Below are positions 1 through 35,958 of a stretch of 35,958 nucleotides of DNA, piece by piece; the stretch's first letter is position 1; each line of letters starts with the position of its first letter. Source of the DNA: Candidatus Altimarinota bacterium (GTDB taxonomy: Bacteria > Patescibacteriota > Gracilibacteria > JAHISY01); NCBI GenBank assembly GCA_028690585.1, contig JAQVAZ010000009.1, positions 1 through 35,958 of the forward strand. The letters run 5' to 3'. The position numbers and the translations under genes are program-made. The notes under the pieces are model-generated. The model was not told the origin of the DNA, did no database searches, and saw only the letters and a program-made list of their open reading frames with translations.

Positions 1-1143
1 AATCCGAAAATGGAGGATTCCAAATCTGAATGGGTGGAAATCCAAAACTATGGAAATTCACTTGCAGATATCAGCGGTTACCAACTCACTGCTGGTAAAA
101 AAAATTACGAATTTCCAGCTGCTTCTACTATCCCAGCGGGTGGTTTTTTGTTGCTTCCGCGCAATCTCACACAGCTTTCTCTTGCCAATACTGCTGGAAA
201 AATTTCTCTCAATCTTCCAACAAAGAGGATTATCTCTCAGGTGAAATACGAAAAAACGAAAGAAAATGTTTCACTCGCCTGGAATGGGAAAGATTTTGTT
301 TTCACTTCGATCCTTACTCCTGGAGAAGAGAATCGGATTCTCACACCAATTTCCAAAAGTAAAAAATCTTCCAAAGCGAAAGTGGTTTACCGTAATGGAG
401 ATCTTTCCGAGGCAATCGTAATCTCGGAAATTCTTCCTAATCCATTGGGAAATGATTCAGCGGATGAGTGGATTGAAATTCAAAATACTGGAAAGAATTC
501 TATAAATCTCGGCAACTGGCAGCTTGATGATTCATCAGCTGGCAGTAAGCCCTTTCATATCCCTGATTCCATTACACTTCACTCAGGAGAATATCGAGTT
601 TTCCCACGCAACCTCACGAAGCTTGCGCTGAATAATTCTGGTAGCGAAGCTGCGCGCTTATTTGATTACCGCGGGAAGTTAGTAGCTTCCGTAGATTTCC
701 GTGATATCCCAGAGGGAGTTTCCTACTCACGCGATGATGATGGTGAATTCCGCGCCACGAAGATTCTTACTCCAAATCAAACCAATGCTTTCGATACAGA
801 GAAACTAAAAGGAAAGATTAGCTTTATCGGAGAAGATGGTTTCATTCTCAAAACTACGAGTGGTGAAAAATTCATTCTTTTCGGTAGCAGTAGTGAAGCT
901 TTACTCGCAAAAGCTTTATTCACCATCGGTGAAGAGTGGAAAGTTTTCGTAAATAATAATTCTAGTGAGGCAACTCTCAGTAGCTTCGAGATTCCGAAAA
1001 ATCTGTTGGAAGCTTCCATCCTAAACACACCAAAATTAGATTCTGGAATCCCTTGGCTATTCAGTAGTTTTTTTCTGCTAGCAGGATTCTTTCTCTCTCT
1101 GCGAATGTATCTACACAAGAGATTACTAGAAGAAAAAGTTTAG
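1..1143 (+). CDS. Lamin-tail-domain surface protein, C-terminal part (5' end outside window)
   Basis: The reading frame is open to base 1, and the first codons (NPK then MEDSKSEWVEIQN) match the interior of a lamin-tail domain. The ATG at 10 is therefore probably not the start and the gene begins upstream. Two lamin-tail (LTD) domains are visible, roughly residues 1-115 and 138-262 counted from the ATG at 10. Each has an E-W-(V/I)-E-I-Q-N core, and the second opens with SEILPNPLG. A short beta-rich segment follows (about 270-335). A single C-terminal membrane helix (about 348-368) with a basic end (MYLHKRLLEEKV) implies anchoring with the domains outside the cell. LTD proteins in CPR bacteria are secreted or surface proteins, sometimes linked to nucleases, but no nuclease is visible here. 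The stop TAG overlaps the stop of the converging gene at 1140. Confidence 0.85.
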   Translation, partial: NPKMEDSKSEWVEIQNYGNSLADISGYQLTAGKKNYEFPAASTIPAGGFLLLPRNLTQLSLANTAGKISLNLPTKRIISQVKYEKTKENVSLAWNGKDFVFTSILTPGEENRILTPISKSKKSSKAKVVYRNGDLSEAIVISEILPNPLGNDSADEWIEIQNTGKNSINLGNWQLDDSSAGSKPFHIPDSITLHSGEYRVFPRNLTKLALNNSGSEAARLFDYRGKLVASVDFRDIPEGVSYSRDDDGEFRATKILTPNQTNAFDTEKLKGKISFIGEDGFILKTTSGEKFILFGSSSEALLAKALFTIGEEWKVFVNNNSSEATLSSFEIPKNLLEASILNTPKLDSGIPWLFSSFFLLAGFFLSLRMYLHKRLLEEKV

Positions 1144-2051
1144 GAAATCTGCCAAACATTCTGGTGAGTTTCCGTATTTAGATTCAAGAAGATTTTTATC
1201 AGCAAAGCTTTTTGCGCGGCGAGACGATTTTCCGATTGATCGAAAACAGCGGATTGTGTGGAATCCATCACATCACTCGTGATTTCATTTCCACGATGCG
1301 CTGGTAAGCAATGCAAAACGATTGCATCCTTTTTCGCTTTATCAAGATTCTCGCGATTCAGTTGATAAGGGAGAAAGGCTGTAAACTTTTCAGCTTCTTC
1401 TTTTTTGTCCGTGTTGTTTCCCCAGATATCCGTGTAAACCACATCAGCATCTTGCAGTGCCGAATCAATATCTTCGGTTTGATTGATCTGGTTGTAGGGG
1501 AGGAAATATTTTTTCGGGCCAGCTAACACAAATTCAAATCCCATAATTTCTGAAGCGATTGCGAGAGAAAGTGCGATGTTATTTCCATTGCCGAGGAAAA
1601 CCATTTTGAAATCATTTAATCTTCCTAATCGCTCTTTGATCGTAAGTAAATCTGCGAGAATCTGGCAGGGATTTTCTCGATTAGTTAGGGCATTTATCAC
1701 TGGGCTGCTACTAGCTGAGGCGAATTTTTCTAGCGCAACATGATCACTGACACGCGCAACAATTGCATCAAAAAACCGACTCATACTGCGCGCTTGATCT
1801 TCGACACTTTCTCTTTCTCCCAGCCTTCCACTTTCAATCGCGCTGAAGTAAGAAACATTTCCACCCAACTCGTGGATTCCAGTTTCGAAACTGGCTTTGG
1901 TACGCAAACTTTCTTTTTCAAAAAGCAGCGCGATATTTTTCCCCTTCAAAATCTCCGAGGTAACTCGTTTTTTTTGCGTGTTGGCTACCTCGAGTAACTC
2001 GAGAATTTCATCACGACTGATATCCGCGATGGACAGAAAGTTCTTCTGCAT
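1140..2051 (-). CDS. argF: Ornithine carbamoyltransferase-like protein with altered substrate loop
   Basis: 303 residues, the usual length for an anabolic or catabolic ornithine carbamoyltransferase, which makes citrulline from carbamoyl phosphate and ornithine. Carbamoyl-phosphate motif S-L-R-T is at 48-51, R100 is conserved, the HPCQ motif reads NPCQ (127-130), and HCLPAHRG is at 247-254. Near the end, ENRLAAQKALL fits the family. The ornithine-binding loop, normally D-x-W-x-S-M-G, reads D208-I-W-G-N-N-T, so the SMG signature is missing. The GDGNN motif reads GNGNN (154-158). Family membership is clear, but ornithine as substrate is not certain; putrescine-type relatives also vary this loop. 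The ATG at 2051 sits exactly where transcription from the promoter at 2058-2086 should start, so the mRNA is probably leaderless. No other arginine-pathway gene is in the window. Confidence 0.85.
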   Translation of the reverse strand: MQKNFLSIADISRDEILELLEVANTQKKRVTSEILKGKNIALLFEKESLRTKASFETGIHELGGNVSYFSAIESGRLGERESVEDQARSMSRFFDAIVARVSDHVALEKFASASSSPVINALTNRENPCQILADLLTIKERLGRLNDFKMVFLGNGNNIALSLAIASEIMGFEFVLAGPKKYFLPYNQINQTEDIDSALQDADVVYTDIWGNNTDKKEEAEKFTAFLPYQLNRENLDKAKKDAIVLHCLPAHRGNEITSDVMDSTQSAVFDQSENRLAAQKALLIKIFLNLNTETHQNVWQIS

Positions 2052-2057
2052 CAGGAT

Positions 2058-2086
2058 ATTTTAGCAAAAAAGCCTTATTTTTACAA
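2058..2086 (-). promoter_or_regulatory. Promoter of the carbamoyltransferase gene (leaderless)
   Basis: On the minus strand, a -35 box TTGTAA (2081-2086) is followed by 17 nt and a -10 box TAAAAT (2058-2063). Seven bases further is the A of the ATG at 2051, so the predicted transcript has no leader. The -35 box lies in the loop of the terminator hairpin that ends mfd. Confidence 0.65.
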
Positions 2087-2098
2087 GTCTAAAAGGCT
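2066..2098 (-). terminator. Rho-independent terminator downstream of mfd
   Basis: Read on the minus strand, AGCCTT (2093-2098) pairs with AAGGCT (2071-2076) across an AT-rich loop, followed by a run of T (2066-2070). It begins ten bases after the mfd stop and overlaps the promoter of the next gene. Confidence 0.6.
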
Positions 2099-2107
2099 GT
2101 TTTGGGC

Positions 2108-5100
2108 TTATTTCTTGGGAGTTACCACATCGGAGCGATACTCCTTTTCGAGTGCTTCCAACCCTTCTTGGAGGCTGCCAATCCAATCTACACCCAGCTT
2201 TTCGATATCGATATGCAGCTTATCTCCACTGATTTGCCAGGCTGGATTTACCCCCAAAACACTCATAATATTGGCTGGTTTCACTTTTTCACCAAGCGTA
2301 AGGATAGCTTCGCGGCTGCGCGGCCCAGTTTTACCGACTTTTACACTAGTGACTCCTGCTCTTCTACAAGCCAATTTAAGCTTAATTACTTTCAAGAGAT
2401 TCACTACTTCAATCGGTGGATGGCCGTATTCCTCGATAATCTCCATTTTTTGCTCATTTAGCGCTTTCTCATCTTCCACTGAGGAAAGCTTCTGATACGC
2501 GCGGATTTTTTCCTTGGTATCGGAAATATAATTCACTGGAATGAAGGCTGAAATCGGGATTTCGAGTGTAACATCGGCTTTTGCCCCAGTTTTGCCTTTT
2601 GTCCCAGTATCGATTTTCTTGCCCGCTTTGATATCTTCCACTGCTTGATTTAGCATCCTCACGAAATGCGAAACTCCTACCACATTAATCGCGCCACTTT
2701 GGCTGGCGCCGAGAATATCGCCAGCGCCACGGATTTCCAAATCCTTCATCGCGATTTCAAATCCCGCGCCTAATTCACTCGCTTCCACAATCGCGCGTAA
2801 TCTTTTCTTTGCATCGGTTTTTAGGTGATTCGTATTGTATAAGAAAAATGCGTAGGCTTGAGTGCGACTCCTGCCAACTCTTCCTCTCAATTGATACAAC
2901 TGAGATAAGCCAAAGTTCTCCGCATCATTCACAATCAGCGTATTTGCATTCGGCAGATCGATTCCATTCTCAATAATCGCGCTACTCACCAACACATCAT
3001 ATTTTCCATCTTTGAAATCAAAGATGCGGTTTTCCAAATCATCTGATTTCAGCTGCCCGTGAGTTACCACGAAGCGCGCTTCTGGAATCAAGCTTCTGAG
3101 TTTCTCCGCGATTCCTTCAATCGTAGCTACGCGGTTATGCAGGAAATATACTTGACCTTTGCGTTTCAATTCTTCCAGAATCGCATCGCGAATTAGTTTC
3201 CAGCTGAAATGCCTAACCTCCGTAATTATCGGTAATCTACCAGGTGGGGGAGTAGTAATCGTGGTGATGTCACGCAGTTTATTTAGCGCCATATTCAAAG
3301 TGCGAGGAATCGGAGTCGCTGTCATCGTGAGAATATCTACTTGGCTGCGCAATTCCTTCAGCGTTTCTTTTTGCTTCACTCCAAAGCGCTGTTCTTCATC
3401 GATGATTACCAAACCCAAATCTTTAAACTTAATATCTGGTTGGAGGAGGCGGTGGGTGCCAATTACGATTTGAGTGCTTCCATCTGCGAGGCTCTCTAGA
3501 ATTTTTTTCTGCTGCGCGGCGGTTTTGAATCTACTCAACATTTCACAGCTCACATCGAATCCTTCCAAGCGTTTCTTGAAAGATTTGTAATGCTGGTCAG
3601 TGAGGATGGTGATAGGAGAAATAAAAGCGACTTGCTTGCCAGCCATCGCGGCTTTGAAGGCTGCGCGCAAAGCTACCTCCGTTTTTCCAAATCCTACATC
3701 TCCACAAACCAATCTATCCATTGGCCTTTTATTTTCCATATCGCTTTTCACATCTTCGATAGCGCGGAGTTGCCCGGGAGTTTCTTCATACGGAAATTTG
3801 TTTTCAAACTCTTGCTGGCGTTTCCCATCTTCACCAAAATCTACTCCTACTGCTGCAGCGCGGGCAGCATAGAGTGCAAGTAATTCCTTCGCGATTTGCT
3901 CGGTTTCCGCGGCTACGCGTTTTTGCACTGTAACCCATTCGCTACTGCCGAGGCGCGTTAATCTTGGAGGCGCATCACCCGTGCCAATAAAACGATTTAC
4001 TTTATCCGCCTGATCGATAGGCACGAAAAGCTTATCGCCCATCGCATAATCGATTCTCAGATATTCGCGCGTAATCTCATCCACAGTTTTTTGCTCGATG
4101 CCGCGGAAAATCCCGATGCCGTGATCGAGATGCACCACATAATCTCCACCGCGCAAACTCGTGATGAAATCGAGATAAACCTTTTGCTCACTTACGCTTT
4201 TTCCGCTGCGCTGGAAGCCAAAAATTTCTCTATCCGTCAAAACTGCGATTTTCAATTCAGGATTCTGGAAAGCTTGCGGAGAGAATTCCTCCTCACCCAA
4301 ATCCACGATAGTTACTCCTTCTTTCCCTTCCAAGCCTTCGCGGAAAATGAAGTTATGCTCATTCAAAATATTCTTCAGCTCCACTCCTTGCTTCGTGAGA
4401 ATCAAAACTTTCCAGCCTCTTTCTTTCTTGCTGCGCAAATCATCGAGTAAATCGCGCGGAGTTACATATTTCAACACTGAGAGAAAACGCAGATGCGCGA
4501 AATCACTACCTTCCTCGGGGAAGCTTGTGAAAAGCACTTTCTGAATCGCAGGATTTCTACCTAGCCACTCCGCGATTTCTGGCAAACTCTCACCATCTAG
4601 CCCGAGGCTTTCCGCGTTGCCGTTTTCTTCTACGATGATTTCATCTGCGATGATAATCGCTTTATCTGGCAGTGTAGCAATCAAATCAATCGTTTCGTAT
4701 TCGCTACTGATGGGTAGTAATTTCACCTGCGCGATTTCCTCTTTTCCGCGAATAATTTTCTCAATCTTTTCTCCATCGAGATCTAGTTTCACCAATTCGC
4801 TACTTCCCATCGGGAAAATACTGATTACGCTGCCAGTTGCCCGATAAGTGCCAGGAATCAATTCTGTTTCGCTTTCCACATTTTCATAACCTCTCCCAAT
4901 CAAATCATTGAAGAATTCTGTGCGATTCAATTTACTCTGCGCTTCAATCACTAGTGCAGATCTTTCCATCATATCCAAATCTGGAAGCAAAACTTGCGCA
5001 TCGCGATAAGTAGTTATCACGATAGATTTTTCTTCCTGTAGCGCGAGTGCTTCCTCTACCAATCTCAATGTATGCGCGCGGGTTTCTTCATCACTTTGCT

Positions 5101-5350
5101 GCGCAGCAAAAAGCTTCACTGGGCGGGTTTGCCATTCGCGTAAATGCGCGGAAAGCGCATTCGCTTCACCGCTATCATTCACTACCCACACGATGAGTTG
5201 TTGCTTCGCACCAAAAAGCTTATCAATCAATAAACTCTTAGCCGAAAGATTTCCCGCGCCAGAAAAAGTGAGGGAATTTTTTTCAGATAACTCCTCCAAA
5301 GGTTGGAAGAGATTTTCTCCGAAAGCCGAACTAAACGGTCTGAGAATCAA
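2108..5350 (-). CDS. mfd: Transcription-repair coupling factor Mfd
   Basis: 1080 residues, slightly shorter than the E. coli protein (1148). This ATP-driven translocase removes RNA polymerase stalled at DNA lesions and recruits UvrA. The N-terminal 300 residues resemble the degenerate UvrB-like part. The RNA-polymerase-interacting CarD-like domain starts near 400 (GDYVVHLDHGIGIFRG). The RecG-like motor has Walker A GDVGFGKT (550-557), DEEQ (651-654), TATPIPRTL (677-685) and the motif VI region QLRGRVGRS (820-828). A C-terminal regulatory domain follows from about 940. The start is a TTG; an in-frame TAA lies nine bases upstream, so no earlier start is possible, and no Shine-Dalgarno is visible. 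It follows the small membrane-protein gene after 64 bases on the same strand. Confidence 0.96.
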   Translation of the reverse strand: MILRPFSSAFGENLFQPLEELSEKNSLTFSGAGNLSAKSLLIDKLFGAKQQLIVWVVNDSGEANALSAHLREWQTRPVKLFAAQQSDEETRAHTLRLVEEALALQEEKSIVITTYRDAQVLLPDLDMMERSALVIEAQSKLNRTEFFNDLIGRGYENVESETELIPGTYRATGSVISIFPMGSSELVKLDLDGEKIEKIIRGKEEIAQVKLLPISSEYETIDLIATLPDKAIIIADEIIVEENGNAESLGLDGESLPEIAEWLGRNPAIQKVLFTSFPEEGSDFAHLRFLSVLKYVTPRDLLDDLRSKKERGWKVLILTKQGVELKNILNEHNFIFREGLEGKEGVTIVDLGEEEFSPQAFQNPELKIAVLTDREIFGFQRSGKSVSEQKVYLDFITSLRGGDYVVHLDHGIGIFRGIEQKTVDEITREYLRIDYAMGDKLFVPIDQADKVNRFIGTGDAPPRLTRLGSSEWVTVQKRVAAETEQIAKELLALYAARAAAVGVDFGEDGKRQQEFENKFPYEETPGQLRAIEDVKSDMENKRPMDRLVCGDVGFGKTEVALRAAFKAAMAGKQVAFISPITILTDQHYKSFKKRLEGFDVSCEMLSRFKTAAQQKKILESLADGSTQIVIGTHRLLQPDIKFKDLGLVIIDEEQRFGVKQKETLKELRSQVDILTMTATPIPRTLNMALNKLRDITTITTPPPGRLPIITEVRHFSWKLIRDAILEELKRKGQVYFLHNRVATIEGIAEKLRSLIPEARFVVTHGQLKSDDLENRIFDFKDGKYDVLVSSAIIENGIDLPNANTLIVNDAENFGLSQLYQLRGRVGRSRTQAYAFFLYNTNHLKTDAKKRLRAIVEASELGAGFEIAMKDLEIRGAGDILGASQSGAINVVGVSHFVRMLNQAVEDIKAGKKIDTGTKGKTGAKADVTLEIPISAFIPVNYISDTKEKIRAYQKLSSVEDEKALNEQKMEIIEEYGHPPIEVVNLLKVIKLKLACRRAGVTSVKVGKTGPRSREAILTLGEKVKPANIMSVLGVNPAWQISGDKLHIDIEKLGVDWIGSLQEGLEALEKEYRSDVVTPKK

Positions 5351-5414
5351 AAAAATTTACTAAAAATCAAAACAAAAAAGTTTGCGCAACAGAGCTAACC
5401 TTTGCCGCGAGAGT

Positions 5415-5741
5415 TTAATGGGCGGCTTCCGCCTTGTCAAAAAGTTTTACTAACCACTCTACAAAATCAGAGAAAAGCGGAATACGATAATCTTTTCCGC
5501 CTGCGGTGTAGATGAAACCAGTCGCTGCCAGCGCTACGAAAATCAGTGAAATGATTCCACCAAAATCTGGAATCAAGAAGTAGGCAAGGAAAAGATAAAG
5601 CGTGAGGAAAATTCCTTGCAAGGCATGGAAAGCGATGAAGCTATTGCGATAGTGTTTCACAAAAATCAAAAATCCTATCAGCGGAATATAACCAGCAGAA
5701 GCGAGTTTCAAAGTTTCACGAGAGTGTTTGTTGGTAGTCAA
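5415..5741 (-). CDS. Small multi-pass membrane protein, DUF4870/Tic20-like
   Basis: 108 residues with three likely membrane helices (about 14-29, 40-57 and 61-80). The motif FHALQGIFLTLY after a basic stretch (KHYRNSF) is typical of DUF4870/Tic20-like small bacterial membrane proteins, whose function is unknown. The start is TTG at 5741, 11 bases after the stop of the upstream gene, so it is probably co-transcribed with the pilB cluster. No Shine-Dalgarno is visible. I judge it real because of its hydrophobic pattern and tight spacing; the family assignment is moderate. Confidence 0.7.
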   Translation of the reverse strand: MTTNKHSRETLKLASAGYIPLIGFLIFVKHYRNSFIAFHALQGIFLTLYLFLAYFLIPDFGGIISLIFVALAATGFIYTAGGKDYRIPLFSDFVEWLVKLFDKAEAAH

Positions 5742-5752
5742 AATGTTTGAGA

Positions 5753-6664
5753 TTAAAAACCAAGCTTGCTGGTAACTGAACTTTTTAGCGCATTGGTAGC
5801 GGTGCTTTGTAAGCCACTGAGATTACTTAGGCTACTGAGGTTTCCGATATTACTAAGGTTACTGATGTCACTAACCCCCATTTTGCTAGCTATTCCACTT
5901 AATCCACTCAAAGCAGAAATTCCACTAGGGAGGCTTACATTTGGAATTGATTGTTGAATGCCAGCGATATTACCGATTTGTGCAGATACTCCTGGGCAGG
6001 CAGTAGCTGCATCTACACCACCACTGGCTACATTTGGGCAGGCAGTATCTTTCAGTGTAGTTAATCTTTCGCCTAAGATTTTTTTCTGCGCATCAGTGAG
6101 ATTCATATCTTGCATTTGAAGCGGGAGTTTCAGATCAGTTATTTGTTTATTGGCGGTTGCTAGTTGCGCTGCTTCAGCTGTGCTTGGTAAAGAGTTGCCA
6201 CTAATATTTTTGAGTAGAGATAAATTATTTGCAGATACTTGATTTGTTGCTGCGCTAGCTGCTGCGGTAGCGGTTGTTTGAACATTCTTAGCAGTAGTAG
6301 ATAAATTGCCACTGATTTGCTGCTGAATAGCACTTAATTTCGCTGTTGCACTTTGCGCTGTTTGTGTTGCTGTAGTTGTGTTTGGTAAAGAGCCGCTAAT
6401 ACTTGTCGGTAGATTTAAGTTACTTGTAGATACTAATTTTGTTGCTGCGTTTTGGGCTGTTGTTGTAGCAGTTTTCGTTGCAGCTGCTTGCGCACTTGTA
6501 ACTGCATTCGTAATGCTAGAGGTTGGTATTGTTGTGGGAATAATACTTGCTTGCAGCTGGCTGCCTTCTGGCTGTTTCGCAAAGTTTTGCCCAATCACCA
6601 CTCCGATGAAGAGAAAGTAGGCGGAAGCGATTGCGAAAGCGTAAATCGGAAGTTTGTTATTCAT
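5753..6664 (-). CDS. Membrane-anchored Ala/Ser/Thr-rich repeat protein, unknown function
   Basis: Not recognised. From the ATG at 6664 the protein has 303 residues. An uncleaved-looking N-terminal helix (about 5-24, ending GVVIGQNFAKQ) is followed by a long low-complexity exterior region. This contains two imperfect repeats around NLSLLKNISG / NLNLPTSISG separated by TATQTAQSATAKL-type Ala/Thr stretches. Near the C-terminus a run of short N-L-S steps (SNLSNIGNLSSLSNLSGL) suggests a filamentous or beta-solenoid-like end. Two Cys-Pro motifs (ACPNV, ACPGV) lie near residue 210. An in-frame ATG at 6691 would add nine residues and overlap the upstream gene by 16 bases; I prefer 6664. It belongs to the run of genes behind pilB, which suggests a surface or pilus-linked role, but this is inference. 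Confidence 0.75.
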   Translation of the reverse strand: MNNKLPIYAFAIASAYFLFIGVVIGQNFAKQPEGSQLQASIIPTTIPTSSITNAVTSAQAAATKTATTTAQNAATKLVSTSNLNLPTSISGSLPNTTTATQTAQSATAKLSAIQQQISGNLSTTAKNVQTTATAAASAATNQVSANNLSLLKNISGNSLPSTAEAAQLATANKQITDLKLPLQMQDMNLTDAQKKILGERLTTLKDTACPNVASGGVDAATACPGVSAQIGNIAGIQQSIPNVSLPSGISALSGLSGIASKMGVSDISNLSNIGNLSSLSNLSGLQSTATNALKSSVTSKLGF

Positions 6665-6675
6665 AGTGAGTTTAT

Positions 6676-7998
6676 TTAGAAGCTGAAGCATTTAGCACCA
6701 GCCTTATCGATGCTGTTACAAAGTTGATTTTGGATAAGCGCATCGTTTGGGTAAGGTAATTCTTCTGCGCCTTTGGCGAAACCAGATCTAGGCGCATAAG
6801 GATCGAAATTATTTTGCGCAGCGAGATAAAGTAAGACTGCTTTCTTGAAATTCAAAGCAAGGAAATTCATTTTATTGAAATCATCTACGAGATTGAGAAT
6901 TCCATAAGAGAATAAACTGCCATCTGCAGATGCAGTGATTTCAGTTTTAGCTTGGTCCAAAACATCTTTCAAACCAGCTGATTCAGGTAAAGCTATCTCT
7001 ACAGTTTCTCCTTCGTCGGGAGTTATGTCGTTTGGTTGCTCGAAATAATCACTGCTATCGCCATCAGGCGCATCTCTCCACTTCAAAACATCAGGCGCGT
7101 CTGAGCCGCCAAAGAAAGCCTTTTTACTTTCTGGGATTGGTCCAGCGTTTTGATATGCCAAAAGTTGAATAATCTTATCTAACTGCTGTGATTGCTGGCC
7201 TTGCACTTGAGTTTGATTATTCGCTATAGCTTTATCGTTTTGCGCGAGAGTCATGCTTCTATCTGCGAGATTGTTGCTAGTTTGGGTGGAGAGGCTGGCG
7301 ATGGTTGCAGTGGTTTGTTGATCAGCTGCTTTTGCTGCTTCAACCGCGTTATCAATGGTTAATTTCACAGAGTTTTCAGTTTGAGTTAAATCATCTGCCG
7401 CTGTTTTAGAATCTGACATGGCATTTGTGAGAAATCTTCCACTGTTGTTTTCACCACTAGGTTCTTCTGCACTAACCACCTTCATATAAACATTTAAATC
7501 ATTACCAAGCATGCTTGCATATCCCGTATAATAAATCCTTTTGAAAGCACTATTATCTATGCAAAATTGTAGGTTTGCGTAGCGCTGCATTACCTCTAGC
7601 ACCAAAGCATCTCTGCGGCTGCTAACCATACCTGCATGCTCACGCAGTAAATCTCCAGCTCCAGGTAGGATTCCGTTGAAACTCTTTTCAAAAGAGCCAA
7701 GGAAAGCTTTGGCGCGATTATTCGCGCGGTTAGATTTACAAGTTTGCACTGCTGTAGAAATTTCCTCAGCTGTTTTTTCATCAGCAGCTGTTAAATTTTG
7801 GGTGGTTGGTGTTTCTACAATTCGGATGGTATCGCTATCTGTAACCTGACCAGCGAAATACTGAGGCGCGAGAGTTTCTCCGAGATTCAGAGTCAGTGCA
7901 ACCATCCCTACAATCAGGATGCTGGCTATTACCGCTCGATTAGTTTTCTCGGGGTTGGTAGTAACTTCACTCGCGAAATTTTTCAGGTAGTTAAGCAT
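6676..7998 (-). CDS. Large membrane-anchored protein in pilB cluster, unknown function
   Basis: Not recognised. 440 residues, with an N-terminal cytoplasmic stretch of about 21 residues and one membrane helix (about 22-41). A helical region with four scattered cysteines follows (to about 170). Residues about 190-290 are Gln/Asn/Ala/Thr-rich and probably coiled or extended, with an acidic linker around 310-345. The final compact segment ends KAGAKCFSF. The topology predicts most of the protein outside the membrane. It starts 14 bases after the LSQTG-anchored gene and overlaps or nearly touches the next gene, so all are likely translated from one mRNA that begins with pilB. It could be an assembly or minor component of a type IV filament, but there is no sequence motif to prove this. 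Confidence 0.78.
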   Translation of the reverse strand: MLNYLKNFASEVTTNPEKTNRAVIASILIVGMVALTLNLGETLAPQYFAGQVTDSDTIRIVETPTTQNLTAADEKTAEEISTAVQTCKSNRANNRAKAFLGSFEKSFNGILPGAGDLLREHAGMVSSRRDALVLEVMQRYANLQFCIDNSAFKRIYYTGYASMLGNDLNVYMKVVSAEEPSGENNSGRFLTNAMSDSKTAADDLTQTENSVKLTIDNAVEAAKAADQQTTATIASLSTQTSNNLADRSMTLAQNDKAIANNQTQVQGQQSQQLDKIIQLLAYQNAGPIPESKKAFFGGSDAPDVLKWRDAPDGDSSDYFEQPNDITPDEGETVEIALPESAGLKDVLDQAKTEITASADGSLFSYGILNLVDDFNKMNFLALNFKKAVLLYLAAQNNFDPYAPRSGFAKGAEELPYPNDALIQNQLCNSIDKAGAKCFSF

Positions 7999-8012
7999 TG
8001 CGTTTTTGAGTT

Positions 8013-8648
8013 TTATTGCCGAGGATAGCGAGTAACGAAACCGCGAAGCGAGTTTCGATTGCGAGCGACGCAGGTAACAAAAGGTGAATACCCTTTATTT
8101 TTGCGATAAGCTACGAAGCTTAGGATTAGCATCCCGATTACGATTGCGAGATTGGTTGTTTCTGGGCCAGTTTGGGATAATTCCACTTTGGCTTTCCCAG
8201 TGTTTCCACCTTTGAGATAACTGGCGTAAGAGAAAGAAGTAATTTGATTCGCCTCTGGGAGATAATCCAAGATTGGTTGCGCGATAATTACTGGAGTGGA
8301 TTCTGTGAAAGGATTGCTAATCACTCCACCATTGAAAGGTGGCACATTTGGATTTACTTTTCCTCCAGTGGTTTGAGTTGTGACAGTTGTGGTAGTGGTT
8401 GTAGTTGTTTCAAGCACGCCACCTTTGCCAGTTGTGTTTGCGGTAGTTGGGAGAGATTGAGTCGGTGTAGTTTCTGTTGTCTCGCGAATCGCTGCTTCAG
8501 GTGTGTTTGTATTCGTTTGCGTAGTTGTATCTCCAGAGATTGATTCGCGGCTGTAGATATCTTGCACTTGGTCTAGATCTGCAGCTTGCGCAGCTGCGAA
8601 GCTGAGAAGTAAGCAGGGGATTGCGAAAAGGATTTTGAATTTTGGCAT
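8013..8648 (-). CDS. Secreted Thr-rich protein with LSQTG-type C-terminal sorting signal
   Basis: From the ATG at 8648 the protein has 211 residues. It has a clear signal peptide (ILFAIPCLLLSFAAAQA, then ADLDQ), a Thr-rich linker with runs of T (about residues 30-95), a short domain (about 100-155), then LSQTGPE, a hydrophobic helix (NLAIVIGMLILSFVAY) and basic RKNKG. This tripartite end resembles sortase-type anchors (LxxTG, helix, positive tail). An unusual 24-residue extension follows the basic tail, encoded by a palindromic repeat (8036-8057). A longer reading from 8717 would overlap pilB by over 60 bases and hide the signal peptide, so I reject it. The start is 5 bases after the pilB stop. 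Function unknown; the context suggests a surface component tied to the pilus machinery. Confidence 0.78.
   Translation of the reverse strand: MPKFKILFAIPCLLLSFAAAQAADLDQVQDIYSRESISGDTTTQTNTNTPEAAIRETTETTPTQSLPTTANTTGKGGVLETTTTTTTTVTTQTTGGKVNPNVPPFNGGVISNPFTESTPVIIAQPILDYLPEANQITSFSYASYLKGGNTGKAKVELSQTGPETTNLAIVIGMLILSFVAYRKNKGYSPFVTCVARNRNSLRGFVTRYPRQ
8036..8057. repeat. Palindromic repeat inside the 3' end of a coding region
   Basis: CGAAAC and GTTTCG arms flank a CGC/GCG inner stem with loop GAA. One arm carries a single extra A. The hairpin lies in the last codons of the LSQTG-anchored gene and encodes part of its atypical tail. Confidence 0.6.
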
Positions 8649-8653
8649 AGTGT

Positions 8654-10393
8654 TTAGATAGCAAGGATTAAACCAGTGACACGCGCAACTTCCTCGAAAG
8701 TAGTGAGGCCAGCGCAAGCTTTGATTACTCCATCTTCTGCGAAGGAAATCATGCCTTGATCTTTGCGAATCGCCTTGGTGATTTCCGCTACAGAAACATC
8801 TTTCAAAATCATCTCACGCAAATCATCGGTGAGATGAAAAGTCTCCGCTACAACGATTTGGCCGCGGTAGCCTGTGTGGCCGCAAACTTCGCAACCTTGC
8901 GCTTTGAGAATGAAATCAGGTGCTTCTACTTTTAGTTTCGCGTTGTGTGCTTTTGCCTCTGTGAGGTAATCCGTAATCACACTGCGTTGTTGCATCGTGA
9001 GATTGATTTTCTCCGCGCATTTCGCGCAAGGTCGGCGCACCAAACGTTGTGCAATCACTAGCGCAAGACTGCCAGCCACCACGAAAGGTTTCATTCCGAG
9101 ATTGAGTAAGCGAGGAATCGTTTCCACCGCAGAATTTGTATGCAGCGTGCTGAGGAGAATGTGGCCAGTCATCGCTGCTTGCGCTGCGGTTTCGGCGGTT
9201 TCGCCATCGCGGATTTCACCTACCATCATCACATCAGGATCTTGGCGGAGAAGCGCGCGTAATCCACTGCCAAAAGTGTAATTATGATTCTCATCAATCT
9301 GACTTTGCACCACATTGGGAATGTGATATTCAATCGGATTTTCAAGAGTGGTTACTTTTCTGTCGGGCTTATTGAACCCATCGAGGAGAGTGTAAAGCGT
9401 GGTTGTTTTTCCGCTGCCAGTCGGCCCAGTAGCGAGAATCATTCCACTACGGAGATTCAACGCTGCTGTGATATTCTCCAGATTTGTGTCTGTGAATCCC
9501 AATTCCTCGAGACTGCGGATTTTTTTACCTGGATCAAGAAGGCGGCAAACCACACTCTCGCCAAATTCTGTCGGCAAAGTGCCAACCCTCATATCGATTT
9601 TTCTTTCGCTAGCCATGAAGCTGAGTCTGCCATCTTGCGGAATATTCGAAACATTCAAGCGCAATCTCGCTTCGTATTTCAGCTGATCTACAATCTCCCC
9701 ACCGATTTTGCGGTTGAAGTTGAGAATTTTTTGCAACACTCCATCTACGCGGAAACGAATCGCAATCTCTGTATCTTCCGGCTGGAAATGAATATCACTC
9801 GCGCCAACGCGTAAAGCGCCAACAAAAATTCGATTCAAGGTTTCTTTCGCTGCCAGATTTTGAGCATCGGTTTCGAGAGAATCAAGCGATTTGATTTCTT
9901 CCTCATAATTTTTGAGATTGATTTCCGCATCGCGATTCTCAAATCCCAAATCTTTATGCGGTTGCAATGCTTTAATCTGCTCAATTTTGCTTTGGATTCC
10001 TTCTTCACTCGCGAGATTCAGCTGCACCGTAGTCTGCTTTGTTTTCAGCTTCGCAAGGTATTCGAGTGTTACAGGATTCTCAGGATTTACCACTGCTATA
10101 CGCATCTTTTTTCCCAATACGAAGAAGGGGATTGCAAGCGCTGCTTCCGCTTCCGCTACATCGATTTTGCTCATCAAATCTGGGCTAATCGGTGTCAGCG
10201 CGATATCGATGTAAGGCAGCTTCGTTTTCTTCGCAGTATCAATCACTTGCTTCTCAGCGAAACTACGATTGATATTATCAATCGCTTCATTCACATCTCC
10301 TGCCGCAGGGGTTGCGGAAGTGGAGGTTTGGGCGGCTTTTAGTTGTGAGTCAGAAGGCACTTTTTGGTTTTTGTTATCGGGATATTCTACCAA
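8654..10393 (-). CDS. pilB: Type IV pilus assembly / type II secretion ATPase PilB (GspE family)
   Basis: 579 residues, family-typical length. PilB is the cytoplasmic hexameric ATPase that drives pilin polymerisation. An N-terminal MshEN-like region (about 45-150) precedes the catalytic part. Walker A is GPTGSGKT (323-330). The Asp-box region contains ENPIEY, Walker B is VMMVGEIRD (388-396), and the His-box is GHILLSTLHTN (410-420). A zinc tetracysteine (C456, C459, C501, C504) is a PilB/GspE hallmark and separates it from PilT. The start is TTG at 10393, preceded by GGGGTG about 6 bases upstream, one of few Shine-Dalgarno-like sites in the window. This site is buried in a hairpin (10397-10425). 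No pilin, PilC or prepilin peptidase gene is adjacent; downstream genes are secreted proteins of unknown function. Confidence 0.95.
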   Translation of the reverse strand: MVEYPDNKNQKVPSDSQLKAAQTSTSATPAAGDVNEAIDNINRSFAEKQVIDTAKKTKLPYIDIALTPISPDLMSKIDVAEAEAALAIPFFVLGKKMRIAVVNPENPVTLEYLAKLKTKQTTVQLNLASEEGIQSKIEQIKALQPHKDLGFENRDAEINLKNYEEEIKSLDSLETDAQNLAAKETLNRIFVGALRVGASDIHFQPEDTEIAIRFRVDGVLQKILNFNRKIGGEIVDQLKYEARLRLNVSNIPQDGRLSFMASERKIDMRVGTLPTEFGESVVCRLLDPGKKIRSLEELGFTDTNLENITAALNLRSGMILATGPTGSGKTTTLYTLLDGFNKPDRKVTTLENPIEYHIPNVVQSQIDENHNYTFGSGLRALLRQDPDVMMVGEIRDGETAETAAQAAMTGHILLSTLHTNSAVETIPRLLNLGMKPFVVAGSLALVIAQRLVRRPCAKCAEKINLTMQQRSVITDYLTEAKAHNAKLKVEAPDFILKAQGCEVCGHTGYRGQIVVAETFHLTDDLREMILKDVSVAEITKAIRKDQGMISFAEDGVIKACAGLTTFEEVARVTGLILAI

Positions 10394-10396
10394 AAA

Positions 10397-10425
10397 TCAC
10401 CCCAAATAGCAATGATTTAGGGTGA
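10397..10425 (-). promoter_or_regulatory. Hairpin covering the pilB ribosome-binding site
   Basis: Arms TCACCC (10397-10402) and GGGTGA (10420-10425) pair, as do AAAT (10404-10407) and ATTT (10415-10418), with one mismatch between and a 7 nt loop. On the pilB strand the 3' arm contains the GGGGTG Shine-Dalgarno-like element and is followed by five T that run into the TTG start. It could mask the ribosome-binding site or act as an attenuator. Confidence 0.5.
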
Positions 10426-10679
10426 CAAAAAGAGAGTTACTAGGTCTGTAGAAGCTGCGGAGGAGTAGGGAATTTCCCTACATTCTCCTAATTCTAAATT
10501 GTTACAATAAGTGCGCATTTACGCACTAACTGTTAACAAATCTTTTTGTGAAAATTAGGTTTTCTTCACTGGTGAAAGCCAAATTCTCATGAATTTCACT
10601 AGATTACTTTGTTTTGCAGGAATTTTTATAACTTACCAAAAACAAAAACCTCCCGCCTACGGCGGAAGAACTTTGTTTG

Positions 10680-10741
10680 TGGCGCGGAAGACCCAGCCTT
10701 CATCCGCCAAGGCAGATTTCGGCGGGCAGGCGGGACTTGAA
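10680..10741 (-). pseudogene. Partial tRNA-Asp copy (acceptor and T arm), interrupted
   Basis: Bases 10680-10691 plus 10731-10741 match, without mismatch, the CCA end, acceptor 3' strand and start of the T arm of the tRNA-Asp at 10889-10965. The copy is split by a 39 nt insertion (10692-10730). Similarity ends after the T-loop side, so no functional tRNA is possible. Confidence 0.65.
10692..10730. repeat. 39 nt palindromic element, copy 1
   Basis: Begins CCCAGCCTTC and ends TTCGGCGGGCAGG, with a central self-complementary segment (ATCCGCC / GGCAGAT with one G-U pair). It shares both ends with the 30 nt element at 11024-11053 but has a different centre. It sits cleanly between the two halves of a partial tRNA-Asp copy with no target duplication. 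Confidence 0.7.
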
Positions 10742-10852
10742 GTTAGCTTCATGTTTTCTACTAATTTAAAATTTCTACGCGTGTCGCCACGAAACCGCTT
10801 ACTTAAAATAAGATTCCTACCCCGCGCGAGTTTGCGCCAGCCTTCCCATCAT

Positions 10853-10877
10853 GAAAAACAACCCCGCTAAGGCGGGG
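10853..10877 (-). terminator. Rho-independent terminator of tRNA-Asp
   Basis: On the minus strand CCCCGC, loop CTTA, GCGGGG is followed by TTGTTTTT, starting 11 bases after the CCA end of the tRNA. Confidence 0.75.
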
Positions 10878-10888
10878 ATTATTTTACA

Positions 10889-10965
10889 TGGCGCGGAAGA
10901 CGGGACTTGAACCCGCGACCTCTGCCGTGACAGGGCAGCGCTCTAACCAGCTGAGCTACTCCCGC
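10889..10965 (-). tRNA. tRNA-Asp (GTC)
   Basis: A complete 77 nt cloverleaf on the minus strand. Acceptor GCGGGAG pairs with CTTCCGC (one G-U). The D arm is GCTC...GAGC. The anticodon stem CTGCC/GGCAG encloses loop CTGTCAC, giving anticodon GTC. The T arm is GCGGG-TTCAAGT-CCCGT with a terminal G-U pair, then discriminator G and an encoded CCA. A terminator follows at 10853-10877. AT-rich sequence with TAAAAT boxes lies upstream, but I could not fix a promoter. Confidence 0.95.
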
Positions 10966-11015
10966 GTAGGAGTTGAGAAATTGCTTAGTTTTTTATTTTA
11001 GTTTGTAGATTTTAT

Positions 11016-11064
11016 CCAGCTGACCCAGCCTTCGTTTCACTTCGGCGGGCAGGGCTACTCTCGC
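11016..11064 (-). pseudogene. Partial tRNA-Asp copy (5' acceptor and D arm), interrupted
   Basis: Bases 11016-11023 and 11054-11064 match the D arm and 5' acceptor strand of the intact tRNA (10947-10965) with one mismatch (CTC for CCC), and ten flanking bases (GTAGGAGTTG) are also shared. The copy is split by a 30 nt palindromic element (11024-11053). Confidence 0.65.
11024..11053. repeat. 30 nt palindromic element, copy 2
   Basis: Begins CCCAGCCTTC and ends TTCGGCGGGCAGG, like copy 1 at 10692-10730, but has a short centre (GTTTCAC). It is inserted exactly between A and G of a tRNA-Asp D-arm sequence, with no target duplication. Confidence 0.7.
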
Positions 11065-11134
11065 GTAGGAGTTGGGATGATGCTTCCGAAAAGGAAGCCG
11101 GGTAATTTTAGCGAAATTTGGTTTTTCCGCAAAT

Positions 11135-13411
11135 CTAAAGAGTGCGTACAATCTTTTCTTTCTTCCAAGCCTGGAGAATGTCGCCTTCTTGGATTTTGGC
11201 TTTCGATAGACTGAGTTTCAAACCACACTCGAATCCTTCTCTTACTTCTTTGGTATTCTCAGCACCGCGCTTCAGGCTGCTGATTCTGGATTCATCGATT
11301 AGCTGATTATCTCGGAGAATCCTCACATTCGCACCCAGCTGGATTACTCCACTCTTCACCATTCCTCCGATAGTTTGCTCTTTACCTTTCACGAAGAAAA
11401 TTCCTCTCACTTCCAATTCTCCCAGCTGAGTTTCGATTTCCTCAGGATCAAGCATGCCACTCAGCATCTTCTCGATCTCTTCTAGAATCTTATAAATAAT
11501 CGTGTGTTGGCGGATGCTGACTCCTTCTCGGCGCGCAAGCTTATCTACTTGCGGTGGCACTTTCACATGGAAAGCGATTACCAATCCATCGGCGGCGGAA
11601 GCCATCAATACATCGGTTTCAGTTACATTTCCCACGCTTCCGTGAATCACTTTAGCTTTCACTTCTGCGCTACCAATCTTCGCGATGTTTTCACGCAGCG
11701 CTTCCAAGCTTCCTTCCACATCAGTTTTCAAAACAATCTTTAACTCTTTCAGATCACCAGTGTTAATTCTATTGATAAGCTGACTCATACCACTCGCTTT
11801 TTCTTTGGTGCTGATTTCCATCAAGCGTTTTAGCTCTTGCGCTTTCTTGCGAGCCACTTCCGCATTCGGCAAAACTTGGAGAATTTCTCCAGCGCCTTGC
11901 TCAGGCGCGCCAGTGAGTCCTGCAATTCTGACTGGAGTGCTTGGTGGCGCTTCCTTCATTGATTTTCCGTTGTAATCAAACATCTTCTTCACTTTTCCCA
12001 CTACTGGCCCAATCACAAAATTATCTCCGATATGCAGAGTGCCAGTATTTACCAACACAGTTGCTACCGGTCCAAAAGATTTATCCAAGCGCGATTCAAT
12101 CACGGTGCCGATAGCTTCACGGTTTGGATTCGCCTTCACAGGGTCGATATCATTTGTCAGCAAAACTACTTCCAACAAATCATCCACGCCTTGGCCAGTC
12201 AGCGCGCTGACTCCAATCATCTCAGTTTTGCCACCCCAATCACTGGCTTGCAAATCAAACTCTGCGAGTTCACCTTTTACTTTATCGATATTGGCACCTG
12301 GTTTATCGATCTTCGTAATCGCAATTATGATTGGAATCTTCGCATCTTTCGCATGGTTAATCGCTTCCACGGTTTGAGGCTTCACTCCTTCTTCTGCTGC
12401 CACCACGATTATCGCGATATCTGTCGCCCTTGCGCCTCTTGCGCGCATCGTAGTAAACGCTTCGTGGCCAGGAGTATCGAGGAAAGTAATTTTTCTACCG
12501 TTGTGCTCCACTTGATAAGCGCCGATGTGTTGCGTGATTCCGCCAGCTTCTCCACCCACCACATTCGTTTTTCTTATCTTATCGAGGAGTGTAGTTTTGC
12601 CGTGGTCGACGTGGCCCATCACCGCTACGATTGGTGGGCGAGGCTCCATCTTTTCCTCATCATCCTCGAGGAGTTTTGCGATATTACCTTTCAAAATTTC
12701 CTTACCACTGACTGCTGCGCTATCGCGGGAAACCTTACAACCGAAGGCTTCACACACGATGGTAGCAGTATCAAAATCGATAATCTGAGTGAGGTTTGCC
12801 ATCACTCCATTTTTCAATAATTCTCCCACCACGCGAATCGGGCTGACACCCATCTTCTCACCCAACTCTCTCACACTCACTGCATCACCGATTTTGATTT
12901 CTCCGTGAGTAGCCGCAGTTTGCTGGCTAGGAGTTTTCATTACCTCTTCGATTTTTTCTTGCTGGCGAGTCAATCGCTTCACGCTATCTTTCTCCATCTT
13001 CTTCACTTTGCGCTTCAATAAATCCTCACTCGCGCGTTTGGCCCTAGCCCATCTGGCGCGCGCCGCCTCTTGATCCGCGCTGACTTTTGGTGCTGCGGCT
13101 GCTGCAGGTTTCGCTGTTTCTGTAGTGGTTTTCGTTACTTCAGTTTTTGGCTGCGCAGCTGCTTCTTCTTTCTTTTCGATCTCTACTTCCTCTACTTCTT
13201 CATCATCTTCAAAAAACATTCCCATCAATTCTTGCGTTTCTTCATCTTGGATTTTGCCATCTTTCACTTTAGCTTTCAGATCTTCAAAAATCTTATCCGC
13301 TTTCGCAGCTTCGATTTCCTTCGCATTTTCTACCACACCAAAATTCTTCAGTTGCAAACGCAAATCATCCGTAGAGATTTCGAGTTTTCGGGCGAGGTCA
13401 GAAACGCGCAA
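11135..13411 (-). CDS. infB: Translation initiation factor IF-2
   Basis: 758 residues. The GTPase that positions initiator tRNA on the 30S subunit and promotes subunit joining. An IF2_N helix-turn-helix (1-50) is followed by an acidic and Ala/Lys-rich linker (65-165) and a second IF2_N-like segment (about 170-225). The G domain has GHVDHGKT (266-273), DTPGHE (312-317) and TKID (366-369). Threonine replaces the usual Asn of NKxD, a tolerated variant. Domains II, III (EGSLEAL) and IV follow. The start is TTG at 13411; an in-frame TAA lies just upstream, and [13 protein letters not shown] is the expected N-terminus. No Shine-Dalgarno is visible. It stands alone rather than in the usual nusA-infB-rbfA operon. 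Confidence 0.96.
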
Positions 13412-13550
13412 AGAAAGAGGTTTAAAGCGGGAGGAAAGTTACCCGAGTTTAGCGAAAAAATTAGATTTGCGCGAATTTCTGCGGAGAAAATTTTTCAGAT
13501 TGAGTTAAAATCGGAAAGAGGAATGGATGGTTTTATTAGGATTAGTATGG

Positions 13551-13579
13551 TTGACAATAATGCAATTTTAATCTAAAAT
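13551..13579 (+). promoter_or_regulatory. Near-consensus promoter for the gene at 13603
   Basis: TTGACA (13551-13556), 17 nt, TAAAAT (13574-13579). The predicted start near 13586 leaves a 17 nt AT-rich leader without a Shine-Dalgarno before the ATG. Confidence 0.8.
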
Positions 13580-13602
13580 ACGCGTAGTTTAAATTCAAAC
13601 TT

Positions 13603-14250
13603 ATGAGAGAAGGTGGTGATATCCATTCCGCTGACAGAAATATATTCGCAGCCAAGAGAGTAGCAGATGAAGAATCAAAAGCTAAAGCGATAGCTGATGA
13701 AGAGTTAGCTATGAAGGATTTGATTCCGTTTTCTGTTATCGCAGAAGGTATGGCAGGAGTTGCTTCTAATGAAGCTATGTCACTAGGTAAAAATCCTGGT
13801 GAATCTCGAGCACAAAACATCGTAAATTTTTTAACCCATAAACTAAACACCAAAAGTGCGCTTTCTATTCAAGAAAAAAAGGTGCTTGCAGATATGCAAG
13901 ATTTTTTAGTAGCTGAGAGAGAGAATGATGAGATGGGTTTAAGCAGAGTAGAAGTGGATGGTCAGGAAATTCGCAGTATAAGAAATGCCGAAAGAATGAG
14001 TGTGAGATCAGCATTACTTTTGAAAGATCCAACTTTAGAAAAGTTTTTAGATAATCCAGAGGAGATTCAGCGTGTGAATTTCGAAGAATTTTGGCATGTA
14101 GTTTCAGTTTTGCATTTCAAATACGAAGCTTTTGGGAATTCTTTACCTCTTAAAGAAGCGCGCCTCATGGAAGAGGCTGACAAAAGAATCGCAAAAATGT
14201 CAGGAACTCCTAAAGGAAATGCTAAAAGAGATGCAGCATTAGAAGCTTAA
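13603..14250 (+). CDS. Hypothetical cytoplasmic protein, helical
   Basis: Not recognised. 215 residues, no signal peptide or membrane helix, rich in Ala, Glu, Lys and Arg, and mostly helical in character. An N-terminal charged helix (RNIFAAKRVADEESKAKAIA) precedes a middle part with AEGMAGVASNEAMSLGKNPG. A globular C-terminal half follows with EEFWHVVSVLHFKYEAFGNSLP near 160-185. Its strong promoter (13551-13579) shows that it is expressed alone. Its stop codon shares bases with the stop of hpf on the other strand. Codon use resembles its neighbours. Confidence 0.8.
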   Translation: MREGGDIHSADRNIFAAKRVADEESKAKAIADEELAMKDLIPFSVIAEGMAGVASNEAMSLGKNPGESRAQNIVNFLTHKLNTKSALSIQEKKVLADMQDFLVAERENDEMGLSRVEVDGQEIRSIRNAERMSVRSALLLKDPTLEKFLDNPEEIQRVNFEEFWHVVSVLHFKYEAFGNSLPLKEARLMEEADKRIAKMSGTPKGNAKRDAALEA

Positions 14251-14546
14251 TCTTTCAGCTTCTCAATCTGCGCTTTTAGTTTTCTCTCTACTTCATCTAT
14301 CGCATCAGCGATGGTTTTTCCGCTGGCTTCTGCGCGGAGAGAATCTCCAGGAATTGTGAGAGTCACTCTGATGCCAAAGTTGGGAGAATTGTGTCTCGTG
14401 CCTCTCACTACTTCGGTATGCACTTTCACGCTTTCATCCGCTACCCGCGAGTTGAATTTTGTAAGTTTTTCGAGTTTTGTTTCAATCAATTCTTTATCTT
14501 CCTCGCGGAGAGTGTAGCCATCCGCATTCCAGCTATCGAAAATCAT
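14247..14546 (-). CDS. hpf: Ribosome hibernation-promoting factor, short form (HPF/RaiA family)
   Basis: 99 residues, matching the short HPF/YfiA type without the long-form C-terminal dimerisation domain. The beta-alpha-beta-beta-beta-alpha pattern is visible: an N-terminal strand, helix LREEDKELIETKLEKLTKF, central strands with VHTEVVRGT and FGIRVTLTIPGDSLRAEASG, and the closing helix ADAIDEVERKLKAQIEKLKD. It binds the 30S decoding region and inactivates ribosomes in starved cells. It is the last gene of a minus-strand run behind tpiA (18 bases between), so it is probably expressed with purM and tpiA. The start ATG is at 14546. Its stop overlaps the converging gene's stop. Confidence 0.9.
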   Translation of the reverse strand: MIFDSWNADGYTLREEDKELIETKLEKLTKFNSRVADESVKVHTEVVRGTRHNSPNFGIRVTLTIPGDSLRAEASGKTIADAIDEVERKLKAQIEKLKD

Positions 14547-14564
14547 AGTAAAAAAGTTAGAAAA

Positions 14565-15212
14565 TTAAACCTTTAGCCCACTCGCTAAATCACGCAAAAC
14601 TTCCGCAGGGTTAGCAGCTTTCGTCACGCCACTCGCCAGCAATACTCCTTTGGCGCCAAGCTTTATCGCAGTTGCCACATCTTTCCCATTCTTCACACCC
14701 GCGCCAACTAGTAGCTGGCAATCACCACAGCGCTTCACGCTTTCCTCTATAATTGCAGGGTTTGCGCTAGTGACTGAGATATCTCCACCGATTAATTCTG
14801 GTGGCTCGACAGCGATATATTCTGGAGAATACTCTACAAATTTTTCCGCTTCCTCGGCAGTCTCTGCGCAAAGAATTATTACTAAACCAGCGCGTTTGGC
14901 AGCGGCGATGCAGGCGGGGAGTTTTTCACCCAGGCGTTTCTCTGAGTGATTGAGTAAAGTGCCGACTGCGCCAAGCGCTTTTACTACTTCAGGCACGATG
15001 CCACCAGTGAAGCTACCGAAATCTGCAGCATCCACATGCTGCGCAAATACTGGAATCGAAACTACTTCCGCAACCTTTGCGAGATCCAAAGCATCGACTG
15101 CAATCCCGATATCTACTCCAGTTTCTTTAGCTACGACTTCGTGGATTTTCGCCAACTCTACTGCGGCTGGGCCAACTGCATTTTGATACGTTTTGAAGTT
15201 AACAATAATCAT
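14565..15212 (-). CDS. tpiA: Triosephosphate isomerase, archaeal-type short form
   Basis: 215 residues, close to archaeal enzymes (about 220-225) and shorter than the usual bacterial 250. It interconverts dihydroxyacetone phosphate and glyceraldehyde 3-phosphate. N-F-K near residues 5-7 gives the substrate Asn and Lys. The catalytic His lies in LLNHSEKR, the catalytic Glu in YIAVEPPELIGG, and the phosphate-binding segments are VGAGVKNGKD and GVLLASGV. The context AVEPPELIG with ISVTSANP is characteristic of archaeal TIM. The ATG is at 15212, ten bases after the stop of the Cys-rich membrane protein gene. It lies in an operon with purM upstream and hpf downstream. Confidence 0.95.
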   Translation of the reverse strand: MIIVNFKTYQNAVGPAAVELAKIHEVVAKETGVDIGIAVDALDLAKVAEVVSIPVFAQHVDAADFGSFTGGIVPEVVKALGAVGTLLNHSEKRLGEKLPACIAAAKRAGLVIILCAETAEEAEKFVEYSPEYIAVEPPELIGGDISVTSANPAIIEESVKRCGDCQLLVGAGVKNGKDVATAIKLGAKGVLLASGVTKAANPAEVLRDLASGLKV

Positions 15213-15222
15213 TCTGATTTTT

Positions 15223-15675
15223 TTAAGCGACTAAATCTTTACCTTGCGCGCCACAGCGTGAAGCGATTACATCAATCACCAAACCGTAGAAACCTCCGAC
15301 CAAAACTGTCAGCCAGAAATATTTCATTGCATCAGGGATAGGATTAACCAGCAATTCTAAAGCTAGAGGAATAGAAACAATTCCACCGATGCAGAATCCG
15401 CGTAGCCAAGGTGGAGTAGGGAATTTCAAAAGTGGATGTTTTGTCATCCAGCCTGCGAAGAAAATTGTGAAACCAATCATGAAGCGATTAGCTACGATTA
15501 TCCAAAGCGCTGGTGATTTCAAATCAAAAGCGAAGCTGGGATTTCCGCGGGAAGCGAGATAAGCGCAAAGCACTCCAAAACCTAACCCGAGAGGAAATGC
15601 GATAGCTGCGCGTTTTGCTGCGGAAGGTTGACAGCAGCATTTTCCACCGCAACATTCCATTTTTGCTTTAGCCAT
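15223..15675 (-). CDS. Four-helix membrane protein with N-terminal cysteine cluster
   Basis: Not recognised as a named family. 150 residues. The N-terminus has ECCGGKCCCQ, five cysteines in ten residues, suggesting metal or redox binding on the cytoplasmic side. Four membrane helices follow, at about 22-42, 55-74, 90-110 and 116-137. A last cysteine sits in ASRCGAQGK near the C-terminus. It is flanked by purM (19 bases upstream) and tpiA (10 bases downstream) in one operon, so it is probably co-expressed with core metabolism. A metal- or heme-handling role is conceivable but unproven. The ATG at 15675 has no Shine-Dalgarno. Confidence 0.75.
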   Translation of the reverse strand: MAKAKMECCGGKCCCQPSAAKRAAIAFPLGLGFGVLCAYLASRGNPSFAFDLKSPALWIIVANRFMIGFTIFFAGWMTKHPLLKFPTPPWLRGFCIGGIVSIPLALELLVNPIPDAMKYFWLTVLVGGFYGLVIDVIASRCGAQGKDLVA

Positions 15676-15694
15676 AGGATGAGGAGTTAAGGAA

Positions 15695-16735
15695 TTAAAA
15701 AGTTATTTTGCCAGAAGTATTGATTTCTCCTGCGAGGCGGGCAGCTACTTTCGCTTTCGCTAGTAGTTTAATCGTTTTCTCTACATCTTCTGGCGCTACT
15801 ACGATTAGCATTCCATTGCCGAGATTCCAAACTTCACGCGCTTCAGCGAGAGTGACTCTGCCAAGCTTAATCAATTCTTCCATCCAAGGAGTTGGTAGCC
15901 AAAGATTTGGCAGCGCAGCCCCAAACTTTTTCTCGCGGAAAATTCTTGGCAGATTGCCTTCCACACCACCACCAGTGATATGCGCAATTCCTTTTACATT
16001 CACCTGTGATTTTTCTCCGTATCTTCCTACTAGCGAAAGAATCGCAGAATGATAAACCTGACTTGGAGTCAATAATAATTCTCCCCAGGTTTTGCCTTTG
16101 AAAGTTTGCTGATGCCAACTTTCTCCAAAGCGTTTCCGCAAAATATATCTGGCAAGGCTAAAACCATTACTGCGTAAGCCTGTTTCGCGCAGCGCAATTA
16201 CTGCATCGCCAGCTTTGATTTTGCTTCCATCGATTATCTTATCCTTAGCGACTATTCCGATAGCGGTAGCATTCCAAACCAAACCGTTTACCGCCTTGCC
16301 TACTTCGGCGATTTCTCCACCCGAGATGAGGATCTTCTCTTTCTTGCAGGCGGCTGCGAGACTTTTCAATAATTCTCCAATGATTTTTTTATCCACCTTA
16401 CGGCAATCGAGAGTATTTGTAATGCTGATTACTTCCGCGCCGAGACAAATCGCATCATCACTCACCATCGCGAGTAAATCACTGCCGATGGTATCAAACT
16501 TCTGCATTCTTTCTGCTACTTCCATCTTGGTGCCAGTGCCATCATCACCAGTTACAATCAAAAATTTCCCGAAATCCATGGCGCCAGCGAAACCACCTGG
16601 GAGTTTTACGGGGCTGCCAATCATTCCATTTCTTCCAGCAAAAGTAGTGGCTGCGTATTTACCAGCGAGAGAAGAAGCTGCATCTCCCGCATCAATATCT
16701 ACGCCAGCCTTTGCATATTTTTTGGTTGTTTTCAT
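15695..16735 (-). CDS. purM: Phosphoribosylformylglycinamidine cyclo-ligase (AIR synthetase)
   Basis: 346 residues, full length. It closes the imidazole ring of AIR using ATP, step five of purine synthesis. The N-terminus YAKAGVDIDAGD is the PurM signature. DDGTGTK (around 65-71) and FDTIGSDLLAMVSDD (about 80-94) correspond to the ATP and substrate segments, though the usual MNVND there reads MVSDD. SGGEIAEV, TGLRSNGFSL and HITGGGVEGNLPR fit the AIRS C-terminal domain. The ATG at 16735 coincides with the predicted transcript start from a -10 box at 16742-16747, so the mRNA is probably leaderless. No other purine gene is present. It heads the run through the Cys-rich membrane gene, tpiA and hpf. 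Confidence 0.93.
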   Translation of the reverse strand: MKTTKKYAKAGVDIDAGDAASSLAGKYAATTFAGRNGMIGSPVKLPGGFAGAMDFGKFLIVTGDDGTGTKMEVAERMQKFDTIGSDLLAMVSDDAICLGAEVISITNTLDCRKVDKKIIGELLKSLAAACKKEKILISGGEIAEVGKAVNGLVWNATAIGIVAKDKIIDGSKIKAGDAVIALRETGLRSNGFSLARYILRKRFGESWHQQTFKGKTWGELLLTPSQVYHSAILSLVGRYGEKSQVNVKGIAHITGGGVEGNLPRIFREKKFGAALPNLWLPTPWMEELIKLGRVTLAEAREVWNLGNGMLIVVAPEDVEKTIKLLAKAKVAARLAGEINTSGKITF

Positions 16736-16741
16736 GTCACC

Positions 16742-16747
16742 ATTGTA
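16742..16747 (-). promoter_or_regulatory. -10 box of purM (leaderless)
   Basis: TACAAT on the minus strand, seven bases before the ATG at 16735. No good -35 box at 16-18 nt spacing. Confidence 0.45.
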
Positions 16748-16829
16748 GCAAACAGTTTCAAGTTTGCAGTTTTTTGGAATTTTTTAGAAACACTCAGCAT
16801 ACGGTATAGCAGCATACAGTTTTGTGGAA

Positions 16830-16859
16830 GTTAACCTACCACTTAAGTGGTAGGTTAAC
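16830..16859. repeat. Perfect 30 bp palindrome
   Basis: The 15 nt arm GTTAACCTACCACTT is followed at once by its exact reverse complement, with no loop. It lies between the purM promoter and the 49-codon gene. There is no T run on either side, so it is not a standard terminator. An 8 nt direct repeat CAGCATAC (16795 and 16810) lies just to its left. Confidence 0.85.
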
Positions 16860-16880
16860 GATTTTATTAGTTACCAACTA

Positions 16881-17030
16881 TCAACTCTTCGCGCTTTCCT
16901 CTAAAATCTGGAAACTAGGAGGATTGGCTGCGGTGGAATATTTCGCTACGAGGTAGCCAGCAGCAAAAGCGCAAGCGAGAGAAATCACGATTGCTGCTAC
17001 TATCAACTCGATAAACAAACTTCTCTTCAT
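16881..17030 (-). CDS. Possible 49-residue single-pass membrane peptide
   Basis: ATG at 17030, TGA at 16883-16881. The peptide starts MKRSLFIELIVAAIVISLAC, continues as a hydrophobic helix to about residue 28 (FAAGYLVAKY), and ends with a polar tail finishing EESAKS. The basic start, one helix and polar tail are coherent for a real small membrane protein. IEL followed by a hydrophobic run faintly recalls type IV pilins, but no prepilin Gly is present. The TGA is followed directly by an in-frame TAG. Its start codon overlaps the start of the methyltransferase gene on the other strand by two bases. No Shine-Dalgarno or promoter stands out, so it remains uncertain. Confidence 0.5.
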   Translation of the reverse strand: MKRSLFIELIVAAIVISLACAFAAGYLVAKYSTAANPPSFQILEESAKS

Positions 17031-18141
17031 GGAAACTCAGTTAACCGCTTTCATTCTAGGGAGAAATCCACAGATTTCAATTGCAGAATTGCAAGCAGTT
17101 TTTCCAAACGCGAAATTCACACATCATAATAATTTTGCAGTAGCAGAAAATTTACCAATCTCAGATGTGGATTTGCGCAGATTGGGTGGGATTATAAAAG
17201 TCGGGGAGGTATTCAATCACTCTCCACTTTTCGGAGTGAAACCAATCGCGCAACACATCTTCAAGAAATTCGATGGCGTAGAAGGGAAACAAGTTTACGG
17301 AGTTTCGAGCTATGGATTGCGTAGCAACACCAATAAAACAATTCTTATCGGTATCAAGAAAGCGCTGAAAGAAACGGGGATTTCTTCACGCTTCGCTAAT
17401 AAGGATTTCGAGAATCTTTCTTCTGCACAAACTCAATTCGAGATTATAAACAAGCATGGAGTAGAGATTCTCGTTTTATCCAACGGGAAAGAATATTGGC
17501 TAGCGGAAACGAAAGCCGTGCAGCCTTTCGAAGAATTCAGTAAGCGCGATTACGATAAGCCTGGCAGAGATGCGCGGGTGGGAATGTTGCCTCCGAAGCT
17601 TGCGCAGATTCTTATCAATCTCGCGTGTGGAGATGCTAAAAATTTACGAGTTTATGATCCATTCTGCGGAAGTGGCACGATTCTCACCGAAGCTGCTTTA
17701 CTCAATCACACACCACTCGGGAGTGATATTGATTCACGCATGGTTATCATCACTCGGCAAAATCTCGCAGCTGCGAAACTTCAAGCTGATGTGTGGATTC
17801 AAGATGCTTCTGCTGCGAATACAAAAAAGTTTGATGTGGTAGTGAGTGAAGGTTATCTCGGACCACCACGCAAAAGTATTCCAGAAGAAAAAGTGCGGGA
17901 TCACATTTTCCGTGAGTTGGGAGATGTTTACGAAGGTTTCTTCGGTTGGGTGAAAGCGAAACGCATCGCGATTACTTTGCCAGTTTACTGCGAAGGTGGA
18001 GTGCCAAAATTTTTCTCTTCAGATGTGATTGCTCAGCGCCTCGAAAAACTCGGCTGGAAACGCAACAGCATCTATAAGCTGGTTTATTCTCGCGCGAGTC
18101 AAATCGTAGGTAGAGAAATTACGATTTGGAATAAGGAATAA
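17029..18141 (+). CDS. THUMP/TRM11-type RNA (guanine-N2) methyltransferase-like protein
   Basis: 370 residues. The N-terminal half (about 1-165) is an RNA-binding THUMP-like region. The C-terminal half is a Rossmann methyltransferase with the SAM motif DPFCGSGTILTEA (about 209-221) and acidic GSDIDSRM at the next strand. The catalytic motif, usually (D/N)PPY, reads VVSEGYLGPP (about 277-286), a variant reminiscent of EPYLGP forms in this superfamily. Members of UPF0020/TRM11 methylate guanine N2 in tRNA; the exact target here is unknown. The ATG at 17029 gives a sensible start (METQLTAFILGRNPQISIAEL). No Shine-Dalgarno. A terminator follows at 18177. It converges with the M23 peptidase gene. 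Confidence 0.85.
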   Translation: METQLTAFILGRNPQISIAELQAVFPNAKFTHHNNFAVAENLPISDVDLRRLGGIIKVGEVFNHSPLFGVKPIAQHIFKKFDGVEGKQVYGVSSYGLRSNTNKTILIGIKKALKETGISSRFANKDFENLSSAQTQFEIINKHGVEILVLSNGKEYWLAETKAVQPFEEFSKRDYDKPGRDARVGMLPPKLAQILINLACGDAKNLRVYDPFCGSGTILTEAALLNHTPLGSDIDSRMVIITRQNLAAAKLQADVWIQDASAANTKKFDVVVSEGYLGPPRKSIPEEKVRDHIFRELGDVYEGFFGWVKAKRIAITLPVYCEGGVPKFFSSDVIAQRLEKLGWKRNSIYKLVYSRASQIVGREITIWNKE

Positions 18142-18176
18142 TAGAATAAAGAATAAGGCTTTAAAAATAGCGTAGA

Positions 18177-18204
18177 AACGCCCCAATGGGGCGTTTTGTG
18201 TTTT
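18177..18204 (+). terminator. Rho-independent terminator after the RNA methyltransferase gene
   Basis: AACGCCCC, loop AAT, GGGGCGTT, then TTGTGTTTT. Confidence 0.85.
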
Positions 18205-18223
18205 GGAAAATTTTAAATTTTTT

Positions 18224-18244
18224 GTGGTTCGGCAGGCTCACCAC
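18224..18244. repeat. Short inverted repeat GTGGT/ACCAC
   Basis: GTGGT (18224-18228) and ACCAC (18240-18244) enclose TCGGCAGGCTC. From memory, hairpins of this type recur between genes in CPR and other genomes; I could not check that here. Confidence 0.45.
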
Positions 18245-18252
18245 GACAAAAA

Positions 18253-18792
18253 CTAAACCAGCTGCAAAATTTTTTCCGTGAGGCTGCCTCTCCAAGTAAT
18301 CATATCTGCGAGATTATCGAAGTAACCGTAGAAACCGTTTTCGTAATCTCTCACACTCCAGCCCCAGATATCTGTATTCGCTGGTTGTAGTCTTCTCACT
18401 CCAAAGTGAAGGTGTGGGCCGGTGGCTGCGCCACTCACTCCCGAGATTCCGATGATATCCCCGATATTCACACTGCTGCCTGTTTTTACGAGGATTTTCG
18501 ACAAATGTGCGTAGCAAGCTTCTCGCGCAACTTCACTTCCGCGGTGTTTGATATGCAAACCATAACCTTTATTTCCATCGTTGCCTGAGGTGATGATTCC
18601 GTTGAAACTCGCGAAAACTGGAATCCCAACTTTCGCGCGAAAATCAATTCCGTTGTGGCCTTTCAGCCCGAGGCTTTTGTAATAATATTTTCCTTGTAAT
18701 AAAAAATCCTCTCCAAACTTTTGTGTGATGACAGGTTTGCGCTGAATTGAATTCAGGAAAACATCATTTTGCAGCGGAGAGAGAATCTTCAT
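18253..18792 (-). CDS. M23 (LytM-type) metallopeptidase without signal peptide
   Basis: 179 residues, essentially one peptidase domain that cleaves peptidoglycan cross-bridges. Zinc ligands are visible: H46 and D50 in GHNGID and H129 in GPHLHFGV, with catalytic-site histidines in YAHLS (H96) and H127. The N-terminus (MKILSPLQNDVFLNSI) is not a signal peptide, and no membrane helix is present. It resembles free M23 enzymes that need another export route or act through lysis. The ATG immediately follows the ridA stop codon with no gap, so the two are translated from one mRNA. The C-terminal 40 residues (GFYGYFDNLADMITWRG) are an extension seen in some CPR and phage-like members (inference). Confidence 0.9.
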   Translation of the reverse strand: MKILSPLQNDVFLNSIQRKPVITQKFGEDFLLQGKYYYKSLGLKGHNGIDFRAKVGIPVFASFNGIITSGNDGNKGYGLHIKHRGSEVAREACYAHLSKILVKTGSSVNIGDIIGISGVSGAATGPHLHFGVRRLQPANTDIWGWSVRDYENGFYGYFDNLADMITWRGSLTEKILQLV

Positions 18793-19179
18793 TTAGCTTT
18801 TGGTTAAAGCGATAGCAGCAATTTCAATCTTAGCTTTTTTCGGTAATTCCTTCACTGCGACAGTTACTCGCGCAGGTTTCCAATCTCCAAAAAAATGCGC
18901 ATACACTTCATTCACCGCTGCAAAATCTTCCATATTCACGAGGTAAATCGTAGTTTTCACTACTTGCTGCATTCCGCTGCCAGCTTCTGCCAAAACTGCG
19001 CGAAGATTCTCCAGCGCTTGCTTCGCTTGGGAGGCTGCAGTCTCTCCTACCATCTCACCGCTTTGAGGATGGAGTCCTAGTTGCCCACTACAAAAAACCA
19101 TTCCATTTCCTGTGATTGCTTGAGAGTAGGGGCCAATCGCTTCAGGTGCTTCAGTTGTATAGATTTTTCTGAGATGCAT
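18793..19179 (-). CDS. ridA: RidA family enamine/imine deaminase
   Basis: 128 residues, full family length. RidA (YjgF/UK114) hydrolyses reactive 2-aminoacrylate and related imines from amino acid metabolism. The N-terminal IYTTEAPEAIGPYSQAI and VFCSGQLGLHPQSGE, the central AVLAEAGSGMQQVVKTTIYL and the C-terminal KPARVTVAVKELPKKAKIEI are diagnostic. The arginine that binds the carboxylate is in PARVTV. The start ATG is at 19179. The gene lies upstream of, and directly abuts, the M23 peptidase gene, a combination with no obvious metabolic link. The upstream region shares the short AATCAGGATTAAG motif seen before groEL. Confidence 0.95.
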   Translation of the reverse strand: MHLRKIYTTEAPEAIGPYSQAITGNGMVFCSGQLGLHPQSGEMVGETAASQAKQALENLRAVLAEAGSGMQQVVKTTIYLVNMEDFAAVNEVYAHFFGDWKPARVTVAVKELPKKAKIEIAAIALTKS

Positions 19180-19320
19180 AAATCAGGATTAAGGGCTAAG
19201 TTTCTATTGTTTTTATTCGAGCTTGTTGAGAATTTTAACTAAAGAAACTTCTCGATTCCGCTTCGCTTCACCCGAAGAAAAAAATCACTGACTACCAACT
19301 CTTAGCTGAATTTTAAAGCG

Positions 19321-19329
19321 TGTTAAAAT
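19321..19329 (+). promoter_or_regulatory. Extended -10 promoter of the DUF4012 gene
   Basis: TG, one base, then TAAAAT (19324-19329); no clear -35 box. The predicted start near 19336 is 3 nt before the ATG, so the message is nearly leaderless. Confidence 0.5.
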
Positions 19330-19338
19330 TTCCACAAA

Positions 19339-21054
19339 ATGAAACTACCACATTTACTCCAGTTTCTACATCCTTCCCGCAAGCCTTTGGTTTGGAAAAT
19401 CGCAGGCATAAGTTTGGCTCTCGCGCTACTTTTTTTCTTACTCTTCGCGCTTTCTACTCTCGGAGAAATCAACGATTTAGGCATCCGTAAACTCACTGGT
19501 TTCCCTGGTGGCAATAACTATCTGCTGGTTTTCCAGAATGATGCAGAGAGGCGGCCGACAGGAGGATTCATCACTGCTTATGGGATTCTCAAGTTTCGCT
19601 TTGGAATTCCTTTTATCAGCTTTGGAAATGTTTACGATCCGAAACTTATCCAACCTGGAGAAGTATCACCCGACCCAACTATTGCTTCTCTTCTCGCTGG
19701 AGATTTTTTCCCTGGCAACGGTTTCCGTGATGGCAACTACTCACCAGATTTTCCGACTTCCGCGCAAGAATTAATGCGCTTGTATCACTTGGGTTATCCC
19801 GATACCAATTTTGATGGAGTGATTGCGGTGGATTTCACCGCTTTCGAAAATCTCGCCAAAGTAGTCGCGCCAGAAGTTTTGGGTGAAACTGGTTTATTCT
19901 CCGCTATCGAAACCAAAGTGCAAGACATCGATCTTCACAACCCCGATGAGTTAGCTGAAAGAAAAAACTTCCTTGGAGATCTTGCGAAATATCTGATTCG
20001 GAAAATTATTACTTCTCCTGGCAAGTATTCTCTTGCTGCGGAAAGTATTGTAAGCAGCTTAGACTCCAAGCATCTTCAGATGTATTTCACGGATAGCGAG
20101 ATGGAGTCGCGTGCAAAAACCAAAGCTTGGGATGGAAGTTTGCCTACTGTGGCTAGCGGAGATTTACTCGCGGTGGTAGAGGGAAACTACGGAGGAATGA
20201 AATCTTCCCGCTACCTCATTCGCGATGTGGATTATTCTGTAGAGGTTGCGGATAGTGAAAATGGTTTACAGCCGACTGCGCATCTCAAGATTTCTCTCAA
20301 ACACTGGGGAGATGCAGCTGAGCCGATTTCGGGTTATTACAAAGGATTTTTCCGCGTTTATGCACCGCTAGGAGCGGAATTAATTTCTGGGAAAATTGAT
20401 AGATTTTACGATGATGGTTTACACAGTGTTTACGAAAAAATTATCCAAATGAATCCAGGCGAAGAAAGAGAAATTAATCTCACTTACACACTTCCAGAAT
20501 CGGTAATCGTAGGAGATACTTACAAACTCAAAATCGTGAAACAAGCGGGGAGTAGCGATGATAGGATTCGCGCAATCGTGAAGTTGCCTCATGGTTATCT
20601 TACTTCTTCTAGCGAGTTTGAAGCGCGGGAAAATCTCGCATTTTTCCAAACCGATATCATGCACAATAAGGATTTAGCTCTCAAAATAATTCCCGATACA
20701 CTGCCTCCGCGACTCGCTTGGCAGGAATTTGTCGGAGGTTTAACCACTATCGATTTACGCTTCAATGAAGCGCTGGATGCGGATTCCGTATCTAAAGCTA
20801 CTTTTGCGATTACCGATGCGAATTACCGCAATTCCGCTACTGATAATGTGGTGATAGAGAAAGTTAAATTTATTCCGCCGCAAGATATTCGCCTAACAGT
20901 TAGCGGTGTGAGTGAAGTTTGCCGTGAGTGGTATAAGCTAGATTTTTCAGGAGTAGCAGATAAGCATGGAAACATTCTCAACAATCAAAAAATTACTATC
21001 GTAGAGTGGTTAAATTCCGCTGGAGAGATTTGTGATAAAGAGAGGAAGCTTTAA
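19339..21054 (+). CDS. DUF4012 membrane-anchored surface protein with C-terminal Ig-like domain
   Basis: 571 residues. A cytoplasmic N-terminus of about 22 residues and one membrane helix (about 23-43) precede the DUF4012 region. Its hallmarks are NNYLLVFQNDAERRPTGGFI (about 59-78) and the later SPDFPTSAQELMRLY. This family is widespread in CPR and Actinobacteria and is linked to the cell envelope, with no proven biochemical role. The final 110 residues (from PPRLAWQEFVGG) look like an SbsA/Big_5-type Ig-like fold, including LRFNEALDADSV and LDFSGVADKHGN. The ATG at 19339 follows an extended -10 box directly. It diverges from ridA and converges on the gene at 21056, with one base between stop codons. 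Confidence 0.88.
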   Translation: MKLPHLLQFLHPSRKPLVWKIAGISLALALLFFLLFALSTLGEINDLGIRKLTGFPGGNNYLLVFQNDAERRPTGGFITAYGILKFRFGIPFISFGNVYDPKLIQPGEVSPDPTIASLLAGDFFPGNGFRDGNYSPDFPTSAQELMRLYHLGYPDTNFDGVIAVDFTAFENLAKVVAPEVLGETGLFSAIETKVQDIDLHNPDELAERKNFLGDLAKYLIRKIITSPGKYSLAAESIVSSLDSKHLQMYFTDSEMESRAKTKAWDGSLPTVASGDLLAVVEGNYGGMKSSRYLIRDVDYSVEVADSENGLQPTAHLKISLKHWGDAAEPISGYYKGFFRVYAPLGAELISGKIDRFYDDGLHSVYEKIIQMNPGEEREINLTYTLPESVIVGDTYKLKIVKQAGSSDDRIRAIVKLPHGYLTSSSEFEARENLAFFQTDIMHNKDLALKIIPDTLPPRLAWQEFVGGLTTIDLRFNEALDADSVSKATFAITDANYRNSATDNVVIEKVKFIPPQDIRLTVSGVSEVCREWYKLDFSGVADKHGNILNNQKITIVEWLNSAGEICDKERKL

Positions 21055-21055
21055 T

Positions 21056-21505
21056 TTAAGCAGCATTAGCGGTTTGAGTTTTTTTCGCGAGATATCCCAC
21101 CATGACTGAATGTAATCCAGATTTACCCCTACTACCTCTATGGACTGGTTGGATATCATTTTCTCTTATCGTTTGTATTTCTTCTTTAGTAAAATTAAAA
21201 CTACTATGAAGAATTAAAAGAGGTTTTTGAGCTTCATCTAATTCTCCAGTTTCCAAGAGTTTCGAGATCTCTGCGCGTATTTTTACTAACCAATTCAATC
21301 CCAGCTCCCCGACTCTGTCTTCGGCAGAGATGATGAAATCAGGCATTTTGCCAGCTTCCTCTAATATTTTTTCAAGACTAAGACGTTGGTTGTTTTTAAA
21401 AGATTTATAATGAATACCTAAAAGTTCCAAAAGAGTCGACACGCCTTCTATAGTATATTCTTGACTTTCTATATGAATAGCGCGAAGAGTTTTAGGTGTG
21501 TTCAT
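21056..21505 (-). CDS. Hypothetical protein resembling a degenerate receiver domain
   Basis: 149 residues. Not firmly recognised, but the pattern follows a response-regulator receiver: strand LRAIHIES, helix TIEGVSTLLELLGI, strand PDFIISAED, helix with LNWLVKIRAEISKLL, strand KPLLILHSS where the Thr/Ser switch would be, and DIQPVHRG where the conserved Lys sits. The acidic pair of the first strand is absent, and the Asp at the end of strand three is displaced, so phosphorylation is doubtful. No output domain and no membrane helix. A weak TAAATT box (21512-21517) is placed for leaderless expression from the ATG at 21505. The receiver call is inference. Confidence 0.7.
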   Translation of the reverse strand: MNTPKTLRAIHIESQEYTIEGVSTLLELLGIHYKSFKNNQRLSLEKILEEAGKMPDFIISAEDRVGELGLNWLVKIRAEISKLLETGELDEAQKPLLILHSSFNFTKEEIQTIRENDIQPVHRGSRGKSGLHSVMVGYLAKKTQTANAA

Positions 21506-21560
21506 AGAATAAATTTAGAGTAGGTGATGTTAATGTTAAAACTGTTTTATTTCAATTTTT

Positions 21561-21590
21561 TTGCTTCTCTGCGTTTTTCTCCAGTAGAAT
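21561..21590 (+). promoter_or_regulatory. Promoter of the TSP3/PKD protein gene
   Basis: TTGCTT (21561-21566), 18 nt, TAGAAT (21585-21590). The predicted start near 21597 is 2 nt before the ATG. Confidence 0.5.
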
Positions 21591-21598
21591 AACCTCCG

Positions 21599-23089
21599 AT
21601 GAAAACACTTACAAAAATATCCACTTCTGTGGTTGCGCTGCTATTGCTTCCAATCAGTGCTTTTGCTGCGTTTAATAATGATTTATCCATCGCAGATGAT
21701 GATTTAGTTATCAAGCCGAAGGCTGGAGTGGTGGCGGGTCAAATCATCAAACTCTATGTTACTGCGCGAAATAATGGAGATAAGGACTTGATTGGCACAG
21801 TTAAATTTTTCGTAGATGGAAATCAAGTAACCACCGACCAGCCAGTTAGTGTGAAGCAGGGTAGTATCCCTGATGAGGTATTTGTAAACTGGGTAGCCAT
21901 AGCGGGGAATCACAAAGTTTCTGCGCAGGTTTACCCTTATGATGCAGAAGGTGATGATTCTTCTAATAATTACGCAGAAGAAGATTTATTTGTAGATTCT
22001 GATACTGATGGTGATGGAGTAGGAGACTCAGTCGATGTGGATGATGATAATGATGGGATAAAAGATCCTGATGAATCTACTCAAGGCACAAATCCTAAGA
22101 AATCAGACACAGACAACGATGGAGTCAATGACGGGAAAGATGTTTTCCCTATTGATCCAGCTGAGAGTATCGATACTGATAAAGATGGAATCGGCAACAA
22201 CGCAGATACTGATGATGATAATGATGGGTTGCCAGATGAGGCAGAAGCCAAGCTTGGAACTGATCCACTCAAACCCGATACCGATGGTGATGGAGTCGAA
22301 AGCTGCAATGATTTAAAAGATGCTTTTCCTCTTGATACGAAGGAGTGTAAGGATAGCGATGGAGATGGAGTAGGAGATAATTTCGATTTATTCCCCAACG
22401 ATCCAAAAGAAAGCGCGGATTGTGATAAAGATGGAATCGGTAACAATGCGGATAAGGATGATGATAATGATGGGCACCTTGATTCAGAAGATGCTTTCCC
22501 TTGCGATCCAGCGGAATGGCAGGATACCGATAAAGATGGAGTCGGCAATAATGCGGATACTGATGATGATAATGATGGTTACTGTGACGCAACTCCTGCT
22601 ATCAAAGGAGTTTGTAAGCTGAATCCCGATGGCTCTACTGATGCTTTTCCATTTGATCCAACAGAATGGTTTGATAGCGATAAAGATGGGATGGGAGATA
22701 ACGCAGACCCAAATGATGGTAATCAGGGGCCAGTAGCTATTCTTGAGGGAGAGATGCTGGCGATTGTGAATAACCAAGTAACTTTCGATGGAAGTAAAAG
22801 TCAGGATGCAGATGGGAAAGTGATGAGTTACTCTTGGGATTTTGGTGATGGATCACCAATCCTCGAAGGCGCAATCGCACCACACATCTACAAAAAAGTT
22901 GGTGATTATATCGTGAAGCTTACAGTCACTGATGATAAAGGTGAGAGTAGAGTGAAGCAAGCAACCGTGATGGTAGAAAACTCTCATTGGCTGGAAGATG
23001 TTTTGATGTGGTTGCTACTTCTGCTGCTGATTCTCTTCCTCTACATTTTTTACAAAACAGTGAAGCAGGGCAAAAAGCGTAAGAAATAG
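21599..23089 (+). CDS. Surface protein with thrombospondin type 3 repeats and PKD domain
   Basis: 496 residues. A signal peptide (VVALLLLPISAFA) precedes a CARDB-like beta domain (about 25-128). A calcium-binding thrombospondin type 3 array follows (about 130-375) with repeated DxDxDGxGDxxD units and VFPIDPAE / AFPFDPTE steps. A PKD domain (about 378-462) contains VTFDGSKSQDADGKVMSYSW and GDGSP. A C-terminal membrane helix (about 470-488) ends in KQGKKRKK. The protein is displayed on the cell and rigidified by calcium, and probably acts in adhesion. The array makes repetitive DNA with several long false frames on both strands. It is followed within 70 bases by the T4SS-pilin-like gene, which has its own promoter. 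Confidence 0.93.
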   Translation: MKTLTKISTSVVALLLLPISAFAAFNNDLSIADDDLVIKPKAGVVAGQIIKLYVTARNNGDKDLIGTVKFFVDGNQVTTDQPVSVKQGSIPDEVFVNWVAIAGNHKVSAQVYPYDAEGDDSSNNYAEEDLFVDSDTDGDGVGDSVDVDDDNDGIKDPDESTQGTNPKKSDTDNDGVNDGKDVFPIDPAESIDTDKDGIGNNADTDDDNDGLPDEAEAKLGTDPLKPDTDGDGVESCNDLKDAFPLDTKECKDSDGDGVGDNFDLFPNDPKESADCDKDGIGNNADKDDDNDGHLDSEDAFPCDPAEWQDTDKDGVGNNADTDDDNDGYCDATPAIKGVCKLNPDGSTDAFPFDPTEWFDSDKDGMGDNADPNDGNQGPVAILEGEMLAIVNNQVTFDGSKSQDADGKVMSYSWDFGDGSPILEGAIAPHIYKKVGDYIVKLTVTDDKGESRVKQATVMVENSHWLEDVLMWLLLLLLILFLYIFYKTVKQGKKRKK

Positions 23090-23109
23090 GGATTTCCTTT
23101 ATTCTCTGA

Positions 23110-23138
23110 TTGATTTAACCCTGCATTTTTGCTAGAAT
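23110..23138 (+). promoter_or_regulatory. Promoter of the T4SS-pilin-like gene
   Basis: TTGATT (23110-23115), 17 nt, TAGAAT (23133-23138). The predicted start near 23145 lies 14 nt before the TTG start codon at 23159. Confidence 0.6.
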
Positions 23139-23158
23139 ACTCCGAATCAAAATCAAAA

Positions 23159-23971
23159 TTGAGAATCAAGAATTTATTTTTCGCGCTTATCTCTTTGTTA
23201 GCAGTTTCTTTCAGCGAAAGTTGTTTTGCTGCCGGAGTGGGAATTCTCGATGCTTCCAAGCAAACAGATATTTCAATCAGCTGCCCAGTCGGAGTAATTA
23301 ATTGCGATGCTTACACCACGCGTGATGCGGAGGTGAGTAAGTTTTCTGCTACTGGCACTCAAACTTTTCTCCTCAAATTGCTTGGTGGGGTTTTGAATTT
23401 TGCAGCGTTGGCTGCGGTGGTGATGTTGGTAATCGCGGGTATCCGCTATGCTACTGCGTTGGGTGGAGATGAAGCACTAAAAACTGCTAGAAATAATGTG
23501 ATTTGGACAATTGTGGGATTACTCGTAATCATGATTGCTTTACTCATCGTGAGAAATGTTACTTCTACGATTTACGAAAGCTTGGGAGAAAAAACTGCGC
23601 CAGTTCAGAAACCAGCTGCTACTTCCACTACTGCTACTGCTGCTACCGAAAATAAAACAGAAAATACTTCCGCAGCTTGCAATCCTCCTGCTTCGATTCC
23701 TGATTCTTGTTATGAAGGTGATATCAATGGAGTGCAAACCAAAACTGCAGCAGAATGCCAAGCAGCTGGCGAAGCGTTGCAACCAATTTGTAAGATGCTG
23801 GGATTATCAGAAGATTTAGGTAGTGGCTGCACAATAACTTCTATCCAAGAAAAACTTATTTCAGCTGGTGCTTATGAGGGCTTATCCTCCAACTGCTCGA
23901 AAGCGGATGGAAAATATGGGCAATGCACAACACAAGCAGTTAGCGCTTATTGCACCAAAGTAAGTAAATAG
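23159..23971 (+). CDS. TrbC/VirB2-like (T4SS pilin-type) membrane protein with Cys-rich tail
   Basis: 270 residues from the TTG at 23159. A TTG at 23129 would place the -10 box inside the gene and is rejected. The signal peptide is MRIKNLFFALISLLAVSF to about residue 25. Two membrane helices (about 78-100 and 114-134) around the loop GGDEALKTARNNV fit the two-helix pilin-like family common in CPR bacteria. Normal members stop soon after the second helix. Here a Thr/Ala linker leads to about 90 residues with eight cysteines (CNPP, SCYEG, ECQ, ICK, GCT, NCS, QCT, YCT), probably four disulfides outside the cell. The role is unknown; a pilus subunit or a channel are both possible. Confidence 0.8.
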   Translation: MRIKNLFFALISLLAVSFSESCFAAGVGILDASKQTDISISCPVGVINCDAYTTRDAEVSKFSATGTQTFLLKLLGGVLNFAALAAVVMLVIAGIRYATALGGDEALKTARNNVIWTIVGLLVIMIALLIVRNVTSTIYESLGEKTAPVQKPAATSTTATAATENKTENTSAACNPPASIPDSCYEGDINGVQTKTAAECQAAGEALQPICKMLGLSEDLGSGCTITSIQEKLISAGAYEGLSSNCSKADGKYGQCTTQAVSAYCTKVSK

Positions 23972-23993
23972 TTAATTCCTAAATCTCCCCTAA

Positions 23994-24021
23994 CCCCTCT
24001 TTACGAAAGAGGGGAATTTTT
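23994..24021 (+). terminator. Terminator between the converging pilin-like gene and groEL
   Basis: CCCCTCTTT, loop ACG, AAAGAGGGG, then AATTTTT: a nine-pair stem. Confidence 0.85.
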
Positions 24022-24023
24022 GG

Positions 24024-24043
24024 ATTCCCGCTTTCGCGGGAAT
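24024..24043. repeat. Intergenic hairpin ATTCCCGC/GCGGGAAT
   Basis: Eight-pair perfect stem with loop TTTC, directly after the terminator. From memory, similar units are frequent between genes in many bacterial and CPR genomes; not testable here. Confidence 0.55.
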
Positions 24044-24105
24044 GACAACAGGAGAGATTTATTTTGCGAGAATCTACAATCTAAAAACTATTTTCTACCA
24101 ACTAT

Positions 24106-25776
<1,671 letters not shown>

Positions 25777-25809
25777 TTAAGTTATAAGTTTAAAAATAAA
25801 CTGAATTAG

Positions 25810-26115
25810 TTAAGTGGATGGATATTGATTCATCTCTGAAATATCATCGGTAGATATTTCAATTGTTTTTTTCTCTGTAGGTTTACTTCCGCGGCTTTCT
25901 TGAAAATTAATGTATTTTTGTATTGCAGCTTTGGCTTTTCCCAAATCTACGTAAACTTCATGATTTGCTGGATTCGTTTTATAAAGGTCAGCTATGCCAG
26001 CCGCCCCGCCAGAAATTGATACCTCAATTTTTCTTTGATTAATATCAATTTCAAAAAATTCCTTATCTTCTCCATTTTTTTTGGAAATTTGCTTCATAGA
26101 TTGAATTTCTGACAT
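25810..26115 (-). CDS. Unknown small protein encoded between groES and groEL
   Basis: Not recognised. 101 residues, soluble and charged. EFFEIDINQRKIEVSISGGAAGIADLYKTN suggests two strands and a turn. VYVDLGKAKAAIQKYINFQESRGSKP is a probable helix, followed by an acidic tail. There are 18 bases from the groES stop to its ATG and 51 bases to groEL, all on one strand, so it is expressed with the chaperonins from the promoter at 26462-26490. No Shine-Dalgarno. It could be a chaperonin-linked accessory factor, but it may equally be a passenger; nothing in the sequence decides. Confidence 0.7.
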   Translation of the reverse strand: MSEIQSMKQISKKNGEDKEFFEIDINQRKIEVSISGGAAGIADLYKTNPANHEVYVDLGKAKAAIQKYINFQESRGSKPTEKKTIEISTDDISEMNQYPST

Positions 26116-26133
26116 TTTAATAAGGTTAAAATA

Positions 26134-26427
26134 TTATTTTAAAATTGCGATTACATCGCTATCTTGGATGAAGAAATAATCTTCACCATCGAGCTTTACT
26201 TCGGTTGGCCCGTATTTAGAATAGAGGATAGTATCGCCGACCTTCACACTCATCTCTACGCGTTTCTCATCATCAAATTTTCCTGGGCCAACTGCTATTA
26301 CTTTTGCTTTCTGTGGTTTCTCTTTACTCGCGGTATCGGGAATGAAAATTCCACTCGCGGTTTTCTCTTCCGCTTTCTCGGGATTGATGAGAATGTAATC
26401 GTTGACTGGTTGGATTTTGGTTGCCAT
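26134..26427 (-). CDS. groES: Co-chaperonin GroES (10 kDa)
   Basis: 97 residues, full length. The heptameric lid of GroEL. It starts MATKIQPVNDYILINPEKAEEKTASGI, with the mobile loop TASGIFIPDTASKEKPQKA carrying the IFI contact tripeptide. The core GKVIAVGPG reads AKVIAVGPGK, followed by VKVGDTILYSKYGPTEVKLDGEDYFFIQDSDVIAIL. First gene of the chaperonin operon, with a promoter TTGACT / 17 nt / TAAAAT at 26462-26490 and about 28 nt of leader. No CIRCE element and no Shine-Dalgarno are visible. Confidence 0.97.
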   Translation of the reverse strand: MATKIQPVNDYILINPEKAEEKTASGIFIPDTASKEKPQKAKVIAVGPGKFDDEKRVEMSVKVGDTILYSKYGPTEVKLDGEDYFFIQDSDVIAILK

Positions 26428-26461
26428 TTTGAGAGGAAGTTAAATATTTTATCGGGTAGTG

Positions 26462-26490
26462 ATTTTAAGTAAGCTTGAGTTTTAAGTCAA
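26462..26490 (-). promoter_or_regulatory. Promoter of the groES operon
   Basis: On the minus strand TTGACT (26485-26490), 17 nt, TAAAAT (26462-26467). The predicted start near 26455 gives about 28 nt of leader. It looks like a housekeeping promoter; no heat-shock operator is seen. Confidence 0.7.
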
Positions 26491-26580
26491 TTTTCTAGGG
26501 AATTCCGCAGCTTCCAAGAATTGTTTTTTCGCTGGTTTTCAGCGCATTAAAGCTGAATTTAAAAGTGATGAAAGAAATCT

Positions 26581-26609
26581 TTGACAAAACAGATTTTTGC
26601 GATGAAAAT
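26581..26609 (+). promoter_or_regulatory. Promoter for the gene at 26633
   Basis: TTGACA (26581-26586), 17 nt, GAAAAT (26604-26609). The predicted start near 26616 leaves a 17 nt AT-rich leader. Confidence 0.65.
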
Positions 26610-26632
26610 AATAAACCTAATAAATTTTTACT

Positions 26633-27049
26633 ATGAGTGAAGCGCTTAAGTATTCGTCAGTAGAAGAATTGCTAACTACATTAGCTTCGCAAGAAGAGCA
26701 GCTGGAAAACGACTTACATACCAGAGAAGTGAATACAGGAAATCCTGATTCCGAAGACAGCCAAAAAGTTCACGATGATTTTTACGCGGAATTAGTAAAA
26801 TTGCGAGGGGAAGCACTATCGAAGATTCAACAATTAGATGTTTTCTCGCCAGAGTTTTGGAGTGTTAAACCTGAAGATGCCCAGAAGGGTGATTCTTTGC
26901 CAAGTCCTAGCGGTGATTTGAATTTTAACCAGAAAGGTCTTTTTGCGGAGGCTCAGAGAAAAATTTTAGCAGAAATCGCTCAAAGTTTAGGATTAAAAGA
27001 AGCAAGTAAACGCTGGATAAAAACACAATACAGAAAAGGTGAAGAATAA
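26633..27049 (+). CDS. Hypothetical small cytoplasmic protein
   Basis: Not recognised. 138 residues, acidic, no signal peptide or membrane segment. The first 60 residues look helical (SSVEELLTTLASQEEQLENDL and VHDDFYAELVKLRGEALSKI). A Pro/Ser-rich linker (EDAQKGDSLPSPSG) leads to a C-terminal helix with AQRKILAEIAQSLGLKEASKRW. It has its own promoter and a 17 nt leader, the same arrangement as the unknown gene at 13603 and the channel gene at 33971. It diverges from the groES operon. Confidence 0.75.
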   Translation: MSEALKYSSVEELLTTLASQEEQLENDLHTREVNTGNPDSEDSQKVHDDFYAELVKLRGEALSKIQQLDVFSPEFWSVKPEDAQKGDSLPSPSGDLNFNQKGLFAEAQRKILAEIAQSLGLKEASKRWIKTQYRKGEE

Positions 27050-27057
27050 AGATCTGC

Positions 27058-27086
27058 TTGAAGCTACCACTTCCAACCTCTAGAAT
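27058..27086 (+). promoter_or_regulatory. Promoter of ilvB (leaderless GTG)
   Basis: TTGAAG (27058-27063), 17 nt, TAGAAT (27081-27086). The seventh base after the box is the G of the GTG start at 27093. Confidence 0.65.
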
Positions 27087-27092
27087 TAGCAG

Positions 27093-28784
27093 GTGAGTTT
27101 CCAAAAAACTGGTAGCGAAATTATCTGCGAGAGTATTATCGCTGAAGGAGTGAAAACTATCTTCGGTTATCCAGGTGGGCAAATACTCCCGCTTTACGAT
27201 ACGCTGCCTCGCTACGCAAAACAGATGAGGCACATTCTTACGCGCCACGAGCAGGGTGCGGCTTTTGCTGCAGAGGGTTACGCAAGAGCTTCGGGGGATG
27301 TGGGAGTTTGTATTGCTACGAGTGGGCCTGGTGCTACGAATCTGATTACCGGTATCGCAAATGCTTATCTCGATTCTGTGCCGATGGTTGTGATTACCGG
27401 GCAGGTTCCGAGTCATTTGATTGGCACTGATGCATTCCAGGAGGCGGATATTACTGGTATCACGCTGCCAATCACGAAACACAATTATCTCATCACCGAT
27501 GTGAAAGATTTGGCGCAAGCTATCAAAGAAGCTTTTTATCTTGCGCGTGATGGTAGGCCGGGGCCCGTGTTGATTGATGTAGCGAAAGATGCGCAAGTGG
27601 CAGCTACTGAGTTTGATTACAAAAAAACGCAGATGCATCTGCCGGGTTATCTGCCTCGTGGTAAAGCTGCGGATAAGCAAGTCACGGAAGCGGCGAAACT
27701 ACTCAAAGCCGCGCGGCGACCTGTGATTATTTCTGGTAGAGGAGTTTTGATTTCACAGGCTTCGCGAGAGTTACAAACTTTTGCGAAGAAAATCGATGCA
27801 GCGAGTGTGGTGACGCTTCACGGAATTTCCACACTGCCTGCGGATTTCCCCAATTATCTCGGAATGTTGGGGATGCATGGAATGGCGCCAGCCAATTTTG
27901 CCATCTCACACGCAGATTTAATTATCTCGGTGGGTTGTAGATTCGATGATAGGATTACTGGCAAACTTGATGAATTTGGCAGTGAAGCCAAAATTATCCA
28001 CATCGATATCGACCCAGCGGAGGTTGGAAAAATTGTAAAAGTCGATGCGCCGGTAGTTGGCGATGCGAAACTTGCGTTGCAGCAATTACTCAAAGTTATC
28101 AAACCGCAGAAGCATCCAAGTTGGCATACACAGATTCTCGAGTATTCCACACAAGTAAATAAAGAATTAGCTGCGGTTATTCGCGCGAAAAATCCACAGA
28201 GGTTACGCGCTTACGAAGTGGTGCAAGCGGTAAATACTGCATCCCCTGATGCTTTCATCGTTTCTGATGTGGGGCAAAATCAGATGTGGGCGGCGCAGCA
28301 TTTTCGTTTCAGTAAACCGGGTAGATACCTCAGTAGCGGAGGATTGGGTAGCATGGGTTACGGTTTGCCAGCAGCGATGGGGGCAGCAGTCGCGCAACCA
28401 AAAATCCCAGTGTGGTGCCTCACGGGTGATGGAGGTTTGCAGATGAATATGCAGGAGTTGGTTACTCTCGCGCAAGATAAGATTCCGCTGAAGATTGCAG
28501 TTTTCAATAATGGTTTCCTCGGCATGGTGAGGCAGTGGCAAGAGTTATTTTATAAGCGCAATTACTCGCATACTCCGCTGCTGAATCCTGATTTCATCAA
28601 ACTTGCGGAAGCTTGCGGTATCACCGCTTTTCGCGTGACGAAACCAGGTGAAGCACTCGCGATTACCAAGCTTGCACAAAAAACCCCCGGGCCAGTCTTA
28701 GTTGAATACCTCATCGAGCCAGAAGAAAATGTTTTCCCGATGGTGGCGCCAGGGGATGCGCTGCGGAATACAAGAATTAAGTAG
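27093..28784 (+). CDS. ilvB: Acetolactate synthase large subunit
   Basis: 563 residues, full length. A ThDP- and FAD-type enzyme that joins two pyruvates (or pyruvate and 2-oxobutyrate) in branched-chain amino acid synthesis. The catalytic Glu is in RHEQGAAFAAEGYARASG. The middle domain (about 190-330) carries GMLGMHGMAPANFA and RFDDRITGKLDEF. The ThDP-binding motif runs from GDGGLQMNMQEL to NNGFLGMVRQWQELF. The GTG at 27093 is at the predicted transcript start, giving a leaderless message. No regulatory subunit (ilvN) or other ilv gene is near, so the enzyme may act unregulated or make acetolactate for another purpose. Confidence 0.93.
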   Translation: MSFQKTGSEIICESIIAEGVKTIFGYPGGQILPLYDTLPRYAKQMRHILTRHEQGAAFAAEGYARASGDVGVCIATSGPGATNLITGIANAYLDSVPMVVITGQVPSHLIGTDAFQEADITGITLPITKHNYLITDVKDLAQAIKEAFYLARDGRPGPVLIDVAKDAQVAATEFDYKKTQMHLPGYLPRGKAADKQVTEAAKLLKAARRPVIISGRGVLISQASRELQTFAKKIDAASVVTLHGISTLPADFPNYLGMLGMHGMAPANFAISHADLIISVGCRFDDRITGKLDEFGSEAKIIHIDIDPAEVGKIVKVDAPVVGDAKLALQQLLKVIKPQKHPSWHTQILEYSTQVNKELAAVIRAKNPQRLRAYEVVQAVNTASPDAFIVSDVGQNQMWAAQHFRFSKPGRYLSSGGLGSMGYGLPAAMGAAVAQPKIPVWCLTGDGGLQMNMQELVTLAQDKIPLKIAVFNNGFLGMVRQWQELFYKRNYSHTPLLNPDFIKLAEACGITAFRVTKPGEALAITKLAQKTPGPVLVEYLIEPEENVFPMVAPGDALRNTRIK

Positions 28785-28831
28785 ATAGTAGTAGGTAGAT
28801 TGTAGTCAATAGATTTTTGCTTTTACTCTAT

Positions 28832-28860
28832 TTGACAAATAAGAATTTTAATCGTATTAT
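28832..28860 (+). promoter_or_regulatory. Consensus-like promoter upstream of the foreign-looking gene
   Basis: TTGACA (28832-28837), 17 nt, TATTAT (28855-28860). The predicted start near 28867 falls on a TTG that opens a 78-codon frame running into the next gene. I do not consider that frame real. The true gene starts at 29031 after a leader of about 164 nt with a strong Shine-Dalgarno. Confidence 0.65.
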
Positions 28861-29030
28861 CTTATCTTGAATTTGGGTTTTTTGCACTTTGAAATCTCGG
28901 TGGTAGACATCAACCTATTCGCGATATTGTATCGTGATGTGGCAATTTTGCTTTCAATGGCAGGAATTTTCACTCCGAAAATCATCGTGAGTGGGTGTCC
29001 TGTCTACCAAAAAATTAACGGAGGTATCCC

Positions 29031-29453
29031 ATGTCCAAGAGAGAAACATTGGTGGTTTTCTTCATCACCGCGATCATCGTCGTCTTCATTCACTTCTTTT
29101 TGATTCCTCATTTCAAGGAGGTTGAAGGCTATCGCTCCAATGCTATCAGCAGTCTGGAGCGCGCTCGCCATTCCGTGGAAGGAGCATCGATCGACGCTTA
29201 CCTGGTCAGAGCATTCCTCAAGCGTGGCGGCTTTACTTTCGCCGACATCGGCACGGATGAGGAGGAGCTCAACAAGCTCGAAAAGCAGTCTTACAAGCTG
29301 AAGGCTATCAGCAGTCTGGAGCGCGCTCGCCATTCCGTGGAAGGAGCATCGATCGACGCTTACCTGGTCAGAGCATTCCTCAAGCGTGGCGGCTTTACTT
29401 TCGCCGACATCGGCACTTCCGAAAAGGAGCTGGCTCAGCTCGAAAAGAGCTAG
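29031..29453 (+). CDS. Membrane-anchored protein with two identical repeats, probably foreign
   Basis: 140 residues. An N-terminal membrane helix (about 6-24) is followed by two copies of a unit of about 38 residues (AISSLERARHSVEGASIDAY to GFTFADIG), each followed by an acidic helix (EEELNKLEK / EKELAQLEK). I recall similar F-T-F-x-DIG-T-x-E-E-E-L proteins in other CPR genomes but cannot name a family. The strong Shine-Dalgarno GGAGGT (29020-29025, five bases before ATG) is unlike its neighbours. The repeat unit is about 59% G+C by my count, well above the AT-rich surroundings, with codons ending in G or C. A hairpin terminator follows. These traits suggest recent transfer as a promoter-gene-terminator cassette. 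Confidence 0.82.
   Translation: MSKRETLVVFFITAIIVVFIHFFLIPHFKEVEGYRSNAISSLERARHSVEGASIDAYLVRAFLKRGGFTFADIGTDEEELNKLEKQSYKLKAISSLERARHSVEGASIDAYLVRAFLKRGGFTFADIGTSEKELAQLEKS
29142..29416 (+). repeat. Two identical 113 nt direct repeats (162 nt period)
   Basis: Bases 29142-29254 and 29304-29416 are identical at every position and in the same reading frame. The period of 162 nt equals 54 codons. The intervening 49 nt encodes the acidic helix and differs in sequence from what follows the second copy. Confidence 0.95.
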
Positions 29454-29476
29454 CGTTTTCAAGACAGGACAAAACA

Positions 29477-29512
29477 GAAGCCCACTATCAGCAATGACGG
29501 TGGGCTTCTTCA
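29477..29512 (+). terminator. Hairpin terminator after the repeat protein gene
   Basis: GAAGCCCAC (29477-29485) pairs with GTGGGCTTC (29500-29508) over a 14 nt loop, followed by a weak T-rich stretch. Confidence 0.65.
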
Positions 29513-29528
29513 ACTTGGTATCAATTTT

Positions 29529-30791
29529 TTATTCCAACAACTTCCGTAACTCAGCTTCCATCTCTCCAAACGGCCCGATGCAAGCAAGGCGATAGTTTTT
29601 TGCTTGGAAAATTTCTGCTGCGAGTTTCTGAATATCTTCGACTTTCACGGCTTCGATTTTCGCGAAAACATCTTCGATGGAATTTTGCTTAGCGTAGAGG
29701 AGATGCTGCTTGCCGAGGAAATGCGCGTATTCTTCACTATCTTCCAATCGGAGAGTAAGTTTGCCTTTGAGGAATTCTTTCCCGCGAGTGAGCTCGGCTG
29801 CATCGATTCCTGCTTTTGCGAGCTTCTCGTATTCCGCGCGGATGGCTTTTACTGCTTCGGGTAGGCGCTTTAGATCCACTCCCGCAGCGGTAGAAACGAT
29901 GCCCGCATCGGTGTAATCATCGGTATCGGTGCGAATGTAGTAACACAAACCTTGCGCTTCTCTCACAGAGAGAAACATGCGGCTACTCATATTGCCTCCG
30001 AGGATTACTGCGAGTAGGCGCTGAGTCCAAAATCTCGCATCTTCCGCAGCGACACCTCTCACACCCAAGACGAGGTGGCCTTGCTCAGTTTTTTTATTTT
30101 GGATCTTCACTGGATTCTCCGCAGTGAATTCTTCCAGTGGTTTCCAATCAAACGCTTTCTGATTATTCGCAAACTGGAAATATTTCTCAACCTGCTTCAC
30201 CACTTCTTCGTGGTTGCAATTTCCTGCTACTGCTACCACTGTGTTGTCAGGTGTATAAAGTTCTTTTTTATATTTCACAAATTCCTCACGGGGGAAGCTG
30301 CTGATATTTTCTTTCGTGCCGATTTGATCCCAACCCATCGGTTGATCACCAAACATCAATCTCTCGAAATCCCAACCCACCTGATACATCGGAGTATCTT
30401 GATACATATTGTATTCCTCGAGAATCACACCTCTTTCCTTTTCAATCTCTTCCGCAGGAAAAGTCGCATTCACCAGCATATCACTCAAAACATCGTAGGC
30501 GATTTCCGCGTGATTTGCAGCGAGTTTCACGAAGTAACCAGCGTATTCTTTCCCAGTAAACGCGTTGAATTCGCCACCAATCGCATCAATTGCTTCACTC
30601 ACTTCTTTGGTATTGCGAAACTTTTCGCCACCCTTAAAAAACATATGCTCCAAAAAATGCGATAATCCGCTCCTTTGCGGAGTTTCGAATCTACTGCCAG
30701 CTTTTACCAAAACCAAAACAGTGACAGCAGCCGTGGAAGCGAGTGGTTGCGTGATTACGCGTAAACCAGAAGGAAGAGTAGTAATTTGCAT
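29529..30791 (-). CDS. M16 family zinc peptidase (pitrilysin/MPP-like)
   Basis: 420 residues, the usual single-unit size of bacterial M16 peptidases. The zinc site is the inverted motif H45-F-L-E48-H49, with the third ligand Glu about 76 residues on in GVILEEYNMY. GGEFNAFTGKEYAGYF and LVLGVRGV are typical. The C-terminal half has the R-Y-type segment LCYYIRTDTDDYTDAGIV. No signal peptide, so it should act in the cytoplasm on peptides. The ATG is at 30791. It is the last gene of the minus-strand run PH-domain / murG / O-antigen-ligase-like / M16 (20 bases from the preceding gene). Confidence 0.93.
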   Translation of the reverse strand: MQITTLPSGLRVITQPLASTAAVTVLVLVKAGSRFETPQRSGLSHFLEHMFFKGGEKFRNTKEVSEAIDAIGGEFNAFTGKEYAGYFVKLAANHAEIAYDVLSDMLVNATFPAEEIEKERGVILEEYNMYQDTPMYQVGWDFERLMFGDQPMGWDQIGTKENISSFPREEFVKYKKELYTPDNTVVAVAGNCNHEEVVKQVEKYFQFANNQKAFDWKPLEEFTAENPVKIQNKKTEQGHLVLGVRGVAAEDARFWTQRLLAVILGGNMSSRMFLSVREAQGLCYYIRTDTDDYTDAGIVSTAAGVDLKRLPEAVKAIRAEYEKLAKAGIDAAELTRGKEFLKGKLTLRLEDSEEYAHFLGKQHLLYAKQNSIEDVFAKIEAVKVEDIQKLAAEIFQAKNYRLACIGPFGEMEAELRKLLE

Positions 30792-30811
30792 AAAGAGATT
30801 CTAGCGTATTT

Positions 30812-32062
30812 CTAAATCTCTTTACTCGCTAGCAAAAAGAGGATTAGAGAAGTCGCGCTATCTTCGAGTGGGTGCAGAAATAGCGCAATCACTGCGATTC
30901 CAATCAAGCTATAAAACAGCGGAGATTTCTTCTGATTCAATTCTATTAGCAAGCTTCCCAGAAATGCGAGGAAAAGCATTCCACCAAGCCAACCAGTTTC
31001 TAGTGCGATTCCGAGATAAGTATTTTCAGGAGTAATTCCTTCATTTTTTTCCGTATCAAATCTCTGGGAAACTCCTGCGGTTTCTCCCAATCCCAAACCG
31101 AGAGGATTCGCTATCACCAGCTTCGCAGCTTTCACACTTCGCGTGAGATGCGCGGAGGTGGAGGATTTACGCAGAATATTTTCACGGAAGCTTGGTTGCA
31201 GTAGGATTGCTCCAATAGCTGCGATTACTGCGAGGAAAATGCCAAGCAGAAAACGTTTGCGTAATTTCGCCGAGAGATTTTTTTTCCAAGAGAAAATTGC
31301 ATATACCAAACCGATTGCGAATAACCCTACCCAAGCGCTGCGCGAAAAAGTCCAGAAGATTGTGGCGCCGCCACCGATTAGCGTGAAGCCAGCAATCCAT
31401 TCCCAGATTTTTTTTCTCTCTCCGCAGATTACTAACCACGCGAGCGGGAAGATTACTATCAAGTAAGCTGCGAGTTGGTTTGGGCCAGCGAGAGTAGATT
31501 GCAAACGCATCCCACCAGTTTCTCCTACGAGGTGATACATCGGGAGATTGCCTCCAGGTAACCAGCTACTCACATTCACCGAGTAGCCAAAGTGAGAGAG
31601 GAAATCAGGAGGTAAGAAAAATTTCTGCAGCAATGCAAAAGCAATCACAATACTCGCAGAAGCGATTGCGATTTTTTTCAGCCTATCCAATTTTTCATCC
31701 CCAAAATCGAAGAAGGGAAGTGTAAGAAAAGCCATTAGAAATATAGTAGCGGTGCGTAATCCCAAGATTCTTTGCGCTAACTCTCCAGATCCGAAAGCTG
31801 CATAAATTCCTGCTAAAACTACAAAACTCAAAGCCAACCACCAGGATTTTTGCTTAGGTAATTTCCAGTTTCCCCACCAATTTATCAGCGCGAGAATTCC
31901 CAAAACTCCCACCAAGATTTCTTTCCAAGCTTGCGCGAAAATTACCCAGCTAGCATTCCAAAAAAAACTATGTAGGTAGGTGTAGAGAAAAGCGTGGAAA
32001 GGAAGAATAGCAATCAGGATTGCTATCAGCCACCACGCCAATGCATTAATTTTTAGCTTCAT
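30812..32062 (-). CDS. O-antigen ligase/Wzy-type polytopic membrane protein
   Basis: 416 residues from the ATG at 32062 (MKLKINALAWWLIAIL). An ATG at 32095 would add a basic N-terminal stretch and overlap murG by 50 bases. About ten to twelve membrane helices are present. A large outer loop (about 165-200) precedes the motif QSTLAGPNQLAAYL, typical of the O-antigen ligase (Wzy_C/WaaL) family, and later R-S-A-W-V-G and NPLGLGLGETAGVS with ENTYLGIALETGWLG. Such proteins polymerise or attach polysaccharide to lipid or protein carriers outside the membrane. Proximity to murG points to envelope work. Exact substrate unknown. Confidence 0.88.
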   Translation of the reverse strand: MKLKINALAWWLIAILIAILPFHAFLYTYLHSFFWNASWVIFAQAWKEILVGVLGILALINWWGNWKLPKQKSWWLALSFVVLAGIYAAFGSGELAQRILGLRTATIFLMAFLTLPFFDFGDEKLDRLKKIAIASASIVIAFALLQKFFLPPDFLSHFGYSVNVSSWLPGGNLPMYHLVGETGGMRLQSTLAGPNQLAAYLIVIFPLAWLVICGERKKIWEWIAGFTLIGGGATIFWTFSRSAWVGLFAIGLVYAIFSWKKNLSAKLRKRFLLGIFLAVIAAIGAILLQPSFRENILRKSSTSAHLTRSVKAAKLVIANPLGLGLGETAGVSQRFDTEKNEGITPENTYLGIALETGWLGGMLFLAFLGSLLIELNQKKSPLFYSLIGIAVIALFLHPLEDSATSLILFLLASKEI

Positions 32063-33101
32063 CAAGAATGATTTTAGCGATTTTTTGCGCAGCATCTTTC
32101 GGAGAAAGTTTCACCGCAGCTTCTCCCATTTGCTTTAGCTGCTTTTTATTTTTCAGCATTTTCAAAACGGTTTCTATGAATTCCTGCGCAGTGAGAGTTT
32201 CTTGATAAATTACTTCCGCGGCTTTGGCTTGGCGGAAAAATTTTGCATTGAGAATTTGATCTCCGCGGCTGCCTTCGCGCGGTAGAGGAATGAGAAGGCT
32301 GGGTTTTCCTGCGGCAGCGATTTCCATAATCGCATTGGCGCCAGCGCGAGAGACTACCAAATCACTCGCAGCTAATACATCAAGATATTCTTTCCTCAAG
32401 AAATCGAAAACGCGTAAGCCTGGGAATTTCAGCGGTTTACTGATTTGGCCACCCGTAATCCAAACGAGATTTACTTTCCTGCCGAGAGTTTTCGCTACCA
32501 ATTCCACCAAGCGATTCAAGAAACTCGCACCGCTGCTACCACCTGTAATCAATACGATAGGTTTGCGATTCCCAAACTTCAGAAACTTTTTACCACGCGC
32601 AGCGTTGCCATTTTGGCGAATTGGATTTCCTGTGAGAATTGTTTTTGCCGAAGATTGTGTAGTGGCAAAAGAAACACAAATTTTACTTGCAAACCGCGCT
32701 GCAATTTTCGTCGCCAACCCAAAAGTTGCATCGCTTTCATGGATAATCAGCGGGATTTTCAGAATGCCAGCAGCAACTGCAGTAGGAATACTTACATATC
32801 CGCCTTTCGCAAAAACTGCATCGGGTTTCAGTCTTCGCAACAATCTGATTGCTTGCAAAATTCCCACTGGGATTTTCGCTGCATCGGTGAGATTACGTAG
32901 CGAAAAATATCTACGAAGTTTCCCACTTTTCACTGCAAAAAATTTTAACCCTGCTTCTTTTACGAGTTGCTCTTCGATGCTATTGCGGCAGCCAATGTAA
33001 ACAATCTCTGCGCGTGGTTTAAATTTCTTTAGCGCTGCAATCACCGCTAGATTGGGGATTACATGCCCGCCAGTGCCGCCGCCAGTAAAAACAATTTTCA
33101 T
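32046..33101 (-). CDS. murG: MurG, UDP-GlcNAc transferase for lipid II
   Basis: 351 residues, full length. It adds N-acetylglucosamine to lipid I on the inner face of the membrane, completing lipid II. The N-terminal FTGGGTGGHVIP (G-loop at 7-13), GGYVSIPTAVAA and IPLIIHESDATFGL are present, then the GGSSGASFLNRLV loop and the C-terminal UDP-GlcNAc site VSRAGANAIMEIAAAGKPSLLIPLP. In that segment E. coli has R-S-G-A and SEI-type residues. The ATG is at 33101, six bases after the PH-domain gene. Its end overlaps the O-antigen-ligase-like gene. Usual division-cluster partners (ftsW, murC) are not adjacent. Confidence 0.97.
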   Translation of the reverse strand: MKIVFTGGGTGGHVIPNLAVIAALKKFKPRAEIVYIGCRNSIEEQLVKEAGLKFFAVKSGKLRRYFSLRNLTDAAKIPVGILQAIRLLRRLKPDAVFAKGGYVSIPTAVAAGILKIPLIIHESDATFGLATKIAARFASKICVSFATTQSSAKTILTGNPIRQNGNAARGKKFLKFGNRKPIVLITGGSSGASFLNRLVELVAKTLGRKVNLVWITGGQISKPLKFPGLRVFDFLRKEYLDVLAASDLVVSRAGANAIMEIAAAGKPSLLIPLPREGSRGDQILNAKFFRQAKAAEVIYQETLTAQEFIETVLKMLKNKKQLKQMGEAAVKLSPKDAAQKIAKIILDEAKN

Positions 33102-33107
33102 ATTTTT

Positions 33108-33863
33108 TTAGATTACCTCATCATCCTCATCTTCCTCTTTGTTTTTATCTCTCTGGAGAAAACCAACCTGGGGTTTTTTTCCGCTACGCATTAGCAGTAA
33201 CTCTTCAGGAGTGAAATTTTCACCTTTGCGCGAATTGAGTCTATCACTACTTCTAGCACCAAAATCACTGCTGCGGCGTTGCAAAGAAGCATAGCGTTGG
33301 ATGTCGAGAATTTTACGAGAAGTGAGATTGGGAGATTTCACATATTTCATCGTGAGTGGTAATTCAATGCTGCTGGATTGAATCTCTAGTTTCCCCACAT
33401 CAAATAAATTAGCGATGAAGCCAGCAGAGAATCCACTCACTTCTTGGATACGATTAAGACTGACTTCAGAAATTTGCCGGTTAAAAAGCCCGTGTTGGGT
33501 GAGATCTACCACTCTTTCGCTAGTTACGATGATTACAGTTAATTCACTTTTTATAAACTCTACAAAAACATGTAGCCAAACTCCTGCAAGATAGCCACCT
33601 AAAAATAAATGGATATAAGACCAGTTGATATTTCCCGTCTCAAAAAACTCAAGTAGATAAATAAAAATTGCTGGAAAAATTATCGCCAAAAGTATGAAGC
33701 GCAGAAAGATATGGATTTCTCGCAGCCAGTGGCTTCTCACACATATCTTCACTTTTTCGCCATCACGTTGGCCTGGAAAAAAATCCGAATCCCTTTCGAT
33801 TTGGCTATGTAGCTTTTCTAAATAAGCTTTGCTATGCGCGATGACTTTTTTTGTCTCTGGCAT
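33108..33863 (-). CDS. Membrane protein with bacterial PH domain (YdbS/DUF304-like)
   Basis: 251 residues. A cytoplasmic N-terminus of about 45 residues includes SDFFPGQRDGEKV. Two membrane helices (about 51-71 and 85-105) lead into a bacterial PH domain (about 107-175: VIIVTSERVVDLTQHGLFNRQISEVSLNRIQEV). A charged tail ends in acidic EEDEDDEVI. The S-E-R-V-(V/I) and L-N-R-I-Q-(E/D)-V motifs mark the YdbS/DUF304 group. It starts the operon with murG, so a role in envelope assembly is plausible. The ATG at 33863 matches the predicted transcript start of a TAGAAT promoter, giving a leaderless message. Confidence 0.85.
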   Translation of the reverse strand: MPETKKVIAHSKAYLEKLHSQIERDSDFFPGQRDGEKVKICVRSHWLREIHIFLRFILLAIIFPAIFIYLLEFFETGNINWSYIHLFLGGYLAGVWLHVFVEFIKSELTVIIVTSERVVDLTQHGLFNRQISEVSLNRIQEVSGFSAGFIANLFDVGKLEIQSSSIELPLTMKYVKSPNLTSRKILDIQRYASLQRRSSDFGARSSDRLNSRKGENFTPEELLLMRSGKKPQVGFLQRDKNKEEDEDDEVI

Positions 33864-33869
33864 GGGAAA

Positions 33870-33899
33870 ATTCTAAATTTTTAAGCCTAGAAAAGCCAA
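33870..33899 (-). promoter_or_regulatory. Promoter of the PH-domain/murG operon (leaderless)
   Basis: On the minus strand TTGGCT (33894-33899), 18 nt, TAGAAT (33870-33875); the seventh base after the box is the A of ATG at 33863. Confidence 0.55.
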
Positions 33900-33918
33900 C
33901 TTCTTAGCTTGTGTAGGT

Positions 33919-33947
33919 TTGCCATTTTTCGATAAATTTGTTAAAAT
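33919..33947 (+). promoter_or_regulatory. Promoter of the potassium channel gene
   Basis: TTGCCA (33919-33924), 17 nt ending in TGT, TAAAAT (33942-33947): an extended -10 promoter. The predicted start near 33954 leaves a 17 nt A-rich leader before the ATG at 33971. Confidence 0.7.
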
Positions 33948-33970
33948 ACTACCGCAAAAACAAACAAAAA

Positions 33971-34849
33971 ATGCCTCAAACAAAAGATTCCATTCTCGAG
34001 CTTCCTGCAACAGAATCCGTATTCCAAGCTATTAGCGATGAGAATCCAGAAGTTGCTGAAACTCTTGCTGGTATGAATTTGCGTGATGCGGTGCATCTCA
34101 TCGAAGGCAGAGAAACCGACCAACGTTTCACGGAAGCAAAGCGCGCGATTGATAAGCAGCTTGCAGAAGCGCGTGATGCAGAAGAAAAAGCTACTTGTTA
34201 TTACTATCTTTTACGCTTGGTTTTGCGTGGCCACATGCTTTTCGAAAACAAAGAAGCGCGTGATCTTTACGCAAAAATGCTAGAGAATTTTCATCAGCGC
34301 GAAGTAGAATATAAGAAAGATTATTTCGGAGTGAAAGACAAAGAAGATAAGAAAATTATTCATTCTCAAATCGATGCTTTCTACCAGCTGATTGATATTT
34401 ATTTTGGCACTTTAGAGGCTGTTTACAGCAGGCGTGGTTTATCCAGCGCTTCCGAAAGAGTGTATATCGAGAAGATGAAATTCCGCCGTCGCCATGCGCT
34501 TTTTTCTGGCAAGCATATGAAGCATCTCGGCCATCTCTTCCTAGAAAAAACTTCGCATTACGGGCAAAGTCTAGGCAGATGGGGAGTGACCGTATTACTC
34601 TTTATCACTTTGTTTGCAGTGGTTTACGCTGCGCTAGATTATCTCTCGGTTGGTAGCATGCTGGCGCAATACAAGAATCACAATAGTTTGTTTGATTACT
34701 TCTATTTCTCCGTAGTGACTTTCACCACGCTGGGATATGGAGATATCGTGCCAGTAACCATCATCGAAAAAATAATCGTAGGAGTAGAAGTATTACTTGG
34801 CTTCACGATGCTTGGTATCTTCATCAATCTCATCAAACAGAGATCTTAA
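33971..34849 (+). CDS. Two-TM potassium channel with large N-terminal helical domain
   Basis: 292 residues from the ATG at 33971; a TTG at 33938 would include the -10 box and is rejected. About 200 cytoplasmic residues, mostly helical and charged (EAKRAIDKQLAEARDAEEKA and REVEYKKDYFGVKDKEDKK), precede TM1 (about 203-224). A pore helix holds the selectivity filter TTLGYGD (252-258), followed by TM2 (about 264-287) and a very short end. The filter is that of K+ channels of the Ion_trans_2 family. Most such channels carry their regulatory domain (RCK) after TM2. Here the only candidate sensor is N-terminal, of no family I recognise, though it has a TPR-like periodicity. Confidence 0.9.
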   Translation: MPQTKDSILELPATESVFQAISDENPEVAETLAGMNLRDAVHLIEGRETDQRFTEAKRAIDKQLAEARDAEEKATCYYYLLRLVLRGHMLFENKEARDLYAKMLENFHQREVEYKKDYFGVKDKEDKKIIHSQIDAFYQLIDIYFGTLEAVYSRRGLSSASERVYIEKMKFRRRHALFSGKHMKHLGHLFLEKTSHYGQSLGRWGVTVLLFITLFAVVYAALDYLSVGSMLAQYKNHNSLFDYFYFSVVTFTTLGYGDIVPVTIIEKIIVGVEVLLGFTMLGIFINLIKQRS

Positions 34850-34871
34850 AACAGGATTAAAAGCAAAGGAT

Positions 34872-34893
34872 TAAGTAGAGATTCTCTGCTTTT
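34872..34893. terminator. Hairpin between the converging channel and pilT genes
   Basis: AAGTAGAG (34872-34879), loop ATT, CTCTGCTT (34883-34890) with one G-U pair, followed by TTATTT on the plus strand. Probably serves the channel gene. Confidence 0.55.
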
Positions 34894-34968
34894 ATTTACA
34901 AAGCAAATTTTCGTTTAAAAAAACACCCAATGGATTTATCTCTAAGTTTTTATAAGAGATACTTCCTT

Positions 34969-35958
34969 TTAGTGAATGGGGAGGTGACGTAGATTCTCGC
35001 GGAGAGAGTAAGAATCATGCGCAGCGAGGAGTGCTTGCTCAGCTTCGATTTCTCCACTCTTCACAAATTCCAGTAAATGATCATCGAATAAGCGCATTCC
35101 ATCATTGCCATTGATTTGGATTTGAGAATAAATCTCACTGATTTTTCTTGCGCGGATTGCATGCGCGATACCACTATTCATCAGCATGATTTCTCTCACA
35201 CAAACTCTGCCACTTTTATCTTTCTTCGGCAGCAAGCGCTGACTCATGATTGCGCTGAGGCTATGAGAAAGTTGCAGCGCGATTTGCTCTTGTTGACCAG
35301 CGGGGAAAACATCCACGATGCGTTGGATTGCGCGAGGCGCATCATCGGTGTGAAGAGTAGCCAATACAAGGTGGCCAGTTTCTGCGAGAGTGATAGCGGT
35401 TTGAATCGTTTCCAGATCACGCATTTCTCCGATAACCACTACATTCACATCTTGGCGGAGAGTGTGTTTTACTGCTTGCGCAAAACTGTGAGTATTGAGT
35501 CCCACTGCGCGTTGGCTAATCACAGATTGCTTCCGGTGGTAAGTAAACTCAATCGGATCTTCTACAGTTACGATATGCGCCTTGCGATTTTCGTTGATAT
35601 ATTCCACGAGGCTAGCGAGAGTGGTAGTCTTGCCACTACCGTTTGGGCCAGTAATGAGAATCAAACCATTCTCGCGCAAAACACGGGTGAGGATTTCTTT
35701 CGGAATCCCGATTTCCTGAGGGGAGGGAATCCTAAATGGAATCGCGCGAATCGCAATCGCTGGGCCACGGACTTCTTCATAAAAAGTTACGCGGAAGCGT
35801 GATAAACCTTTTTTCTCCATTCCATAATCTATCTCTTTGGTAATTTTGAATTTCTCCAAACCTTCTTTCCCAATGATTTCTACGATATAAGCCTCCACTT
35901 CTGCTTTGGTGAGAGGGTTTTGGTTTTGCACAGATTCGATTTCTCCGTTTGGCAAACG
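34969..35958 (-). CDS. pilT: Twitching motility/pilus retraction ATPase PilT (N-terminus outside window)
   Basis: At least 329 codons are visible and the frame runs off the right edge. The TTG at 35955 lies inside the sequence RLPNGEIESV, where family members read a PilT N-terminal domain, so the true start is upstream. PilT depolymerises type IV pili to retract them. Walker A is GPNGSGKT, the Asp box contains VEDPIEF, Walker B is VVVIGEMRD, and the His box is GHLVLATLHTDDA. The C-terminal motif reads AIRARKISEIYSQIQINGNDGM in place of AIRNLIREgk. No Cys zinc motif, as expected for PilT. Together with pilB at 8654 this shows that the organism assembles and retracts pili, from separate loci. 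Confidence 0.93.
   Translation of the reverse strand, partial: RLPNGEIESVQNQNPLTKAEVEAYIVEIIGKEGLEKFKITKEIDYGMEKKGLSRFRVTFYEEVRGPAIAIRAIPFRIPSPQEIGIPKEILTRVLRENGLILITGPNGSGKTTTLASLVEYINENRKAHIVTVEDPIEFTYHRKQSVISQRAVGLNTHSFAQAVKHTLRQDVNVVVIGEMRDLETIQTAITLAETGHLVLATLHTDDAPRAIQRIVDVFPAGQQEQIALQLSHSLSAIMSQRLLPKKDKSGRVCVREIMLMNSGIAHAIRARKISEIYSQIQINGNDGMRLFDDHLLEFVKSGEIEAEQALLAAHDSYSLRENLRHLPIH

Follow-up and report, generated by a model that had tools for sequence, protein, structure and literature searches.

Palindromic elements within partial tRNA copies and tRNA-linked GIY-YIG genes in a gracilibacterial genome

Partial copies of tRNA-Asp downstream of infB

The window (the whole 35,958-nucleotide stretch that was analysed) carries an intact tRNA-Asp(gtc) gene with an encoded CCA on the minus strand (10889–10965), which is recognized by both ARAGORN and Rfam (RF00005, 70.5 bits) and is the only intact tRNA-Asp at the locus. 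In minus-strand order, infB, which encodes IF-2 and is the upstream syntenic neighbour (11135–13411; TIGR00487, 674.6 bits), is followed by the 9-nt sequence AACTCCTAC (11065–11073), a split 5′ copy of the tRNA, AACTCCTAC again (10966–10974), the intact gene, a spacer of 147 nt, a split 3′ copy and a terminator-like hairpin that lies immediately 3′ of the CCA of this copy (10636–10679). A preliminary description of the locus had placed a 3′ piece to the left and a 5′ piece to the right of the intact gene, an arrangement that the sequence confirms.

The 3′ copy extends over 23 nt from the T-loop to the CCA and is identical to the end of tRNA-Asp at 23 of 23 positions. Its first half, TTCAAGTCCCG (10731–10741), and its second half, TCTTCCGCGCCA (10680–10691), both on the minus strand, are separated at the junction of the T stem and the acceptor by a 39-nt palindromic element, CCCAGCCTTC-ATCCGCCAAGGCAGAT-TTCGGCGGGCAGG (10692–10730, no strand assigned). 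The 5′ copy matches nt 1–19 of the tRNA at 18 of 19 positions and shares with the intact gene the nine upstream bases. Its first part, GCGAGAGTAGC (11054–11064, minus strand; 10 of 11 against nt 1–11), and its second part, TCAGCTGG (11016–11023, minus strand), beyond which the copy decays, are parted within the D stem (GTAGC|TCAGC) by a 30-nt palindromic element, CCCAGCCTTC-GTTTCAC-TTCGGCGGGCAGG (11024–11053, again without assigned strand). Excision of either element rejoins the tRNA sequence with zero bases lost, and the flanks of both are free of the target-site duplications that mark DNA transposons and MITEs, which bears out the earlier claim of base-precise boundaries; by inspection, both elements belong to a no-loss class of insertions. 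The accompanying claim that both insertions follow an A holds for one placement only, as the boundary of the left, 39-nt element can be shifted by one base, a C lying on either side, so that two placements are equivalent.

The spacer (10742–10888, minus strand) consists of a terminator-like hairpin that starts from the CCA and a sequence, termed element E, that ends in GAAGCTAAC. The conserved sequence in these 147 nt was overlooked in the earlier reading. A sequence model (R1) matches element E at C28:10739–10841 with an E-value of 2.9 × 10−17, the set from which the model was built having included this copy, and the spacing of the spacer is identical at tRNA-Gly(ccc).

The infB–tRNA-Asp locus is syntenic in three genomes, that of the window (G000) and two relatives (G001 and G004) in which an infB-like C-terminus lies next to tRNA-Asp. 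There are no tRNA copies at this locus in G001; in G004 there is a 5′ copy in which TCCGCCACGGCGGA replaces the D arm. The palindrome in the 5′ copy of the window differs from that of G004, and the window has a 3′ copy as well. Since the locus differs among the three genomes, the copies and palindromes are recent at this site. The absence of copies from G001 and the different palindrome of G004 also identify the tRNA-like flanks as duplicates of the tRNA that lie outside the repeat, contrary to a possibility raised in the preliminary description, namely that the flanks are part of the repeat itself.

Palindrome types and partial copies at other tRNAs

The window elements, 30 and 39 nt in length and hence within the 20–40 bp expected of REP sequences, are imperfect palindromes with the outer stem CCAGCC/GGCGGG interrupted by mismatches. 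Their folds are weak when considered alone (z from −0.2 to −1.4), and the sequence family outweighs folding energy as evidence for them. The exact ends occur at only two sites in the 1.05-Mb genome, both in the window, and a reversed control pattern gave no match in this genome. With relaxed ends there are 11 places, the two window elements and nine further relatives, with a common architecture of an outer CCAGCC/GGCNGG stem, a TTC/TWC internal loop and a variable inner hairpin; the concern that no other copies with the same ends might exist is therefore justified for the exact ends but not for the architecture. Six of the 11 start exactly at the CCA of an intact tRNA (Val-cac, Arg-tcg, Arg-cct, Thr-tgt, Ala-cgc and Lys-ctt), one lies at the CCA of a 3′ copy of Leu-caa and, besides the window pair, two lie outside tRNA ends. 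Six palindromes at six CCAs correspond to P ≃ 2 × 10−23 in a rough binomial estimate. Hairpins that start in this way pair the CCA with a downstream TGG in several tRNAs.

Short repeats are rarely common to many phyla. The core GCCTTCGCCCTTCGGGCTNCGGCNGGC is matched in 38 stretches across many phyla; its CCA..TGG form adjoins the 3′ ends of tRNA-Met, tRNA-Ala and tRNA-Tyr in three genomes and lies beside tRNA-Ser in a fourth, and the commoner CCC..GGG form does not abut tRNA 3′ ends. The palindrome core GCCTTCGCCCTTCGGGCTnCGGCnGGC (L139–L176) is spread over genomes of many phyla. The lineage of the window is placed with Candidatus Peribacteraceae on the basis of flanks that are identical between L093, from genome G002 of the same family, and L170, a record named as Peribacteraceae. 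Chance hairpins were rejected as a source of the elements on the grounds of the palindrome families, the placement at CCA and the junctions described next.

In a comparison set of six genomes of the order, many different tRNAs have 5′ or 3′ partial copies with GC-rich palindromes, and a script was used to find these palindromes and to read the positions of the parent tRNA on both sides. In the resulting junction table, the anticodon arm is exchanged for a palindrome with a loss of exactly 17 nt in copies of Gln-ctg, Gln-ttg, fMet, Ala and Pro, the D arm is exchanged with a loss of 15–17 nt in copies of His, Val, Ala, Phe, Asp and Asn, and about half a stem (5–9 nt) is lost in five copies. Palindromes of the CCTGCC..GGCAGG type are inserted without loss in five of six cases (Leu twice, Trp, Tyr and Leu-taa) and with a loss of 2 nt in Phe; those of the TCCGCC..GGCGGA and TCCCG..CGGGA types mostly replace the D arm or the anticodon arm. 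The palindromes are several unrelated types, each at characteristic positions in the tRNA copies. Clean insertion, as originally reported, is thus correct for the window but is not general, since the latter two types usually replace an arm or half-arm elsewhere.

Of 68 sites of the TCCGCC..GGCGGA type in the six genomes, 28 are at most 300 nt from a tRNA or a copy of one; in G000, seven of ten are at most 60 nt away (P ≃ 4 × 10−18 and 3 × 10−11, rough background fractions making these values good to an order of magnitude only). The remaining sites are in other DNA, those of G001 mainly in AT-rich intergenic regions. Together with the CCA positions and the junction table, these counts give a positive answer as to enrichment at tRNAs and tRNA fragments: tRNA-derived sequence is strongly over-represented among palindrome sites. 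The initial proposal that such sequence is the target of the repeat gains from this over-representation, but several types of palindrome are involved rather than one family with one target.

The 450 nt downstream of each of the 42 tRNAs of G000 were examined for copies of the last 23 nt of that tRNA. Such copies are present 147–266 nt downstream of five tRNAs with no mismatch and of two with one mismatch. Further tRNAs retain about the last 13 nt exactly, among them tRNA-Asp, where the exact match is confined to ∼13 nt because the palindrome splits the 3′ copy. Upstream of fMet and Gln there are 5′ copies without mismatches in which a perfect palindrome stands in place of the anticodon arm and which are adjoined by a small GIY-YIG ORF. 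Breaks in the remnants fall close to the D arm or within the anticodon loop or T-loop, and for Val, Phe, Asn and Asp the upstream flank is duplicated along with the start of the tRNA. The pieces seen in the window are accordingly recurring products beside many tRNAs (23 nt from T-loop to CCA, or 5′ parts), which the earlier reading had overlooked. Copies were looked for mainly near tRNAs and GIY-YIG genes.

The interval between the CCA and the 3′ copy usually comprises a terminator-like hairpin and conserved sequence that ends in GCTAAC or similar before TTC. A conserved structured RNA was considered for element E and rejected, as RNAalifold gave just the terminator stem and one short stem; owing to this scarcity of consensus structure, a model based on sequence only was built. 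It has 24 matches in G000 and one or two in each of five other members of the family; 54 further genomes of the class gave a single weak match. Element E occurs in a like arrangement at Val, Arg and Leu in G003 and G002. A tandem array of three E units, each with a tRNA-Leu-like 3′ end and a terminator hairpin, is present at C6:104746–105194 of G000 (L226), and no intact tRNA was found in the fetched locus around this array.

The stretch of a tRNA gene from T-loop to CCA is commonly exploited by integrases, and it is this stretch that the 3′ copies span. The loci could accordingly be remnants of tyrosine-integrase elements at tRNA 3′ ends, the 23-nt repeat being an att duplication and the palindromes later additions. 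The intervening DNA amounts to just ∼147–280 nt and encodes no integrase, as in the window, where no integrase gene lies in the 147 nt from the intact CCA to the 3′ copy; moreover, this DNA is partly alike at many different tRNAs, and the 5′ copies and arm swaps would be left unexplained. Such an origin is very improbable. Alternatively, the arm-swapped copies and the 147-nt element might be functional RNAs (tRNA mimics, trailers or decoys) with palindromes that are selected arms and not insertions. The replacement of arms by hairpins, with no plain deletion, the conservation of element E between tRNAs and genera and the pairing of CCA with TGG would all be in keeping with this. A functional role is nevertheless unlikely given that the copies are truncated, decaying and unlike between genomes at one locus, that element E shows little consensus structure past the terminator and that it exceeds the threshold outside the family only in the single weak match.

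GIY-YIG and RAYT genes

Of 32 small GIY-YIG ORFs in the six genomes, 20 are no more than 300 nt away from a tRNA (P ≃ 7 × 10−24 against a rough background), and these often adjoin a disabled copy of the neighbouring tRNA. Their catalytic domain is recognized by PF01541 with 53–65 bits (cut-off 22.6). The window contains no match to PF01541, all matches being on other contigs, and most 3′-copy loci have no GIY-YIG ORF. In a tree of these genes the clades match tRNA type across genomes and isoacceptors, with clades for Gln (G000 and G003), Leu (G003 and G004), Pro (G001 and G002) and Asn (G003–G005). The break points of the copies are uniform within a clade (the anticodon loop for Asn, about nt 25 for Leu and the T arm for Gln and Pro), and the insertion point of the GIY-YIG ORF varies between tRNA types. 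A young case of duplication is present at L210, where tRNA-Ile is followed by a GIY-YIG ORF and a second tRNA-Ile that is 100% identical over the last 61 nt to the CCA but carries a single disabling palindrome in its D arm. At L190, L192 and L196 the tRNA-linked GIY-YIG reading frames extend into the 5′ end of the tRNA gene, so that their last codons (GVAQW, GVAKW) are tRNA sequence.

Ordinary slippage or nick-and-fill-in could also duplicate tRNAs without a dedicated nuclease, leaving copies that are neutral junk and in which palindromes pile up where selection spares them. The duplication of upstream flanks with the tRNA start (Val, Phe, Asn and Asp), the many loci without a GIY-YIG ORF and the presence of palindromes in other intergenic DNA would fit such a process. 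It is however judged to be rather unlikely, because arm-exact substitution (17 nt in five tRNAs) is unexpected from random tolerated insertion and because neither the GIY-YIG linkage nor the tRNA-type clades are accounted for.

The preliminary description noted that no transposase is near. This is true of the window, and a transposase-encoding mobile element at this site was rejected for this reason, but the genome has two genes for REP-associated tyrosine transposases (RAYT; C5:3732–3971 and C37:2405–2644 of G000, L091 and L092; NF047646, 97.3 bits against a cut-off of 80) in addition to the tRNA-linked GIY-YIG genes. The suggested search for a linked REP-type transposase had a negative outcome, as the RAYT genes are flanked by an unlike repeat, GCAGGTTCAAGTTTGTAACTTGAACC, which is outside the palindrome families of the tRNA copies; transposition tied directly to RAYT was rejected on this account. 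The arm of GCAGGTTCAAGTTTGTAACTTGAACC resembles a tRNA T arm (GGTTCAAGT). Y1_Tnp-like domains also occur in two very long open frames of G000 (C40:10989 and C6:120439, L089 and L090; 1311 and 1063 aa).

A RAYT of Escherichia coli cleaves single-stranded REP DNA at GTAG, and some REPs are inserted within palindromes (PMC3733652). Many of the tRNAs concerned have a GTAG at the base of the D arm. The GTAG/CGTC tag is absent from the window elements; a GTAG occurs only in the tRNA sequence that flanks the element of the 5′ copy. Since GTAG in single-stranded hairpins is the site at which REP/RAYT systems act, and many tRNAs have this motif, RAYT is possibly the enzyme that moves the palindromes, by analogy and as a lead.

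A possible course of events and related systems

The duplicates, their exact boundaries, the enrichment, the GIY-YIG linkage, the tRNA-type clades and the empty sites suggest a repeated tRNA-directed DNA event. In the explanation favoured here, which has about an even chance of being correct, tRNA genes would repeatedly be duplicated in part, in linkage with GIY-YIG genes at several loci, leaving a single intact tRNA accompanied by a remnant of the 5′ or 3′ part. Homing-type GIY-YIG cassettes may cut tRNA genes, with repair leaving one working copy; cutting is proposed because a GIY-YIG ORF sits between the intact tRNA and the disabled copy at several loci. The redundant remnants would then acquire REP-like palindromes, perhaps as single-stranded hairpins that land on, or are exchanged for, hairpin arms of tRNA-like DNA; the RAYT of the genome could be involved. 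Movement as hairpins is suggested by three features: insertions that are clean and lack a target duplication, arms that are replaced exactly, and the GTAG motif at the base of the D arm. In a working tRNA, a palindrome would be tolerated only directly after the CCA.

Several observations argue against this explanation. The window locus lacks a GIY-YIG ORF, as do most 3′-copy loci; the RAYT-flanking repeats are unlike the palindromes of the tRNA copies, and the window elements lack the GTAG/CGTC tag; and many TCCGCC palindromes are far from tRNAs, above all in G001. Nor does classical homing account for an insertion point that varies by tRNA type and an intact tRNA that retains the presumed target. 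A more speculative and rather doubtful proposal is that an enzyme swaps a whole tRNA arm for a palindromic hairpin on single-stranded, cloverleaf-folded tRNA-gene DNA (or tRNA-derived nucleic acid) and so disables the copy made by GIY-YIG action, in which case palindrome, nuclease and duplicate would form one tRNA-parasitic system.

REP-like palindromes are among the commonest bacterial repeats, and their targets and movement are poorly known. As the parent is known, the tRNA copies reveal every base gained or lost, so that target preference and arm replacement can be read directly. The present elements resemble REP/BIME sequences with RAYT in being short, GC-rich, intergenic palindromes inserted without target duplication in a genome with a RAYT gene, and REP insertion within other palindromes has been reported (PMC3733652). 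They differ in lacking the GTAG/CGTC tag, in the different repeat that flanks RAYT and in their sites, which are tRNA copies with exact arm replacement. Small ORFs adjoining tRNA genes are also a feature of the free-standing GIY-YIG homing endonucleases of phage T4 (seg genes), of which SegB is listed at tRNA-Arg/tRNA-Ile with a tRNA intergenic target (PMC2988022). In contrast to the seg genes, the ORFs described here accompany many different bacterial tRNAs and show linkage to disabled copies of the tRNA in question.

In mitochondrial atp6 of Allomyces, an inserted homing endonuclease ORF reportedly carries in a duplicated end of the host gene as a substitute and supplants the resident piece; that case concerns a mitochondrial protein gene without palindromes rather than bacterial tRNA genes. 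The palindromic elements of Rickettsia are similarly inserted in genes of a reduced genome, but they are much longer and occur mainly in protein genes, and arm exchange is not known for them. A literature search on tRNA-linked GIY-YIG genes in CPR bacteria, on palindromes 3′ of tRNAs and on the palindrome core string found no description. The tRNA-type-specific GIY-YIG clades offer a system in which the association of nuclease genes with essential tRNA genes of ultra-small bacteria can be tested. One GIY-YIG ORF without a tRNA link (L182, on C2 of G000) is surrounded by dense tandem repeats of the CACTGCGA..GCAATGACA type.
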